Below are positions 1-64,000 of a stretch of DNA of 64,000 nucleotides, piece by piece. A program made the translations under genes and the position numbers. Where the stretch lies: the NCBI GenBank assembly GCA_022241785.1, contig JAKOMP010000021.1, forward strand, positions 1 to 64,000, written 5' to 3'. The notes below the pieces were generated by a model, which was given only the letters and a program-made list of their open reading frames with translations, was not told where the DNA came from and did not search any database. This DNA is from Cyanocohniella sp. LLY. Lineage in GTDB: Bacteria; Cyanobacteriota; Cyanobacteriia; Cyanobacteriales; Nostocaceae. The number at the start of each line of letters is the position of its first letter. The stretch's first letter is position 1.

Positions 1-216
1 AAATACCTGAAAACTAACAATTTTATAATATAAATTATAATTTTGGTATTTTTACATAATGCTTAATATCTCTTAAATACTTGCCAAATCTAAATCGTAG
101 GCATTATTGTCTTTAAATCATAGCCCTTATAATTCAGTTAATTTTCATAATCACCATAAAAGTAACCGAAGAACCTGAATTTATAATCATCATTAATCAA
201 TTTATTTTAATCCTTC

Positions 217-250
217 GCCCAAAATATGGTAAATTTTGGGCTATTTTTAT
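217..250 (+). terminator. Rho-independent terminator
   Basis: A perfect 9-bp stem (GCCCAAAAT at 217-225 with ATTTTGGGC at 233-241) closes a 7-nt loop and is followed by a T-rich run (TATTTTTAT). This is a standard intrinsic terminator read on the plus strand, so it most likely ends a gene lying off the left edge. Confidence 0.7.
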
Positions 251-356
251 CACCTCTTTCTTAACATTCAACACTTCTGGGAGTGGGGAGATGAAAAATG
301 GAGACTTGACAGCAGTTTCCCGTAGGATGGGGGATTAGGGAAAGGCGATGATTGTG

Positions 357-480
357 CTGACTTTTCACGTCATGTGGAAAAGTCCACGGAAAATCTAACT
401 TCCAAATCAGCAATTCAAAGTCTCTCGCCTCGCAGGAGAGAGATTTAGAGAGAGGTTTTCCAGATACCGTGAAAAGTTAG
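357..480. mobile_element. MITE-like element with flanking direct repeats
   Basis: The 124-bp stretch is bounded by 13-bp inverted ends (CTGACTTTTCACG at 357-369 and CGTGAAAAGTTAG at 468-480, one mismatch). It is flanked immediately by a perfect 10-bp direct repeat, GATGATTGTG, at 347-356 and 481-490. The interior holds a purine-rich segment (421-456) that can fold on itself and no ORF. Inverted ends abutting a direct repeat are what a non-autonomous transposed element leaves. The family is not identified. Confidence 0.65.
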
Positions 481-538
481 GATGATTGTGGCACTACCTA
501 AAGTGTTTTCCCCACTCCCTAGCCCCCAAATTTAACTA

Positions 539-1720
539 TTACCGAGGAATAATTTGCGGATTAATTCTAATTAAATCTGGACTCAATTTTTTAAACAAGT
601 CAGGCGACACTTTATAAAAATTGCTTCTAGCTTGAGTCCATGCAGCGCCGTAACCAATTCTATTACTGTTATAAGAAATCCACATATAGCCATTGTCACC
701 CCAGCCTGTACCCCAAGAATTTTTGATTAACCAGGCTCCTTTATTATCATCCCAACCGATGAGGGTGACACCATGATTGATCGCACCAGTAGATTGCTCG
801 TTAAACACACCACCAGTATAAGCCTGAAAAGCAGGAGTAACACGTACAGCAACGGTTAAAGGGCCATGCTTACACATAGCTTGTTTCATCGCTGCAACTG
901 TGGGAATCCCGCCATCGGGTTTGACATAACCCCACGCTATAGAACGGTAAGGAGTCGATACATTGGAGTTGTAAGCATTATTACTTGCCGTATAAGGTAC
1001 AGTGCTTTCGGTGGCAGTACCATTATTAATTAAGAAATCAAACGCTTTCGCCCACCAGCCTCCACTACAACTACCTGCATTACCCCAGTTAACAATATGT
1101 TGTTCGGAAGCATCAGCTTGAGCGTTGTTGCGAATTAAGTTATTACCTTCGTAAGCGCCCAGGGCTGCAAACGCCCAACAGCTACCGCAAGCACCTTGAT
1201 TCCGCACAGGTGTAACTTTATTTAACTTGCGCCAATCAAAAGTTTTAGCTGAGGCAAAACATCCCCGATTTTGAATTAATTGTAACTCAGGTATTTTTCC
1301 TGGATTCAGTCTTTCAAATTTGTCGCGTTCGGCTAAATCGATGTTTAAAATTTGTGTAGCTAAGGCATTTTGTTTTTGAGCTTGTGCTGGTAAATCATCT
1401 GGGGCTTTTGTGCCAGCGAGTTGCTGTAATTGATAATCTAAAGCAGTGGTGTAACCCACCTGGAAACTCAAGTTTTTGGCTTGGATGTCGCGCCGTAGAT
1501 CTACAATTTGATTTTTAATTGCTAAAGGAGCTTTTTGTTCTCGCTCAAGATAAAAGGGACTAACTTTTATTTGAGTTAAATTGCGCTCTAAAACTGGAGA
1601 TGAAGGGATTTGTAGTTGTGCATTAATGGGTCTAAGTTGTTGTGCTAAAGATGTACTTTGCAAGCTTACCAAACTCAACAATGCAGCAGCAGATATTTGC
1701 AAAAATGTAGACTTTTTCAT
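539..1720 (-). CDS. Secreted papain-family (C1) cysteine protease
   Basis: The 393-residue protein begins with a signal peptide (about residues 1-27, basic start, hydrophobic core, cleavage near SLAQQ). A propeptide-like region of about 130 residues follows, then a complete C1A peptidase domain. The catalytic parts are visible: oxyanion Gln175 and nucleophile Cys181 in NQGACGSCWAF, His316 in NHGVTLIGWDD, and Asn334 in IKNSWGTGWGDNGY. The enzyme should be exported to the periplasm or outside the cell and self-activated by loss of the proregion. It stands alone, and the 253-bp gap to the divergent ArsR-Clp_N gene presumably carries both promoters. The family is certain; the substrate is unknown. 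Confidence 0.92.
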   Translation of the reverse strand: MKKSTFLQISAAALLSLVSLQSTSLAQQLRPINAQLQIPSSPVLERNLTQIKVSPFYLEREQKAPLAIKNQIVDLRRDIQAKNLSFQVGYTTALDYQLQQLAGTKAPDDLPAQAQKQNALATQILNIDLAERDKFERLNPGKIPELQLIQNRGCFASAKTFDWRKLNKVTPVRNQGACGSCWAFAALGAYEGNNLIRNNAQADASEQHIVNWGNAGSCSGGWWAKAFDFLINNGTATESTVPYTASNNAYNSNVSTPYRSIAWGYVKPDGGIPTVAAMKQAMCKHGPLTVAVRVTPAFQAYTGGVFNEQSTGAINHGVTLIGWDDNKGAWLIKNSWGTGWGDNGYMWISYNSNRIGYGAAWTQARSNFYKVSPDLFKKLSPDLIRINPQIIPR

Positions 1721-1973
1721 CCTATTTACCTTGGAAATGCCTAATTACACTCACAAAGTCCGTTCTTGGCTGTAAATTAGTAACTCGTAATTACAAGACA
1801 TCAGCTTTTATCGGCGATGATAGGTTGACATCTGGAAATTGTTTGAGAAACTGGTATTTTTTTTACCTACAGCTAGCTGCGGTTACTCTAATGAGATATA
1901 GGATTGGTTCCCAGGTTTTATGCAGGGGTGATATATATTTGACGCTAGAGTTTATTTTGATTATTCTAGAAAT

Positions 1974-2837
1974 ATGAAAAAAATAAATCAAAAAGACACG
2001 GCGCAGTATGCAGACATTTTTGCAGCACTTGGGTCAGAATCTCGATTGGAAATTATGCGATTGATGTTTGCAACTTATCCACAGGGGATGACAGTAGGAG
2101 AGATTCAGGAAAAGCTGAAAATCCCGAACTCAACGCTATCACACCATTTAGAAAAGTTGCGAAATGAGGGATTAGTGAATTGCCAAAAAGACAAACAATT
2201 TCTCTGGTATTCAGCCGATGCTGAGACGATGGAAGATTTGTTGTCATTTTTGACTACAGGTAAAACCAAGAGCGATCGCCTCCCGGAATCATTTGATAAT
2301 ACATTCACACAAGAAGGGTTTATGATTGAAAATTTTTTTGCGTCTATTTTTGAAAGACTTTTTGGCTTGATATCTGAGAGATTCCATCTCAAGGGGTTTG
2401 AGCGATTTACCGCCAAAGCGATCGCAGTTATTACCATAGCCCAAAGTGAATCCCGCCGCTTAAGTCATCAATATGTCGGCACAGAGCAAATTTTGTTGGG
2501 ATTAGTCAGTGAAGGTAGTAATGCTGCCGAGATTCTCAACTCTATGGGAGTAAATTTAGAAAATGCTCAAATAGAAGTAGAAAAAATTATTGGTAAAGGT
2601 AACAAACTCACACCTGTAGATATTCCCTTTACTTCCAGAGCCAAGCAAGTGTTGGAACTATCAGTTGCAGAATCTCAAAAACTTGGTCACAACTACATTG
2701 GTACAGAGCATCTGCTGTTGGGTATTCTCCGAGAAGGTGCAAGAAGTATAGGACAGGGAGTAGCAATTAAGGTTTTGCAAAATCTGAGGGTAGACTTAAT
2801 TTCTTTAGAACAGCAACTACAAGTAGCTTTGAGTTAA
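1974..2837 (+). CDS. ArsR-type HTH fused to a Clp_N (ClpC N-domain) module
   Basis: The protein has 287 residues. Residues about 8-95 form an ArsR-family winged helix ([15 protein letters not shown], then [17 protein letters not shown] as recognition helix and wing). The classic metal-binding ELCVCDL motif is absent. After a linker of about 45 residues, residues 141-285 match the double helical repeat of the ClpA/ClpC N domain: two copies of a [13 protein letters not shown]-like motif ([14 protein letters not shown] at 165-178; [14 protein letters not shown] at 238-251). There is no AAA+ domain, so it is not an unfoldase. In ClpC this N domain binds adaptor proteins and marked substrates. I infer a DNA-binding regulator whose activity or stability is linked to Clp proteolysis. 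The regulated genes are unknown; the divergent protease gene and the gene downstream are candidates. Confidence 0.85.
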
Positions 2838-2927
2838 CGTAAATTTAATATCCTCCAGATTCTCATCATCTCCCTAAGTTGTTAAGGATACCTTCACAAC
2901 AAAAAGAACATTGGCGGTAAAGAAATA

Positions 2928-3575
2928 ATGACACAGGTAAAAGCAATCACAGAAGCAATTACCAGCTTGAGTGAAGCACAAAACCGCTTTGGCTTAGTTC
3001 GCATTGAGTCAGAGCAATTTTTCCCCGAGTGGTCTAGTGAATTACCCCAAATTACCGAAACAGAAAAAGCCTCCCTAGATGTACTACGCCGGAGATATTT
3101 GTACCATCGTGGCGAAGGTAATTTGTTAGCGGGAACAGTCATGTTGCTTGTTGTGTCGCCTTTACTTGCCCTGTCTGGATTTTACGATCCTCCTTTTAGA
3201 ATGAAAGCCGAATCATCAGTAGAGTTGGTACTGGATGATGGTGAAGAAGTGCTGCGTGGTCGAATTGACGTTTTGGTACTACAAAATCAGTTGTGGGTAA
3301 TGGTATTAGAGTGCAAAAAAACTACACTTTCGGTTTGGTCAGCTCTACCGCAAGCCTTAGCTTATCTCATGGCTAACCCTCAACCCGATAAACCTGTGTT
3401 TGGGATGTTGACAAATGGGGACGACGTTTTATTTATCAAAGTCAAGCAAGAAGTAGGCACAACACAATATGACTTGTCACGGGTATTTGCTCTATTTACA
3501 TCTGCCAAAGAACTGTATAACATTTTGCAAATTCTCCAGCGTATCGGTCAAACAATCTGTGATGATTTGCCGTAA
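2928..3575 (+). CDS. PD-(D/E)XK protein resembling the HsdR N-terminal domain
   Basis: The protein has 215 residues. Its central part carries a type I restriction R-subunit N-terminal-like core: GRIDVLVL followed about 20 residues later by VMVLECKK, i.e. the Asp and the Glu-x-Lys of the PD-(D/E)XK fold, then PQALAYLMANPQPDKPVFGMLTNGDDVLFIKV, here only cited as the typical continuation that ends in a conserved TNG-D turn. No helicase or specificity domain is attached, and no methyltransferase gene is adjacent. Stand-alone proteins of this type are common in cyanobacteria and their role is not established. It lies 90 bp downstream of the ArsR-Clp_N gene on the same strand, so the two may be co-transcribed. 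Confidence 0.7.
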   Translation: MTQVKAITEAITSLSEAQNRFGLVRIESEQFFPEWSSELPQITETEKASLDVLRRRYLYHRGEGNLLAGTVMLLVVSPLLALSGFYDPPFRMKAESSVELVLDDGEEVLRGRIDVLVLQNQLWVMVLECKKTTLSVWSALPQALAYLMANPQPDKPVFGMLTNGDDVLFIKVKQEVGTTQYDLSRVFALFTSAKELYNILQILQRIGQTICDDLP

Positions 3576-3587
3576 CACAATCTTTAT

Positions 3588-3692
3588 TGCGAATTGCGTA
3601 AAGCCCTAGCGGGCATAGCTGCGCTTACCGTCGAAGACGTGCCGCAGGCTCTATTGCGTTCGCGGAGCGTGCCGTAGGCTCTATTGCGAATT
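3588..3692. repeat. Nostoc-type interspersed repeat
   Basis: The intergenic segment is GC-rich compared with its surroundings. It starts and ends with the same phrase (TTGCGAATTG) and repeats a GTGCCGCAGGCTCTATTGCG / GTGCCGTAGGCTCTATTGCG unit. The reverse complement of its right end shares 22 nt with the repeat at about 40,014-40,036, so it belongs to a dispersed family. Confidence 0.7.
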
Positions 3693-3703
3693 GTTTTTAT
3701 CCC

Positions 3704-5056
3704 TCATCTTCCCAATTTGTTAGGGACATCTTCACAACCGCCGGGAATAGTAGCTCTAGTTTTTTCGCCACCCCAAGCACAGCAATAGCAACGGGTAATA
3801 TCAGGTAGGCGTTGTACTTGGGTGAAATTAGCATTTTCTACAACAGCACCAGTGTGTTCGCCAGTTTCATAGTTTGGTGGTTCAGTCCGACTCCTGGGTG
3901 ATGCTGTGGCCACTGAACCATAGAAAAAACGTGTCCCTTGCAGATCAGCACCACTGAGGTCAGCATCATATAAAATGGTGCGGGAAAGGTTGGCTTTGAC
4001 TAAATCACAATTTCTCAGATTCGCGCGGACAAGATTAGCTTCACTCAAGTCAGTCCAACGTAAATCGTTATCAGAAAGGTCGGCGGCGGCTAACATTACG
4101 CCTAAATCGATGACGCGTACACCTTCTAACCGGTCTTCCGCATAACCACCCATACCATTGAGAATAGCTCGACCTAAGCGGCGATCGCGCTTTAAGGGTG
4201 TTAGCAATTTAGAACGAGAGAGAAAACGGAGAATTTTGGCTTTACCACTACCATCAACACTACTAAAAATGGCGGCGGTGCGTCCTTCGGCAATGGCTCT
4301 TTCTTGGGGCCAGTCTTCTAATAATCCTTCTTCGTCTAATACTAAATCTGAGACACCCTGGAAATAAGAGTCTATTGTTTGCTGCTGGGTAATGATATTT
4401 TGCTGAACTGTGAGTAAGTTTTGCTGAATTGTCAAGTCTTTGGAAATTACATATTGTCGCCATGCTACATACACAGCAATGATGGCGATGAGAATTTGCC
4501 CCAAAGCACCAAACCATTCTGCTAAGGAACCCGAAGCCTCCCAACTAATTTGGCGTCCCCAAGCCAGCAAGCGATCGCCTACTTCGGTAAACTTTAAAAT
4601 GCCGATTATGCCTACCAATAGTCCCACAAAGGCGACAAACAGGGTTCTATCTTGAGCAGTAAACCACCTTTGCAATACAGATTGCCACCAAGGCAATAAC
4701 ATCGCTAGAGATAACACCAAAGTCGCCACTGTGCCTAATAAACCCACAATCCAGTTATTCAGGGCAAAACCCAATAAAGTCAAGGCGATGGCCACTACAG
4801 TCAACAGTAACGCCCTAGGCTTAACTGCAAATTTATTCACAGTATATTGATTGATGCTGGAACGCGCTTTTTTCAAGGCATCTGCATGTTGCGGAGATTG
4901 TAAAGATGCTATGGCCGCTAAGGATTGTTGGGTAGCCAGTGCCTCTGGGGTTAAGTGATTTTCAGTCGTACCACTGTCAAAGTCATCGGGCTGCAAGTCA
5001 TGTTCGGGTATAGGTTCTGGCGTGGGTAGATTAGGGGAGTTAGATTCGGTTGTCAT
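3704..5056 (-). CDS. Membrane protein with C-terminal pentapeptide repeats
   Basis: From the ATG at 5056 the protein has 450 residues; a GTG at 5092 would add 12. An acidic, Pro-rich N-terminus is followed by four or so hydrophobic segments (LLLTVVAIALTLLGFAL, IVGLLGTVATLVLSLAMLL, LFVAFVGLLVGIIGIL, AEWFGALGQILIAIIAVYVAW), then a Gln-rich helical stretch. The C-terminal third contains A(D/N)LxX pentapeptide repeats (LSEANLVRANLRNCDLVKAN, then LSGADLQG), which fold as a right-handed quadrilateral beta helix. The tail has a Cys pair (RCYCCAW). The topology suggests an inner- or thylakoid-membrane protein with the repeats in the cytoplasm. The function is unknown, as for most cyanobacterial proteins of this class. 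Confidence 0.82.
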   Translation of the reverse strand: MTTESNSPNLPTPEPIPEHDLQPDDFDSGTTENHLTPEALATQQSLAAIASLQSPQHADALKKARSSINQYTVNKFAVKPRALLLTVVAIALTLLGFALNNWIVGLLGTVATLVLSLAMLLPWWQSVLQRWFTAQDRTLFVAFVGLLVGIIGILKFTEVGDRLLAWGRQISWEASGSLAEWFGALGQILIAIIAVYVAWRQYVISKDLTIQQNLLTVQQNIITQQQTIDSYFQGVSDLVLDEEGLLEDWPQERAIAEGRTAAIFSSVDGSGKAKILRFLSRSKLLTPLKRDRRLGRAILNGMGGYAEDRLEGVRVIDLGVMLAAADLSDNDLRWTDLSEANLVRANLRNCDLVKANLSRTILYDADLSGADLQGTRFFYGSVATASPRSRTEPPNYETGEHTGAVVENANFTQVQRLPDITRCYCCAWGGEKTRATIPGGCEDVPNKLGR

Positions 5057-5481
5057 GCTTACTATTTTGGGCCAGCAGATCCAGTTCAACACTGTTTGAT
5101 ATAACTGTCACCAAAATAACTTACATTACCCACAACAAAACAAATTCAACTTTTGTTTTTTGCTGTCTTTGCCGACTTGGTGGTATATGCGTCGCGCATG
5201 ATCACTTTCCTGCTTCTGATAATATTGCCATAATACTTTTACCAAATTTTCGCAAACCCCCTAAGATAGTTAAAATTTTGTAGCAACCTTATATTGTTTA
5301 TAATTAATATGTATGTTTTAATATTTTTACTTAACAAATGCATCAATTCAACACCAGAAAAATATTAGCAGAGTTAATTATCAAAATATGATGAAATTAT
5401 TTTTTAAACAGAGCAATAACTGATACCATTACACAATACAAACAAATTTTAAGATTATCTGATAATTTTTGTAGGTACAGA
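5057..5481. other. Intergenic, divergent promoters
   Basis: The AT-rich gap lies between the minus-strand pentapeptide gene and the plus-strand TPR gene. I see no gene, tRNA or clear hairpin; short reading frames here have no family features. It presumably holds promoters for both neighbours. Confidence 0.5.
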
Positions 5482-6225
5482 ATGGTCGTTTGGCGTTGCT
5501 TAGTTGCCTCAAGCTTGAGTCTTTTTTTCACACTTGGTTGCGATAATGGAGGAAATTCAGCAACTAAATATACCAAGCAAGCAGTACAAGAAATTAATGT
5601 TGCCCAGTTCCTGACAGAAGCAGAGTCTATCCAAAAAGCACAAACGTTATTTGATGAAGGCAATAATTTACTAGATACACAACGCTACCAAGATGCGATC
5701 GCAGTATACGATCAAGCCATCGCCATCAAAGCAGATAATCCTGATACTTGGATTAACCGGGGTAATGCGCTGTTTTCATTGGCAAGTTACAATACAGCCC
5801 TAGAATCATACGATCACGCCATCGCCCTCAACCCCAACAAAGATGAAGCTTGGTATAACCGTGGTAATGTCCTCACATCGTTAAAACAATACCCACAAGC
5901 ACTAGCATCATACGATCAAGCGATCGCACTCCAGCCCAACAAGCCTGAAGCCTTGATTAACCGGGGTATTGTCCTCACAAAATTGCAACGATATCCAGAA
6001 GCATTATCATCTTATGATCAGGCGATCGCCATTAAGCCAGAGAAGCATCAAGCTTATTACAACAAAGCTTGTACTTATGCTTTACAAAAAAATGTAGATT
6101 TAGCCATTGATAATCTCCACAAAGCTATTCAGCTGTCTTCTCATCAATACCAACAATTGGCAAAAACGGATTCAGATTTTGATCATATTCGTGAACACCC
6201 AAAATTTAAAGTATTAATTCAATAG
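5482..6225 (+). CDS. TPR-repeat protein, probable lipoprotein
   Basis: The 247-residue protein opens with a short hydrophobic leader ending in LFFTLGC, which resembles a lipobox although the -3 position is Thr. About five tandem 34-residue tetratricopeptide repeats follow (residues about 50-225; units such as WINRGNALFSLASYNTALES and AWYNRGNVLTSLKQYPQALA). Its DNA repeats carry several GCGATCGC sites. TPRs are protein-interaction scaffolds. The gene ends 12 bp before the sugar-nucleotide reductase gene, so the two probably form an operon. The partner is not known. Confidence 0.8.
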   Translation: MVVWRCLVASSLSLFFTLGCDNGGNSATKYTKQAVQEINVAQFLTEAESIQKAQTLFDEGNNLLDTQRYQDAIAVYDQAIAIKADNPDTWINRGNALFSLASYNTALESYDHAIALNPNKDEAWYNRGNVLTSLKQYPQALASYDQAIALQPNKPEALINRGIVLTKLQRYPEALSSYDQAIAIKPEKHQAYYNKACTYALQKNVDLAIDNLHKAIQLSSHQYQQLAKTDSDFDHIREHPKFKVLIQ

Positions 6226-6237
6226 TTTTTTTGAGGA

Positions 6238-7107
6238 ATGAAAAAATTATTAATTACTGGCATTAGTGGTTTTTTAGGATGGCATCTTTGCCAAATAGCA
6301 AAAACAGATTGGGAAGTTTATGGTACTTGTTACTCCCATTCTTTAGATATTCCTGGGGTAAAAATTATCCCCGTTGACTTAACAAATTTTGCCGAATTAA
6401 AGCGGTTATTTAGAGAAATTAAGCCAGCAGCCGTTATTCACACTGCGGCACAATCGCAACCTAATTTTTGTCAAACCCATCCCCAAGAATCTTATCAAAT
6501 TAACGTCACAGCATCCTGTGATATTGCCGGATTGTGTGCAGATGATGCTATTGCTTGTGCTTTTACATCAACAGATTTAGTTTTTGATGGCTTAAATGCA
6601 CCCTATGAAGAAACAGATCAAGTATGCCCTGTAAACCTTTATGGTGAACAAAAAGTTGCCGCAGAAATCGGGATGTTAGAGCGCTATCCCATGACAGCAG
6701 TATGTCGGATGCCGTTAATGTTTGGGGGAGAAACACCCACAGCTAAAAGCTTTATCCAGCCATTTATGCAAACATTAAAAGATGGCAAACAATTAAGTTT
6801 ATTTACAGATGAATTTCGTACTCCAGCCAGTGCAACAACAGCGGCCAAAGGAATTTTATTAGCCTTAGAAAAAATCAACGGTTATCTTCATTTAGGAGGA
6901 AAAGAGCGGATTTCGCGTTATGATTTTGGTCGCCTATTAGTAGAAGTATTTCAATTACCTACCACTGGACTCAAAGGTTGTCGCCAACAAGATGTGAAAA
7001 TGGCAGCACCTAGACCGGCAGACGTTTCTTTAAATAGTTCTCAAGCCTTTGCTTTAGGTTATCAACCTTTATCTATAAAATCAGAATTAGAGCAACTATT
7101 ACTTTAA
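6238..7107 (+). CDS. NAD(P)-dependent sugar-nucleotide reductase, RfbD-like SDR
   Basis: The 289-residue extended short-chain dehydrogenase has an N-terminal GISGFLG dinucleotide-binding loop (8-14), the STD active-site strand (111-113) and the YxxxK catalytic pair (Tyr135-Lys139 in NLYGEQKVAAE). The overall pattern, with HTAAQSQPNFCQ after strand 4 and a C-terminal PRPADVSLNSSQA, is that of dTDP-4-dehydrorhamnose reductase (RmlD) and its relatives. The family reduces a 4-keto-6-deoxy sugar nucleotide. The dTDP-rhamnose genes rmlA, B and C are not adjacent, so the exact substrate is open. It follows the TPR gene by 12 bp. Confidence 0.8.
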   Translation: MKKLLITGISGFLGWHLCQIAKTDWEVYGTCYSHSLDIPGVKIIPVDLTNFAELKRLFREIKPAAVIHTAAQSQPNFCQTHPQESYQINVTASCDIAGLCADDAIACAFTSTDLVFDGLNAPYEETDQVCPVNLYGEQKVAAEIGMLERYPMTAVCRMPLMFGGETPTAKSFIQPFMQTLKDGKQLSLFTDEFRTPASATTAAKGILLALEKINGYLHLGGKERISRYDFGRLLVEVFQLPTTGLKGCRQQDVKMAAPRPADVSLNSSQAFALGYQPLSIKSELEQLLL

Positions 7108-7116
7108 GCAAAATAC

Positions 7117-7896
7117 CTAAATTTTTTGTCCCACGACAATCAAAGAGTAGGAACCATCGACATCCTCAACCGTGGGGTAAGCAATCAGGTAAGAGAAATA
7201 ACGAATTATTTCTGGGGAATGTAAACTAGAATATTCTCCCAGGCGTTGTTTAATTGCCCGATGTCTTAAAAGCTGAGACTCGCGTTTAAATAAAATATTT
7301 GACCAGGCTTGACCAACTCGATAATTCACCTTAAACCCATTGGTTTCGAGTAACTGAGCCAGGGATTGATAGTTAAATAATTGTTTATGACATGAATTTG
7401 TGGGCAATCCGGCTGCGTTATGGGGTTCATATAAAACATTGGGAACAGAACAAATAAGCAATCCACCTAATGGCAAAATTTGGGAAAATTGCTTTAAAAT
7501 ACTAGTAGGATTAATTAGATGTTCTAAGGTTTCAAAACTCACAATTGCATCAACAACAGGGTATTTTTTATCTGCCAACAATCCGGGTTTTTCTAAATCA
7601 TGTTGAATCAATTGAGTCTGGGAATGATCACATTGCTGTGCAGCCTGTTGTAAAACTTCAGCATTACCATCTACACCAATGACTAAATTAGCAGCTTTTT
7701 CTAGTTCAGGTATGCCATAGCCTAAGCCACAAGCAATATCAGCAATACAGTTAAGCTTAAATTGTCGCAAGTAATCAGCTGCAAATAAATAACGCCCTAG
7801 ATGTTCAATTTTAATCCATAAATTCTGATTACTTTCATCAAATGGATCTATACAATCTTCTGGAAAATCTAAATCAATGTTGATTTTTTTTGGCAA
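7117..7896 (-). CDS. Class I SAM-dependent methyltransferase
   Basis: The 259-residue protein has motif I IADIACGLGYG (about residues 51-61) and an acidic residue ending strand 2 (VIGVDGN). It also has IVSFETLEHL, a motif typical of the UbiE/Ubi-G-like small-molecule or lipid/sugar methyltransferases. The start is a TTG (7896), supported by a strong AAGGAG ribosome-binding site about 8 nt upstream. The gene overlaps the end of the hydrolase-like gene by 23 bp, so the two are probably translationally coupled. The substrate is not recognisable. Confidence 0.82.
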   Translation of the reverse strand: MPKKINIDLDFPEDCIDPFDESNQNLWIKIEHLGRYLFAADYLRQFKLNCIADIACGLGYGIPELEKAANLVIGVDGNAEVLQQAAQQCDHSQTQLIQHDLEKPGLLADKKYPVVDAIVSFETLEHLINPTSILKQFSQILPLGGLLICSVPNVLYEPHNAAGLPTNSCHKQLFNYQSLAQLLETNGFKVNYRVGQAWSNILFKRESQLLRHRAIKQRLGEYSSLHSPEIIRYFSYLIAYPTVEDVDGSYSLIVVGQKI

Positions 7897-8917
7897 AATT
7901 TTCTCCTTGTGAAGCAGAAGTCCAGATAGGGAGTTCTTTAACCTGCTTCAGTGTTAGTTCGATATAAGTTTTGCCATCATCTTGGGCAACTTCTTTACCA
8001 AAATAGCCTTGATCTCCCTCATGTTCATGAGGCCCGCTACTGTACACTGTATAACGCTCTTGACGACGAGCGCGATTATACGGAGAACCGATAGTCCATC
8101 GCCAACGGGATGGAAATACGATTCCTCCTATATTTTCAATCCAGTCTCTTTTTCCACGAAAATGGTAAACATGGGTTGCGACATTAAAACCTTCGTTACC
8201 ATCAAATACTCCACCAAAGGAAACTACGCTAATTTCTACCGGAAGCCACTGGGCTAGATAAGGTGCAGCACCTAAAGCTACTTGAACGCCACCGCTTGTA
8301 CCCATAAGAATTAGCTGAGTTGGCTGCTGACAAGATGAGGGAATGGGTTGCTGTTGTTCCATTTTTTCAGCAATGGAGAGGGCGATCGCTTGATTATACA
8401 AAGACCCATAACGGTTATCCGCCGAAATTGCCATCCGCCAAACATTACGAAATTCCAACAAATATTGAGTTAGTTCTAACCAGCCATCGGCTTCCTCTGT
8501 TACGTTCCACAGATACTTAAATATCTGCTGTCCCGCGATATCTTGATTAGCAGCGGAGTAGGGAAAAACATCCCGGACGATCAAACATTGTGCTTGGTCT
8601 TGCTCTAGTTGATCTAAAAATGCTTCTTCTCCAGATGACAACTGATCTGCTGAGGTATCTCCTACCCCTGTCAAAAAAACAATATAGCAGCTAATGTCTC
8701 CAGAGGTAGTATCAGAACTACCATCTCCACCATTCACTCGCTGGGATAACTCCCTGGTTCTTGTTTCCAGTTTTGTCGCTCCTTGATCTAACCACCACAC
8801 GATAGTTCCTACTGGAGCAAAAGTACCCCAAATTAATAAAATAAATACTGCAAATAGCAATAACTGGAGTCCTCCATTTCGTATCCATAAAAGGAGTTGT
8901 CCAAAAAACTTGAGCAT
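7874..8917 (-). CDS. Membrane-anchored alpha/beta-hydrolase-like protein
   Basis: The 347-residue protein has one N-terminal transmembrane helix (residues about 18-36, LQLLLFAVFILLIWGTF) and a soluble domain. LILMGTSGGVQVALGA (residues 202-217) has the shape of a hydrolase nucleophile elbow, with Ser208 in G-x-S-x-G preceded by a hydrophobic strand. FLTGVGDTSADQL near residue 81 and a C-terminal SGPHEHEGDQGYFG could supply the remaining active-site elements. I could not assign a named family. It is upstream of, and overlaps, the methyltransferase gene. Confidence 0.65.
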   Translation of the reverse strand: MLKFFGQLLLWIRNGGLQLLLFAVFILLIWGTFAPVGTIVWWLDQGATKLETRTRELSQRVNGGDGSSDTTSGDISCYIVFLTGVGDTSADQLSSGEEAFLDQLEQDQAQCLIVRDVFPYSAANQDIAGQQIFKYLWNVTEEADGWLELTQYLLEFRNVWRMAISADNRYGSLYNQAIALSIAEKMEQQQPIPSSCQQPTQLILMGTSGGVQVALGAAPYLAQWLPVEISVVSFGGVFDGNEGFNVATHVYHFRGKRDWIENIGGIVFPSRWRWTIGSPYNRARRQERYTVYSSGPHEHEGDQGYFGKEVAQDDGKTYIELTLKQVKELPIWTSASQGENFAKKNQH

Positions 8918-9003
8918 TTAAACTTTGATACGAATAGTTTACTTAATACATCTTTTTAAACGAAAATACTTGAGTATGTCACCAATCTAGAGACCGATTT
9001 TCT

Positions 9004-9567
9004 GTGAATAACCAGCCATCAAGTAATGGATTCATGAGGGTACTATGGGATGCGCTTACTCTGGATGCTAACTTTTATGAAGATGCCCGCAGATATCCTC
9101 AAGGTGCGAGGGTTGCCCAGTGGATTGTGATTCTGGCTGCGATCGCTCATGCCATAGGTAGTCTTTTAATTCCTTTGCTGGCTAGAGTTTCACTGCCCAT
9201 ACTATTGATTATCTTTGCGATCAATGCCCTGATTGTCGTCGGTGGCTACTATTTTTGGACATTTACCATCTGGAAAACAGGACAGTGGTTACGATTACCG
9301 CTTCCTACTTATAGAGAAATCCTAATTCCTGTTGGCTTTGCTCATGCTCCCCAAATTTTTAATTTTCTGACGGTGATTCCGCTTTTAGGAAGACCTATTG
9401 AAATTGGATTAGCAACTTGGAGCTTACTAGCCACTGTTGTAGCCGTCAATCGGGGGCTAAACATCAAACTCAGCCGCGCAATTTTGATATGTGCAATTGG
9501 CTGGCTGCTGGTAGAAATTGCTGCTGGGGTACTGCAAATTGTCGTTCAAAGATTATTAATTGCCTGA
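9004..9567 (+). CDS. Yip1-family membrane protein
   Basis: The 187-residue protein starts at a GTG; an ATG 30 bp downstream is possible. It begins with an amphipathic segment (LWDALTLDANFYEDARR) and has four to five hydrophobic helices with the GxFxTxxPLxGxP-like turn (IFNFLTVIPLLGRPIE) seen in Yip1-domain proteins. Bacterial members are inner-membrane proteins without an assigned function. It is divergent from the hydrolase-like gene, with 86 bp between them. Confidence 0.75.
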   Translation: MNNQPSSNGFMRVLWDALTLDANFYEDARRYPQGARVAQWIVILAAIAHAIGSLLIPLLARVSLPILLIIFAINALIVVGGYYFWTFTIWKTGQWLRLPLPTYREILIPVGFAHAPQIFNFLTVIPLLGRPIEIGLATWSLLATVVAVNRGLNIKLSRAILICAIGWLLVEIAAGVLQIVVQRLLIA

Positions 9568-9828
9568 ATTTAGAGAATAAACGGGATTTGCGGTGATTAA
9601 ACTACTTTATGATACGCAAAGCTATTATACGTAAATAAAAATTAATAATTATTAAGCTATGTTTCCGTTTTTACCCGGATCTCAATATCAAGGTCAATGA
9701 GTTTCAATAACAATAAGCACGTATAACATTGCTTTGTCTTGGTTGTTTTTCCGTGTTTATCAGGAAAGATGTGTCTTTTGAGCTAATGTAGTGGCGTTCT
9801 AATCCCAACTGGAATTCAGGATTGACTC

Positions 9829-12800
9829 ATGAGCCAAATAGACCAATCTGACATTTTTTTCACCAAAGAGCGATCGCGATTAATTCCCATTACTTACTCA
9901 AGAAAACACACCCCGACAATCCACGCTGCGGGAGTAAACATTAATATGACTGGGTACAATCAGTCCGACATTGCTCTGCCTCAGAGTGAAATATATTTGC
10001 AACAGGCAATAGAATATGCACCTGTAGCAATGGTCATGTTTGATCGAGAAATGCACTATCTGGCTGTCAGTCGCAGATGGCTAGAAGACCATAACCTAAG
10101 TGATGAGATTATTGGCCGCTCACACTACGAAGTTTTTCCTGATATTCCTCAAAATTGGAAAGATATTCACCAGCGATGTTTAGCAGGGGCCATAGAACAA
10201 TGCGATGAAGATTGTTATCTTCGATCAGATGGATCTGTTGAGTGGGTGCGCTGGTTACTTCGCCCTTGGCATAAAGCCAATGGTGATATCGGTGGCATGA
10301 TAATGTTTAGCGAAAACATCACTCAACGCAAACAAACAGAAATAGCACTTTATCATAGCGAAGAACGTTATAGATCTTTAATCAGCGCTACTTCTCAAAT
10401 AGTGTGGATAATTCCACCCAATGGTCTAGTCATTTATGATAATCCTGACTGGAGAGAATTTACAGGGCAAACATGGGAGGAATTTAAGGGTTGGGGATGG
10501 TTAGAGGCGATTCATCCAGAAGATCGTCTATTCACATCTGAGGCTTGGGACAAGGCTGTGAAAAATGTCACTTTATATCAAGTGCAACATCGTCTCCGGC
10601 GATATGATGGCGAGTATCGTTATATGCTGGCGCGGGGTGTACCGATTTTAGAAACAGATGGTAGTGTCCGCGAGTGGGTAGGAACTCATACTGATATCCA
10701 TGATCAGAAACAAGCTGAATTTGCCTTACGCGATCGCAATACGCTGTTGCGCTCTATTTTAGAAAGTACACCAGACTTTATATTTGTTAAGGATCTAGAA
10801 GGACGTCATATTGCCGTCAACTCTAATTTAGCCAAATTTTTTGGCAAACCCATAGATGACATCATTGGTAAAACCGATTTAGAACTATTTGCACCTGATG
10901 TTGCACGAGAAATCATAGATAAAGACCGTCAGATTCTCACTATGGGTACTATCGATACTTACGAAGAAGATGTTTCTCATGGTGAAATTAACGGTACCTT
11001 TCTGACTACCAAAACCCCTTGGCTGGATACTGAAGGTAACATCCTTGGCATTATCGGGTTAACACGAAATATTAGTGACCGCAAGCAAGTTGAGCAGGAA
11101 CTGCAACTAAGCGAAGAAAGATTTCGCTCACTAATCAAGGCAATTTCCCAAATCATCTGGACAGCAGATACTCAAGGGCGAGTAACCAATCTCTTGGACT
11201 GGCAAATCTACACTGGACAAACCGAAGCACAAATGGCTGGTGTGGGTTGGTTAGATGCGATTCATCCGGGCGATCGCGCCCAAACAGATCAAACCTGGAT
11301 GCAAGCCGTAGAAGTGAAAGGCCTATACGAAACAGAGTGTCGAGTTCGGGCCGCAGATGGGACTTATCGATATTTTCAAAATCGAGCTGTGCCTATCCTC
11401 AATCAAGATGGCATGATTCGAGAGTGGGTAGGTATTTGTACAGATATCGAAGATCGCAAGCAAGCGGAAATTGCCCTTACCCAAGCCAAAGAAGCCGCAG
11501 AAGCCGCAAGTTACGCTAAAAGTGAATTTTTAGCCAACATGAGTCACGAATTGCGGACTCCCCTCAACGGTATTCTGGGTTATGCTCAAATCCTCCAACG
11601 TTCCAAAAACTTGCAACCAGAAGAGCGATCGCGCATTGATGTCATTTACCAGTGTGGTTCGCATTTACTGACTTTAATTAATGACATCTTGGATTTGTCG
11701 AAAATCGAAGCGCAGAAAGTAGAACTCATGCCGACAGATTTTCACTTTCCTGCCTTTTTGCAAGGTGTTGCCGAGATGTGCCGCATTCGAGCCGAACTCA
11801 AAGGTATTAAGTTCAATTATCAATTAGCTGCCGAATTACCCATTGGTATCCGTGCCGATGAAAAACGCTTGCGGCAAGTATTAATTAACCTCCTAAGCAA
11901 CGCCATCAAATTTACCGATGCAGGCAGCGTTACATTGACTATTAGCTATGCCTTAGAAGGAAAAATTCGCTTTGAAGTCCGCGATACAGGTATTGGCATC
12001 GTCCCGGAAAAACAGCAAATTATTTTCCAACCTTTTGAACAAGCAGGAGACAGCCGCCGACAAAATGAGGGTACTGGTTTAGGATTGGCAATCAGTAAAA
12101 AAATTGTGGAATTTATGGGTAGCACTATTGAGGTGCAAAGCGAAGTTGGAGTTGGTAGTATTTTTTGGTTTGATGTGAATCTCCCCACCGCCGATGAGTG
12201 GGTGAAAACATCTCAAATCGACAATTACGGCCAAATTATTGGGATTAAAGATTGTCAACCAAAGGTTCTTGTTGTTGATGATAAATGGGCTAATCGCTCG
12301 GTTATTGCTAATTTGCTCAGTCCCATTGGCTTTGAAGTAGCTGAAGCAATAAATGGCGAAGAGGGATGGCAACAAGTCTGTGAATTTCAGCCAGACCTTG
12401 TAATCACTGATTTGTTAATGCCAGAACTCGATGGTTTTGGACTGATTAGGCGCATTCGGGCATCGGAAAACTTTAAACATATGGTGATTATTGTTTCGTC
12501 AGCAAGCGTATTTGAAGTTGATCAACATCGCAGTTTAGAAGTAGGAGGAGATGAGTTTATCCCTAAACCCGTACAGGCAATACATCTACTCGATAAATTA
12601 CAGAAATATCTGCATCTGGAATGGGTGTATGAAGAACAAAAAACCTGGAAACAGGCAGATCAAGATAATAATGAATTAGTTGCCCCAGCAGCAGCAGATA
12701 TGGAAATTCTGTACGAGTTAGCCATGAAAGGTAACTTCAAGGGCATTACTAAACAGGCGGCATTAATTGCCAAAATGGACGAAAAATACGTTCCCTTTGC

Positions 12801-12873
12801 CCAACATCTACAACATCTGGCAAAGCAATTTCAAGATCAAAAAATTTTGCTACTCATTCAATCTTGTAAATAA
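9829..12873 (+). CDS. Multi-PAS hybrid histidine kinase
   Basis: The 1014-residue protein has four PAS/PAC units: about 50-170 (AIEYAPVAMVMFDREMHYLA), 180-300 (YRSLISATSQIVWII), 305-420 (LRSILESTPDFIFVKDLEGR) and 425-545. Each ends in a PAC-like ITQRKQ / DIHDQKQ / ISDRKQ phrase. The HisKA H-box SHELRTPLNGILG follows at about 572, then HATPase_c with N, G1 and G2 boxes (LLSNAIKF, DTGIGI, GTGLGLAIS). A receiver domain starts at about 814 (VLVVDDKWAN; phospho-acceptor in VITDLLMPELDG). The last 70 residues are a helical tail seen in other cyanobacterial kinases. No membrane segment is visible, so it is a cytoplasmic sensor. It is followed after 5 bp by a second kinase gene and they should be co-transcribed. 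Confidence 0.93.
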   Translation: MSQIDQSDIFFTKERSRLIPITYSRKHTPTIHAAGVNINMTGYNQSDIALPQSEIYLQQAIEYAPVAMVMFDREMHYLAVSRRWLEDHNLSDEIIGRSHYEVFPDIPQNWKDIHQRCLAGAIEQCDEDCYLRSDGSVEWVRWLLRPWHKANGDIGGMIMFSENITQRKQTEIALYHSEERYRSLISATSQIVWIIPPNGLVIYDNPDWREFTGQTWEEFKGWGWLEAIHPEDRLFTSEAWDKAVKNVTLYQVQHRLRRYDGEYRYMLARGVPILETDGSVREWVGTHTDIHDQKQAEFALRDRNTLLRSILESTPDFIFVKDLEGRHIAVNSNLAKFFGKPIDDIIGKTDLELFAPDVAREIIDKDRQILTMGTIDTYEEDVSHGEINGTFLTTKTPWLDTEGNILGIIGLTRNISDRKQVEQELQLSEERFRSLIKAISQIIWTADTQGRVTNLLDWQIYTGQTEAQMAGVGWLDAIHPGDRAQTDQTWMQAVEVKGLYETECRVRAADGTYRYFQNRAVPILNQDGMIREWVGICTDIEDRKQAEIALTQAKEAAEAASYAKSEFLANMSHELRTPLNGILGYAQILQRSKNLQPEERSRIDVIYQCGSHLLTLINDILDLSKIEAQKVELMPTDFHFPAFLQGVAEMCRIRAELKGIKFNYQLAAELPIGIRADEKRLRQVLINLLSNAIKFTDAGSVTLTISYALEGKIRFEVRDTGIGIVPEKQQIIFQPFEQAGDSRRQNEGTGLGLAISKKIVEFMGSTIEVQSEVGVGSIFWFDVNLPTADEWVKTSQIDNYGQIIGIKDCQPKVLVVDDKWANRSVIANLLSPIGFEVAEAINGEEGWQQVCEFQPDLVITDLLMPELDGFGLIRRIRASENFKHMVIIVSSASVFEVDQHRSLEVGGDEFIPKPVQAIHLLDKLQKYLHLEWVYEEQKTWKQADQDNNELVAPAAADMEILYELAMKGNFKGITKQAALIAKMDEKYVPFAQHLQHLAKQFQDQKILLLIQSCK

Positions 12874-12878
12874 TTGAT

Positions 12879-14240
12879 ATGAATTTTGTATCTGACCAAA
12901 CTCCAACTGTTCTCATTGTTGATGATCATCCTGCCAATTTAGGCGTTCTCTCTGATGCCCTAGATCAAGCTGGGTTAGAAGTGTGGGTAGCACAATCTGG
13001 AAAAATAGCTCTAGAAAGAGTCAAATATGCTCTACCCAATTTGATTTTGTTGGATGTGATGATGCCAGAAATGGATGGATTTGAAACTTGTCGTCAATTA
13101 AAGGCAAATCCAGCAACTAAAGATATTCCAGTTATCTTTATGACTGCACTATCTGACACTGCCCAGAAAGTCGCAGGATTTGAGGCTGGTGCAGTGGACT
13201 ATATTACCAAACCTTTTCAACAAGAAGAGGTATTATCACGAGTAAATTTGCACCTAAAATTATCCACTTTATCTCAAAAATTAGAACATAAAAATACCGT
13301 CTTAGAGCAAAAAATTGCTGAATTAAGCCTTGCTTATACTGAATTACAAGAAATGCAACTAAAGCTCATTCAAAGTGAGAAATTATCCGGCTTAGGCGAA
13401 ATGGTTGCAGGAATTACCCATGAAATTAATAATCCTGTAAATTTCATTTATGGCAATCTCATTCATGCCGATGAATATACTGAAGAAGTATTAAAATTGT
13501 TGCGGCTTTATCAAGAGGAATATCCAAATCCTACTCCACGCATCCAAGAAGAATTGGAAATGACTGATTTAGATTTTATTCAGGATGATTTATTAAAATT
13601 GTTTAAATCCATGAATATGGGTGCAAAACGCATTCATGAAATCGTCAAGTCTATGCGGGTTTTCTCTCGTGTAGATGAACTTAATCCGCAAGCAATAAAT
13701 ATCCATGAAGGAATTGATAGCACGCTCACAATTTTGAATTATCGCTTAAAAGCAAAACCAGAGCAGCCTAGTATCGAATTGGTGAAACAGTATGGTCAGT
13801 TACCATTAATTGAATGCTATACAGGAAGACTTAATCAAGTATTTATGAATATTTTATCTAATGCCATTGATGCTTTAGATGAGTATAATCAACGGCGTTC
13901 ATATGAAGAGATTCAGCAACAACCAAGTCGCATTGAGATTCGTACTCAGATGATGGGAGATGATTGGGTTGCTATTCACATTATGGATAATGGCCCAGGT
14001 ATGAGTGATGCTGTGAAAGCCAAGCTATTTAAGCCCTTTTTCACTACGAAACCTGTTGGTAAAGGAACCGGCTTAGGTTTATCAATCAGTCACCAAATTG
14101 TTGAGCAACACGGTGGTAGTATATCTTGTCAATCTACACTAGGACAAGGAACCGAATTTGTAATTACAATTCCTATTGAACAGCAAACTTCTCCAGTTGC
14201 TCAAAGCCAAGGAAGAGTGCCTCAATTGTCAATTATTTAG
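12879..14240 (+). CDS. Receiver-histidine kinase (REC-coiled coil-HK)
   Basis: The 453-residue protein begins with a receiver domain (1-125) carrying Asp59 in LILLDVMMPEMDG and Lys111 in DYITKPF. A coiled coil (about 130-165) follows, then a kinase core with H-box His181 in VAGITHEINNPVNF, the HEINNP variant found in receiver-linked kinases. The ATPase boxes are LSNAIDAL, DNGPGM and GTGLGLSIS. Such proteins take phosphate from an upstream kinase, or modulate their own kinase by receiver phosphorylation. The gene starts 5 bp after the multi-PAS kinase, whose receiver or HisKA domain is the likely partner. Confidence 0.92.
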   Translation: MNFVSDQTPTVLIVDDHPANLGVLSDALDQAGLEVWVAQSGKIALERVKYALPNLILLDVMMPEMDGFETCRQLKANPATKDIPVIFMTALSDTAQKVAGFEAGAVDYITKPFQQEEVLSRVNLHLKLSTLSQKLEHKNTVLEQKIAELSLAYTELQEMQLKLIQSEKLSGLGEMVAGITHEINNPVNFIYGNLIHADEYTEEVLKLLRLYQEEYPNPTPRIQEELEMTDLDFIQDDLLKLFKSMNMGAKRIHEIVKSMRVFSRVDELNPQAINIHEGIDSTLTILNYRLKAKPEQPSIELVKQYGQLPLIECYTGRLNQVFMNILSNAIDALDEYNQRRSYEEIQQQPSRIEIRTQMMGDDWVAIHIMDNGPGMSDAVKAKLFKPFFTTKPVGKGTGLGLSISHQIVEQHGGSISCQSTLGQGTEFVITIPIEQQTSPVAQSQGRVPQLSII

Positions 14241-14255
14241 GGCTTGCTCGTAGTC

Positions 14256-14271
14256 AGGACTTTTCAGTCCT
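14256..14271. terminator. Short hairpin between convergent genes
   Basis: A 6-bp perfect stem (AGGACT / AGTCCT) with a TTTC loop lies in the 49-bp gap between the convergent kinase and FAD-enzyme genes. Position favours a terminator, but the stem is short and no long T-tract follows. Confidence 0.35.
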
Positions 14272-14289
14272 AATTTGAGGGACTGTAGT

Positions 14290-15801
14290 TCATGGTAACC
14301 AAAACTCCGGCAACAGAGATTTACCCAAGTCACGCACTGTTTGGTTGAGCGATCGCGCTATTTGAATGTGCGGTTCGTCGGCTTCTACAGGTAGAATATC
14401 AGATGGCTGGCCCTGTCCTAAATAAGACACTACCAAGTTAGCTGCTTCCAAACCAGTAACGTAAGCTTTCTCCTGTGACCAAGAACCGTGACGATTCACA
14501 ATCCAATCACCACTCATAAATACATTTTCAAAACTGGTTTTAACTGGCAACATATGGCGATAGCTACCAGGGGCAAAATGAGTTACAGCATTGGGTAAGC
14601 GAATTACACTGCTATCTATGACTTTGGCTGCGCTAAATCCTGGAACACAAGTTGTTAAATAACCCTTGACTTTGGTAATGATATCTGAATCACTCATACC
14701 GAGAAACTGATTGGCATGATAAAAATCAGCTTCAATCACAGTTCCCAGTTCATTTTTATATTCATCATGTAGAGCATTCAAATCAAAAAATGTCCAGCCT
14801 GTAGTAGCATCAAAGCCAAAGCAAGCATTAGAAGGACGCGGAATATTAATTTTGCGGTCAAACCATAACCGTGTCGCTAAAACGTCAATTGTGCCTAAAT
14901 TATTTAAATTACGAAACTCTTCACGGCTTTGCAAACTAGGACTATTGGCGACTATCTTTTTCATCCCCGTGACACCAACTGCAAAAATTACCGCATCAGC
15001 ATCAAATATCTCATCACCGCAAACAACACCCTTGGCTCGATTTTGACTATCTATAATGACGTCAGTCACACGTCGTTGGGCTAGTACTTTCGCCCCGGCT
15101 TTCTCCATCCGTTCCACCCAAGGACGAAATATTTTTTCCCCCACTGTTCCCCGACACCAAACCACATCAAAATCAGCTTGGTGAGCCAAAATAAAAAAGT
15201 ACAGCATCCCTAAGGTAGCTGCGGCTGAACATTGTTCGCCAGGGGCAAATAAGCCTACCAACAACATGGGTTCAAAGGCTTCTTTGTATAGTCGGGCAGA
15301 AACACCAAAATCTTTAAACAATTCACGGGCTGTGACAAAATCATAACGCCGCCAAGCCTCATCAGAATTGTCAAAATCCACAACAGAGTAAAGTAAAGGC
15401 AAAGCGCTGAGACGGTCAATTAACGGTAATCGCTGAAACTGCGTGTAAACAAAAGTACCTAGAGGTGAAGGCAGTTGTGGTAATTCTTGAAAAATCGGTG
15501 ATTCAACTTCCAACCCCGCAGGCGAATATTGAGCAGAACGAGTCCAGGTAGTGAAGGGATTAAGTTCTAATTCATTAATTAGGGCAAAAATATTTCTGTA
15601 AGGATACCAAAAACCATGAATCCCGGCTTCTACAGATTTCCCGGTTGTGGTTTTCCAACCTGCAACTAATCCCCCAGGATAAGAACCTGCTTCTAGCAGT
15701 GTGACATCATACCCTTGTTTTGCCAAATGGTAGGTTGCACCTAAACCAGCCCAACCAGCACCCACAACTACCACGCGTTTTTTCTGCAACCCTACTGTCA
15801 T
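14290..15801 (-). CDS. FAD-dependent oxidoreductase, carotenoid-desaturase-like
   Basis: The 503-residue protein has an N-terminal FAD-binding Rossmann motif (VVVVGAGWAGLGATYHLA, residues about 10-27, ending in LLEA). PGGLVAGWKT and GIHGFWYPYRN follow, the pattern of the phytoene/zeta-carotene desaturase and amine-oxidase superfamily. The C-terminal FAD contact is VFMSGDWIV followed by a GLEAANLV helix. The plant/cyanobacterial desaturases CrtP and CrtQ have the same layout, but the sequence does not match either well enough from memory to name it. It may act on a carotenoid or another isoprenoid in the membrane. It is transcribed alone. Confidence 0.75.
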   Translation of the reverse strand: MTVGLQKKRVVVVGAGWAGLGATYHLAKQGYDVTLLEAGSYPGGLVAGWKTTTGKSVEAGIHGFWYPYRNIFALINELELNPFTTWTRSAQYSPAGLEVESPIFQELPQLPSPLGTFVYTQFQRLPLIDRLSALPLLYSVVDFDNSDEAWRRYDFVTARELFKDFGVSARLYKEAFEPMLLVGLFAPGEQCSAAATLGMLYFFILAHQADFDVVWCRGTVGEKIFRPWVERMEKAGAKVLAQRRVTDVIIDSQNRAKGVVCGDEIFDADAVIFAVGVTGMKKIVANSPSLQSREEFRNLNNLGTIDVLATRLWFDRKINIPRPSNACFGFDATTGWTFFDLNALHDEYKNELGTVIEADFYHANQFLGMSDSDIITKVKGYLTTCVPGFSAAKVIDSSVIRLPNAVTHFAPGSYRHMLPVKTSFENVFMSGDWIVNRHGSWSQEKAYVTGLEAANLVVSYLGQGQPSDILPVEADEPHIQIARSLNQTVRDLGKSLLPEFWLP

Positions 15802-15820
15802 TCATTTCTCCCATCATTGG

Positions 15821-15847
15821 TAATTCGTAATTCGTAATTCGTAATTA
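15821..15847. repeat. Heptamer tandem repeat (TAATTCG)n
   Basis: Three perfect copies of TAATTCG plus a partial fourth lie directly upstream of the FAD-enzyme start. This is a short tandemly repeated repetitive (STRR) sequence of the heptanucleotide class known from heterocystous cyanobacteria. Confidence 0.85.
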
Positions 15848-15865
15848 GAATTTGAAATATTTTTT

Positions 15866-15913
15866 CCACTCCCCACTCCCTACTCCCTACTCCCTACTCC
15901 CTACTCCCTACTC
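15866..15913. repeat. Heptamer tandem repeat (CTACTCC)n running into a coding end
   Basis: About six copies of the CTACTCC/CCACTCC heptamer run from the intergenic region into the 3' end of the minus-strand kinase gene (stop at 15894-15896). The last residues of that kinase (RVGSRE) are therefore written by the repeat. Confidence 0.85.
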
Positions 15914-17792
15914 TGTGTTGATCTGGTATCCATACCGTAAAAATCGAGCCAATAGCCACAGTAGATTCTACTTCAATTCGACCCCGATGGAGTTCTACAA
16001 GTTGTTTTGTTAAAGCTAAACCGAGTCCCGTACCTTCGTAGCGGCGACGATAGGGTGTATCGAGTTGCTGAAATTTTTCAAACAGTAATGGTAATTGCTC
16101 TTCGAGAATGCCAATACCTGTGTCTTCGACTTGAAAGATAGCAGTATTATCTTCTACCCAGATTCGCAACGTAATACTGCCACCTTCAGGGGTAAACTTA
16201 ATGCCATTAGTTAACAGATTCCAGAGAATTTGTTCTATGCGCCCCGCATCAGCGGTAAAGCGATCGCGCTGCGGATCGATTTGCAAATCTAGTTTGAGAT
16301 TAACTTGTTTGCTGGCGGCTTTTTCTGATAGTGAATTTACTGCACCTTGTGCGGTATCTGCCAAAGAAAATTCTGTAATATTTAATACTGCCTTACCAGC
16401 CTCAATTTGTGATAAATCGAGGATGTCATTAATCATTTCTAATAAATGTTCTCCACTGTCGTGGATTGTTTGCAGATAATCACGTTGGCGTTGACTCAAT
16501 TCACCCAAAGGCCAGCGTAACAAGGTGGAAGACATGCCGATGACATAGGTCAAAGGCGTGAGCAATTCATGGCTGATGGTAGCGAGAAATTCGTTTCTCA
16601 GGCGGCTAGCCGCTTCAGCAGCCAGTAAAGCCTCCCGCAATGCCATTGTCCGCTCAATGACGCGTTGTTCTAGGGTTTGTTTTTCTTGAGTTAGAGATCG
16701 CATTAACTCAGCTTGATGAATAGCGATCGCTAATTGTTCAGCTATGGAATTGAGTAAATTTTTGTCACTTTCAGCCCATTCCCGTGGTGCATCACATTGA
16801 TGAGCAATCAGCAACCCCCACAGCTTTTCTTCAAACATAATCGGTGCAGCCAACTTGGCCCTAACTCGGCTTTCCCTTAAAAAGTTCAACAAACATGCTT
16901 CTAGGGCATAAGTTTTTTCTACATCATCCACAGCTAGGATAAATCCTTGCCGATACTTCTCCCAACATGGAGAATTTCTGACAAAACAAGCTTTTTCCTG
17001 GTAATATAACACCGATGGAATCGTATTTTTAGCCCGGGCTTCATAGACAATACAACCCCCATACTTTTGCAGGTCTTGTATTGGGGGTTGGTTTTGATTT
17101 TTGACTTTAGCACCCTCAAATTTATATATTACAAGTCTGTCTAATTCCAGAAACTCTCGCACTTGAGCGATCGCTGTTGCCATAATTACTGGCAAATCCA
17201 AAGTTTTACGGATTTGACTCGTCACTTGGTTTAATAATCGCTCTTGGGAAATCTGTTTTTTCAGAGCATCTTCCACCGCCTGACAAACATAAACTTCATG
17301 CACAATGGCGCTTAAAGATTCTGTAACATTTTCCTGGGGCTGCGGCAGTAGATATTCTAATAACAACAGCGTAAATGTACTTTGGAGCGTAGCATCATTA
17401 GGTTGAAGAGTTTGACCGTAATTTTCCAGATTTTGATAAGTGGAGGAATCACCCTCAAACAAGTCTCGCAATTGCCAAATAAAGGAGGCGATCGCTTCTG
17501 AATTAAACGTCAACCTCGCATTAATTTCTGCCTCAATTTCTGGTGAATCTACCTCCTGACTCTTCACATCCAAAACGCCCACCAAAAGTGCGTTAAACTG
17601 CTCAGAAATCACCAGCGTAAATCTTTGATTTTGCCACTCCAGAGATATACTAACTCTTGCCAATACAGCTTCTGTGATTACCAGTGCAGTACTTCCTACT
17701 GCTTGAGCCATCTGCTGTAATAATTCCCCAAGTTGATTAAATACAACTAAAGGCAAGTTTCGAGAAAAGCTCACATCAGGAGAACTAAGCAT
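15894..17792 (-). CDS. GAF histidine kinase with cyanobacteriochrome-like GAF
   Basis: Counted from the ATG at 17792 (a TTG lies 6 bp upstream) the protein has 632 residues. Residues 1-175 are an unassigned alpha-rich region. A phytochrome-type GAF spans about 185-360 (LDRLVIYKF; LWGLLIAHQC near 326-333). HisKA follows with H-box His408 (ATISHELLTPL), then HATPase_c (DTGIGI, GTGLGLAL). The GAF has Cys300 ten residues before the VRA of RVRAKLAAPI, the position of the bilin-binding Cys in cyanobacteriochromes, although the usual next His is Leu. It also has Cys269 (KACF) where the DxCF second cysteine sits, 12 residues before YRQG. A bilin chromophore is therefore plausible but not shown. The C-terminal residues are encoded by a heptamer repeat. 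Confidence 0.88.
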   Translation of the reverse strand: MLSSPDVSFSRNLPLVVFNQLGELLQQMAQAVGSTALVITEAVLARVSISLEWQNQRFTLVISEQFNALLVGVLDVKSQEVDSPEIEAEINARLTFNSEAIASFIWQLRDLFEGDSSTYQNLENYGQTLQPNDATLQSTFTLLLLEYLLPQPQENVTESLSAIVHEVYVCQAVEDALKKQISQERLLNQVTSQIRKTLDLPVIMATAIAQVREFLELDRLVIYKFEGAKVKNQNQPPIQDLQKYGGCIVYEARAKNTIPSVLYYQEKACFVRNSPCWEKYRQGFILAVDDVEKTYALEACLLNFLRESRVRAKLAAPIMFEEKLWGLLIAHQCDAPREWAESDKNLLNSIAEQLAIAIHQAELMRSLTQEKQTLEQRVIERTMALREALLAAEAASRLRNEFLATISHELLTPLTYVIGMSSTLLRWPLGELSQRQRDYLQTIHDSGEHLLEMINDILDLSQIEAGKAVLNITEFSLADTAQGAVNSLSEKAASKQVNLKLDLQIDPQRDRFTADAGRIEQILWNLLTNGIKFTPEGGSITLRIWVEDNTAIFQVEDTGIGILEEQLPLLFEKFQQLDTPYRRRYEGTGLGLALTKQLVELHRGRIEVESTVAIGSIFTVWIPDQHRVGSRE

Positions 17793-17883
17793 TTTCAATA
17801 GTCTGGTAAGAAGGGCTGAAGGCTACGTCCAAATTTTTTGTAATTATTTTCTAACCAACAGTTTAAAACGGTAATACAGAATT

Positions 17884-20800
17884 ATGCATCGTATAAGTGC
17901 CACATCAGGCGGATGGAATCAGCCAGAAAATTTAATTTTTATTGAACAAACTCCGGCTCCTTTTGTGTTTATTACTGCTGCTGATACTGACATTCAAACC
18001 CTAACAGCAGCAGTCCCCAAATTACCTGCAAAATTTCCCGCATTAAGAGTTGCCAACTTATTGCAGTTGCAGCAACAAATAAGTATAGATTCCTACGGCG
18101 AGCAAGTTTTAGAACATGCCCAGGTAATTATTTTGCGCCTCCTAGGAGGACGTTCCTACTGGGCTTACGGCTTAGAAGTCGTACAGGAAATTGTGCAACG
18201 TCAGGGTACAACCCTTATTGTAATGCCTGGGGACGATGGACTTGATCCAGAATTAATTTCTCAGTCTACCTTACCGTTGGGTGTTGTTAATCAACTATTA
18301 CAATATTTCAGCGAAGGCGGAGTGGAAAATATTGTTAACGCCCTCAAATTTGTCTCAGATACTTGCTTAGGTACTGCGTTTAATTTTCTACCACCGCAAG
18401 GCGTTCCGCGTGTCGGGTTATATGGGGATTGGAGACTGGAGGACAAGAACAACAATACTTCCTCATCCCCCTACTCCCTACTCCCATTCGGCTACGCTCA
18501 CGGCAAGCCTACTCCCTACTCCCTCCTTCCAAAAGTTGGTATTCTCTTCTACCGCGCTCATTATCTATCGGGCAATACTAAGGTAATTGATGCTTTATGT
18601 GCAGCTTTAGTACAACGCAATTTACAACCTGTGCCGTTGTTTGTTTCTTCATTGCGTGATCCCGATGTGCAAGCAGAATTAAATGAATTTTTTCAACCGA
18701 AAGACTCGGAGCAAATTGGTGTATTACTAAATACCACGAGTTTTTCTCTGGCGCGATTGGAAGCAGAAGCACCCCAGATCGACTTGTGGCAAAAATTAGA
18801 TGTGCCAGTTTTACAAGTAATTCTCAGTGGCGGTGGTGTGGAACAGTGGGAAGCCCAATCACAAGGGCTTTCTCCCCGCGATATAGCCATGAATGTGGCA
18901 CTACCTGAGGTCGATGGGCGAATTATTACTCGCGCTGTGTCTTTTAAAACCGTACAAACCCGAAATCCTGCCTTAGAGACAGATGTGGTAGTTTATGAAC
19001 CAGTAAGCGATCGCATTGAGTTTGTCGCGCAATTAGCAGCCAATTGGGTACGCCTGCGCTCAAAGCCACCCCAAGAACGGCGTATTGCCTTGATTTTGGC
19101 AAATTACCCCAATCGTAATGGCAGGCTAGCTAATGGTGTGGGACTGGATACGCCAGCTAGTTGTGTGGAAATAATTAAGGCTTTACAGGCAGCTGGGTAT
19201 TTGGTAGAAAATGCCCCTAATCATGGAGATGAATTAATTCAACGTCTGACTGATGGTGTGACTAATGACCCAGAAGGTAGGGAATTGCGCCCAGTGCAGC
19301 AAAGTTTAGCTGCTGAGGCGTATCAAGAGTATTTTGCTAGTTTACCGGAAGTTGTACGGCAAGCAATTAGTGAAAGATGGGCTAACCACAGAGGCGCAGA
19401 GAACACAGAGGAGGAAAATAAGTATAACTCCCCCCTGCCCCCTGCCTCTTCTCCCCCACTCCCTATTCCTGGGATTCAACTTGGTAACGTCTTTGTAGGC
19501 ATTCAGCCCTCACGGGGCTATGATATTGACCCTAGTTTGAATTATCATGCGCCAGATTTGGTACCAACTCATGATTATTTAGCTTTTTATCATTGGGTGA
19601 GGTCAAGTTTTGGGGCTGATGCGGTTGTGCATGTGGGGAAACATGGGAATTTAGAATGGCTACCTGGTAAAAGTGTAGCTTTATCTAGTACTTGTTATCC
19701 AGAAGTTGCGTTGGGGCCAGTTCCTCACCTTTATCCGTTTATTGTTAATGACCCAGGTGAAGGTTCACAAGCCAAACGTCGCGCCCAAGCGGTGATTTTA
19801 GATCACCTCACACCCCCCATGACTCGTGCTGAACTTTATGGTGCGCTGCAACAATTAGAAAATTTAGTTGATGAATATTACGAAGCGGAAAGTTTAGATC
19901 CTTCACGTTTACCAGCAATCCGCGATCGCATTCAAGAATTGGTCATCGCTGAAAATCTTCACAAAGATTTAGGGATTCAAGATGCAACCGATATTTTAAA
20001 GTTTGAATCTTTAATTTTGAATTTCATCGGCGGCTATCTTTGTGAATTAAAAGAAGCTCAAATTCGTGATGGGTTACATATTTTTGGGCAATGTCCCCAA
20101 GGACGACAACTGCGAGATTTAATTGTGGCGATCGCCCGCATCCCCAATCGCTACTCTATAGGTATTACCCGCGCCATAACTGAAGAATGGGGTTTAGACT
20201 TCGACCCCCTCACAACAGACTTCAGCACTCAGTTATCAGAAATTGATCAGCAAATTTTAGCCACCAAAACCCCAAACCCCTGTCGCACCATCGGTGACGC
20301 CGTAGAAATCCTCGAAGAACACGCAGCCCATCTCATAGAACAATTCCTAACTTCCTCATCCCCCCCACTCCCCACTCCCCACTCCCAACTCCCCACCACT
20401 CTTGACTGGATTAACACTAAACTCCTCCCCGCCTTACAACAAACCCACCAAGAAATCACCAACTTACTCCACGGACTTGATGGTAAATACATTCCCAGTG
20501 GCCCTTCTGGCGCACCCACACGCGGCCGCCCGGAGGTCTTACCCACAGGGAAAAACTTTTATTCAGTGGATATTCGCGCCATCCCCACAGAAACGGCTTG
20601 GGATATAGGCAGAAAAGCGGCGGAAAACTTAATTGAGTGCTATACCCAAGAAAACGGTGAATATCCCCAAACATTGGGTTTATCTGTGTGGGGAACTGCC
20701 ACAATGCGGACTGGCGGTGATGATATTGCCGAAGCTTTGGCGTTAATGGGTGTACGACCTGTTTGGGATGGTGCGGCTAGGCGGGTTGTAGATTTTGAAA

Positions 20801-21774
20801 TTTTACCTTTGAGTATTTTGGGACGACCCCGTGTAGATGTCACTTTGCGAATTTCTGGATTCTTTCGGGATGCCTTTCCTAACTTAATCGATTTATTTGA
20901 GCAAGCTGTAGCAGCCGTAGCAGCACTGGATGAATCCCCGGAGTATAATCCCCTGGCAGCACAAGTAAACCAAGATATTAATTCATGGGTGCAACAAGGT
21001 TTGTCTGTGGAAGCAGCGGTGGTGCGATCGCAATATCGGGTTTTTGGTTCTCAACCGGGTGCTTATGGTGCCGGGCTGCAAGGTTTAATGGAGTCACAAA
21101 ATTGGACAGATGATCAGGATTTAGCACGTGCTTATATCAATTGGAGTTGCTACGCTTACACCACCGCTGACCCTGACGACAAAGGGGGATTAGTGGGAAT
21201 TTCTGCGCCCGAAGCTTTTAAACAGCGTTTAACACAAATGCAAATTGTCTTACATAACCAAGACAACCGGGAACATGATTTGCTCGATTCCGATGATTAT
21301 TATCAATTTCAGGGTGGTTTAACCGCAGCCGTGCGGTCGCTTCAGGGAAAAAACCCCCAAACTTATTTTGGTGATAATTCTATTCCTGCTCAACCACGTG
21401 TGCGTCAGCTGAAAGCCGAAATTGCTAGGGTGTATCGCTCTCGTGTAGTTAACCCCAAGTGGATTGAAGGAATGATGCGCCACGGTTACAAAGGTGCATT
21501 TGAAATGGCCGCCACAGTAGATTATTTATTTGCCTACGATGCTACAGCTCAATGTGTGGAAGACCACATGTATGAGGGTATCGCCCAGGCCTATGTATTT
21601 GATCCCCTTGTCTGTGACTTTATCCAGGATAAAAATCCCTGGGCATTACGTGATATTGCTGAAAAATTATTAGAAGCACACCAGCGCAATTTATGGCAGG
21701 ATGTAAATATACAGACATTAGAAAATTTGCGAAATCTCGTACATCAAGCTGAAGCGACCATTGAAGAAAAATAA
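17884..21774 (+). CDS. cobN: Cobaltochelatase subunit CobN with in-frame insertions
   Basis: The 1296-residue protein is the large subunit that inserts Co(II) into hydrogenobyrinate a,c-diamide or a related corrin precursor. Visible CobN/ChlH-family landmarks include QTPAPFVFITAADTDIQTL near the start, RLLGGRSYWAYGLEVVQE (about 81-98), VHVGKHGNLEWLPGKS (about 583-598), GPSGAPTRGRPEVLPTGKNF and WGTATMRTGGDDIAEALALMG. The start and architecture fit CobN, not the Mg-chelatase ChlH, which begins differently. Three Pro/Ser-rich stretches (DNA 18467-18531, 19384-19469, 20352-20397) look like inserted repeat DNA that kept the frame. The gene is followed after 18 bp by a peptidoglycan-binding protein gene. 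No cobalamin riboswitch is visible in the 85-bp upstream gap. Confidence 0.92.
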   Translation: MHRISATSGGWNQPENLIFIEQTPAPFVFITAADTDIQTLTAAVPKLPAKFPALRVANLLQLQQQISIDSYGEQVLEHAQVIILRLLGGRSYWAYGLEVVQEIVQRQGTTLIVMPGDDGLDPELISQSTLPLGVVNQLLQYFSEGGVENIVNALKFVSDTCLGTAFNFLPPQGVPRVGLYGDWRLEDKNNNTSSSPYSLLPFGYAHGKPTPYSLLPKVGILFYRAHYLSGNTKVIDALCAALVQRNLQPVPLFVSSLRDPDVQAELNEFFQPKDSEQIGVLLNTTSFSLARLEAEAPQIDLWQKLDVPVLQVILSGGGVEQWEAQSQGLSPRDIAMNVALPEVDGRIITRAVSFKTVQTRNPALETDVVVYEPVSDRIEFVAQLAANWVRLRSKPPQERRIALILANYPNRNGRLANGVGLDTPASCVEIIKALQAAGYLVENAPNHGDELIQRLTDGVTNDPEGRELRPVQQSLAAEAYQEYFASLPEVVRQAISERWANHRGAENTEEENKYNSPLPPASSPPLPIPGIQLGNVFVGIQPSRGYDIDPSLNYHAPDLVPTHDYLAFYHWVRSSFGADAVVHVGKHGNLEWLPGKSVALSSTCYPEVALGPVPHLYPFIVNDPGEGSQAKRRAQAVILDHLTPPMTRAELYGALQQLENLVDEYYEAESLDPSRLPAIRDRIQELVIAENLHKDLGIQDATDILKFESLILNFIGGYLCELKEAQIRDGLHIFGQCPQGRQLRDLIVAIARIPNRYSIGITRAITEEWGLDFDPLTTDFSTQLSEIDQQILATKTPNPCRTIGDAVEILEEHAAHLIEQFLTSSSPPLPTPHSQLPTTLDWINTKLLPALQQTHQEITNLLHGLDGKYIPSGPSGAPTRGRPEVLPTGKNFYSVDIRAIPTETAWDIGRKAAENLIECYTQENGEYPQTLGLSVWGTATMRTGGDDIAEALALMGVRPVWDGAARRVVDFEILPLSILGRPRVDVTLRISGFFRDAFPNLIDLFEQAVAAVAALDESPEYNPLAAQVNQDINSWVQQGLSVEAAVVRSQYRVFGSQPGAYGAGLQGLMESQNWTDDQDLARAYINWSCYAYTTADPDDKGGLVGISAPEAFKQRLTQMQIVLHNQDNREHDLLDSDDYYQFQGGLTAAVRSLQGKNPQTYFGDNSIPAQPRVRQLKAEIARVYRSRVVNPKWIEGMMRHGYKGAFEMAATVDYLFAYDATAQCVEDHMYEGIAQAYVFDPLVCDFIQDKNPWALRDIAEKLLEAHQRNLWQDVNIQTLENLRNLVHQAEATIEEK
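18467..18531. repeat. Repeat insertion 1 inside cobN
   Basis: Within the coding frame the DNA reads as TACTCCC-type heptamers, then a short GCTACGCTCACGGCAAGCC phrase common in Nostoc intergenic DNA, then heptamers again. It adds roughly 20-30 residues rich in Ser, Pro, Tyr and Leu (SSSPYSLLP ... PTPYSLLP) between conserved CobN segments. Confidence 0.75.
19384..19469. repeat. Repeat insertion 2 inside cobN
   Basis: The in-frame segment starts with ACCACAGAGGCGCAGAG, a phrase I recognise as a common interspersed repeat of Nostoc intergenic regions, and continues into CCCCCTGCC / CTCCC heptamer-like DNA. It encodes a low-complexity, first acidic then Pro-rich linker (NHRGAENTEEEN, then PLPPASSPPLP). 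Confidence 0.75.
20352..20397. repeat. Repeat insertion 3 inside cobN
   Basis: A run of CCCCACT heptamers inside the frame encodes SSSPPLPTPHSQLPTT. It resembles the intergenic CTCCC heptamer repeat at 15,866, in the same coding-strand orientation as insertion 1. Confidence 0.72.
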
Positions 21775-21792
21775 TTGGTGTAGGAAAAACAT

Positions 21793-23106
21793 ATGGACAA
21801 CCTTGCGTATTTCCACTTAGCTGACGCCTATGAAGACAGCGCATCCAGTGATTTGGTATCTCTCAGTTCTTTATTAACCAAAGCATCTGCACCAGACTGG
21901 AAGCGTCTTTCTAGTAGAGCCTGGAAGCACATGTTGCCCCTAGCTCTAACTTTGGCTATTCTTGGTTCCGTCAGCAGCGTTTTGGCACTAGAACGAGGTG
22001 ATCAAGGCCCTTCTGTCAGGAGTCTGCAACAAAAGTTGCAACAAGCCGGCTTTTATCAATCTCCCATTACCCAAATTTATGACTTCCCAACGGAAGATGC
22101 TGTACGGCGCTTCCAACAAGCCAATGGTTTACCAGTTGATGGCATTGTCGGGCCTAGCACACGCCAAAAATTAGAAAATTGGCAGCCACAACAGACGAAT
22201 AATCAAACTCCAAGACCGAGTACTGCGAATACACCAGTACCCGCCATCAATACTACTAGTCCCCAACCGCCCAGAATCAGTACTGCTAGTACACCTGTTC
22301 CACCAGTCACTCTGAGCAATCTACAACCGCCAAAACCCACTCCTGCTAGTACACCATTTGAGACAATTAACACTACCAGTACACCAGCCCCAAGACCACC
22401 CAGTACTGCTAGTACACCAACTCAAATCAATAGCATGGTCAGGACTCAAAATAAACGCCGCAATCCCAACCTGTTAGTCAGAGGCGATGAAGGTGAAGAA
22501 GTCAGGGTCTTACAACAACAGTTGCAAGTGGCAGGTTTTTATTTTGGTAACGCCACAGGAGTATTTGGCCCCATTACCGAAGAAGCAGTCAGGCGGTTCC
22601 AAGCAGCTTACAATTTAGGTGTTGATGGCGTTGTTGGCCCAGCAACTGTAGGCAAATTACCTCCTGTTGGTGTTGGCGGTGAAGCCCCTACTATGGCGGC
22701 TAGACCCACAGCTACAACTAATAGAGATAACCTGACTATAGGCGATCGCGGCGAAGCAGTCAGACTGCTGCAAGAACATTTGATTCGCGCCGGATATCTG
22801 CAAGGAACGCCAAATGGCTACTTTGGTTCCTATACTGCGGATGCTGTCCGTCGATTTCAGGCAGCTAATTACTTGGCCGCCAGTGGTATCGCTGGCCCCA
22901 CTACCAGAGCTAAGTTATACGAAGTAATTAATACCGCTCCCAAGAGTGATTTCAGTGTCCTGGAAATTCAAAGACGATTACAAGAAAAGGGTTTTTATAA
23001 AGGTAATCTCAACGGTGTCATGGCAGATGATACCAGAAGAGCAATTCAGCAAGCCCAGGAATTTTATGGCATCAGTCTCAGTGATATCAGAAGCGGACGC
23101 TTTTAG
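21793..23106 (+). CDS. Multi-repeat peptidoglycan-binding protein (alr1690-like)
   Basis: The 437-residue protein has a cytoplasmic N-terminus of about 45 residues, a hydrophobic segment (about 49-65, MLPLALTLAILGSVSSVLAL) and four PG_binding_1 units: about 67-125 (GDQGPSVRSLQQKLQQAGFY ... GIVGPSTRQKL), 225-285, 310-370 and a weaker one at 385-437. A Pro/Thr/Ser-rich linker with ASTP repeats separates units 1 and 2. It should anchor to the cell wall from the cytoplasmic membrane. It follows cobN by 18 bp and converges on furA. In Anabaena PCC 7120 the gene in this place (alr1690) is reported to be transcribed into an antisense RNA covering furA; the same layout is present here. Confidence 0.88.
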   Translation: MDNLAYFHLADAYEDSASSDLVSLSSLLTKASAPDWKRLSSRAWKHMLPLALTLAILGSVSSVLALERGDQGPSVRSLQQKLQQAGFYQSPITQIYDFPTEDAVRRFQQANGLPVDGIVGPSTRQKLENWQPQQTNNQTPRPSTANTPVPAINTTSPQPPRISTASTPVPPVTLSNLQPPKPTPASTPFETINTTSTPAPRPPSTASTPTQINSMVRTQNKRRNPNLLVRGDEGEEVRVLQQQLQVAGFYFGNATGVFGPITEEAVRRFQAAYNLGVDGVVGPATVGKLPPVGVGGEAPTMAARPTATTNRDNLTIGDRGEAVRLLQEHLIRAGYLQGTPNGYFGSYTADAVRRFQAANYLAASGIAGPTTRAKLYEVINTAPKSDFSVLEIQRRLQEKGFYKGNLNGVMADDTRRAIQQAQEFYGISLSDIRSGRF

Positions 23107-23156
23107 CATCCGCTGAGATCTTGTCATTATGAGTTCTTATCAGGTTACTTACCTCC

Positions 23157-23199
23157 GATAACAGCGAATTATAAATGGGAATAACTTCGCCTTGTTATC
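23157..23199. other. Inverted repeat between convergent genes
   Basis: A 12-bp stem (GATAACA-GCGAA at 23157-23168 with TTCGC-CT-TGTTATC at 23186-23199) has a 2-nt bulge and a 17-nt loop. It lies between the peptidoglycan-binding gene and furA. No T-run follows on either strand, so it is a weak candidate for intrinsic termination. Confidence 0.5.
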
Positions 23200-23210
23200 T
23201 CACCCAGGTG

Positions 23211-23666
23211 CTATAACGGCATCAGCGCCCGTTGGCACTTGGGACAGACTGCGTGGATGGTCATTTGACAATCCAACAGGTGAAACCCTTCTTTTTGGGC
23301 TGTCTTAGCCCCAATTTTTAAAATAGAGTCGTTTTTGAACTCAATAGTGGCGTTGCACTTAACACAAATTAAGTGATGGTGATGATGGGGATAGGGCTGG
23401 TTAATTTCATAATGCTTATGCCCTTCTCCCAATTCTAATTCCCGCAAAATCCCCATACGCGCCATCAATTTCAACGTCCGATAGATAGTTGAAAGACTAA
23501 TGCCTTCGCCTTCACCTTCTAGTCGATGATAAAGATCCTCGGCACTAAGGTGTTCACCTTGCGGAAGTTCTTGAAAAATATGTAAAATTGTTTCGCGTTG
23601 GGGAGTTAAACGCCAACCTCTTTCGTTTAGTTCTGCCTTGAGTGAAGTAGATGTGTAAGCCGTCAT
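23211..23666 (-). CDS. furA: Ferric uptake regulator FurA
   Basis: From the ATG at 23666 the protein has 151 residues, the length of Anabaena FurA; an upstream TTG would add six. It has a winged helix (SLSTIYRTLKLMARMGIL as recognition region) and a His-rich metal site (PHHHHHLICVKC). There are two CxxC motifs, Cys101-Cys104 and Cys141-Cys144, plus Cys133 in LLDCQ, the cysteine set described for Anabaena FurA. FurA is the Fe(II)-dependent global repressor of iron uptake genes, also responsive to heme and redox state. The 279-bp gap before sigC holds its promoter. Its position next to sigC and the convergent cell-wall gene supports orthology with FurA over the zinc (Zur) or peroxide (PerR) paralogues. 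Confidence 0.93.
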   Translation of the reverse strand: MTAYTSTSLKAELNERGWRLTPQRETILHIFQELPQGEHLSAEDLYHRLEGEGEGISLSTIYRTLKLMARMGILRELELGEGHKHYEINQPYPHHHHHLICVKCNATIEFKNDSILKIGAKTAQKEGFHLLDCQMTIHAVCPKCQRALMPL

Positions 23667-23945
23667 ACTAATTTTTCTCAACAAAGCCTATTAGTTGAGA
23701 ATATAACAAATTTTCCGAGCAATTTGCAACAATCGTAGCTTATTGCAAACATTTACTAAATATTCCCGAAGAGATTAGTTGTCAAATAACCAATCTATTA
23801 CGATTACGAATTATTAAGTATCTAGTCATTTGCCAGTAGAGGCGACGCAGAACTTGTGTATGTCAATTTAACTTTCCAGGGTTTTTGCTAAAGTTGACAT
23901 CCATAAGTTATGTTTTGCCCCTACCTTCTGACAATTGACTCATAA

Positions 23946-25196
23946 CTAACTTAGGGATTCCAAATAATCGCGGATGAGATTGCGACGCTTGGGTTGACGT
24001 AGCTTTTGCAAAGCTTTGGATTCAATTTGACGCACTCTTTCTCTTGACAAGTCAAGAGCGCGGCCAATTTCTGCCAACGAGTAAGGATGACCATCTGCCA
24101 AACCAAAGCGCATGAGAATTACATCACGCTCACGGCTAGTTAAATCTGATAACAGACTGTGCAAGTCTCTTTGTAAAGATTCTCGCATTAACATTTCTTC
24201 TGGGGTCACACTGTCAGTTTCCAGTAATTCCCCTAACTCGGTGTCTTTATCTTTACCTACCTTAGTTTCCAAAGACACGGAACGTGGTACTCTCAGCAAC
24301 ACTTCCCGGACTTGGGTAGGTGTCATTTCTAACTCAATTGCTAGGTCTTCTAGAGTGGGGGTGCGACCTTTTTCTTGAGCAATTTTGCGTTGAGCTTTTT
24401 TAATTTTATTCAGCTTTTCTGTAATATGAACAGGTAGGCGAATTGTCCGGCTAGAAGTAGCGATCGCTCTGGTAATTCCTTGACGAATCCACCAATAAGC
24501 ATATGTACTAAAGCGATATCCCTTAGTCGGATCAAATTTTTCTACTGCTCGTTCTAAGCCGAGAGTTCCTTCTTGAACTAGATCTAATAATTCCAAACCG
24601 CGATTCTGATACTTTTTGGCAACAGACACTACCAAGCGTAGGTTTGCCTTGATCATGTGTTCTTTGGCCTGGAGTCCTTGGGACTGAACTTTTTCCAGTT
24701 CTTCTACTGTTAATTTGGCAATTTCTGCCCAACGACGCTTACCATCGGCTAAAGTTGGTTTGAGATCCGGCAGATTTATACCAGCGGTGGTAGCCCACCG
24801 TTCCAAAGACGGGCGGTGTCCCAGTTCAGATGTTAGACGCTCTTGAACTTCAATTAATCGGAGGTATGGTACAACTACTTCATCACCTTGCTTGGCAGCA
24901 TTGGCTAGCACAGTCCGCATCCGCAAGTAGCGTTGGACTTTTTGTGCTTCGGAAACTTCTTCGTCGCGCCCTAACAGCCGAACTCGCCCAATTTCCTGAA
25001 GATATAGACGTACCAGGTCTGTACTCCGACGGTTAGTATTCGCAGCAAAGTTGGCAGGGTCAACAGCAGCTATTTCCAACTCTTGGATATCATCTGCCGA
25101 CAACTCACCATCATCAATAATGAGTTCTGCGTCCAAAGCCTGGCGGGACTTTTGGGTATTAGATGCGGCATCTGCGTAAAAAGATGTTGCTGGCAT
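23946..25196 (-). CDS. sigC: Group 2 sigma factor SigC
   Basis: The 416-residue sigma-70 protein has region 1.2 (RSTDLVRLYLQEIGRVRLL), region 2 with the RpoD box (NLRLVVSVAKKYQNRGLELL, then KFDPTKGYRFSTYAYWWIRQ), region 3 and region 4 with the -35 helix-turn-helix (SLAEIGRALDLSRERVRQIE). It lacks the long region 1.1 of primary sigma factors, which places it in group 2. The ATG at 25196 (MPATSFYADAA) gives the length I recall for Anabaena SigC; an upstream TTG would add ten residues. SigC in Anabaena is linked to early heterocyst development and nitrogen or sulfur stress. It sits upstream of furA on the same strand, with a 279-bp gap. Confidence 0.88.
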   Translation of the reverse strand: MPATSFYADAASNTQKSRQALDAELIIDDGELSADDIQELEIAAVDPANFAANTNRRSTDLVRLYLQEIGRVRLLGRDEEVSEAQKVQRYLRMRTVLANAAKQGDEVVVPYLRLIEVQERLTSELGHRPSLERWATTAGINLPDLKPTLADGKRRWAEIAKLTVEELEKVQSQGLQAKEHMIKANLRLVVSVAKKYQNRGLELLDLVQEGTLGLERAVEKFDPTKGYRFSTYAYWWIRQGITRAIATSSRTIRLPVHITEKLNKIKKAQRKIAQEKGRTPTLEDLAIELEMTPTQVREVLLRVPRSVSLETKVGKDKDTELGELLETDSVTPEEMLMRESLQRDLHSLLSDLTSRERDVILMRFGLADGHPYSLAEIGRALDLSRERVRQIESKALQKLRQPKRRNLIRDYLESLS

Positions 25197-25647
25197 AGGG
25201 ATCGTCTCAATGGCTCCAGGTAACAATAGATTACGGTCAGCTAATTAACTGTTGCTATTGTTCCCGTGATTCAAGATGAACTAACACGGTTGAGGTTTCC
25301 AGTAAAGTTTTTTTATCAAAAAACATACTGGTTTGTTTTCAAACACTAATACTGAAATGTATCAGTCGCATGTTTGAATTGAACCAATAGCTATTCAAAT
25401 TTACAGATAGGCTTTAAATTACAAACTACCTAGTTAGCATTTCCACCTTGATAGATATTTAATGTGATATCGGTAATTTGTATAAACATATTTCAGTAAA
25501 AATCATGTTTATCGTTGGCTTAGTCATATCTACATGGGGATGAAAGTAATATCCTGACGATTTACTATTTTTTTTCTAGGGATTATTGAGGAATAATTAG
25601 AAGTGATCGAGTGTCTTAGATAAGTTGTCATCACGCAGAAAGCACGA
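25197..25647. promoter_or_regulatory. Upstream region of sigC
   Basis: The AT-rich stretch of about 450 bp separates gpsA from sigC, both on the minus strand. No gene, RNA or strong hairpin is visible. It is long for a same-strand gap and presumably carries the sigC promoters. I did not find a perfect NtcA box (GTA-N8-TAC) by eye. Confidence 0.45.
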
Positions 25648-26574
25648 TTAATAGTCGTATTCTGGCTTGATATCTCTTAACATCAGTTCCTCTAGTGCTT
25701 GTCGGGGTGTAACCTCACCTTGGAGTAAGCGATAAACTTGCTCGGTAATGGGGATAGTAATATTTTGCTGCTTGGCTCGTTGCATTAACACTTGACAAGT
25801 GTTGACACCTTCAGCGGTTCCTTGTAGATTTGCCAGAATTTCTGTGAGTGACAGACCACTAGCCATTTGGTAACCAACTTGGTAATTGCGACTCAGAGGA
25901 CTATTACAAGTTGCTAATAAATCTCCTAGACCCGATAAACCATAAAATGTTTCCGGTTTCGCACCCCAAGCATTGCCAATGCGAATGATTTCTGCAAGTC
26001 CACGGGTGACTAAAGCGGCTTTGGCGTTGGTTCCCAGATGTAAGCCATCACAAACACCTGCTGCGATCGCCATAATATTTTTTAATGTTCCCCCTAGTTC
26101 TACACCTATAGGATCAAGATTGGTATAGACGCGGAATCGTGGGGAAGAAAATACCAGTTGTACTAGTTCAGCCGCAGCCGTGTTGTGACTAGCTACTACG
26201 CTTGCAGCGGGTAACGACTTTTGAATTTCTTTAGATAAATTGGGCCCAGATAACACAACTACTGGATGATGGGGGAATGCTGTTTGCCAAATTTGTGAGG
26301 GTGTACAGGTAGTTTTGGCATCTAAGCCTTTTGTGGCTGTGACAAAAATTGTCTCTGGAGAAAGGGGGAAAGCCTGTACTTGCGAAGCTACATCGCTCAC
26401 CCCTTTCATCGAGATGGCAGACAAGATTATTTGGGTATCTTTTAGTACTGCTTCTAAAGTTGCTGATCCGCTCCGTGACCACAGACGCACCCGGTGACTA
26501 TTTTCAGTCGCCAAATCTGCTAGAGCTTTACCCCAAGCACCTGCACCCAGAATCGCTATGGTAGTTTCTTGCAC
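25648..26574 (-). CDS. gpsA: NAD(P)H glycerol-3-phosphate dehydrogenase
   Basis: The 308-residue enzyme reduces dihydroxyacetone phosphate to sn-glycerol-3-phosphate for phospholipid and glycolipid synthesis. Evidence is the Rossmann loop ILGAGAWGKALA (8-19), ATKGLD, and VVLSGPNLSKEI. The active-site region is ELGGTLKNIMAIAAGVCDGL with its catalytic Lys, followed by GLSGLGDLLATC and an EGVNTC turn. The length is slightly short of the usual 330. The start is a GTG. It lies 48 bp downstream of lipA on the same strand and is probably co-transcribed with it. Confidence 0.93.
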   Translation of the reverse strand: MQETTIAILGAGAWGKALADLATENSHRVRLWSRSGSATLEAVLKDTQIILSAISMKGVSDVASQVQAFPLSPETIFVTATKGLDAKTTCTPSQIWQTAFPHHPVVVLSGPNLSKEIQKSLPAASVVASHNTAAAELVQLVFSSPRFRVYTNLDPIGVELGGTLKNIMAIAAGVCDGLHLGTNAKAALVTRGLAEIIRIGNAWGAKPETFYGLSGLGDLLATCNSPLSRNYQVGYQMASGLSLTEILANLQGTAEGVNTCQVLMQRAKQQNITIPITEQVYRLLQGEVTPRQALEELMLRDIKPEYDY

Positions 26575-26622
26575 TGCTATCTATATATAACCACTCAAAA
26601 TCACTCACAACTGAACACTCAC

Positions 26623-27492
26623 CTAACGGGGGTAGCGTTGCATTAATTCCCTCACTTGCTCAGCATGATATGAACTGCGAGTTAATGGTGAGGAAACAAC
26701 TTGTAAAAAACCGATTTCTTCACCGAATGCTTGCCAAGCTGCAAATTGTTCTGGGGTGATAAAGTCATTAACTTGCAAGTGTTTTTGACTGGGTTGGAGA
26801 TATTGCCCAATGGTCAAAATGTCACAATCTACAGATCGTAAGTCTTGCATAACTTGGCGGATTTCGGCATCAGTTTCACTCAGCCCAACCATGATACCGG
26901 ATTTAGTATATACCCCAGGAGCCATTTCACGCGCTCGCTTGAGTAATTCTAGAGTGCGATCGTAGTTTCCTTGGGGCCGCACCCGCCGATATAAGCGAGG
27001 AACTGTTTCTGTGTTGTGGTTAAGTACTTCTGGCGCAGCTTGTAAAATAATTTCTAAAGCATTCCAGTTACCGCATAAATCAGGAATTAGTACCTCAATT
27101 GTGGTTTGAGGTGAAACGCTACGCACTGCTGTAATACACCGCACAAACTGAGAAGCACCACCATCAGGCAAGTCATCTCTGTTGACAGAAGTAATGACAA
27201 CATGATTAAGTTTCATGCGACGCACGGCTTCTGCCAATCGTGCCGGTTCGGTGGGGTCTAAAGCTTGGGGTTTTTTCTCAAAATCAATATCACAGTAAGG
27301 ACAGGCACGGGTACAAGCAGGGCCCATAATCAAAAACGTAGCAGTCCCCGCTTGAAAGCACTCGCCAATATTCGGACAGGACGCTTCCTCGCAAACTGTA
27401 TTGAGAGCTAAATCCCGCAAAATTTCTTTAACGTTACCAACGCGCTCCCACTGAGGCGCTTTTACTCGCAACCAGTCTGGCTTTACAGTCAC
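26623..27492 (-). CDS. lipA: Lipoyl synthase (radical SAM)
   Basis: The 289-residue protein inserts two sulfur atoms into octanoyl groups bound to E2 or GcvH proteins. Both [4Fe-4S] sites are present: the auxiliary cluster cysteines Cys34, Cys39 and Cys45 ([12 protein letters not shown]) and the radical-SAM motif Cys60-x3-Cys64-x2-Cys67 (CTRACPYC). The C-terminal [12 protein letters not shown] with its RSSY motif completes the auxiliary site. The start is a GTG. It leads the lipA-gpsA pair. Confidence 0.96.
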
Positions 27493-27631
27493 AATCCGTT
27501 TTTACCATTTGAAGTTATACAAATCTAATCCTAGCAAGCAAAGCTCTTGGTGCAATGATTATTTGATATATTTATTTTTATCTTTTACCAAGATATAGTG
27601 ATATACTAGCAATAGTGTTTATTTATTTAAA

Positions 27632-27705
27632 CGGGATGTGGCGCAGCTTGGTAGCGCACTTCGTTCGGGACGAAGGGGCCGCTGGTTCGAATCCAGTCAT
27701 CCCGA
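27632..27705 (+). tRNA. tRNA-Pro(CGG)
   Basis: The 74-nt sequence folds into a complete cloverleaf. It has a 7-bp acceptor stem (CGGGATG / CATCCCG), a D arm GCGC-AGCTTGGTA-GCGC, and an anticodon stem CTTCG/CGAAG around the loop TTCGGGA with anticodon CGG. The variable loop is GGGCC, and the T arm is GCTGG-TTCGAAT-CCAGT. The discriminator is A. CCA is not encoded, as usual in cyanobacteria. It borders the accessory island that follows. Confidence 0.95.
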
Positions 27706-27765
27706 TTTGTTGTAGATATGTACCAATTTCAGTAGAAATTCCGTTTTTTGCTGCTTGGGATTTAT

Positions 27766-28028
27766 CGTCTTGGTTCTGGCGCAACGTTCCCCAATGTCTC
27801 TGGATCAATGCTAGCAAAACTAGAAATACCAATTCCACCAGAGTCTGAATAAAAGCGGATTGTGGCGATTATAGATGAGGCGTTTGAGGGGATTGATAGA
27901 TGATCGCAAACACCGAAAAGAATCTCGCCAACTCCCGCGAACTATTTGAAAGCTATCTAAACACCATCAAACTTAGTGATACTTTCTTTGAACCCCTACC
28001 CGAACAAGAACTCCAGGAATGGGAATGA
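27766..28028 (+). pseudogene. hsdS pseudogene (type I restriction specificity subunit, C-terminal piece)
   Basis: A relic of the second half of an HsdS protein can be read directly after tRNA-Pro. It runs GATFPNVSGSMLAKLEIPIPP, then a nonsense codon TAA (27850-27852) where the family usually has Gln (PPxxEQKRIVA). KRIVAIIDEAFEGID follows in the same frame. After a shift the text continues as IANTEKNLANSRELFESYL in the frame opening at 27900. GATxx...LxxLEIPxPPxxEQxRIV...L is the conserved end of the second target-recognition domain and its coiled coil. One nonsense mutation and one frameshift are visible, and the N-terminal two thirds are missing. The 42-codon frame 27900-28028 could still be translated, but more likely it is debris. 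Confidence 0.8.
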
Positions 28029-28073
28029 GCTAGCTGATAGTTTGTAATTAAGCCAAGCTGACCTGCTTAGACT

Positions 28074-28337
28074 ATGACTATTTTTGAATATGACGAAAAC
28101 AAAAGCCAATCTAATCTTGCTAAACATGGAATTGACTTTATTGAAGCTCAAAAATTATGGAACGATCCCAAACTGTTAGAAATTCCCGCCAGAACCCAAG
28201 ATGAGCTAAGGTTTTTAGTTATTGCTAAAATAAATGACAAACATTGGTCAGGAATTATCACCTACCGCGATCAAAATATTCGGATCATATCCGTCCGCCG
28301 CTCACGCACAGAAGAGATTACGCTCTATGAAAGCTAA
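28074..28337 (+). CDS. brnT: BrnT-family toxin
   Basis: The 87-residue protein matches the BrnT ribonuclease toxin pattern: F-E-Y-D-x-N-K at the start, NLAKHGIDFIEAQKLWNDP, a central WSGIITYRDQNIRIISVRRS and a final R-x-x-E-x-x-x-Y. BrnT has a RelE-like fold, cuts RNA and is neutralised by BrnA. The stop codon overlaps the antitoxin start by 11 bp, the usual brnT-brnA order. It lies 45 bp after the hsdS relic and before the hsdR relic, i.e. within a former type I restriction operon. Confidence 0.88.
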   Translation: MTIFEYDENKSQSNLAKHGIDFIEAQKLWNDPKLLEIPARTQDELRFLVIAKINDKHWSGIITYRDQNIRIISVRRSRTEEITLYES

Positions 28338-28557
28338 GGAATTTGACCAAAAATTTGATGATTGTGAAGACATCACAGAAATGCTTGACTTGTCTCAAGC
28401 CAAGCGACCCCTCTCTGCTCAAAAAAAAGTCAGCATCGACCTACCCATATGGATGATTGAATTAATTGATCAAGAAGCCGGCCGTTTAGGAGTAACGCCC
28501 CAGACAATTATTCAAACCTCCTTAGCTGAACATTTAGCCGTAAAAAATCCCTCGTGA
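28327..28557 (+). CDS. brnA: BrnA-family antitoxin (ribbon-helix-helix)
   Basis: From the ATG at 28327 the protein has 76 residues: a N-terminal helix (MKAKEFDQKFDDCEDITEML) that should wrap the toxin, then a C-terminal ribbon-helix-helix (KKVSIDLPIWMIELIDQEAG, RLGVTPQTIIQTSLAEHL) that binds the operator. A longer frame opens 93 bp upstream, but that portion reads brnT in another frame and was not used. BrnA usually represses its own operon together with BrnT. Its stop overlaps a GTG that begins the hsdR relic. Confidence 0.87.
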   Translation: MKAKEFDQKFDDCEDITEMLDLSQAKRPLSAQKKVSIDLPIWMIELIDQEAGRLGVTPQTIIQTSLAEHLAVKNPS

Positions 28558-28643
28558 ACGAAGCCGAAACCCGCACCGAACTAATTGACCCCGCACTCAA
28601 AGCCGCAGGCTGGGGAGTTATTGAAACTTTCGTTATATCGTAA
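28554..28643 (+). pseudogene. hsdR relic (5' end of type I restriction R subunit)
   Basis: A GTG start overlapping the brnA stop opens a 29-codon frame reading MNEAETRTELIDPALKAAGW-GVIE. This is the characteristic opening of cyanobacterial HsdR/DEAD-helicase restriction subunits (EAETRxxLIDPALKAAGWG). The frame then leaves the family and stops. A MITE-like element begins about 50 bp later and may have been part of the truncating event. Nothing else of hsdR follows. Confidence 0.75.
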
Positions 28644-28689
28644 ATAGAGTATCTTTGTACCATCTTTCAACCCATTCCTAGTGTCAGAT

Positions 28690-28801
28690 AAGGGACTTCC
28701 AACTAAAAAAATCTCCTATCACTGGGTAGAGCAGGGGAGCAGGGGGAAGAAAGAAAAATTTCATCTAAGTAAATTGGATAATTTATTTTCTGGAAGTACC
28801 T
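28690..28801. mobile_element. MITE-like element with imperfect inverted ends
   Basis: Ends of about 24 bp, GGACTTCCAACTAAAAAAAT.. on the left and the inverted ..AATTTATTTTCTGGAAGTACC on the right, are imperfect inverted repeats flanking about 60 bp without coding capacity, including a purine-rich GAGCAGGGGGAAG segment. The ACTTCC(A)...AAAT end sequence recurs in Nostocales genomes as I recall. No convincing target duplication is visible. Confidence 0.45.
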
Positions 28802-28817
28802 TAACATCTCACAGACA

Positions 28818-29177
28818 ATGCACATTACTCAGACTCTTCATACAGCGATTCTCGTAACTGACTTGGAAAAATCAGAATATTTTTATGGCAAAGTGTTGGG
28901 GTTGCTCAAAATAGACCGTTCTCTAAAATACCCCGGTGCATGGTATCAAGTCGGGAACTATCAAATTCACCTGATAGTTGCAAATACTGTTCCTACCGAA
29001 AACCCTAACGAAAAATGGGGACGTAACCCCCACGTTGCTTTTGCTGTGCTTGATTTGGAAATTGCTAAACAAGAGCTGCTTCAGCAACATTATCCCGTAC
29101 AAACTAGTGCTTCTGGTCGTGCTGCTCTTTTTACTCAAGATCCAGATGGGAATGTTATTGAATTAAGTCAGGGGTAA
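28818..29177 (+). CDS. VOC-superfamily (glyoxalase/dioxygenase-fold) protein
   Basis: The 119-residue single-domain protein has the two beta-alpha-beta-beta-beta repeats of the vicinal-oxygen-chelate fold. HTAILVTDLEKSEYFYGKVLGL opens the first module; GRNPHVAFAVLDLEIAKQEL and FTQDPDGNVIELSQ form the second. Likely metal ligands are His10 (HTAIL), His in HVAFAV and Glu near the end (VIELSQ). Members range from glyoxalases to fosfomycin or bleomycin resistance proteins, and nothing here decides between them. Confidence 0.85.
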   Translation: MHITQTLHTAILVTDLEKSEYFYGKVLGLLKIDRSLKYPGAWYQVGNYQIHLIVANTVPTENPNEKWGRNPHVAFAVLDLEIAKQELLQQHYPVQTSASGRAALFTQDPDGNVIELSQG

Positions 29178-29206
29178 TGGGGTGAAGAATGATTGAATTT
29201 TGAGTT

Positions 29207-30499
29207 ATGAAAATTATTGCCTATGCTTACACTGATCCCTTACTAGAATCTTCTCTTGATCCTGATGACTGGGGATGGGAGGTGGATCGCTTGTATCATG
29301 ATTTGGGTAAGCGATCGCAACTAAAACAATTATTCACAGATTGTCAAACTGAACCAGCCGATTATCTCCTGATCCGCCGCTTGGAAGAATTGGGGAATAC
29401 TCTAGAGGAAGTGAGCGATCGCTTGCGTGAATTGGAAGTCCTGGGGATGAAAGTAATTGCTACTGAACAACCCTATACTTCTGAAAATTCTCATGTCCAG
29501 GCTGATTTGTTGAAGTTGCTACGCGAAATCCAGCATCATCAGCGTAGTCGGCGTATTCGTCAAGGCCATGCTCGTAGTCGTCTGGAAACTGCACCACCTC
29601 CAGGTAAAGCTCCCTATGGCTATCGACGTAGTAAAGAAAAATATATTGTTGATCGGAGTACTTCTCCAGTAGTTAAAGATTTTTTTGAGTACTTTTCACT
29701 TTATGGTTCCTTGCGGGGAGCAGTTCGTTACCTAGCAAAAAAATATGGTAAGAAGATTTCTGTGACTACAGGGCGGCGCTGGTTGACTAATCCGGTTTAT
29801 CGCGGTGACACGGCTTATCAACATGACGAAATTATTTCTGATACTCATACGCCTATAATTTCTCGAGAAGAAGCCGCCCAAATTGATCGAATTTTACGCC
29901 GTAATAGTCGTTTACCGTCTCGGACTGCTAGTGCGCCGCGTTCTTTAGCAGGGTTAGTTGTTTGTGGAGAATGTCAATCGCATACAACAGTTACCCGTGT
30001 CACCCAACGCCACCAAGATAACGAGTACTTATATTTACGTCCCATCAGATGCACTAAAAGCCCTAAATGTCGAGCAATTCCCTATGAAGAGGTATTAGCA
30101 CATACCATTGAAATTGTTTGTCGTGACTTACCCCTAGCAGTAGCAGGAATGAATTTTCCGCAGTTGGATACAATTAAAACTAGTTTAGGGGAAGCGATCG
30201 CGCGTCAACAAGCAATACTTCAGCAGTTACCCGCTTTAGTCGAAACTGAAATTTTGGATGAGGAAACAGCAAAATTGAGAGCTTACAAACTCCGTACAGA
30301 AATTTCTGCACTCCAGTCTAGGCTAGCTACTCTTCCTCCAGTTAACTTGCGTTCTGTGGCTCAAGCTGTTTCAATTCCGCAATTTTGGTTAGATTTGTCA
30401 GAAGCAGAACGCAGGTTTTATTTTCGAGAATTTATTCGCCAAATTGAAATTATTCGCCAAGATCAAGGCTGGGACTTGCAAGTAATTTTTATCTTTTAG
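29207..30499 (+). CDS. Serine-recombinase-like protein with degenerate catalytic domain
   Basis: The 430-residue protein keeps the large-serine-recombinase layout. It has a resolvase-like N-domain (1-100), a Recombinase domain (about 130-225; PPPGKAPYGYRRSKEKYIVD, RGRRWLTNPVYRG-like), a zinc ribbon (CGEC ... CTKSPKC, about 247-286) and a coiled coil (about 320-365). The active-site residues are largely gone. The Y-x-R-V-S start is replaced by AYAYTDP, so no catalytic Ser is at the expected place. The K-L-D-R-L-x-R-S helix reads RRLEELGNT, so both conserved arginines are lost. It may be an inactive or repurposed DNA-binding relative, such as a directionality or regulatory factor. It could also derive from an excision-element recombinase of the XisF type. 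Confidence 0.78.
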   Translation: MKIIAYAYTDPLLESSLDPDDWGWEVDRLYHDLGKRSQLKQLFTDCQTEPADYLLIRRLEELGNTLEEVSDRLRELEVLGMKVIATEQPYTSENSHVQADLLKLLREIQHHQRSRRIRQGHARSRLETAPPPGKAPYGYRRSKEKYIVDRSTSPVVKDFFEYFSLYGSLRGAVRYLAKKYGKKISVTTGRRWLTNPVYRGDTAYQHDEIISDTHTPIISREEAAQIDRILRRNSRLPSRTASAPRSLAGLVVCGECQSHTTVTRVTQRHQDNEYLYLRPIRCTKSPKCRAIPYEEVLAHTIEIVCRDLPLAVAGMNFPQLDTIKTSLGEAIARQQAILQQLPALVETEILDEETAKLRAYKLRTEISALQSRLATLPPVNLRSVAQAVSIPQFWLDLSEAERRFYFREFIRQIEIIRQDQGWDLQVIFIF

Positions 30500-30553
30500 A
30501 ATTGTTGTCGATCCATTGTACTGCATGATAACAAATGCTGAGTTTACTAGCCT

Positions 30554-32143
30554 CTATTCTTTCTCATCTTTACTAGAAGATGCGGGTGGTTTACCTGTAT
30601 TCCTCACATTGACAACTTTACCTAATAAATCGAACCAAAAAGGCGCACCCATCGCAATAGCAATACCACTCACAAACCAGCCGCAAATCATAGTTAAAAC
30701 TTTCCAAAGAGAGAATGGATACTTGGGATTAAGATTCCAGTTAATTTGCTGTTGTAAATTAATCATAGTCCAACCAATGGGTAAGGAAATTTCGTTTAAA
30801 ATTTGTTCAGTTTGCTTTTTAAGAACATCTAAATTTCCTGATTGATTACCAGTATTATTTTGGACTAATTGTCCTGCATTGTTAACAATTGCTATACGTA
30901 TAGAAGAATCTTTGGACAACCTGCTAGCAATATGAAATGCATCAGCATTGGCAATTATGGCAATAACCACACCAATTAAAATTGCCACTCCTTTGGCGTT
31001 ACGTTTATATACGCCAGCTGCTCTATCCATTGATCTATCAAATGTATGCTCTATTTCTTGTTGTAATATATAAACACCTTCTTGCGTATTTTTAGCCTTA
31101 ATTTGGGCCCGCTTGGCTAATGCAGCCATGTTGCTAACTACGGTTGGTGGTAGTTTTTTGCTTAATTCTTCAATTCTCGCACTCAAAGAAACAAAGGTTT
31201 TATAAGCTTCACTTTCTGGGTTTTGAAATTCATTGATAAAACCTCGATGAACATCACTACCTATATTAATTAATTCCACTATTTCATTAATATTAGGTCT
31301 TAAACCTTTAAGCGAAATAGTTTGTTCAATGTTGTCAAAAATATCTTGTCTAAAAAATATAATTTTTTGCAAAGCTTTGCTTGCATAGATATCTTCTGGC
31401 ATATCTGATTTAAACACTTCTATATATCTATCTAAGCTTTGTCCCATGCGATTCATACTAGTAGTTAAATCAGCCTTGCCTTTTTGGAAATCATCAATAA
31501 TTATGCCAAAGCTTTTTTCCACGATCTCCGTAAAATCATCGTAGATATAAACAGAAAATCTACTAATATGATTATCTACACTATTTACCTGTTGATTAAA
31601 TTTTAATAATATATTTTGTATTTCTTGTAACTGTTCATCTTTAAAATTTATCAGTCTTGATTCAGTTAGCGTCTGCACAAGTTTTGGTATTCCTAATGTC
31701 TCCATTAGTGTGGTAGCAAAAGTTTCTGCCGGAATATAAGAGGGAGCGCTATGTTTTTTGATATCATCTTTGATATCACTATCATGTGTATATCCAAAAA
31801 TACTTTTTCTTCTTTTTTCTCCAGATAAGGAAAATTTCATGGGAAGAGATGACAAGAACCAAACAAACTTACGAGGTAAATTTGTTAAAAATCCTTTAGC
31901 TTCTTGATTAACGCTTTTAATTAAAGGATGTTCGTATAAGTCGTTGACAAAGTTGATTACACTATCATCTTCGGATTTAACTGCATCACCTGCTATGAGG
32001 ATTTCTATTGATTTTTTTAAATGAACAGCACGCCATTGTAAAACCGTAGTAATTAATTCCTGTATTTCCGAGGCTAACAAGCTTAAAATTAAGTAAATAA
32101 AAATTAACCCAATTGCTACATCTAAGATAAAAGGTAAACTCAT
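30554..32143 (-). CDS. Conserved membrane protein of unknown function
   Basis: From the ATG at 32143 the protein has 529 residues; a TTG lies 15 bp upstream. It has one N-terminal transmembrane helix (LDVAIGLIFIYLILSLLA), a long alpha-helical, charged middle of about 330 residues, and two C-terminal helices (AILIGVVIAIIANADAF and WKVLTMICGWFVSGIAIAM). It closes with GAPFWFDLLGKVVNVRNTGK. This GAPFWFDxLxKxxNxR end is a family signature I have seen in conserved bacterial membrane proteins, but I cannot name a function. The gene is convergent with the recombinase-like gene and stands alone. Confidence 0.75.
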   Translation of the reverse strand: MSLPFILDVAIGLIFIYLILSLLASEIQELITTVLQWRAVHLKKSIEILIAGDAVKSEDDSVINFVNDLYEHPLIKSVNQEAKGFLTNLPRKFVWFLSSLPMKFSLSGEKRRKSIFGYTHDSDIKDDIKKHSAPSYIPAETFATTLMETLGIPKLVQTLTESRLINFKDEQLQEIQNILLKFNQQVNSVDNHISRFSVYIYDDFTEIVEKSFGIIIDDFQKGKADLTTSMNRMGQSLDRYIEVFKSDMPEDIYASKALQKIIFFRQDIFDNIEQTISLKGLRPNINEIVELINIGSDVHRGFINEFQNPESEAYKTFVSLSARIEELSKKLPPTVVSNMAALAKRAQIKAKNTQEGVYILQQEIEHTFDRSMDRAAGVYKRNAKGVAILIGVVIAIIANADAFHIASRLSKDSSIRIAIVNNAGQLVQNNTGNQSGNLDVLKKQTEQILNEISLPIGWTMINLQQQINWNLNPKYPFSLWKVLTMICGWFVSGIAIAMGAPFWFDLLGKVVNVRNTGKPPASSSKDEKE

Positions 32144-32396
32144 TGTCAAAGTCCTCAATCAGTAATTTGCACGCCCTAGATGGTATTAGTTGTATCATTT
32201 ATATCCAAAAATGATTGTTAAATAAATTGACAAAATTCAGAACAATTTCTCAAAAAATTATCGCTGACCAGAGAAAATTAAGCTAACCTTGAAACTTAGC
32301 AATCGTCAGAACAAATGTTGTTCTGGGTGGCAGCACTAGAGATTCACTTTGGTCTCTATGTAATCAAACCAGCAAGTAAAATGATTATCATAGGAT

Positions 32397-34016
32397 ATGC
32401 AAGAAGGAAGCTTTATTTGGGGTCATCTAGAAAAACAGCATCGCGCGGTTAACAAATGGATTGATTGGGTATGGCTGATAGTTCTGCTTTTGGCAGCAGT
32501 ATTATTGTTTAGTATCAATCTGGGCGGATTACCGTTGCAAGATGGCGATGAAGGGACTGTGGCCCAAGTAGCCAGGGAAATTTTCAATTCCCCACCAGAT
32601 TCCCTGCGATGGCTGTACCCGACATTAGGTGGAGAACCATATCATCAAAAACCGCCTCTCATGCATTTGTTAATTGCTGGGGCTTATTTTTTAGGAGGCG
32701 TTAATGAATGGACGACACGCCTACCAGGCTCCATTTTAACAGCGGCATCAGTACCATTATTATATGGTCTTGGTCGAGAGTTATTTCGTCAACGTTGGAT
32801 AGCTATTTATAGCGCCTTAATTTACCTGACAATGCTGCCTGTGGTGCGTTATGGCAGATTGGCCATTTTAGATGGGGCAGCGGTAAGCTTTTTCATGGTG
32901 ATGATGTTGTGCGTATTGCGATCGCGCCGCGATTTACGTTATTGCTTAGGTATTGGTATTGGTTTTGGGTTGATTTGTCTAACTCAGGGTCTATTAGGCA
33001 TACTACTTGGTGTAGTGGCCATCATCTTTTTGTTTTGGGATACACCCAGATTGCTTACCAATTACTATTTTTGGATAGCCATCTTTATTGGCATTGTGCC
33101 TGTGGTTGGTTGGTATGGCGCTCAACTGCTGAAATATGGTTACACTTTTTTCTCAGCAGGTATTATCAATCCATCATTAAACCAATTTGCCACAGTCTTG
33201 GAGAAAAATAGCGAACCACCTTGGTACTATATCTGGGAAATTTGTAAATGGACATGGCCTTGGTTACTTTTTTTGCCACAGACAATGTGTTTAATATGGG
33301 AAAATCGCAGTCTCAGTTGGGCAAAAATGCTACTGGTATGGAGTGGTGTTTATTTACTGTTAATCTCCGGTATAGATGCGAAACTTCCTTGGTATATATT
33401 CCCGATATATCCTAGTTTAGCCTTAGCTTTTGGTGTCCAGTTAGCAGAAACAGAACATTTGCCTATCATCACCACCTATCCCCGTACGTGGGTGGCTGGC
33501 TTGTCAATACTAGCCGTAGTAGCTTCTGCCGGTAGTATTTATTTTAGTGGTGGTACAGGACCAAAAACTGATTTACAGCTAATTTTTGCAGCTGTAGCAT
33601 TGACCATGACCTTAGCAGCTATCTTGGCAGAAAAAGGTGACGGACAATTTCTGAAGATTTTGTTTTGGGGAAGTTATGTATCGCTGCTGCTGTTGATGAA
33701 ATCTAACTACTGGGTGTGGGAATTATGGCAAGCCTATCCAGTTAAACCAGTTGCTGCCATGATTGAGCAGGCTGATCCAGTAGATGCCAAGATTTATACA
33801 TCTTTTCCCTACCATCGCTCCTCATTAGATTTTTATAGCGATCGCACTATTATTCCTGCTTCTGTAGGTGAGTTGCAATATTATTGGCATTACATCCCCC
33901 AACCCTATTTCCTGCTCAAAGCGTCAGATATCGAAGAACTCCAACTCGAATCCCTGACATTGATTGACCAAGCAGAAGATTGGATACTGGTGACAAAAGA
34001 AACTGGTCGGTTGTGA
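32397..34016 (+). CDS. ArnT/PMT-family (GT39/GT83) membrane glycosyltransferase
   Basis: The 539-residue protein has about eleven hydrophobic helices. The first periplasmic loop carries the family motif D-G-D-E-G (LPLQDGDEGTVAQVAREIF), where Asp/Glu act as catalytic base, followed by YHQKPPLMHLL. Such enzymes transfer sugars from undecaprenyl- or dolichyl-phosphate donors to lipids or proteins at the outer face of the membrane. The C-terminal 100 residues form a soluble domain. The acceptor is unknown; lipid A or glycoprotein modification are possibilities. Confidence 0.85.
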   Translation: MQEGSFIWGHLEKQHRAVNKWIDWVWLIVLLLAAVLLFSINLGGLPLQDGDEGTVAQVAREIFNSPPDSLRWLYPTLGGEPYHQKPPLMHLLIAGAYFLGGVNEWTTRLPGSILTAASVPLLYGLGRELFRQRWIAIYSALIYLTMLPVVRYGRLAILDGAAVSFFMVMMLCVLRSRRDLRYCLGIGIGFGLICLTQGLLGILLGVVAIIFLFWDTPRLLTNYYFWIAIFIGIVPVVGWYGAQLLKYGYTFFSAGIINPSLNQFATVLEKNSEPPWYYIWEICKWTWPWLLFLPQTMCLIWENRSLSWAKMLLVWSGVYLLLISGIDAKLPWYIFPIYPSLALAFGVQLAETEHLPIITTYPRTWVAGLSILAVVASAGSIYFSGGTGPKTDLQLIFAAVALTMTLAAILAEKGDGQFLKILFWGSYVSLLLLMKSNYWVWELWQAYPVKPVAAMIEQADPVDAKIYTSFPYHRSSLDFYSDRTIIPASVGELQYYWHYIPQPYFLLKASDIEELQLESLTLIDQAEDWILVTKETGRL

Positions 34017-34038
34017 AGATATGAGGGAAACGGGGTAT

Positions 34039-34068
34039 ATGGGGAAGTATTTTCGTTCTTGTCCCCAT
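34039..34068. terminator. Weak hairpin between convergent genes
   Basis: A perfect 7-bp stem (ATGGGGA / TCCCCAT) with a 16-nt loop lies in the 72-bp gap between convergent genes. No T-tract follows, so a terminator role rests on position alone. Confidence 0.3.
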
Positions 34069-34088
34069 TACTCCAAGTTCCCCAGTCT

Positions 34089-34460
34089 CTAGATTCTGTC
34101 TTGAATTTCCTCCGTACTAGGAGGTTCCTGGTTGTATTGAGTGTTTTGCTGAGTCATCGTCAACAAACTTAAAAAAATGGCAATCCCTACAGCTATGCTG
34201 AGGACAGGACGCTTGAGGAGGATAAAATCTCGTATAATTCTAGCTAAAGGACTACTTTGACGACGCAATGTCGAGCAAATCATTATTTGTTTGAGAGTAA
34301 AAGGATCGCGAACATAATGGCCACTGGGACAGACTACTAATTTTTGCTGGCAATACGGGCAGTTAAACAAGCCAATATATGTCTTGACTGGTTTTGTCTT
34401 AGTATTTCTTTGGCAAATTGGGCAAGTAACATAATGATTATCAAAGGTGTGTATATTCAT
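34089..34460 (-). CDS. Small zinc-ribbon membrane protein
   Basis: The 123-residue protein has two CxxC pairs at the N-terminus (YVTCPICQRN and FNCPYCQQ) that should form a zinc ribbon. A third Cys follows in VVCPSGHYVRDP, and then one transmembrane helix (about 90-110, VLSIAVGIAIFLSLLTM) with a short Gln-rich tail. The ribbon is predicted to face the cytoplasm. It resembles small uncharacterised cyanobacterial proteins; no function is assigned. Confidence 0.7.
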   Translation of the reverse strand: MNIHTFDNHYVTCPICQRNTKTKPVKTYIGLFNCPYCQQKLVVCPSGHYVRDPFTLKQIMICSTLRRQSSPLARIIRDFILLKRPVLSIAVGIAIFLSLLTMTQQNTQYNQEPPSTEEIQDRI

Positions 34461-35066
34461 CTACCTCGTCCGCCTAGTCCATTTATTCGCTTTATAACAA
34501 TAGCTATATTCAATTTTTGAGAAATGCTTAGTAGACCTGATAGGGTGAGATGACATTACTCATTCATCACGCGAGTGGTTATATTTCTACCAAGGATGGC
34601 TCAATGGTGGTAACACGAGTATAACTAGATTTGGGTGAAGATGGCTGCTTTTTATTGATTGGCTATAGTACATTAACTAAGTTCACAGATAATATATTTT
34701 ATCTCCAGATAATTAAGTTGGCACTCACTTTCACCTCATCCGCGTGTTGCTGACCATTGACTATTAATTCTCTCTCATTTAACCACTCCCTTGATAAAAA
34801 TTTTGAGTAACAGAATGTTTTTTAAACAAAATTTTGTAAATTGACATCTAGCATCATTCTTCACCAAACCTGAACACCGGGTTAATGAATGAAAAATCAA
34901 GGTCTTCCGGTTGAAGTCATTACCAGACGCTAGGTTTTTGACGAGCGTGCAAGTTAAGAGTATATCGACCAATTTAAACTTACTTGTCTGGTTGATAAAT
35001 AATGACTCACAATGATAAATAACAGTTAAAAATTTAAATTTCTGCTTACATTTACCCCACCCTTCA
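34461..35066. other. 606-bp intergenic region
   Basis: I see no gene with family features, tRNA or strong terminator. One short minus-strand frame (34775-34972) has no recognisable domain and no good ribosome-binding site. The region separates divergent genes and should contain the ClC channel gene promoter. Confidence 0.5.
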
Positions 35067-36992
35067 ATGACTCTCTTGCCTCCCAGCGAACTGAGGAAGG
35101 TAACGGAACAATCTATATTTCCTACACCTTCTACTCGTTTAACACATCTGATTAACGGTTTTCAACTATCCCCAGAAACGGTTGTATTATTTTTAGCCCT
35201 GCTAATTGGTGGTGGCACTGGTATGGGTGTAGTCACGTTTCACTATCTGATTGAGTTGATTCATCACCTGATGCTGGAAAATTTTATGGGTGCAATTGGT
35301 GTCTGGGGTGCCTGGACTTTAGCCTGTGTTCCTGCATTGGGGGGGTTAATTGTAGGATTGATGCGCTGGTATGCTCAAGACTTTGGCCCTGGACTGTCGT
35401 CTTTAATTGCTGCCTCCCAAGGAGTAGAAATCAAGCAACAATTACGGCCTGTGACGAAAATGTTAGCGGCATCTGTTTCTTTAGGGAGTGGTGCTGCTTT
35501 AGGGCCTGAGGGGCCCAGTGTAGAAATTGGTGCCAATTTTGGGATGCTATTGTCTGTGATTCTCAAAGTATCTCAAGAGCGGCAGCGGTTACTTTTAGGT
35601 GCGGGTGCGGCTGCGGGATTAGCAGCCGGATTTAATGCGCCCATTGCTGGTGTATTTTTTGCTTTGGAAGTGGTGATGGGGACAACATCTTTTGCCACTT
35701 CGGCGGTGAGTGTGGTGTTGTTAGCCGCAGTTGTGGCAGCATTAATTGCTCAAGTTGGTTTGGGGGCCCAACCGGCTTTTGCTTTACCTGTTTACCAAGT
35801 CCGTAGTCTTCTAGAATTACCGCTTTATCTTGGTTTAGGTTTGGGGGCAAGTTTAGTTTCTCTAGCTTATACAGAAGCTATTCGTTTGGCAAAAGCTGGC
35901 TTTGCAGGTTCAATTCCCGGGTTAAAGTTTTTAGGACGAATTCCTCAACCCATTCATCCCTTGATGGGCGGTATTATTCTGGGTATAGTAGCTTGGCAAT
36001 TTCCGCAAATACTCGGTATTGGTTATGAAACAGTAGAAGCAATGCTGCAAGATGTGGAGTTTTCTCTACATTTATTAGTTGTATTGTTGGTGGTGAAGTT
36101 GCTAATGACTGCCATCAGTGCTGGTAGTGGTTTTGTGGGTGGTATCTTTGCACCAGCTATGTTTCTGGGTGCTTCACTGGGATCTGCTTATGCCAAAATT
36201 ATCACTCTGCTGTTTCCCACAGTTGGTGAAGTGATGGCAGCACCGCCAGCCTATGCAATGGTAGGGATGGCAGCAGTTCTAGCAGCGAGTGTGAGAGCGC
36301 CTTTAACGGCTATTTTGATGCTATTTGAATTAACTCGTGATTACCGCATTGTTTTACCTTTAATGGCAGCAGTCGGCTTAAGTGTGTGGTTAATAGAACG
36401 GATTAAGCCAAACTTCAATTCTAATTTTAATCTGCAACAAATTGGTCTTTCGGAGTTAAAAGACGAACAGGCGGAAATTGTCCAGCAAATTTTAGTAGAA
36501 GATGCTATGCTAAATTTCCCCAAAAAGTTGCCTGCAACCTTAGGAGTTATAGAAGCAGCTAGGGAAATGACACGCGATCGTTGTCGTAGTGCTTTAGTAA
36601 TTAATCAAGCAGGACAATTAGTTGGTATCCTGTCTCTAGAAGATATTAACCGGGTTCTTTCTCCTTGGCAAAATTCCTCACATTCCTCAATTGAAATTAC
36701 GAGCAATTTATCTAGTAAAACTATTTTAGATATCTGTACGACTGAAATTTTATTGGCTTGGCATGATGAACTTTTGTCTGAAGCTTTAGATCGCATGGCT
36801 TTGCGAGGGTTACATCAGTTACCTGTAGTAGCACGAGATAACCAAGAGCAGATTTTGGGATTACTAGAACGCGAGCAAATTGCATTAACATGCAGCTTGG
36901 CAGTAACGCGAATGGCACTTCAGAACTATTTGTCTGAGAAAAGTACAACAAATACAGTTAATGATCAAGAGTCAAGACTCAAGACTCCATAA
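35067..36992 (+). CDS. ClC-family chloride channel/antiporter with C-terminal CBS pair
   Basis: The 641-residue protein has about ten to twelve hydrophobic segments with the ClC signature regions GSGAALGPEGPSVEIGA and GSGFVGGIFAPAMFLGASLG. The first contains the gating Glu, the second the GxFxP ion-pathway motif. After about residue 450 the membrane part ends, and two CBS domains follow (about 475-535 and 545-620), which in other ClC proteins bind adenine nucleotides and tune gating. Keeping the gating Glu is compatible with either a channel or a Cl-/H+ exchanger. The C-terminus overlaps a terminator hairpin. Confidence 0.93.
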   Translation: MTLLPPSELRKVTEQSIFPTPSTRLTHLINGFQLSPETVVLFLALLIGGGTGMGVVTFHYLIELIHHLMLENFMGAIGVWGAWTLACVPALGGLIVGLMRWYAQDFGPGLSSLIAASQGVEIKQQLRPVTKMLAASVSLGSGAALGPEGPSVEIGANFGMLLSVILKVSQERQRLLLGAGAAAGLAAGFNAPIAGVFFALEVVMGTTSFATSAVSVVLLAAVVAALIAQVGLGAQPAFALPVYQVRSLLELPLYLGLGLGASLVSLAYTEAIRLAKAGFAGSIPGLKFLGRIPQPIHPLMGGIILGIVAWQFPQILGIGYETVEAMLQDVEFSLHLLVVLLVVKLLMTAISAGSGFVGGIFAPAMFLGASLGSAYAKIITLLFPTVGEVMAAPPAYAMVGMAAVLAASVRAPLTAILMLFELTRDYRIVLPLMAAVGLSVWLIERIKPNFNSNFNLQQIGLSELKDEQAEIVQQILVEDAMLNFPKKLPATLGVIEAAREMTRDRCRSALVINQAGQLVGILSLEDINRVLSPWQNSSHSSIEITSNLSSKTILDICTTEILLAWHDELLSEALDRMALRGLHQLPVVARDNQEQILGLLEREQIALTCSLAVTRMALQNYLSEKSTTNTVNDQESRLKTP

Positions 36993-37021
36993 GATTCTTG
37001 AATTTGGACTCTTGACTCTTG
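36966..37021. terminator. Bidirectional terminator
   Basis: A long stem pairs CAAGAGTCAAGACTC (36966-36980) with GACTCTTGACTCTTG (37007-37021), 15 bp with one mismatch. It overlaps the last codons of the ClC gene and lies just before the convergent CyAbrB stop. The sequence is made of GACTCTTG units, another short repeat used as a hairpin. Confidence 0.65.
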
Positions 37022-37030
37022 AAAACTTAT

Positions 37031-37444
37031 TTAAGCAGTGGCTTCTATAGCGTCCAGTTCTTCTTTCTCGTCTGCATCTAACTGTCGTAGACGAATGTGC
37101 TTTTTCCCTAAAGTGATGATAAACTCATCACCGGGTTTGAGATTCATCTGTTTTGTATAAGCTGAACCTATCAATAAATTCCCGTTTGATTGCACACTAA
37201 TTCTATAGCTAGCACTGCGTCCACCACGTCCATTGGCACTGGGGGTGCTGTCTAACTGAATGCCTTCAGCATCAATCAGAGCATTCAAGAATTTCATCAT
37301 ATTGACACGCTCTATGCCATTTTTGGTAATGGTATAGTAGCCGCACTCCTTGGCTTTTTCTTCTTTGCTAAGGCTCTCTAGCTCTTTGACTTTTTTGAGC
37401 AGTTCTTCCCCGAGTAGGGGTTCTATTTTTTTCTGTTTAGGCAT
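37031..37444 (-). CDS. CyAbrB-family transcription regulator
   Basis: From the ATG at 37444 the protein has 137 residues. The N-terminal half is charged and helical. The AbrB-like swapped-hairpin domain is at the C-terminus (about 80-125: SYRISVQSNGNLLIGSAY, LKPGDEFIITLGKKHIRL), the arrangement specific to cyanobacterial AbrB proteins, in contrast to Bacillus AbrB. CyAbrB proteins regulate nitrogen uptake, carbon metabolism and, in Anabaena, heterocyst and SOD genes (CalA/CalB). I cannot say which paralogue this is. Confidence 0.9.
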   Translation of the reverse strand: MPKQKKIEPLLGEELLKKVKELESLSKEEKAKECGYYTITKNGIERVNMMKFLNALIDAEGIQLDSTPSANGRGGRSASYRISVQSNGNLLIGSAYTKQMNLKPGDEFIITLGKKHIRLRQLDADEKEELDAIEATA

Positions 37445-37839
37445 CAACTTAGGTTGAAAATGAATGGTTGAAGTAGTTGAATCGATTTTATTTTAGCTGA
37501 CATTGAGCTAGTAGGAACAGAGTCCTTTAGTTTTTATCTCAGCCTTGCCAAGTATATTACACTGATATGCAGAATTGTTGCACAATTATCAATCTTACCA
37601 AGACAATCTATTTTATAAAATGCTGATAACTATATATATTTTGTGAATCACTGCTAGACTATATTTGTTTAAGTTTCCTAAAGTTACGCTCAAAACTCGT
37701 TTACTTGGTCACTTTGATAATTGCAGTACAGGATGAATAAGCAACACTGACCCTTTAGTCATTATCATTAGTGATTATTCAATGGTCAGTGGTCAATAAA
37801 AAACAAATGATAACTGCTAAATAAACAAAGCTTGTCCGC
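37445..37839. promoter_or_regulatory. Divergent regulatory region, cyabrB and rrf2
   Basis: About 395 bp of AT-rich DNA separate two divergently transcribed regulators. No gene is visible. Short repeats such as GTCATTATCATTAGTGATTATT (two overlapping words of which at 37756-37780) occur before the Rrf2 gene. Promoters for both genes are expected. Confidence 0.45.
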
Positions 37840-38283
37840 ATGAAACTAACTACCAAAGGACATTACAGTGTGAAGGCATTACTAGATTTGAGCTTACAGC
37901 CAAGTTATGGGCCTGCATCTGTGAGAGCGATCGCACTGCGCCAAGATATCCCTGCTCCTTATTTAGAAAAATTGCTCATAGAAATGCGTCGTGCTGGGTT
38001 AGTAAAATCAATTCGCGGCAGCATTGGCGGATACCAACTAGCACGAAAACCTGTACAAATTTCTATTGGACAAATTTTAGAGGCCGTTGGTGAAACCATT
38101 ACTCGGTTACCTGATCACACACCAACGCCAGCACAAACTGAAGATTGGGTAACATTTACTCTTTGGCAGAGACTTAACCAAAAGCTCAAAGAAGCGTTGT
38201 ACAGTATTACTTTGGCAGACCTCTATTATGATGCTCGGAGTTGGCAAGCATCCCTGGGAGAAGAAGCTAGTTTTGTTGTTTAG
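37840..38283 (+). CDS. Rrf2-family transcription regulator without cysteines
   Basis: The 147-residue protein has the Rrf2 winged-helix start (MKLTTKGHYSVKALLDLSLQ), ALRQDIPAPYLEKLLIEMRR as recognition helix, and the SIRGSIGGYQLARKP wing. IscR, NsrR and RirA hold an Fe-S cluster with three cysteines after residue 90. This protein has no cysteine at all, so it cannot carry a cysteine-ligated cluster and must sense something else or nothing. The 3' end overlaps the CbiB/CobD frame. Confidence 0.9.
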   Translation: MKLTTKGHYSVKALLDLSLQPSYGPASVRAIALRQDIPAPYLEKLLIEMRRAGLVKSIRGSIGGYQLARKPVQISIGQILEAVGETITRLPDHTPTPAQTEDWVTFTLWQRLNQKLKEALYSITLADLYYDARSWQASLGEEASFVV

Positions 38284-39250
38284 TCATTGGTCATTAGCAG
38301 TTTTTCTTGTGGCGTCACTTTTAGATTATTTAATTGGTGACCCTTGGGGTTGGCCTCATCCAGTGCAAGTGATGGGTGGGGTAATTTCTCACCTGACTAA
38401 ATTTTTTCTCCGAATCTGTCACCACCCGGTAACGCAACGGATAGCTGGAATTGTCTTAGCCATAATCTTACTCTTTGGTAGTGGCTATATAGGTTGGTTA
38501 ATAATTCAAGCGGCTAAATGGCTACATCCGCTATTGGCAATTGTCTTAGAAAGCATTGTTTTAGCTAGTTGTTTTGCTTTTAGAAGTCTGCGAACAGCTG
38601 CTGAAGCTGTTTTACAACCTTTAACAGCCGGAGATTTAGCAGCAGCTCGGCATATTTTAAGTAATTATGTGGGTCGAGATACACAAAACCTCTCAGAAGC
38701 AGAAATTTTGCGCGCCGTATTAGAAACCGTCACAGAAAATGCTACTGATGGTGTCATGGCTCCACTGTTTTACGCAATGGTTGGTGCTTGTTTGCCAGGT
38801 GTAGGTGCAATTCCTTTAGCTTTAGCATACAAAGCTAGTAGTACTCTTGATTCGATGGTGGGTTATCGGGAAGCACCTTATACTTATTTAGGGTGGTTCA
38901 GTGCCAAATTAGAAGATTGCTTAACCTGGCTACCTTGCCGTTTAACAGTGATAACTTTGGCATTATTATCGGGTAAACCGTTGCATATTTGGCAAATTTG
39001 CCGCCGGGATGCAGTTACCGACCCTAGTCCTAACTCTGGCTGGAGTGAGTGTGCTTATGCTGCTATTTTAGGTGTGCAAATGGGTGGTACAAATTGGTAT
39101 CGCGGGGTAGCTAAACAAAAACCACTGTTAGGAGATGCAATTTATCCCATCACCCCGAATTGTATTCAAACTGCCTTGCGATTAACTCGATATTGTTTTT
39201 TATTGTGGTTAGGGATAGCGATCGCTATACTTTTAATTCTTAACAGATAA
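38228..39250 (+). CDS. cobD: Adenosylcobinamide-phosphate synthase CbiB/CobD
   Basis: The membrane protein (up to 340 residues) adds aminopropanol to adenosylcobyric acid. Family landmarks are LLDYLIGDPWGWPHPVQVMG, RDTQNLSEAEILRAVLETV-TEN, DGVMAPLFY, KASSTLDSMVGY and DAVTDPSPNSGWSECAYAA. The first in-frame ATG (38228) would overlap the Rrf2 gene by 56 bp and adds a non-conserved leader. TTG codons at 38273-38278 or a GTG near 38311 give starts closer to those of relatives. It belongs to the same pathway as cobN, 16 kb away. Confidence 0.93.
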   Translation: MMLGVGKHPWEKKLVLLFSHWSLAVFLVASLLDYLIGDPWGWPHPVQVMGGVISHLTKFFLRICHHPVTQRIAGIVLAIILLFGSGYIGWLIIQAAKWLHPLLAIVLESIVLASCFAFRSLRTAAEAVLQPLTAGDLAAARHILSNYVGRDTQNLSEAEILRAVLETVTENATDGVMAPLFYAMVGACLPGVGAIPLALAYKASSTLDSMVGYREAPYTYLGWFSAKLEDCLTWLPCRLTVITLALLSGKPLHIWQICRRDAVTDPSPNSGWSECAYAAILGVQMGGTNWYRGVAKQKPLLGDAIYPITPNCIQTALRLTRYCFLLWLGIAIAILLILNR

Positions 39251-39384
39251 TAAAATAAGGCATTAAGTAATCGAAAAGTTAGGGAGACAGGGGGAGAAGG
39301 AGACAGGAACAAAAATACTTCCTAATTAATATCCCCATTAATATCCCCCCATTTACCAAAAGATAAAGTTTAAAGCCGAGTGGA

Positions 39385-39440
39385 ATTGTGGGTGGTTTTT
39401 CTCCCCTGCCCCCTGCTCCCCATCCCCCCATCCCCCCATC
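39385..39440. repeat. C-rich heptamer-like repeat upstream of pyrR
   Basis: A run of CCCCTGC / CCCCCAT units lies directly in front of the pyrR ATG. It is related in style to the CTCCC repeats inside cobN. An open frame through it would add 20 Pro-rich residues ([14 protein letters not shown]) to PyrR if an upstream GTG were used; this is not the natural start. Confidence 0.65.
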
Positions 39441-39447
39441 TAAAACT

Positions 39448-39984
39448 ATGTCTGCCAAAGTAGTTGAAATTCTCTCATCAGAAGACCTACGTCGTACCTT
39501 AACCCGTCTGGCTTCTCAGATTGTGGAAAGGACACGTGATTTATCCCAACTGGTACTTATCGGCATTTATACTAGAGGAGCCTTATTAGCTGAATTGTTG
39601 GCACGTCAGATTGAAACACTCGAAGGTGTAAATGTAGCGGTGGGAGCATTAGATATTACATTCTATCGAGATGATCTTGACAAAATTGGGTTACGAACTC
39701 CAGCGAAAAGCACTATTCCTTTTGACCTGACAGGGAAAACAGTGGTATTAGTTGATGATGTAATTTTCAAAGGTCGGACAATTCGGGCGGCGTTGAATGC
39801 TGTCACCGAGTATGGTAGACCAGAAGTAATTCGTTTAGCTGTTTTAGTAGACAGGGGCCATCGAGAATTACCCATTCACCCAGATTTTATTGGCAAGCAA
39901 CTACCAACCGCTAAAGAAGAGGTGGTGAAAGTTTACTTACAAGATTGGGATAATAGAGATGCCGTGGAGTTGATGAGTGATTAA
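39448..39984 (+). CDS. pyrR: PyrR: pyrimidine attenuator/uracil phosphoribosyltransferase
   Basis: From the ATG at 39448 the protein has 178 residues, the normal PyrR length. It has the phosphoribosyltransferase loop [18 protein letters not shown] (about 99-116), [13 protein letters not shown] and [10 protein letters not shown]. In Bacillus it binds pyr mRNA in response to UMP and has uracil phosphoribosyltransferase activity. In cyanobacteria the RNA-binding role is not established. No pyr biosynthesis gene is adjacent. Confidence 0.92.
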
Positions 39985-39987
39985 ACC

Positions 39988-40047
39988 AATTCGCAATTCG
40001 CAATTCGCAATTCGCAATTCGCAATAGAGCCTACGGATGCCGCTAGG
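39988..40047. repeat. STRR (AATTCGC)n plus interspersed repeat end
   Basis: Five perfect AATTCGC heptamers (39988-40022) run into GCAATAGAGCCTACGG, the reverse complement of the right end of the repeat at 3588-3692. The two loci share about 22 nt exactly. It lies between pyrR and the convergent kinase gene. Confidence 0.85.
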
Positions 40048-40122
40048 CTGTACGCCATTACGTGTTGTAACGTGGATTTAGACCCCTACATTTTGTTAAA
40101 TTTTGACTTTCGCTTTGCGGTA

Positions 40123-42015
40123 CTAATCCCCATTTTTAACAACACTAATAGTTTGCAATAACTGATTAGCTGTATAGGGTTTAGCTAAAAATGCTTTGAT
40201 ACCGATCTCATAAGCCGCATCTACCTTATCAGTTGTAGCTAGTCCACTGATGGCGATGATTTTGACTTTCGGGTTAATTTTTTGCAATGTCCTGATGGTT
40301 GTCATACCATCCATCACAGGCATAGCCATATCTGTTAAAACCAGAGATATTTCATCTCGATGTTCCGCATATAAGGCTATGGCTTCAATGCCGTCACTGG
40401 CTGTAATTGCTTGGTAATTATGGCTTTCTAAAGAAGTTTTGGTAACATCCCGAATGGCAACTTCATCATCTACCACCAAAATTAATTCTCTGTTACCTTG
40501 GGGTAAACTCTGTTCTGCTTCTTCTATGGTTTCTGTTGTCTGTTGTGCTGGTAAATAAACCTTAAATTGAGTGCCTCTTCCAGGTTCGCTGCAAACATTC
40601 ACAAAACCACCGTGGCTTTTAATAATGCCTAATACAGTGGAAAGACCAAGCCCAGTGCCTTTGCCAACTTCTTTCGTGGTAAAAAAGGGTTCAAATATCC
40701 GATCTAGTATTTCTGATGGAATGCCAATTCCCGTATCACTAACGGTAAGCACTACATAGGAACCTACTTGAGCATCAATATTCATTTTGGCGTAATTTTC
40801 GTCAATTACCAGATTTTCCGCTAATATTTTTAATCTTCCGCTATTAGGCATAGCATCACGAGCATTGACACACAGATTCATCAGTACTTGGTGTAATTGT
40901 GTGGCATCACCAGCTACATTCCACAGGTTTGGGGGAATTTGGGTAGTACAGTCTATAAATTTGGGAAATGTTTCTTTAATAATTTGCTGAATTTCTATAA
41001 TTAGGTGCTTTAGCTGTAAAAGGGTACGCTCTCCTTCAAGACCACGAGTAAATGATAAGACTTGGTTAACTAAATCGGCACCACGTTTAGCATTGGAGAG
41101 CAAAATGGGGAGCAAGCGCCGAGAACGCTCATCATGTATATGTGACTCCAGCAGTTGTGCTGTCATCATAATGGGAGCCAGAACATTGTTGAGGTCGTGG
41201 GCAATACCACTGGCTAGAGTGCCAATGCTTTCTAATCTTTGGGCCCGAAGAAACTGGGCTTCTAGTTGTTTTTTTTGGCTAATATCAGTGTTCACAACCA
41301 GAATAGATTGGGGTCTGTTACCGAAGTCTTTAACTAATGTCCAACGACTTTGGACAATAATATCTTGGCCTAATTTGGTTCTTTGATATAATTCTCCCTG
41401 CCAAGAACCATGTTGGATGAGATGTTTTAGTGCTGTTTGTAACAGAAATTCGTTTTTTTCTTGCCAAAGCTCTTGTGTTTTTTTACCAATGGCTTCTTCT
41501 TTTTGCCAACCGTATAAACTTTCGGCTGCTTTGTTCCAAAATAAAATGGGATCATCTAAATCATGGACAAAAATAGCATCGGTAGCAATATCGAGTAAAG
41601 CAGCTTGTTGGCGGATTTTTTGTTCTGTTTGTTTGCGTTCCATAGCGTAACGGATAGAACGCTCTAACAAGGGTGCAGTTAACTGGCTTTTTTCTAAATA
41701 ATCTGCTGCACCGGCTTTCATAGCTTCAAGGTCGATTTCCCAGTCTCCTTGACCAGTGAGTAAAATGATTGGGGATGAACAGCCGTTAGCTATGGCTTCG
41801 CGCAGTAATTCTAATCCGCTGTGTATGCCTAAGCGATAGTCTACAAGATAAACATCATGATTGTGCTGCGCGATCGCCTCCTTTGCTGCTGCATAACTAT
41901 CTACCCATGACAACTCGCAGCCAGCCGCTTGAAATTCTCTAAACCAATCCCGAGTTAAAACATAATCATCTTCGTCATCATCAACCAAGAGAACTCTGAT
42001 TGGAGTTTCTTTCAT
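40123..42015 (-). CDS. REC-PAS-HK-REC hybrid histidine kinase
   Basis: The 630-residue protein begins with an Rcp1-type receiver (1-125; VDDDEDDYVL, phospho-acceptor Asp59 in YLVDYRLG). A PAS domain follows (about 135-255; LLDIATDAIFVHDLDDPILF), then a HisKA with H-box GIAHDLNNVLAPI and an ATPase with DTGIGIPSE and GTGLGLST. A second receiver sits at the end (about 510-630; VVDDEVAIRDV, LTDMAMPVMDG, LAKPY). The HDLNN box is typical of the NtrB-like subgroup. Its start lies 35 bp inside the upstream Rcp1-like regulator gene, so the pair is translationally coupled. The N-terminal receiver may accept phosphate from another kinase. Confidence 0.92.
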   Translation of the reverse strand: MKETPIRVLLVDDDEDDYVLTRDWFREFQAAGCELSWVDSYAAAKEAIAQHNHDVYLVDYRLGIHSGLELLREAIANGCSSPIILLTGQGDWEIDLEAMKAGAADYLEKSQLTAPLLERSIRYAMERKQTEQKIRQQAALLDIATDAIFVHDLDDPILFWNKAAESLYGWQKEEAIGKKTQELWQEKNEFLLQTALKHLIQHGSWQGELYQRTKLGQDIIVQSRWTLVKDFGNRPQSILVVNTDISQKKQLEAQFLRAQRLESIGTLASGIAHDLNNVLAPIMMTAQLLESHIHDERSRRLLPILLSNAKRGADLVNQVLSFTRGLEGERTLLQLKHLIIEIQQIIKETFPKFIDCTTQIPPNLWNVAGDATQLHQVLMNLCVNARDAMPNSGRLKILAENLVIDENYAKMNIDAQVGSYVVLTVSDTGIGIPSEILDRIFEPFFTTKEVGKGTGLGLSTVLGIIKSHGGFVNVCSEPGRGTQFKVYLPAQQTTETIEEAEQSLPQGNRELILVVDDEVAIRDVTKTSLESHNYQAITASDGIEAIALYAEHRDEISLVLTDMAMPVMDGMTTIRTLQKINPKVKIIAISGLATTDKVDAAYEIGIKAFLAKPYTANQLLQTISVVKNGD

Positions 42016-42532
42016 TTCTGCCTCCCACGGCTTCTAGTGGCAGTTGCACTATTTCAAACCAATATTTTCCTATATTTTTCATGACTTCCACTAAAGAGGC
42101 AAATGTCACTGGTTTGACAATAAAAGAATTTGCACCTAAATCATAGGTATGATATATATCTTCTTTTGACTCCGAAGTTGTCAGTACAACAACGGGAATA
42201 TGCCGCAGAGATGGGTCTTGTTTAATATCTTGAAGCACTTCTAGACCGTTTTTTTTAGGCATGTTTAAATCTAACAAAATTAACCCTGGACGTGGAGCCT
42301 GATTTTTGTTAGTAAATTGGCCGCGATTATACAAATAATTCAGTAATTCTTCACCATTACTGACAAAGTATAAATCCATTGGTAATCCACTTTCTGCCAA
42401 TGCCTCACGAATTAACATGCTGTCATCTTCGTCATCGTCAGCTATTAATATTGTGATGGTTATTTGCCCATCCTTCACTCTGCGTTCTCTCCTAAAAATT
42501 CGTGACTCACCATAACAGCGTAGAGCGGGCAT
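41981..42532 (-). CDS. Rcp1-like single-domain response regulator
   Basis: The protein has up to 183 residues from an ATG at 42532, or about 164 from a GTG at 42475 where homology begins. A single receiver domain of the Rcp1 subgroup is seen: ILIADDDEDDSMLIREAL, phospho-acceptor in LILLDLNMPKKNGLEVL, VVLTTSESKEDI and the Lys in FIVKPVTF. Rcp1 proteins receive phosphate from phytochrome-type kinases. The large GAF kinase gene just upstream on the same strand (42804-45779) is the natural partner. Confidence 0.88.
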   Translation of the reverse strand: MPALRCYGESRIFRRERRVKDGQITITILIADDDEDDSMLIREALAESGLPMDLYFVSNGEELLNYLYNRGQFTNKNQAPRPGLILLDLNMPKKNGLEVLQDIKQDPSLRHIPVVVLTTSESKEDIYHTYDLGANSFIVKPVTFASLVEVMKNIGKYWFEIVQLPLEAVGGRNERNSNQSSLG

Positions 42533-42551
42533 GTTCCCTAATCACCAATAA

Positions 42552-42578
42552 CCCTCGGGATGCAATCCCCCGAGAGGG
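42552..42578 (-). terminator. Hairpin downstream of the large kinase gene
   Basis: CCCTCGGG (42552-42559) pairs with CCCGAGaGGG (42568-42578, one bulge) around an 8-nt loop. It lies in the 271-bp gap between the large kinase and the Rcp1-like gene, both on the minus strand. It could be a weak terminator or attenuator; the following bases are T/A-rich but not a clean T-tract. Confidence 0.35.
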
Positions 42579-42803
42579 GATAATTTATTTTTTGGTGTTG
42601 CCTAAATACATTCATATAAGTTGGCAGAACAGGTACTTAAGTGTATTATTTTTACATTAACTGAATATAATCTGATGTACTTTATTTTTGCTAATTACTG
42701 TAATTTTACTTAAATATTAAATTGCCATAGATTTCTGGGATATTGGTTACATTAGAAGATCTCATTTTACAGGATTTTAATAATCCCTCTCCAGGAATAA
42801 AAA

Positions 42804-45779
42804 CTAGAATTGGCAATTAATAGGTAATGTAACAATAAATCTTGATCCTTCTCCGAGTACACTTTGGGCTGTAATTTTCCCATGATGACGTTCAGCAATT
42901 TTCCGGCAAATGGCTAAACCCATTCCTGTTCCTTGATATTCCTGACGACCATGTAAACGTTGAAAAACATTGAAAATACGATCAACATACTTTTGGGCAA
43001 AACCAATGCCATTATCTTCGACAATAATTTGGCAAGTTTCTGCACAAAGGCAAACTTGCTCAGATTGGTCGGAGAAAATTTGGCTATAAATTTTGACAGC
43101 GGGTGGTGTTTGCGGATGGTAAAATTTTAAAGCATTGCCAATGAGATTTTGCAGCAATTGGCGCATTTGTAAGGGATCAGCTTTAATTGTGGGTAAATCA
43201 CCAACCTCAATACTTCCACCAGTTTGCTGGATTCTCACTTCTAAATCTGACAATACATCTTGTGCTATTTGTGCTAAATTTACCCAGACAAAAGGTTGTG
43301 CCTGAGTGGTAACTCGTGAAAGTATCAATAAATCTTTAATTAAAGTTTGCATCCTCAAGGCTGCATTTTGCATTCGTGCTAAATAATCGCGTCCTGGTTC
43401 ACTTAAGTCATTTTCCAGAGTAGTTTTGAGGCGATCGCCAAATGTAATAATTTTACGTAATGGCTCTTGTAAATCGTGGGAAGCAATAAAAGCAAACTGT
43501 TGTAATTCTTGATTAGAACGGGCGAGTTCTTGGCGTTGACGAGTTTCTTTGTCCAGGATTAAACTTTGATCCAAGGCAATACCTATTTGATCTGCCAGTT
43601 GTCGCAACAGTTCAATTTCCCATTTTGTCCACTGACGGGGATGTGTACACTGATGGGCAATGAGTAAACCCCAAAGCTGATGTTCCCGAAAAACAGGGAC
43701 GATCAAATTGGCTTTGACATTAAATTGTTGTAACCATTTGACATAGCTATGTTGAAGTTGAGCTTGCTCGATGTCAGTGATGGCACTAATTCGTCCTTGA
43801 CGGTATTGCTCAATGTAACTTTGTGCTAAAGAAGCGTCAGTAATCTGCTGACCCAGAACCACAGGTAATCCAGGAACTACCGATTCTTGCAGCACAATAT
43901 AAGAACCATCGGCGCGTAACCGCAAGATTAATACCCGGTCTGCATGAAGGAGTTTTTGTACCTCTGTCACACTGGTTTGCAAAATTGTATCGATTTGTAA
44001 AGATTGGCGAATTTTCAGGGTAATATCAGCGAACAATTGCGATCGCAAGTTTTGGCGTTGTAGTTCTGCTTGTACTTTTTTGAGTTCGCATAGTGCGGCT
44101 CGGCGTTCGTTAATATCCATCATGCCGCCAATCATCCGGATGACTTGACCATTTTTATCCCTCACCGCCTGACCGCGATCTAAAATCCACTTGTAAGAGC
44201 CATTTTTACAACGGACTAAATGCTCACTAGTATAAAATGGGGTTTCCTGAGCATTATGTTGAGCAATAGCGTGTCTAACTGCATAAAGATGATCTGGATG
44301 TATCCTGGTCATCCATTCATCTAAATTATGAGCAATTTCGTGGTCTTCATAACCCAGTATTTCCTTCCAGCGCCGGGAAAAAAATACTTCATTAGTTTTC
44401 AGATTCCAATCCCAAATGCCATCATTGTTACCCTGTATAGCTAATTGCCAACGTTCTTCACTGGCTTTGAGGGCATCTTCGACTCGTTGACGCTCAATGG
44501 CTATAGCTAAGACATCAGCAACAGCTTGGAGAAAATAAATATCATCTTTGGTAAAGGTACGCTCTTGAGTTGTATGTGCGCCCAAGACACCAAAAGGGCA
44601 TTCTCTGCCATGTATGACGACACTGATACCACCCACCACTTGATGGTCATGCAACAGTGCTGGTCCGCTAAATCGTGTTTCTTGGTGTAGATTACTAACA
44701 GTGACTGGTTCTTGGGCAAGCAAAGTATAGCCAGCTTGGGAATTGATATCGGTGCTGACACTAGCTTGTCCCACTAACCCAGGCTGCCAACCGATTCCCG
44801 CTCGCAGTAGTAAGGCGTCACTATCTGCTAACAGTTCCAAAACTTTACAATATTCCACCTTGAGGCATTGAGCAACAAGCGTCACGCATAAGTTCATCAG
44901 TGTAGTTAAATCTAGACCAGCTAGGGCTTTTTGACTGAGTTCAGCAACCACAGCTTGTTGACTAGCACGAATTTCCAACGCTGACTCTGCTTGCTTTCGT
45001 TTCGTGATATCTGTCTCTACACCAGACATCCCCACAGCTGCCCCAGAAGCGTCACGAAAGACCATACCTTTGCTAGCTAGCCAGTGGATACTACCATCAG
45101 GCCACACGATGCGAAATTCAATTTCATAGTCTACCCCTTTGGCGATCGCCTGCTGCTCCATGCACTTGACTAAATTCTGATCTTCAGGATGAACACAATT
45201 AAGAAAAGTCTCATAACTGCCATCAAAAGTGTCTTTTTCCCATCCATAAAGAGCGTGCAGGGTATCTGACCAAGTAATTTGGTTATTCAAAAGGTTCCAG
45301 TTCCAAATACCCATGCGAGCTGCCTCCAAAGCCATTCTCAGCTGCGCCTCTCGCAATTGTGCAGCCTCCGTTTGCTGGCGTAATTCTCGGATGGCACGAT
45401 TAGCTGCCAAAAGTCGGTGTAAACGTTGAGACAATACTGTCCATTGAATTGGCTTGGTAACAAAATCGGTGGCACCTACAGCAAAAGCTTGCTCTACAGA
45501 TGCTTGATCATCAAGAGCCGTAACCATTAATATAATTGTATCTTCTGCATCAGGAAGAGTTTGCAATTGAGCGCAGCAGGCAAAACCATCCATTTCTGGC
45601 ATGACCGCATCGAGCAATATGATATCTGGGCGGATGCGAGTATAGCTAGCAAGAGCCTCTAAACCATTACTTGCTTCTGCTATCTGATATCCAGCTTGTT
45701 TGATCAAATGGCACAGATGTGTGCGTGTAAAAGAATCATCATCTACAACCAAAATCAGGACAGAATCTTTCTTGGTCAT
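42804..45779 (-). CDS. REC-PAS-GAF-PAS-GAF hybrid histidine kinase (phytochrome-like core)
   Basis: The 991-residue protein has an N-terminal receiver (1-130; LILVVDDDSFTRTHL, LLDAVMPEMDG, VTKPIQ) and PAS-1 (about 150-275; MGIWNWNLLNNQITW). GAF-1 spans about 285-440, PAS-2 about 445-570 (GNNDGIWDWNLKTNEVFFS) and GAF-2 about 600-745. A histidine kinase of the phytochrome class follows, with H-box ASHDLQEPLRKI near residue 766 and ATPase DNGIGF and GTGMGLAIC. GAF-2 has the cyanobacteriochrome frame (YRQGRISAITDI, FNVKANLIVPV, LWGLLIAHQC), but the chromophore Cys-His pair reads Ser-Tyr (HSYVKW), so bilin attachment is unlikely. It sits upstream of an Rcp1-like regulator and next to a receiver pseudogene. 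Confidence 0.93.
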   Translation of the reverse strand: MTKKDSVLILVVDDDSFTRTHLCHLIKQAGYQIAEASNGLEALASYTRIRPDIILLDAVMPEMDGFACCAQLQTLPDAEDTIILMVTALDDQASVEQAFAVGATDFVTKPIQWTVLSQRLHRLLAANRAIRELRQQTEAAQLREAQLRMALEAARMGIWNWNLLNNQITWSDTLHALYGWEKDTFDGSYETFLNCVHPEDQNLVKCMEQQAIAKGVDYEIEFRIVWPDGSIHWLASKGMVFRDASGAAVGMSGVETDITKRKQAESALEIRASQQAVVAELSQKALAGLDLTTLMNLCVTLVAQCLKVEYCKVLELLADSDALLLRAGIGWQPGLVGQASVSTDINSQAGYTLLAQEPVTVSNLHQETRFSGPALLHDHQVVGGISVVIHGRECPFGVLGAHTTQERTFTKDDIYFLQAVADVLAIAIERQRVEDALKASEERWQLAIQGNNDGIWDWNLKTNEVFFSRRWKEILGYEDHEIAHNLDEWMTRIHPDHLYAVRHAIAQHNAQETPFYTSEHLVRCKNGSYKWILDRGQAVRDKNGQVIRMIGGMMDINERRAALCELKKVQAELQRQNLRSQLFADITLKIRQSLQIDTILQTSVTEVQKLLHADRVLILRLRADGSYIVLQESVVPGLPVVLGQQITDASLAQSYIEQYRQGRISAITDIEQAQLQHSYVKWLQQFNVKANLIVPVFREHQLWGLLIAHQCTHPRQWTKWEIELLRQLADQIGIALDQSLILDKETRQRQELARSNQELQQFAFIASHDLQEPLRKIITFGDRLKTTLENDLSEPGRDYLARMQNAALRMQTLIKDLLILSRVTTQAQPFVWVNLAQIAQDVLSDLEVRIQQTGGSIEVGDLPTIKADPLQMRQLLQNLIGNALKFYHPQTPPAVKIYSQIFSDQSEQVCLCAETCQIIVEDNGIGFAQKYVDRIFNVFQRLHGRQEYQGTGMGLAICRKIAERHHGKITAQSVLGEGSRFIVTLPINCQF

Positions 45780-45798
45780 TAGTGCAAAATAGTTTTGA

Positions 45799-46079
45799 CT
45801 ATTGATGAAGAATTGTATTTAAGACTGATAATAATGCTTGTACTGTGTGGTACTGGGATATATAAGCTAACGGTATGTGTTTGCTTGTTGTCAAGCCACT
45901 GGCACTAATCATGCGTAGTTGTGGATTCATAATTTGGTAATGTAATAATGGTTGTTTTACCATCTACATTGGGCATTACCATAATCGATAATTACTACAC
46001 TAATTTTATCTTGATGCTGGAAGTAATGTGCTAGGGTTTCAACGCCATCATAAGCACAAAGTGGATTAATACGAACTTG
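45799..46079 (-). pseudogene. Decayed receiver domain
   Basis: The minus strand of this gap reads as a broken response-regulator domain. From 46079, LCAYDGVETLAHYFQHQDK then ISVVIIDYGN aligns with the DGxEAlalY...D(E)ISlVLtDmxMP centre of receivers. After a stop and frameshift, MNPQLRMISASGLTTSKHIP then VQALLSVLNTILHQ and a stop at 45799-45801 align with the KINPKVKIIAISGLATTDKV ... QLLQTISVV end of the receiver in the 40,123-42,015 kinase. The ALAKP-containing strand and the N-terminal third are lost. It probably was the C-terminal receiver of a former hybrid kinase, cut where moaE now begins. Confidence 0.7.
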
Positions 46080-46568
46080 ATGATGACAAATACATTTATT
46101 TCTGCAATTAAATCAAAAGCTGAAGATAGCTTTGTTATTACCTTTGCGCCATTGTCTCTTGAGGATGTTTACGCTAGAGCTAACGACCCAGCAAACGGTG
46201 CTGTGGTGGTGATGAGTGGGATGGTTCGCAATCATACTGATGGAGAACCTGTGGTTGCTTTAGAATATCAAGCCTATGAACCAATGGCATTGCAAGTTTT
46301 TTATCAAATAGCAGCTGATATTCGTTCCTTGTGGCCTGATGTCAATCGGGTGGTGATTCATCATCGCATTGGGCGGTTGTCTGTGGGAGAAATCAGCGTA
46401 TTAGTAGCGGTTGGTTGCCCCCATCGTAGTGAAGCATTTGCCGCTTGTCGCTATACTATTGATACTCTCAAGCATAATGCCCCAATTTGGAAAAAGGAAC
46501 ATTGGGCTGATGGTTCTAGTAGTTGGGTAAGTATTGGTGCTTGTGAACAGTCAGAAGCAGGTTGCTAA
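46080..46568 (+). CDS. moaE: Molybdopterin synthase catalytic subunit MoaE
   Basis: The protein has about 162 residues. Its start (ATG at 46080 or 46083) is preceded by an in-frame TTG. MoaE joins thiocarboxylated MoaD to precursor Z to make molybdopterin. The family pattern is clear: GAVVVMSGMVRNHTDGEPV, LEYQAYEPMALQ, VVIHHRIGRLSVGEISVLVAV, HRSEAFAACRYTIDTLKHNAPIWKKE (cited in part) with the catalytic Lys pair before HWADGS. No other mo- gene is adjacent. The 5' flank is a pseudogene of a receiver domain on the other strand. Confidence 0.96.
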   Translation: MMTNTFISAIKSKAEDSFVITFAPLSLEDVYARANDPANGAVVVMSGMVRNHTDGEPVVALEYQAYEPMALQVFYQIAADIRSLWPDVNRVVIHHRIGRLSVGEISVLVAVGCPHRSEAFAACRYTIDTLKHNAPIWKKEHWADGSSSWVSIGACEQSEAGC

Positions 46569-46668
46569 TATTTGTATTTTTTTTTACTTATTAATCTTCT
46601 ATTACTCGAATTTCTTTTAAGCTCGACTTTATTCAATTTAGGCACTTTGCTTACAACAGCGGTGAGAG

Positions 46669-48837
46669 CTAAGAATAATTCTTATAGTTACGTTTTTCAC
46701 CGTTACCAACTATACCCAATACATCCAAACGGGAAGTTTTGAGGCTATCCAAAGCTTGTTTCAGTATGGAGGAATCTGTTTTGTCCATTTTTACTACCAT
46801 CAAAATGCCATCTGTGTGAGGTGCTAACAAGTTAGCATCAGCAAGTTCCAAGACTGGGGGAACATCATAAATTACTAAATCAAAATTGCTGTGAAAATCT
46901 ACCATCAATCTCTTCATTTTTTCCGATGAAAGCAACTTTGTCGGATCGGGTGGTATCGGTCCAGCAGTGATCACGGATAAGTTGTTCATTGAGGGCAGTT
47001 CTTTAATCACTTCTTCCAGGGGTAAGTTCGTAGAAATTAAATTACTCAATCCCCATAGGTTATTGACATTTGATAGAGTATGAATGACAGGTTGGCGAAG
47101 ATCAGCATCTACCAGCAGGACTCGTTGTCCCATAACAGCAGCTACTTGAGCTAGATAAAAAGCAATGGTAGATTTACCATCACCAGGTAGTGCTGAACTA
47201 ATGACAATAGAACTAATCTGGCGATCGGAACTAAGCAATTGAATATTTGTATAAAGTACCCGTACAGCTTCTAGGAATTTTTCTGAAAAGTAACCGCTGT
47301 GTTCTTCTTTGGTAAAGAAGAAAGGTAAACCAGGAATACTGCTAGCTACAGAAATAGGTACTTTCACCCAAGCATTTTTTTGGCTCGTAGTGTGATCACG
47401 GTTGTTTTCCAATTGCTTTTCAAATGGAATACTACCTAAGACTGGCAGTCTGACCTTTTCTTTGAGAGCATTAACTGTATGGTAAGTACTGTCTAATTTT
47501 TCCATCAAAAAAGCAACACCAAGGCCTATGACCACACTGGCAACCAATCCTGTCAACAAACTACGTCCCATATTTGCAGAGTTCACAGGGATCACGGGTT
47601 TCTCAGGTGATTGTATCAATTGCCAGCCCAGTTCTGTCTGGGATCTCTGAATTTGGAGATTTTCGCGGGTAGATAAAAACCGATTTAAGCTGTCAGTTGC
47701 TACTTGTAACTGGCGTTGTATTTCAGTATATTGCCTAGACAAAACTGGTAGTTGCTGGCGTCGTTGTTCCAAACTTTGTTCTAATTTGGCAATTTCTCGA
47801 CTTTGCACTTCTAGATTTTGCAGCTGAGTCAATAATTCTGCCGACCTTGTATTTAAGGCGCGCTGTGATTCTTCCTGTAGTACAGACAACAAGCGACTTC
47901 GTGTTTCTCTCAATTTTTGGAGACTTGGGTTTGCATCTTGTAAACGAACTGACTCTGTAGCTATCTGGATATCAAGTTGCTGGATTTGGGTGAGTAATTG
48001 CTGATACAACGGAGAACTATTTAACACTGTCTCTCGGCCACTTGCCTCTTGTAGAAAATCAAGACTGGCACGGGTTTGTGATAATTGAATATCAATAGCT
48101 GCTCTTTGTTCAAACAATTCTGTGGTTTGAGTCGCAAGTGATGCAGCCTCACTTTCTGGATTGCTTAAGTCATATCTTTGCCGAAAAAGTTGCAGTTCTC
48201 GTTGCAGATTATTAACACGAGTTTGCATGTCTGGCAGTTCTTTGTTAATAAACTGAGTACCCTGACGCAATTTGGTTTGTCGTTTCTCTTGGCTATAGTC
48301 TAAAAACTCTTGAGCAATTTTACTTAGTACTACTTGAGTTTTATTCGCATCTTGAGTTCGATAGGTGACTCTGATAATTTTACTTTCACCCAATTGAGCA
48401 ATACTTAGAGAATTGATCAGCGAAGCGTATGTGAGTTCTGGATAGTCTATTTGTAGCTGTTGAACAATCCTTCCCAGCATCTCAGGGCTTTGAAGAACTT
48501 GAATTTGACTGTCATAATCTAAAGCAGAATTATTCCTATTAGGATTTTCCACAATGTTTACGACTTCATCATCCAAAGGTTCTACCAACATCTCAAAAGA
48601 ACTTTCATATTCGGGTTGCTGCGGATTCAGTATTAAGTTGCCAATTACAGCAGCCATCACAGCAACACTTACTCCTGCTATGACTAGCGCTCGTCGCCTG
48701 ACAACATCCAATAATCCTGAAAAATTTCCGTCCTCTCCTTCTCCATCAGCCATTGGCAAAGGCTGGGACTGAGGAAATACATGTATAAATTGACTATCAT
48801 CATTAGAAGTTGAGAATTGAGAAGAATGATTCTTCAT
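46669..48837 (-). CDS. Wzc-like polysaccharide co-polymerase with BY-kinase domain
   Basis: The 722-residue protein has a Wzz domain at the N-terminus with the first transmembrane helix near residue 55 (RALVIAGVSVAVMAAVIGNL). A long periplasmic coiled-coil region (about 80-420) follows, and the second helix lies near 430-445 (LLTGLVASVVIGLGVAFLM). The cytoplasmic ATPase has Walker A (ALPGDGKST, about 546-554), Walker A' (LLVDADLRQP) and Walker B (DLVIYDVPP). BY-kinases usually end in a Tyr cluster; here the tail is short (NGEKRNYKNYS) with two Tyr. Such proteins control chain length and export of capsule or exopolysaccharide. It is divergent from the glycosyltransferase gene 1 kb away. Confidence 0.92.
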   Translation of the reverse strand: MKNHSSQFSTSNDDSQFIHVFPQSQPLPMADGEGEDGNFSGLLDVVRRRALVIAGVSVAVMAAVIGNLILNPQQPEYESSFEMLVEPLDDEVVNIVENPNRNNSALDYDSQIQVLQSPEMLGRIVQQLQIDYPELTYASLINSLSIAQLGESKIIRVTYRTQDANKTQVVLSKIAQEFLDYSQEKRQTKLRQGTQFINKELPDMQTRVNNLQRELQLFRQRYDLSNPESEAASLATQTTELFEQRAAIDIQLSQTRASLDFLQEASGRETVLNSSPLYQQLLTQIQQLDIQIATESVRLQDANPSLQKLRETRSRLLSVLQEESQRALNTRSAELLTQLQNLEVQSREIAKLEQSLEQRRQQLPVLSRQYTEIQRQLQVATDSLNRFLSTRENLQIQRSQTELGWQLIQSPEKPVIPVNSANMGRSLLTGLVASVVIGLGVAFLMEKLDSTYHTVNALKEKVRLPVLGSIPFEKQLENNRDHTTSQKNAWVKVPISVASSIPGLPFFFTKEEHSGYFSEKFLEAVRVLYTNIQLLSSDRQISSIVISSALPGDGKSTIAFYLAQVAAVMGQRVLLVDADLRQPVIHTLSNVNNLWGLSNLISTNLPLEEVIKELPSMNNLSVITAGPIPPDPTKLLSSEKMKRLMVDFHSNFDLVIYDVPPVLELADANLLAPHTDGILMVVKMDKTDSSILKQALDSLKTSRLDVLGIVGNGEKRNYKNYS

Positions 48838-49845
48838 CTATTAATACTTGGTAGTGTTTCACGCAGGATTCAGTAATAAGAACTTTTAATCAGAGGTGAA
48901 GGAATATTAAAGTTAAAAATCAAGGCATTAACATGATATTGACACCAATTTTTTAATAAAAAGGAATAAGTTAAGTGACTAGAATTACTTATATTTTTCT
49001 GTTTACGCAAATTCAGTTGAGTCTAATTATAATACTTACGTGGTTGACCTAATTGAATGGGCATTGCATAAAGTATTAAATTAACTTATTTGACTATTAT
49101 TACATAAGTCAATGTATCTAGGAGTAACTTATTTATATAGTTTATACCACGGTTGAAGAAGATTATCAGAAAATTAAGATTGTATTACATTGTTATGTTG
49201 ATTTGATGAAGGATTTTAGAGCTTAAATGAAAAAAATCACAACCCAATATAAATTTATTGTAAAGTAATCTTAAAGTAATTTTGGTAACATAGAAACATG
49301 ATAATCTAAGTTCGCTGAAGAAAAAGCAGTACGTGCTTTTATACACAATAATGTAAAATAAAGCACATTGACACATACGTTGTTATAAATAATTAGGAAA
49401 TTCTGCCTATATCCAATAAATAGACAATGTTTAATGATTGTATATTTGGTAGCTCATACTTGTACATTTAGAATTAATTCTATTGTTTGCTCCTAGCACA
49501 CTACGCAGATAAAAAAACCGTAGTTAGTAATCTATCTAAATTTTATCTTCACTTTTTTGTGTTTCCTCTGATTAAGATTAGTTTTAAGTTAGATAGAGAA
49601 TTTTTAGATGGATGTAACACATTTATTCTTATAGATAATTTAATTTTTGTTTTATCTATAGAGTGTGCTGCAAATTATGTAATTCTCTGTACACTTGTTT
49701 AAGTTGATCTAATTAGTAGCTATAACAAAAGCTAATAGAATTATTAGTGTTCCATTGCAAATTGTACAAATTAATGGCTTGGGCAATACAGTAATAATAT
49801 TTGCAATTAAAATTTTTGAATTTTCCAAGATTAGGATGAAAGCCG
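48838..49845. other. 1-kb intergenic region
   Basis: This is very AT-rich DNA between the divergent Wzc-like and GT4 genes. Two short frames (49185-49376 minus, 49487-49702 plus) lack domains and ribosome-binding sites, and I regard them as chance. No tRNA, terminator or array is visible. The length suggests multiple promoters or a long 5' leader for the polysaccharide operon. Confidence 0.5.
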
Positions 49846-51195
49846 ATGAGACTTGATGAATGGATTAATCACAAATTATTGCAATCCATTTCTACTCGGA
49901 CAAAAACCAAAAATGAGCATTATAGAGAACCGTACAAAGCGATCAAATTGTCTGTAGTTACTCAATTTTTTCCTCCAGACTACGCAGCTACAGGCCAGTT
50001 AATAGAAGAACTCGTAAGACAGTTAGAGCAGCAAGGGGTTGATGTAGAGGTTTTTACAAGTCAACCTGGATATGCCTTTAGGTCTGATAGTGCGGCAACA
50101 TTTGAATACTCTGGTGGAATCAAAATTCAGCGATCGCGCACTGCTCAACTTTGGCCGGGTAGGATTCGTGGTAAAGCTGTAAATGGTGTTTTATATACTG
50201 TGCGGGCTGCATTGCATTTACTCAGAGCTTGGCGGCGCAATAATTTAATGCTAGTGACTACGGCTCCCCCATTTTTACCCTTAATAGGGTATTTGGCTTA
50301 TGTCTTGTTCCGATTGCCCTATGTATGCATACTTTATGACCTTTACCCAGATATTGCGATCGCCTTGGGAGTAGTTTCTCCAAGTAGTTGGTTAGCGCGA
50401 ATGTGGCGCGCCATCAACAGACAGGTTTGGCTAAATGCCAAGGGAATCATAGTGCTAAGTCCAGCCATGAAGGAGCAGGTAGTGGCGAATTGTCCACAAG
50501 TGGCTGATAAAATTTCTGTAATCCACAGTTGGGCTAACCCTGATTTAATTAAACCTCTTGCAAAACTAGAAAACTGGTTTGCGTGGAAGCATAACTTAGT
50601 AAATAAGTTTACTGTTCTTTACTCTGGTAATATGGGCCGCTGCCATGACATCGACACCATGTTCGCCGCTGCTAAGGAACTGCAAAACGAACCAATTCAG
50701 TTTGTATTTATTGGTGGTGGGGCAAAGCGTGATGAATTAGTAGAAGAAGTTGAGCAATTAGGGTTAAAAAACTTTACATTTTTACCATACCAAGATAAGA
50801 AAGATCTGCCCTATTCACTGACTGCTTGTGATCTTTCACTAGTTAGTGTAGACGCTTGTACAGAAAATTTAGTTGCTCCTAGTAAGCTTTACTCGGCTTT
50901 AGCAGCGGGAAGACCTTTGGCAGTGATATGTTCACCTAAATCATATTTACGGGAATTAATTTCCGAATCTCAATGCGGCAGTACATTTGATAATGGAGAT
51001 AGTCATGGACTTGCTCAATTTATTCGTTTACTTAGTCGTGATCAACAACTAGGAGAAAAAATGGGACTTGCAGGGAGAGAGTATTTGCGATCGCACTTTA
51101 CACCTAAGGTAATATCGCAAAAATACTTTGAAGTTTTACAACAAGCTATTGCCCCTGGTAGGGTAATAAATATGCCTCAAAAGGTTAAAAAGTAA
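49846..51195 (+). CDS. Glycosyltransferase family 4 (WbuB-like)
   Basis: The 449-residue GT-B enzyme has an N-terminal motif VVTQFFPPDYAATGQLIEEL typical of WbuB-type N-acetylhexosaminyl or fucosaminyl transferases. The C-terminal half has VLYSGNMGRCHDIDTM, FVFIGGGAKRDELV and the E-x7-E-like donor site VAPSKLYSALAAGRPL. It transfers an aldose from a nucleotide sugar in the cytoplasm. The first about 35 residues are an extension not usual in the family. It opens the plus-strand polysaccharide cluster. Confidence 0.88.
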   Translation: MRLDEWINHKLLQSISTRTKTKNEHYREPYKAIKLSVVTQFFPPDYAATGQLIEELVRQLEQQGVDVEVFTSQPGYAFRSDSAATFEYSGGIKIQRSRTAQLWPGRIRGKAVNGVLYTVRAALHLLRAWRRNNLMLVTTAPPFLPLIGYLAYVLFRLPYVCILYDLYPDIAIALGVVSPSSWLARMWRAINRQVWLNAKGIIVLSPAMKEQVVANCPQVADKISVIHSWANPDLIKPLAKLENWFAWKHNLVNKFTVLYSGNMGRCHDIDTMFAAAKELQNEPIQFVFIGGGAKRDELVEEVEQLGLKNFTFLPYQDKKDLPYSLTACDLSLVSVDACTENLVAPSKLYSALAAGRPLAVICSPKSYLRELISESQCGSTFDNGDSHGLAQFIRLLSRDQQLGEKMGLAGREYLRSHFTPKVISQKYFEVLQQAIAPGRVINMPQKVKK

Positions 51196-51506
51196 ACATT
51201 ATGAAGGTATAGAAACTTTGATGAATTTCATGTAAAGCATGAGTCAATGTGTGAAAAAACACTACACATCATGGTATAAGTTTATCATTGCAAGATGAAT
51301 TGTAGAGATTACAATTCTTGATATCCAAAAATCAATTTTTGCTCTGAATTAAGAGTTCCAAATAGATGAAATCCGAAATCAGCTAAAAAATAAAAACTTG
51401 CATTAGTTTCCATTAAAAAATGTGTGTTCTCTCAGGAGTTGGGCTTTGACGGTCTTGTGATCTCAGTCCCTCCAGCGTAACCTTCCCGATTTGTTGTGTA
51501 TGTAGA
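51196..51506. other. 311-bp intergenic region
   Basis: The gap between the GT4 gene and the zinc-ribbon gene shows no gene. It may hold a promoter for the downstream export operon. The reading frame of the next gene stays open without ATG back to about 51460. Confidence 0.4.
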
Positions 51507-51953
51507 TTGACATGGGAGGTCGAATTGCAGAGAAGGTGTGACCGAAATCGAAAACGTTCTAAAAGACGGGCTATTTATTGCCCAATTCATAAATGTTATC
51601 TAGATAGTGTTAGTCAGAAATATCCGATGTTTGCTGACCAAGCAGGACAGTTACAACAACGGGGGATGAGTCGGCGTAGTGCATTGATGCTAGTCCAGAC
51701 TCATACAGCAGTTCTCATAGAAGGTGAATGGTTAGAAGCTTTTTGGTGTGAAGAATGCCAGGAAACAAAATGGTATCATGTGCGGAAGTCAGGCGATCGC
51801 GCCTATGAACTAACACCAGCACCACAAGAGCTTTGGCAACAGGTAACAGGCGTAACTGACCCCGGGGGTAATCCTACTGTGGGAGAGTTTACCCGCCGAC
51901 ATTCACGAATGGTTAGCAACCATAGCATCAAAGATTTTAAATTTGTGGTTTAA
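51507..51953 (+). CDS. Conserved zinc-ribbon protein, unknown function
   Basis: The 148-residue protein has a TTG start at 51507, with no ATG until residue 41. It has two widely spaced cysteine sites: IYCPIHKCYLD (about residues 23-33) and FWCEECQETKWYHV (about 78-91), which together could bind one zinc. The rest is basic and helical, without membrane segments. It ends 12 bp before the ABC permease gene, so it is likely translated with the exporter. I do not know its function. Similar proteins occur in other cyanobacteria, as I recall, but I cannot cite a family. Confidence 0.62.
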   Translation: MTWEVELQRRCDRNRKRSKRRAIYCPIHKCYLDSVSQKYPMFADQAGQLQQRGMSRRSALMLVQTHTAVLIEGEWLEAFWCEECQETKWYHVRKSGDRAYELTPAPQELWQQVTGVTDPGGNPTVGEFTRRHSRMVSNHSIKDFKFVV

Positions 51954-51965
51954 GCATCAAGAAAT

Positions 51966-52808
51966 ATGAACAGTCGAGATATCGTCTCCAAACAGGAGTT
52001 AGTCATTGAAGCCGGACGCACTGAGCAGCAATATTGGCAAGATTTATGGCGCTATCGAGAACTGTTCTATTTTCTTGCTTGGCGGGACATTTTAGTACGC
52101 TACAAACAAACGGCTATTGGTGTTATTTGGGCGCTAATTCGACCATTTTTGACAATGGTGGTATTTACCGTGGTTTTTGGCAAAATTGCTAACTTACCTT
52201 CAGGAGGAGTGCCATATCCAATTCTAGTTTTTTCTGCTATGTTGCCTTGGCAGTTCTTTTCTACTGCCTTGAGTGAGTGCAGCAATAGTCTAATTACTAA
52301 TGCCAACTTAATTTCTAAAATTTACTTTCCGCGTTTGATTGTACCCATCAGCGCCGTAATAGTCAGTTTTGTAGACTTTATGATTTCTGGAATAATTTTG
52401 TTGGCGCTGATGGCTTGGTATAACTATGTTCCTAACTGGTACATTTTGACCTTGCCCTTATTCATTGGCATTGCTTTTGCTGCTTCCATAGGAGCAGGTC
52501 TATGGCTAGCCGCATTAAATGTTGAATACAGAGACTTTCGCTATATTGTGCCGTTTATTGTCCAGTTTGGCTTATATGTATCACCTGTTGGTTTTAGTAG
52601 CAATGTTGTACCAGAACAGTGGCGCTTGCTTTACTATTTAAATCCGATGGTAGGGGTAATTGATGGCTTTCGTTGGGCAATTTTAGGTGGAGATGCAAAA
52701 ATCTACTGGACTGGATTCATTCTATCCATAGCGTTAGTTTTATTTTTATTACTCAGTGGCATTTGGTACTTCCGCAAAACGGAACGAACATTTGCTGATG
52801 TAATCTAG
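51966..52808 (+). CDS. ABC-2 type polysaccharide exporter permease (Wzm-like)
   Basis: The 280-residue membrane protein has six hydrophobic helices. It opens with the Wzm/TagG pattern (YRELFYFLAWRDILVRYKQT, then AIGVIWALIRPFLTMVVFTV) and has the later YLNPMVGVIDGFRWA loop. It forms the membrane pore of an ABC exporter for O-antigen, teichoic-acid-like or other lipid-linked polysaccharides. Its ATPase partner, the Wzt-like gene at 57158, is separated by two other genes, which is unusual. Confidence 0.93.
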   Translation: MNSRDIVSKQELVIEAGRTEQQYWQDLWRYRELFYFLAWRDILVRYKQTAIGVIWALIRPFLTMVVFTVVFGKIANLPSGGVPYPILVFSAMLPWQFFSTALSECSNSLITNANLISKIYFPRLIVPISAVIVSFVDFMISGIILLALMAWYNYVPNWYILTLPLFIGIAFAASIGAGLWLAALNVEYRDFRYIVPFIVQFGLYVSPVGFSSNVVPEQWRLLYYLNPMVGVIDGFRWAILGGDAKIYWTGFILSIALVLFLLLSGIWYFRKTERTFADVI

Positions 52809-52955
52809 TGGTCTATCGCATTAATTCTGCTGGGTCAATTTCTTCTCTTTTTTCTTCTTCGTATACTTTGTGTAATTTTTTGTCGAAATCATATCCCTTA
52901 CTTAGGGTTTTTAACTCCTAGATAAAATTTAAAAAAAATATTATAAATTTGTTTC

Positions 52956-55928
52956 ATGATGACAAATCTTTTTACAAATCAAGTGCCTAACTTCGAGTGG
53001 AGTGATGGCACACCCTATGAATTAGGAATGAAATTCCAAAGTGCAAAAGCTGGACAAATTACGGCAATTCGCTATTGGAGATCCATTAATGAACCTGGAA
53101 CCCATATTGGCAGAATCTGGACAGCTACAGGTACTCAACTAGCACAAGTCACTTTTACCAACGAAACAACTTCCGGTTGGCAGCAGCAGGCTCTGAGTAC
53201 CCCGTTGAGCATCCTAGCCAACACAATCTATATAGTTACCGTTACCTGCAATAGCACCAGTTCTCTGATAATCGGAGGATTAGCAAGCCAAATTGTAAAT
53301 GCCGACCTCCAATCGGTGGCCGACGGTAACAATGGCGTATTTATTAATTCCCTTAATACTTTCCCAACTCAGTCTTATAACAATAGTAACTATTTCCGTG
53401 ACATAGTATTTGTCGCTGGCAGTAGTATTACTAAGGTAAGCGGCGATAATCAGTCTGGCACAGCAGGTTCTACTTTACCCGGCCCGCTAGTTTTACAAGT
53501 CACAGGTCAGAATGGTGATCCTCAAGCAGGAGTCACAGTTAACTTCGCCGTAACTAATGGTGGTGGTTCAGTTTCGCCAACTAGTGCGGTAAGTGATGCA
53601 AATGGTCAAGCCAGCACACAGTTAACCTTAGGCGCAACACTTGGTGCAACAAACACTGTGACGGCTACCGCTTCTGGTATTGGTAGTGTCAATTTCAGTG
53701 CTACAGAGCAATCTCAGCAACCTACTTCCCAAAAACTATTGGCAAATCAAGTGCCTAGCTTCGAGTGGAGTGATGGCACACCCTATGAACTAGGAATGAA
53801 ATTCCAAAGTGCAAAAGCTGGACAAATTACGCATATTCGCTACTGGAGATCCACTAATGAACCTGGAACCCATATTGGCAAAATCTGGACAGTAACAGGT
53901 ACTCAACTGGCACAAGCCACTTTTACCAACGAGACAGGTTCTGGTTGGCAACAGGCGGCTCTGAGTACTCCGTTGAGCATTCTACCCAACACAACCTATG
54001 TAGTCAGTGTTAACTGCAATAACACTAGTTCTCTGACAATGGGAGAACTAGCCAGCCCAATTTTGAATGGCGACCTCAGGTCAGTAGCTGACGGTAACAA
54101 TGGCGTGTTCAGTAGTTCAGTTCATTCTTTCCCAACTCAGTCTTATAACAATAGCAACTATTTCCGTGACATAATATTTGTCGCTGGCAGTAGTATTACT
54201 AAGGTGAGCGGCGATAATCAGATTGGTACAGCCGGTTCTACTTTAGCCAACCCGCTAGTTGTACAAGTCACAGGTCAGAATGGTAATCCTCAAGCAGGAG
54301 TCACCGTTAACTTCGCCATAACTAGTAGTGGTGATTCAGTTTCGCCAACTAGTGCGGTAAGTGATGCAAATGGTCAAGCCAGCACACAGTTAACTTTAGG
54401 CACAACGCCTGGTACAACCAACACTGTGACTGCTACAGCTTCTGGTATTGGCAGCGTCACTTTCAGTTTCATGACTGCTCCAGAGAACCCGAATCCTATT
54501 ACGCTGGAAAATCTAAAAACTGGTAATCCAGAATGGTCACAAATGAACTGGGTCACTCCCAGCGCACCAGAAATTGTTGGCTATGCGACGGCAACTAGCG
54601 TAAATAAAGGTGGAAGTTTACCCATCAGAGTTTCCTTGGCACAGCCGGGACAGTTTACAATCGCAGTTTACCGTTTAGGCTACTATAACGGCGCAGGAGC
54701 GCGACTAGTTCTTAATAGTGGCTCTCTCAGTGGGATTACGCAACCTGATGATACACTCAATTCTTCCACCAGATTATTTGCGTGTAACTGGTCAACCTCT
54801 TACACACTAGCAGTAGGTGGAGATTGGATAAGCGGTGTGTACATTGCCAGGTTAACAGACCAAAGCACTGGTAAACAATCCTTGGTTTGGTTTGTGGTGC
54901 GTGATGATAGCAGCAACTCTGATATTTTATTCCAGAGCAGCTTTACGACATTTTCAGCTTATAACAACTCTGGTGGCTACTCTTTGTATCCTCATAATTC
55001 TATCGATGGTCAAAGAGCATTCAAGGCTTCTTATGACAGACCATTTGCAGCAGCATCGATTTCGCCACCTAGCCCTACTAGCCCAGCTTGGCAGAATAAC
55101 AATAGCTTGCTGACTTGGGAGTATAATATGCTGCGGTGGTTAGAATCGCAGGGATATGACGTATCCTACGCTACTAACATGGATGTTCATACAAATTCGG
55201 GATTACTCCAATCGCATAACTTATTTATGTCAGTGGGGCATGATGAATACTGGTCGCAGGAAGCACGCAACCATGTACAGCAGGCTCGTGATGGTGGAGT
55301 TAACTTAACATTCTTTTCTGCTAATAGCTGTTATTGGCGAGTGCGCTTTGAAAACTCCAGTACAGGAGAAGCCAATCGGATCATGGCCTGCTACAAAGAT
55401 GATTGGTCACTAGACTCTGTAGCCCCCACAACTAGATTCCGCGCTGTACCAAACAGCAATCCAGAAAACTCATTATTAGGAGTGTTATACACTGGTGAAC
55501 GTCTTGTGTACTCCGCAGGATATGACTTTGTAGTGAAAAATAGTACAGATCCTTACTATGCCAACACTGGTCTCCAGGATGGTGATAAACTACCATTATT
55601 GGTAGGCTTTGAATGGGATGCAGTTGTTAATAACGGTTTCACACCTAACAACTTAGTTATTTTGTCAGAATCATTGGTAATTCCAGAAAGTGTAGCACCA
55701 GATCTTCCTCCTGGAACTAATACACAAATATCTCATGCTGTTCGCTATACTGCTCCTAGTGGTGCTAAGGTTTTTTCAACAGGCTCAATTCAGTGGATGT
55801 GGGGTCTAGACAGCTATAATGTTCCTTCACCACGTACAGATATTAAAGCCCAGCAAGTTGCGGTCAATGTCTTAGCGTCTATGGATGCTAGACCTACGAC
55901 TCCAGGTGCTAATATCGTTGTGCCTTAA
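52956..55928 (+). CDS. DUF4082 / Big_1 duplicated surface protein with C-terminal DMFase-beta-like domain
   Basis: The 990-residue protein has a tandem duplication. DUF4082 domain 1 (about 5-155; FEWSDGTPYELGMKFQSA) plus a Big_1/invasin-like Ig domain (about 157-250; GTAGSTLPGPLVLQVTGQNG) is followed by DUF4082 domain 2 and a second Ig domain. The second copy lies exactly 768 bp (256 codons) downstream of the first. The last about 480 residues resemble the large-subunit domain of N,N-dimethylformamidase (RLGYYNGAGARLV, then FMSVGHDEYWSQEAR). No signal peptide is visible at the N-terminus. It lies between the Wzm- and Wzt-like genes, so it may be an extracellular or outer-surface protein tied to the polysaccharide. 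Its enzyme activity is unproven. Confidence 0.8.
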   Translation: MMTNLFTNQVPNFEWSDGTPYELGMKFQSAKAGQITAIRYWRSINEPGTHIGRIWTATGTQLAQVTFTNETTSGWQQQALSTPLSILANTIYIVTVTCNSTSSLIIGGLASQIVNADLQSVADGNNGVFINSLNTFPTQSYNNSNYFRDIVFVAGSSITKVSGDNQSGTAGSTLPGPLVLQVTGQNGDPQAGVTVNFAVTNGGGSVSPTSAVSDANGQASTQLTLGATLGATNTVTATASGIGSVNFSATEQSQQPTSQKLLANQVPSFEWSDGTPYELGMKFQSAKAGQITHIRYWRSTNEPGTHIGKIWTVTGTQLAQATFTNETGSGWQQAALSTPLSILPNTTYVVSVNCNNTSSLTMGELASPILNGDLRSVADGNNGVFSSSVHSFPTQSYNNSNYFRDIIFVAGSSITKVSGDNQIGTAGSTLANPLVVQVTGQNGNPQAGVTVNFAITSSGDSVSPTSAVSDANGQASTQLTLGTTPGTTNTVTATASGIGSVTFSFMTAPENPNPITLENLKTGNPEWSQMNWVTPSAPEIVGYATATSVNKGGSLPIRVSLAQPGQFTIAVYRLGYYNGAGARLVLNSGSLSGITQPDDTLNSSTRLFACNWSTSYTLAVGGDWISGVYIARLTDQSTGKQSLVWFVVRDDSSNSDILFQSSFTTFSAYNNSGGYSLYPHNSIDGQRAFKASYDRPFAAASISPPSPTSPAWQNNNSLLTWEYNMLRWLESQGYDVSYATNMDVHTNSGLLQSHNLFMSVGHDEYWSQEARNHVQQARDGGVNLTFFSANSCYWRVRFENSSTGEANRIMACYKDDWSLDSVAPTTRFRAVPNSNPENSLLGVLYTGERLVYSAGYDFVVKNSTDPYYANTGLQDGDKLPLLVGFEWDAVVNNGFTPNNLVILSESLVIPESVAPDLPPGTNTQISHAVRYTAPSGAKVFSTGSIQWMWGLDSYNVPSPRTDIKAQQVAVNVLASMDARPTTPGANIVVP
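52971..54480. repeat. Internal tandem duplication of about 768 bp
   Basis: The DNA from CAAGTGCCTAACTTCGAG (52980) recurs with few changes from 53748, an offset of 768 bp, keeping the frame. Long stretches match exactly. This level of DNA identity indicates a recent duplication or gene conversion between the two DUF4082-Ig units. Confidence 0.85.
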
Positions 55929-55988
55929 ATACGATTCTTACTGTTTGCAGATATCACACCTAAAACCGATTTGATGTTGCTGATTGAA

Positions 55989-56053
55989 GGGATGAATTTT
56001 GTTTTGCTTAAACAATAAATCCTTAACTTTAGTCTAAAATCTTAATTCATCCC
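55989..56053. other. Inverted repeat downstream of the DUF4082 gene
   Basis: A perfect 10-bp inverted repeat (GGGATGAATT / AATTCATCCC) encloses about 45 nt in the 197-bp gap before the next gene. It could act as a weak terminator or mRNA processing structure. No T-tract follows directly. Confidence 0.35.
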
Positions 56054-56125
56054 TCATTTATGCAACGTCATCAATTATTTAGCTGATTTAAGCCTTGCTC
56101 TACATAACTACAGGAGTTGCAAATT

Positions 56126-57118
56126 ATGAGTTTCATAATTAGACGGCGGAGATTTGGACATATAGCGATCGCTAGTGCTACAGCTACTTTATTAAGCAAT
56201 CTTACAGGCAAAGCTCTGGCGCAACAAACTAGGATTGGCAACATTTATGGGGTTAAAGTTAAAAAGAATAACAATCAGTCGGTTGACGTAGAAAATACTA
56301 CTCCAGGCATAATAGTTACGTCTGCAAATTTAATCAGTAATTTAATAAATTTAGTTTTGGATATTCCTGGTGCTTTAGTAGAAAACTCTGGTAAACGTAG
56401 TGAAAGAAAAAATAAAGCTTTATCTCTATCCCCTCGTGAACGAATAACCGCTTGTACTGCTTTACCGGATGGTACATTAATTATTTCTTCTGTATCAAGT
56501 TCAAGAAGAGGCGATGTGACTCGTTTCATGTTTGTTGATAGCAAGTCAAATGCTAAATCTAAGCTAAAAAAGGCTCTTAAAATTACAAATTTCAAAAAGA
56601 ATAATGACGTATTAGAAAGTGTGGTAGCTACTAAAGACGGTACACTTATCGGAGCCATTAGTTCAGCGGGTGTACCACCATTTGAATTAGGAACCATCGA
56701 CTATCAAAAAGGTGAAGTAATTTCTGATATAAATCCCTTTCAAAGTATTAATAATTCACCTTTACCGGAAATTCCACCGGATCAAAGAATAGCGAATCTT
56801 ACCGCATCTTCTGATGGTACAATTTATGCTACCAGGATTGGTGCAGAAAGCTCTGTAAAATTGGCTAAAATCGACTTGTTTAATAAGTCACGCATTACTG
56901 GTAAAGGAAGGATTATTAATTTAGTGGAATTAAGCTTTAACGATAAACCTTTAGGGAATGATGTGCTTGATTTAGCTTTCTCAGCAGCAGATCAATTGTA
57001 TGCGCTGGCTAATATTGATTATCAAGAAACTAATTCTTTATACACTGTAGATATGAAAACTGGCAAGATGAAGTTTGTCAAGAGATTTGATGCTGATAAA
57101 TTTGTATTTATTCCGTAA
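56126..57118 (+). CDS. Tat-type secreted protein, probable beta-propeller
   Basis: From the ATG at 56126, placed by an AGGAG about 10 nt upstream, the protein has 330 residues. The N-terminus IIRRRRFGHIAIASATATLL has a twin-arginine-like RRxF motif, a hydrophobic stretch and an ALAQQ cleavage site. The mature part repeats four to five short units ending in DGT-x-[IL]-[IY] (PDGTLIIS, KDGTLIGA, SDGTIYAT, ADQLYALA), typical of propeller blades. It would act outside the cytoplasm, near the polysaccharide exporter. The function is unknown. Confidence 0.65.
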   Translation: MSFIIRRRRFGHIAIASATATLLSNLTGKALAQQTRIGNIYGVKVKKNNNQSVDVENTTPGIIVTSANLISNLINLVLDIPGALVENSGKRSERKNKALSLSPRERITACTALPDGTLIISSVSSSRRGDVTRFMFVDSKSNAKSKLKKALKITNFKKNNDVLESVVATKDGTLIGAISSAGVPPFELGTIDYQKGEVISDINPFQSINNSPLPEIPPDQRIANLTASSDGTIYATRIGAESSVKLAKIDLFNKSRITGKGRIINLVELSFNDKPLGNDVLDLAFSAADQLYALANIDYQETNSLYTVDMKTGKMKFVKRFDADKFVFIP

Positions 57119-57157
57119 TAGAAAGAAATAGATTTTAGTGAGGAGAATAGAAGACTG

Positions 57158-58447
57158 ATGCCCGAAATTGTGATTCAAGTTGAAAACTTGAGTAAAAAGT
57201 ACCTCATAAAACATAATCAAGAACATCAAAGCAGATATAAGTCTTTGCGAGACACTCTCAGTGATGGAGTCAAGTCATTAGGGAAAAAGTTGCTTAAGCC
57301 TTCTGCCAAAGAAATATATAATCCAAAACACGAAGATTTTTGGGCATTGAAGGATATTTCGTTTGAGATTAAGCAGGGCGATCGCGTTGGGATTATTGGT
57401 CGCAATGGCGCAGGAAAATCAACTCTGCTGAAAATACTCAGCCGGATCACCGAACCATCCACTGGTAGTATTTCTATTAAAGGAAGAGTAGCCAGCTTAT
57501 TAGAAGTAGGCACAGGCTTTCACCCAGAATTAACAGGAAGAGAGAATATTTATCTCAATGGTGCCATTTTGGGGATGAGCAAAACTGAGATAAAAAATAA
57601 GTTTGATGAAATTGTTGCCTTTGCAGAAGTTGAAAGGTTTTTAGATACACCAGTAAAACGCTATTCATCAGGGATGTATGTGCGCTTGGCATTTGCAGTG
57701 GCCGCACATCTAGAACCAGAAATTTTGATTGTAGATGAAGTTTTGGCAGTTGGGGATGCTCAATTTCAAAAGAAATGTTTAGGAAAAATGAGTGAGGTCT
57801 CTGATAAAAGTGACAAGACCGTATTTTTTGTGAGCCATAACATGACGGCAGTACAAAGTCTGTGTGATCGCGTCATTTGGCTTAACAGTGGCAGTCTAAT
57901 TAAAGATGGACATCCTAAAACAGTTATATCTAATTATTTAAATGATTATTCTTCTAGTTCAAATGAAGAAATTTGGGATGATATCTCTAAAGCACCAGGT
58001 AATGATCAAGTAAGATTACATCGGGTGGCTGTAATTCCAGAGGATGGCATCTCAGATGTAATTAAAGTTGATACTCCAATAAGAGTAGAGTTTGAATACT
58101 GGAACTTTTCTCCAGATGCCCAATTAAATTTTAGTTTTACCTTATATGATATTCAAGATATTTGTATTTTTAACAGTATCTCACCTATGAGAAAAACACC
58201 CTTGGGATTGATTCGCGGGGTATGTTATATCCCAGGCCACTTGTTGAATGATGGAACCTATAAAATAAAGTTATTAATTGTTAAAGAAACTTCTGTTGTT
58301 CTTTTTGGTCAAGATAATGTTTTAACATTTGATGTTAACGATCTTCCTAGAGAAGGTGCTTGGCATGGGAAGTGGGTTGGGGCTGTTAGACCCAATTTAA
58401 AATGGGAACTAGAGTTTAAATCTGAAGTAAATAGTTCAGTTTTTTAA
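57158..58447 (+). CDS. ABC exporter ATPase (Wzt-like) with C-terminal Wzt_C domain
   Basis: The 429-residue protein has Walker [10 protein letters not shown] (81-89), the Q-loop region, a signature [12 protein letters not shown], Walker [13 protein letters not shown] and a switch His in FFVSHN. Residues about 255-420 form an Ig-like Wzt_C domain ([17 protein letters not shown]). This domain in E. coli Wzt recognises a modified non-reducing end of the chain before export. It implies that the exported glycan carries a terminal modification, which the acyltransferases downstream could supply. Confidence 0.93.
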
Positions 58448-58510
58448 TTGCAAGTAATTAATTCATTTTTTGCTATTTAAATAAATGGTTTTACCACTTA
58501 AACATAAAAC

Positions 58511-59422
58511 ATGACTGGTTACTTACACGCAGAATACGCAAAATCATTAGAAGAGTTTGGTTACCCATACCTTTTATCTAAAAGCCAAGGATGGATTTTA
58601 GACAGAGAAATAGCTGGTTCCGCTTATAGAGATGCGATTAATTGTTATCCGCTATTTAGCTGTAAGAATTGGTCAGAAATTGGTGAAGACTTAGAAAGTT
58701 TAAAAGAAAACGAACTAGTCACTTTATCAGTTGTGACTGATCCTTTCGGAAATTATGATATCAAACATCTCCATAAATACTTTAACTATAAAGTAATTCC
58801 TTTTAAGGAGCATTTTGTTGTTGATACTAGTCGTCCTTTAGATAGTTTTGTCGCTAACCATCATCGCCGCTATGCTCATAAAGCTCTACAAAATATTCAA
58901 GTAGAGAAATGTCAAGAACCAATGAAATTTATTCATGATTGGATAAAGCTTTATGATGTTTTAGTTCAAAGACATAATATTCAGGGAATATCGGCTTTTT
59001 CAGAGCAATCTTTTATTAGACAGCTACAAGTTCCTGGAATTCTTATGTTTAGAGCGGTGCATCAAGAAATAACTGTGGGTATAACTTTATGGTATATCCA
59101 CTCCGATGTCGGTTACTACCATCTAGGAGCCTACAGTGACGTAGGATATCAACTCCGTGCCTCATTTGCTTTATTTTGGTCAGCAATTGAATACTTTTCA
59201 AGCTATCAACTTCCTTGGCTTAGTTTGGGTGCTGGTGCTGGTATTCAAAGTGATGAAACAGATGGCTTAACCCGCTTCAAACAAGGTTGGGCTACTGGAA
59301 CGAAAACAGCTTACTTTTGTGGTCATATCTTTGATGAACAAAAATATAAAGAATTAGTAGATATAAAAGATATACCTGGCACTGATTATTTTCCTGCTTA
59401 TAGAAAAGGTGAGTTTGGATAG
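58511..59422 (+). CDS. FemAB/GNAT-like acyltransferase
   Basis: The 303-residue protein matches the FemAB-like GNAT pattern: ANHHRRYAHKALQ, then a helical RHNIQGISAFSEQS, LMFRAVHQEITVGITLWYIH, YHLGAYSDVGYQLRASFALF and LSLGAGAGIQSD-ETDGL near the end. Members transfer an aminoacyl or acyl group to sugars or peptides. Here it stands in a polysaccharide cluster and may acylate an amino sugar. No signal peptide or membrane helix is visible. Confidence 0.72.
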   Translation: MTGYLHAEYAKSLEEFGYPYLLSKSQGWILDREIAGSAYRDAINCYPLFSCKNWSEIGEDLESLKENELVTLSVVTDPFGNYDIKHLHKYFNYKVIPFKEHFVVDTSRPLDSFVANHHRRYAHKALQNIQVEKCQEPMKFIHDWIKLYDVLVQRHNIQGISAFSEQSFIRQLQVPGILMFRAVHQEITVGITLWYIHSDVGYYHLGAYSDVGYQLRASFALFWSAIEYFSSYQLPWLSLGAGAGIQSDETDGLTRFKQGWATGTKTAYFCGHIFDEQKYKELVDIKDIPGTDYFPAYRKGEFG

Positions 59423-59457
59423 TTATTTTAATGCCAAATTAAAAATATTATAAATTC

Positions 59458-59979
59458 ATGGAAACGCAATTAATATTCTTAAGATCCCTTGAGACTAAAG
59501 ATGCAGAAAAAATTCATAAATGGCACAATAGTCCTGAACTATATACTTCTTTACTAAATCCATTCCGATGGGTGAGTTTAGCTGTTGTTGAAGATTGGTT
59601 ATGCAATAAACAGTCATATTTATCCAACGAAATTAACTTAGCTATTTGCTTAACAAGTGATTTGCAACACATTGGCAATATATACTTGCGGAATATTGAT
59701 TGGACATCACGTAATGGTGAACTGAATATATTTATAGGTGAACCTGAAGAACGTTCTAAAGGATATGGAAAGGCAGCAATAAATTTACTGTTAAATTATG
59801 CTTTCCAAAATTTAGGGCTACTCCGCGTGTATTTATATGTTATGGCTAGTAACATTCCAGCGATAAAAACCTACGAAAAATGTGGATTTATTACAGAAGG
59901 TAAATTATCTCGGCATATCTTTAAGGATGGGAAGTTTCAGGATGTATTAGTTATGGGTAATTGCGTTGATAACATTTAA
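59458..59979 (+). CDS. RimJ/RimL-type GNAT N-acetyltransferase
   Basis: The 173-residue protein has the GNAT fold. RSLETKDAEKIHKWHNSPEL opens it. The acetyl-CoA loop is IGEPEERSKGYGKAAINLLL (R/Q-x-x-G-x-G/A form), followed by LGLLRVYLYVMASNIPAIKT, YEKCGFITEGKLS. These proteins N-acetylate proteins or amino sugars. In this cluster, next to a DegT aminotransferase, a sugar 4-amino or 3-amino acetyltransferase role is likely (inference from context). Confidence 0.85.
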   Translation: METQLIFLRSLETKDAEKIHKWHNSPELYTSLLNPFRWVSLAVVEDWLCNKQSYLSNEINLAICLTSDLQHIGNIYLRNIDWTSRNGELNIFIGEPEERSKGYGKAAINLLLNYAFQNLGLLRVYLYVMASNIPAIKTYEKCGFITEGKLSRHIFKDGKFQDVLVMGNCVDNI

Positions 59980-60050
59980 AAATAAAAATATCTAAGTAAG
60001 ATTATCTGAAAAATAAACTATCAAAAAGTAACACTATAAGACTACACAAA

Positions 60051-61280
60051 ATGATTAACAAAACTCAACTAAAAGACTTAGCAATATTCAATGGGACTCC
60101 TGCTTTTAACGAAAAGCTACACGTAGGAAGACCTAATATTGGCAACCGCGATCGCCTGTTTGAGCGAATTAATGACCTGCTAGATAGAAGATGGTTGACC
60201 AATAACGGCCCCTACGTTCAAGAGCTTGAACAGCGCATGGCTGATATGCTTGGGGTCAAGCACTGCATTCCTATGTGTAACGGGACTGTTGCCCTAGAAA
60301 TTGCCATTAGAGCAGCAGGACTAACTGGCGAGGTCATCCTGCCTTCGTTTACCTTTATCGCTACTGCTCACGCATTACAGTGGCAAGAGATCACCCCTGT
60401 CTTCTGTGATATAGAACCTCACACATGCACCATTAATCCTTGGCGGGTAGAAGCTATGATTACGCCCCGCACGACCGGAATCATCGGCGTTCATCTGTGG
60501 GGACAAACTTGTAATGTGGAAGCTCTTACAGAAATTGCCCAGAAGCATAACCTCAAGCTGATGTTTGACGCTGCCCATGCTTTTGGCTGTTCTCATCAAG
60601 GAGAAATGATCGGTAACTTTGGCGATGCTGAGGTATTCAGCTTTCATGGGACTAAATTTTTCAATACCTTTGAGGGGGGATCTGTCGCCACCAATAATGA
60701 TGAACTCGCTGCCAAAATTCGTCTGATGAAAAACTTTGGCTTTGCTGGGTTCGAGAATGTTAACTACATCGGCACCAATGGCAAAATGAGCGAAGTTTCT
60801 GCTGCAATGGGGCTGACTGGTTTAGAAAGTTTAGACGAATTTGTGGCAGTCAACTATCGCAACCATAAGCAATATCAGCGCGAACTGAGAGATATCCCAG
60901 GTGTTAAATTATTAACGTACAATGAAGCTGAAAAGTGCAACTATCAGTACATTGTGCTGGAAATTGACCAGGAAATTACCGAATTCAGTCGAGATCAACT
61001 GGTAAAAATTCTCTGGGCTGAAAATATCTTAGCTCGACGCTACTTTTATCCTGGATGCCATCGCATGGAACCCTATCGCTCTTACTTTCCTCATGCAGGA
61101 CTGCTGCTTCCGGAAACTGAACGTTTAGGCAAACGGGTGTTAGTTCTCCCCACAGGTACAGCTGTTGGTATAGAGGAAATCAGTCAAATCTGCCAAATTA
61201 TTCGGTTTTTAGTGCAGCATAGTCATGAAGTGAAGCAAAAACTCCTGTACCCGTCTGACGAGTCGGTACTGGCACATTAA
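60051..61280 (+). CDS. DegT/DnrJ/EryC1/StrS sugar aminotransferase
   Basis: The 409-residue PLP enzyme has the family Lys202 in SFHGTKFFNTFEGG, Asp173 in LMFDAAHAFGC that stabilises the cofactor, and ILPSFTFIATAHALQW. It converts a keto-sugar nucleotide, usually dTDP- or UDP-linked, to the amino sugar. The keto-sugar source could be RfbB encoded 2 kb downstream, and the product a substrate for the GNAT/FemAB-like proteins upstream. It is overlapped by the start of the next gene. Confidence 0.93.
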   Translation: MINKTQLKDLAIFNGTPAFNEKLHVGRPNIGNRDRLFERINDLLDRRWLTNNGPYVQELEQRMADMLGVKHCIPMCNGTVALEIAIRAAGLTGEVILPSFTFIATAHALQWQEITPVFCDIEPHTCTINPWRVEAMITPRTTGIIGVHLWGQTCNVEALTEIAQKHNLKLMFDAAHAFGCSHQGEMIGNFGDAEVFSFHGTKFFNTFEGGSVATNNDELAAKIRLMKNFGFAGFENVNYIGTNGKMSEVSAAMGLTGLESLDEFVAVNYRNHKQYQRELRDIPGVKLLTYNEAEKCNYQYIVLEIDQEITEFSRDQLVKILWAENILARRYFYPGCHRMEPYRSYFPHAGLLLPETERLGKRVLVLPTGTAVGIEEISQICQIIRFLVQHSHEVKQKLLYPSDESVLAH

Positions 61281-63280
61281 TGATTAGGAAAATAGGTTTT
61301 GAGCCATTTGAGTCAACATTATTAGAAGGTATTACTATGAAAGTAAGCGTGGCAATGATTACATACAATCACGAGCAATTTATTGCCCAGTCACTAGAAA
61401 GTGTCCTGATGCAGCAAGTTAATTTTGACTATGAAATTGTCATTGGTGAAGATTGCTCCACAGATAATACGCGAGATATTCTCATTCGCTATCAAAAAGA
61501 ATATCCAGAAAAAATTCGCTTACTACTTCCCGATAAAAATCTGGGGATGCATGATAATGTGATTCAAGTTTTAAATGCTTGTCGAGGTGATTACATCGCG
61601 CTCCTTGAAGGAGATGATTATTGGACTTCTCCATATAAACTACAAAAACAAGTAGATTTTTTGGATACACACACTGATTATACAATCTGTTTTCATAATG
61701 CCTTCTATCTTTATCAGGATGGCAGTAAAACTGAATATCATAAAGTACTGCCTCAAAAGGTTTTAAATTTAGAAGATTTACTTTCACTTGGTAATCTGAT
61801 GCCAACTGCTTCAATAATGTTTCGGCAGGACTGTATACATGAATTTCCTGAATGGATTTATGATATAGACTTTCTAGATAGAATAATACAAATTTTTGCC
61901 GCTCAACATGGAAAGATTGGATATATAGATGAGAATATGAGTATGTATAGAGTTCATTCCCAAGGAAATTGGTCTCGAAAGAGCCAAGTTCAAGGTCTTT
62001 TAGAAATTGTCAATTGGTTTTATTCCCTAGACAAATATCTAGACTTTAAATATCAGGACAGAATAAAATTATTACTAGCTGAGTTGTATAGAAAATTAGC
62101 CATAATTCATTTTGAAGAAATTAGGGATAGGAAAAATGCTATAAAATACACGAATAATTATTTATTTTCGTCCATATTAAGTAAGACTTCATTAAAAACT
62201 GTGGCTTTGTTTGCTATTCAAATTTATACTCCAACTTTATTCAAACTTATTAAGAAATTAAATCGACTTAGAATAACTCTTTGGTGTAAATTTGACGTAG
62301 CTTTTATTGAACCATTGATTGTTAAACTAAGTATTAAACATATTTATGGATTAAAAAAAATAAATTATGAACTAGATGAGTTAATAGTTACTTGTCTTGT
62401 CAGAAATGGAGAGCTTTATATGAAATCATTTATTGAGCATCATTGTTCATTAGGGATTAAACATATAGTATTTTTAGATAACGGTTCAACAGATGAAACC
62501 ATCAAAATTGCGAAACGTTACGATAATGTAACTATCCTTCATTCTAGTTGTCCCTATCGCAAATATGAAAAAGCAATGAAAAAATATTTAGTTAAGCGGT
62601 TTTCAAAAAATAGGTGGAATTTGTTTGTCGATATTGATGAGCTTTTTGATTATCCATTTTCTGATACATTAAGTGTAAGTTCATTATTAAACTATTTAAA
62701 TAAAAACTCATATACTTCAGTTGTTGTACAAATGCTGGATATGTTTTCAAGCAAAAGTTTGGCTAGACTCAAAAGCACAAAAAATGACGATATAAAAAGA
62801 ATTTACAATTATTATGATATTAGCAATGTTATTAGGGACGAATATCCATCTGAAGATGTGCCACCGTTAGAAGAGATAAAAATGCATTTTGGTGGTATCC
62901 GAAAAACTTTTTTTGGCTCGGACAATGGCTTGACTAAAGCCGCTTTGGTGTTTGTAAATCCCAAAATAGAACTATTTGTTGGTCATCATCATACGAAAAA
63001 TGCTAAGATAGCAGACTTTACCTGTATTCTTTTACACTATCCTTTTACCAGTTATTTTTATCATAAAGTTATGGAAGCTGTAGAAAGTGATAGATATGCA
63101 AGTTCTGCAAGTCATGAATATAAAATGTACTGGAACAAAATAATACAAAATCCAGAACTTAGCCTTAAAAGGGACACAGCTTGCAGACTGGAAACCTTAA
63201 ATGATTTGGTGGAAAAAGGTTTCTTAGTTACATCTCAAAATTATATTCAATTGGCTCAAGCAAATAAAAAAACAGAGTAG
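61280..63280 (+). CDS. Two-domain glycosyltransferase (GT2 plus GT92-like)
   Basis: The 666-residue frame overlaps the aminotransferase stop (ATGA-type). A second ATG at 61337 (MKVSVAMITYNHEQFIAQSL), preceded by GAAGG, is a good alternative start. The first half is a GT2 enzyme (VIGEDCSTDNTRD; acceptor/metal site LLEGDDYWTSPYKLQKQV). After about 60 hydrophobic-helical residues a second GT-A domain follows (LVRNGELYMKSFIEHHCSLG, FLDNGSTDETI, NRWNLFVDIDELFDYPF with a D-x-D). The second part resembles GT92/DUF4422-like domains. One protein could thus add two linkages in turn. Confidence 0.85.
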   Translation: MIRKIGFEPFESTLLEGITMKVSVAMITYNHEQFIAQSLESVLMQQVNFDYEIVIGEDCSTDNTRDILIRYQKEYPEKIRLLLPDKNLGMHDNVIQVLNACRGDYIALLEGDDYWTSPYKLQKQVDFLDTHTDYTICFHNAFYLYQDGSKTEYHKVLPQKVLNLEDLLSLGNLMPTASIMFRQDCIHEFPEWIYDIDFLDRIIQIFAAQHGKIGYIDENMSMYRVHSQGNWSRKSQVQGLLEIVNWFYSLDKYLDFKYQDRIKLLLAELYRKLAIIHFEEIRDRKNAIKYTNNYLFSSILSKTSLKTVALFAIQIYTPTLFKLIKKLNRLRITLWCKFDVAFIEPLIVKLSIKHIYGLKKINYELDELIVTCLVRNGELYMKSFIEHHCSLGIKHIVFLDNGSTDETIKIAKRYDNVTILHSSCPYRKYEKAMKKYLVKRFSKNRWNLFVDIDELFDYPFSDTLSVSSLLNYLNKNSYTSVVVQMLDMFSSKSLARLKSTKNDDIKRIYNYYDISNVIRDEYPSEDVPPLEEIKMHFGGIRKTFFGSDNGLTKAALVFVNPKIELFVGHHHTKNAKIADFTCILLHYPFTSYFYHKVMEAVESDRYASSASHEYKMYWNKIIQNPELSLKRDTACRLETLNDLVEKGFLVTSQNYIQLAQANKKTE

Positions 63281-63552
63281 TTTAAGAGAAGATGGCTGTC
63301 AAGCAATTACCTTAGGTAAAAAAACGGAAGAATAAAGGTTGAATCAGGCTAAAATATCAGTAACAATACGGGAACAAACTAATTCCTTCACTAACCACTC
63401 GAAATATTTTTGCCCGACAGCCCCGACAGTTCTGTATCTAAAACTATTCGGCGTGATGAAATGAAAATTGTTGAACAGCGTGCGAAACTAAAATTATTAA
63501 GTCATGATCATTGATTATTTTAAAAATTATCATTATTAAGTTGATATACAAA

Positions 63553-64000
63553 ATGCAGACATTTTTAATAACTGGTGGTCTTGGCTTTATTGGTTGTAAC
63601 TTTATATTAAAATGTAGGCGAGAAAATTGGGCTAATATTATCAATATTGATAAATTAACTTATGCTAGCAATCTTAAAAATTTATCCGAATTAGATAATG
63701 ATACTGGATACAATTTCGTATATGGAGATATTGCTAATCTTGAATTACTTCTTCATCTTTTAAAAGAATATCAGGTAGATGCAGTAATTAACTTTGCTGC
63801 TGAGAGCCATGTAGACCGCTCAATTTTCAGCCCTCAAGATTTTATTGAAACTAACGTATTAGGTACATTTCAACTTTTAGAAGCTAGTAGAGACTACTGG
63901 AAAAAATTATCCCCACAAAAGCAAGAGCAATTTCGTTTCTTGCATATTTCAACTGATGAAGTTTACGGCTCATTAGCTACAACAGATCCAGCTTTTCGAG
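63553..64000 (+). CDS. rfbB: dTDP-glucose 4,6-dehydratase, 5' part
   Basis: The frame starts at an ATG (63553) and runs off the right edge, so 149 residues are visible. NAD loop TGGLGFIGCNF (7-17), INIDKLTYASN, FAAESHVDRSI and HISTDEVYGSL are the hallmark of RmlB/RfbB, including the Thr-Asp-Glu active site (TDEVYG). It makes dTDP-4-keto-6-deoxyglucose from dTDP-glucose and would feed the amino-sugar branch of this locus. The 272-bp gap before it shows no clear gene. Confidence 0.9.
   Translation, partial: MQTFLITGGLGFIGCNFILKCRRENWANIINIDKLTYASNLKNLSELDNDTGYNFVYGDIANLELLLHLLKEYQVDAVINFAAESHVDRSIFSPQDFIETNVLGTFQLLEASRDYWKKLSPQKQEQFRFLHISTDEVYGSLATTDPAFR

Follow-up and report, generated by a model that had tools for sequence, protein, structure and literature searches.

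A cyanobacterial fusion of an ArsR-type winged helix to a ClpC N-terminal domain: a candidate autorepressor with a predicted internal start

The window analyzed here, a 64,000-nt stretch of DNA from Cyanocohniella sp. LLY, contains a gene in which a DNA-binding domain is joined to the N-terminal domain of the ClpC unfoldase, and it raises the question of what such a regulator would sense and which genes it would control. The reading frame begins with ATG and has no internal stop codons (Table 1). The N-terminal part of its product matched Pfam HTH_5 with a score of 46.4 bits versus a cut-off of 22, and residues 13–90 matched NCBIfam NF033788 with 68.7 bits versus a cut-off of 55, which identifies a winged helix–turn–helix of the ArsR/SmtB family. 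In the remainder of the protein Clp_N (PF02861) was matched in two stretches with 86.9 bits versus a cut-off of 20.7, and the protein is therefore a member of the Clp_N family with both repeats present. Residues 142–281 aligned with the N-terminal domain of chloroplast ClpC1 (5gui) with an E-value of 1.9e-47, and in Foldseek alignments the Clp_N domain was 52–59% identical to ClpC N-terminal domains (5gui, 3wdb). Unlike ClpC, however, the window protein lacks AAA+ modules, as the Pfam matches listed for it included no AAA+ family and the reading frame ends just past Clp_N; hence, it is not an unfoldase of the ClpC/Hsp100 type. The first-pass annotation had described an ArsR-type helix–turn–helix joined to a double Clp_N domain without the ATPase, and this description is confirmed by the Pfam and NCBIfam matches and by the ClpC alignment.

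Table 1. Features of the fusion gene and its surroundings, in window positions
Feature	Position	Strand	Remark
ArsR-Clp_N fusion gene	1974..2837	+	287 aa ORF
ArsR/SmtB winged helix–turn–helix	1995..2258	+	residues 8–95
Double Clp_N domain, ClpC-type	2397..2828	+	residues 142–285
Glu171, equivalent of ClpC E32, pArg2 pocket	2484..2486	+	GTE motif match
Glu245, equivalent of ClpC E106, pArg1 pocket	2706..2708	+	GTE motif match
−35 box TTGACG	1939..1944	+	TTGACA with at most one mismatch in 32/42 copies
Operator-like palindrome ATTTTGATTATTCTAGAAAT	1954..1973	+	directly 5′ of ATG
−10 box TATTCT	1962..1967	+	inside palindrome, ends 6 nt before ATG
Shine-Dalgarno-like run AAGAAGGG	2311..2318	+	upstream of codon 117
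Predicted internal start codon (Met117)	2322..2324	+	conserved in close fusions
Predicted short product, 171 aa	2322..2837	+	amphipathic helix and Clp_N, inferred
Conserved amphipathic segment	2322..2381	+	residues 117–136
Papain-family protease, signal-like N-terminus (by eye)	539–1720	−	
Small stand-alone HSDR_N-like protein, PD-(D/E)XK-type	2928–3575	+	

The AlphaFold model of the window protein had a mean pLDDT of 75.9 and a pTM of 0.54, with block means of 66–89 in the winged helix (first ten residues excluded) and of 73–95 in the Clp_N domain, while the linker (residues 101–141) was below 50. Foldseek placed ClpC N domains at the top, followed by ClpT2 and the C-terminal domain of Mycobacterium smegmatis ClpC2 (ranks 44 and 47). 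The same genome contains two further ORFs (848 and 816 aa). Their N-terminal domains show matches of 67 and 58%, respectively, and by length and domain both are ClpC-like.

The fusion is widespread among cyanobacteria. A survey of 388 genomes of the order revealed 22 close copies in 21 genomes, as well as at least nine divergent fusions, carried by nine genomes that belong to a single family (f13). Named genomes were also scanned, with the best 80 of 259 matches taken, and this added copies from Hassallia, Tolypothrix, Iningainema, Fischerella, Nostoc, Brasilonema, Chlorogloeopsis, Calothrix, Gloeocapsopsis, Mastigocoleus, and other genera. Filtering left 42 distinct close fusions, all cyanobacterial; nine duplicate proteins, two broken copies (L127 and L162), and the nine f13 fusions are not part of this set, and the start of L083 was set to the aligning ATG. 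One record labelled Candidatus Gracilibacteria (L126) encodes a protein identical to that of G552, a genome in the window's order, and its label was therefore read as a binning error. With 42 distinct cyanobacterial copies, the fusion and its recurrence are certain, and neither of the objections foreseen by the first-pass annotation, that the fusion could be unique to this genome or could arise from an assembly error, holds. Among the matches listed for 119 Acidobacteriota genomes none spanned both domains, and no plasmid record covered 80% of the query. Three broken copies of the fusion gene were seen, L099 (in G524), L127, and L162, the last two from metagenome assemblies.

Trees were built from 21 of the 42 close fusions, all nine f13 fusions, the eight cyanobacterial and 17 of 49 other proteins that consist of the ArsR domain only, and 12 ClpC-type domains. 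The helix–turn–helix tree joined the close and the f13 fusions with support of 86/81, and the Clp_N tree left this join open, so that the trees agree with a single fusion event without proving it. In the literature no description of ArsR joined to Clp_N was found, nor anything linking ClpC2 with cyanobacteria, and the matches listed for cyanobacterial internal starts or leaderless transcripts contained nothing on the fusion gene. One report describes ClpN repeats fused to vWA proteins, which is a different architecture (PMC7159879).

The region upstream of the gene bears on what the protein would control. A palindrome of the form TTT(C/T)-N10-GAA is present upstream of all 42 close fusions, with TTTC in 41 of them and TTTT in the window, and in 38 it lies at one fixed distance from the ATG and overlaps the −10 box. 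The −10 box likewise has a fixed place in 38 copies, with 6 nt between its end and the ATG, and the TTGACA-like −35 boxes are located 16–18 nt before it. This position of the −10 box means that transcription is expected to begin at the start codon or immediately beside it, and hence the transcript is predicted to be leaderless. In the winged helix itself, every position from residue 53 to 63 is kept in at least 41 of the 42 close fusions. When 12 genomes were scanned, the full site was found solely at the fusion gene in 11, with one mismatch in the 12th, and the other one-mismatch sites numbered 12 versus 10 for a reversed control pattern, using a search pattern that was derived from the sites of the fusion gene itself and would overlook looser sites. 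Taken together, the placement of the palindrome and the restriction of the site to the fusion gene suggest that the protein is an autorepressor dedicated to its own gene and that its transcript is leaderless. We regard repression of its own gene by the fusion protein as likely, and autorepression without a wider regulon as the simplest reading.

A regulon in the window's genome was considered and rejected, as the exact site occurs there once. When up to three mismatches were allowed, 194 and 236 sites were counted in this genome versus 165 and 170 for the reversed pattern; this excess is modest, and some weak sites may exist elsewhere in the genome. Similar operator sites with one mismatch are located away from the fusion gene at G430:C1:3901727 and G389:C1:3916430, which belong to one genus. 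A second palindrome match was observed within 60 nt in L083, L125, L129, and L132, the second one in L083 being looser. The divergent f13 fusions, scanned at the aligned start, had the palindrome in none of nine cases.

A stress circuit had earlier been proposed from the neighboring protease and PD-(D/E)XK-type genes. At the other compared loci, relatives of these two genes are absent from the three genes on each side, and the idea is therefore without basis. In 13 of the 42 close fusions, for example L063, the fusion gene is directly preceded on the same strand by an aspartate carbamoyltransferase-like gene (named by eye).

The ancestry of the DNA-binding part was examined through proteins that consist of the ArsR domain only and are at most 62% identical to the N-terminal part of the fusion; these are mostly from Acidobacteriota, and the others are from cyanobacteria. 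They were treated as a set of 49 and a set of eight cyanobacterial ones, the latter without the broken copy L099 and without L093, which was set aside as its ORF starts late in the domain, close to a contig end. The palindrome precedes 30 of the 49 genes versus 0.33 expected from letter shuffles, and its strict form is present at four of the eight cyanobacterial loci. All of these relatives (49/49 and 8/8) contain a Cys-Cys pair, and in the alignment this pair coincides with the Cys pair of AfArsR (6j05). AfArsR cannot bind As(III) without its Cys95 and Cys96 (PMC8470949). At 28 of the 49 loci the gene immediately downstream belongs to the ArsM cluster, and ArsC-like, ACR3, and ArsI/CadI clusters are also found near these genes; the clusters were named by one representative each, which scored above the cut-off for ArsM, ACR3, and ArsI and below it for ArsC-like. 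Hence, the fusion is kin to arsenic regulators.

The window protein contains the same domain as AfArsR, and its ArsR-only relatives share both the palindrome and the matching Cys pair, while the protein itself differs from AfArsR in having Clp_N instead of the cysteines and ars neighbors. Where the pair would end the winged helix the window protein has TTGK, and Cys is absent. In the aligned column Cys is found in 18 of the 42 close fusions, and the pair is kept in eight of the nine f13 fusions. No close fusion was among the members of the ArsM, ArsC-like, ACR3, or ArsI neighbor clusters, with three genes on either side considered. The Cys pair and ars neighbors of the ArsR-only kin, together with the loss of Cys in the window, are read as a change of input, which probably passed from arsenite to Clp_N.

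If Clp_N is the new input, its docking surface deserves attention. The groove and pocket residues of ClpC have counterparts in the window protein at F142 (F2), F219 (F80), K224 (K85), and E228 (E89), in addition to E171 and E245. Both glutamates of the phosphoarginine pockets are kept in all 42 close fusions, the equivalent of K85 in 40, of F80 in 39, and of E89 in 36, while that of F2 is kept in 26, with Tyr in nine more. In the average Clp_N column the commonest residue is found in 31.3 of 42 copies, and F2 falls below this value; for this reason the conservation of the docking surface is weak evidence. In the aligned sequences the two glutamates are invariant, K85 and F80 are highly conserved, E89 shows ordinary conservation, and F2 is poorly conserved. 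The first-pass annotation had made its proposal depend on a conserved adaptor-contact surface, and the docking surface is largely kept, with F2 as the exception. In a study of ClpC, both glutamates and K85 are described as binding or control residues (PMC12583610). Binding of a ligand by the Clp_N domain of the fusion is thus plausible. The adaptor MecA was not found in the window's genome by a search whose control was positive in Bacillus subtilis and Lactococcus lactis.

The gene also contains a candidate second start. Codon 117 is ATG in 39 of the 42 close fusions and GTG in one, while one copy has ACG (L109) and another ACA followed by ATG (L117). For the sequence before this codon, the calculated pairing with the anti-Shine-Dalgarno was −4.3 kcal/mol or stronger in 40 of 42 copies, a level reached by 15.6% of 1796 control internal ATGs. 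It was also reached by just 20% of 270 first-ATG ORF starts of neighboring genes, and a Shine-Dalgarno is therefore no general mark of starts there. The run in the window (−4.5 kcal/mol) is weaker than that of most relatives, and pairing is weak in L131 (−2.9) and L132 (−0.2). At the annotated start, where the value is +0.5 kcal/mol in the window and at best −2.9 in the others, there is almost no Shine-Dalgarno. Among 31 distinct upstream heptapeptides the mean pairing energy was −7.7 versus −4.8 in synonymous shuffles, and none of 2000 shuffles was as low. In a codon-bias scan of 274 columns codon 117 ranked first with a z of −6.95 (mean 0.27, s.d. 1.62), as calculated from 60 synonymous shuffles per column on related and hence dependent sequences. 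Its neighbors 116, 118, and 119 ranked next, and the next separate place was codon 69, with a z of −4.44. Raw pairing was slightly stronger near codons 264–266 (−8.4 vs −8.0), where no start codon is conserved. No conserved internal start was found in the nine divergent f13 fusions. In G445, which has two fusion copies on different contigs (L065 and L066), one copy has the GTG internal start.

Met117 is also the first residue of a conserved segment. The residues ahead of it are variable, conservation climbs at M117 and persists through the helix, and the 18-mer with the top hydrophobic moment in the window protein starts at residue 118. The segment has a mean hydrophobic moment of 0.56, with a shuffle p below 0.05 in 39 of 42 copies. 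The pairing and the codon bias make it fairly likely that a short product containing Clp_N but not the winged helix is made from codon 117.

The closest precedent is mycobacterial ClpC2, a Clp_N protein without the ATPase that represses its own gene through a palindrome 1–2 nt upstream of the ORF, from a transcript that the authors suggested to be leaderless (PMC10030653). Binding of cyclomarin frees ClpC2 from DNA, and ClpC2 climbs to 84-fold over ClpC1 and sponges the compound; it also slows ClpC1-dependent degradation of casein (PMC10030653). In both systems a C-terminal Clp_N domain lacks the ATPase, the palindrome adjoins the gene's own start codon with a leaderless transcript predicted, and two operators are present in some members, i.e., in some ClpC2 species and in some fusions. 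The groove residues F2, F80, and E89 are present in the window protein as well. On the other hand, ClpC2 starts with a four-helix dimerization domain and is described as contacting DNA through its Clp_N part, while the fusion has a canonical ArsR winged helix. Its palindrome is similarly placed but unlike the CGTCAAC-n5-GTTGACG operator that adjoins the ClpC2 ORF (PMC10030653), and the predicted internal start is a feature of the cyanobacterial fusion. With a different DNA-binding domain and a different operator, the fusion would therefore work like ClpC2 without being ClpC2, and the likeness is best described as convergence, because the DNA-binding part differs.

Clp_N proteins without the ATPase are also known in plants, where ClpT2 has a role in the Clp core. 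ClpT2 (4y0c) was matched by Foldseek and contains a double Clp_N domain, like the predicted short product, while it differs in its 24–25% identity and in having no DNA-binding domain. An unrelated second design was observed in L260 (G445:C15), L261 (G388:C5), and L265 (G101:C83), where one ORF contains a Cro/C1-type helix–turn–helix, a double Clp_N domain, and a Uma2-type nuclease domain, as assigned by Pfam for the G445 copy, by eye for the G101 copy, and by sequence match alone for the G388 copy. In the G445 copy a Met before FERFT is accompanied by a Shine-Dalgarno-like run (−5.6 kcal/mol).

These observations can be combined into a model in which an ArsR repressor has exchanged its arsenite-sensing end for the N-terminal domain of ClpC. 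A dimer of the fusion protein would sit on the palindrome beside the start codon of its gene and shut its own leaderless promoter. A ligand that normally docks on ClpC, whether an adaptor, an unfolded protein, or a peptide or protein directed at ClpC, would fill the Clp_N domain, and this occupancy would weaken DNA binding and induce the fusion gene. One transcript would then give both the full repressor and, from the internal Shine-Dalgarno and the ATG at codon 117, a Clp_N-only protein, which could mop up the ligand and protect ClpC. This decoy role is a reasoned guess by analogy, and such logic exists, since ClpC2 shows it. As a whole, an orphan ArsR-Clp_N autorepressor that is induced by Clp_N ligands and carries an internal-start decoy is the best explanation, and we consider the chances that all of it is right to be about even. 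The stronger statement, that this nested two-product gene, with its autorepressed leaderless sensor and internal-start decoy, is an independent cyanobacterial version of the ClpC2 strategy, is put forward tentatively. Four elements of this picture were absent from the first-pass annotation: an operator-like site, an arsenic ancestry, a likely internal start, and the precedent set by ClpC2.

The main rivals differ in the role that they assign to Clp_N. An autorepressor with a single product, in which Clp_N is purely sensory, codon 117 encodes a structural Met, and no short protein is made, would account for the conservation that begins at M117 and extends through a strongly amphipathic helix. 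It is nevertheless rather unlikely, as the upstream codon choice favors a Shine-Dalgarno past the needs of the amino acid sequence, the sole Val at position 117 is encoded by GTG, and the residues ahead of M117 vary. Somewhat less likely still is the proposal of the first-pass annotation that the fusion and ClpC compete for endogenous adaptors or substrates, so that the fusion reports proteolytic load. The invariant glutamates of the phosphoarginine pockets and the slowing of casein degradation by ClpC2 (PMC10030653) speak for it, while the operator pattern was found at no target gene besides the fusion gene, and MecA was not found in the window's genome; this proposal overlaps with the autorepressor–decoy model if the ligand is an adaptor.

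It has also to be considered that the Clp_N domain delivers the repressor to ClpCP, in which case the amount of repressor would be set by proteolysis. Clp_N proteins do contact the Clp machinery, but Clp_N is a docking receptor for which we know of no role as a degron, and this explanation appears improbable. Least probable by far is a protein that is still an arsenic regulator with Clp_N as an accessory: the palindrome that it shares with ArsR-only relatives beside ars genes and the Cys pair of most f13 fusions would fit, whereas the window protein has neither Cys, fewer than half of the close fusions have Cys in the aligned column, and the close fusions are missing from the ars neighbor clusters.

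If the autorepressor–decoy model is correct, cyanobacteria and mycobacteria would have reached a Clp_N autorepressor and decoy from different repressor families, which would suggest that ClpC is under attack in nature well beyond actinobacteria. The nested two-product reading would imply that ClpC-directed toxins are present around cyanobacteria, and the fusion gene would be a ready reporter for finding ClpC attackers. More generally, it would show that a one-component regulator can swap its input while retaining its operator, and that a single gene can encode a sensor and an effector as nested products.
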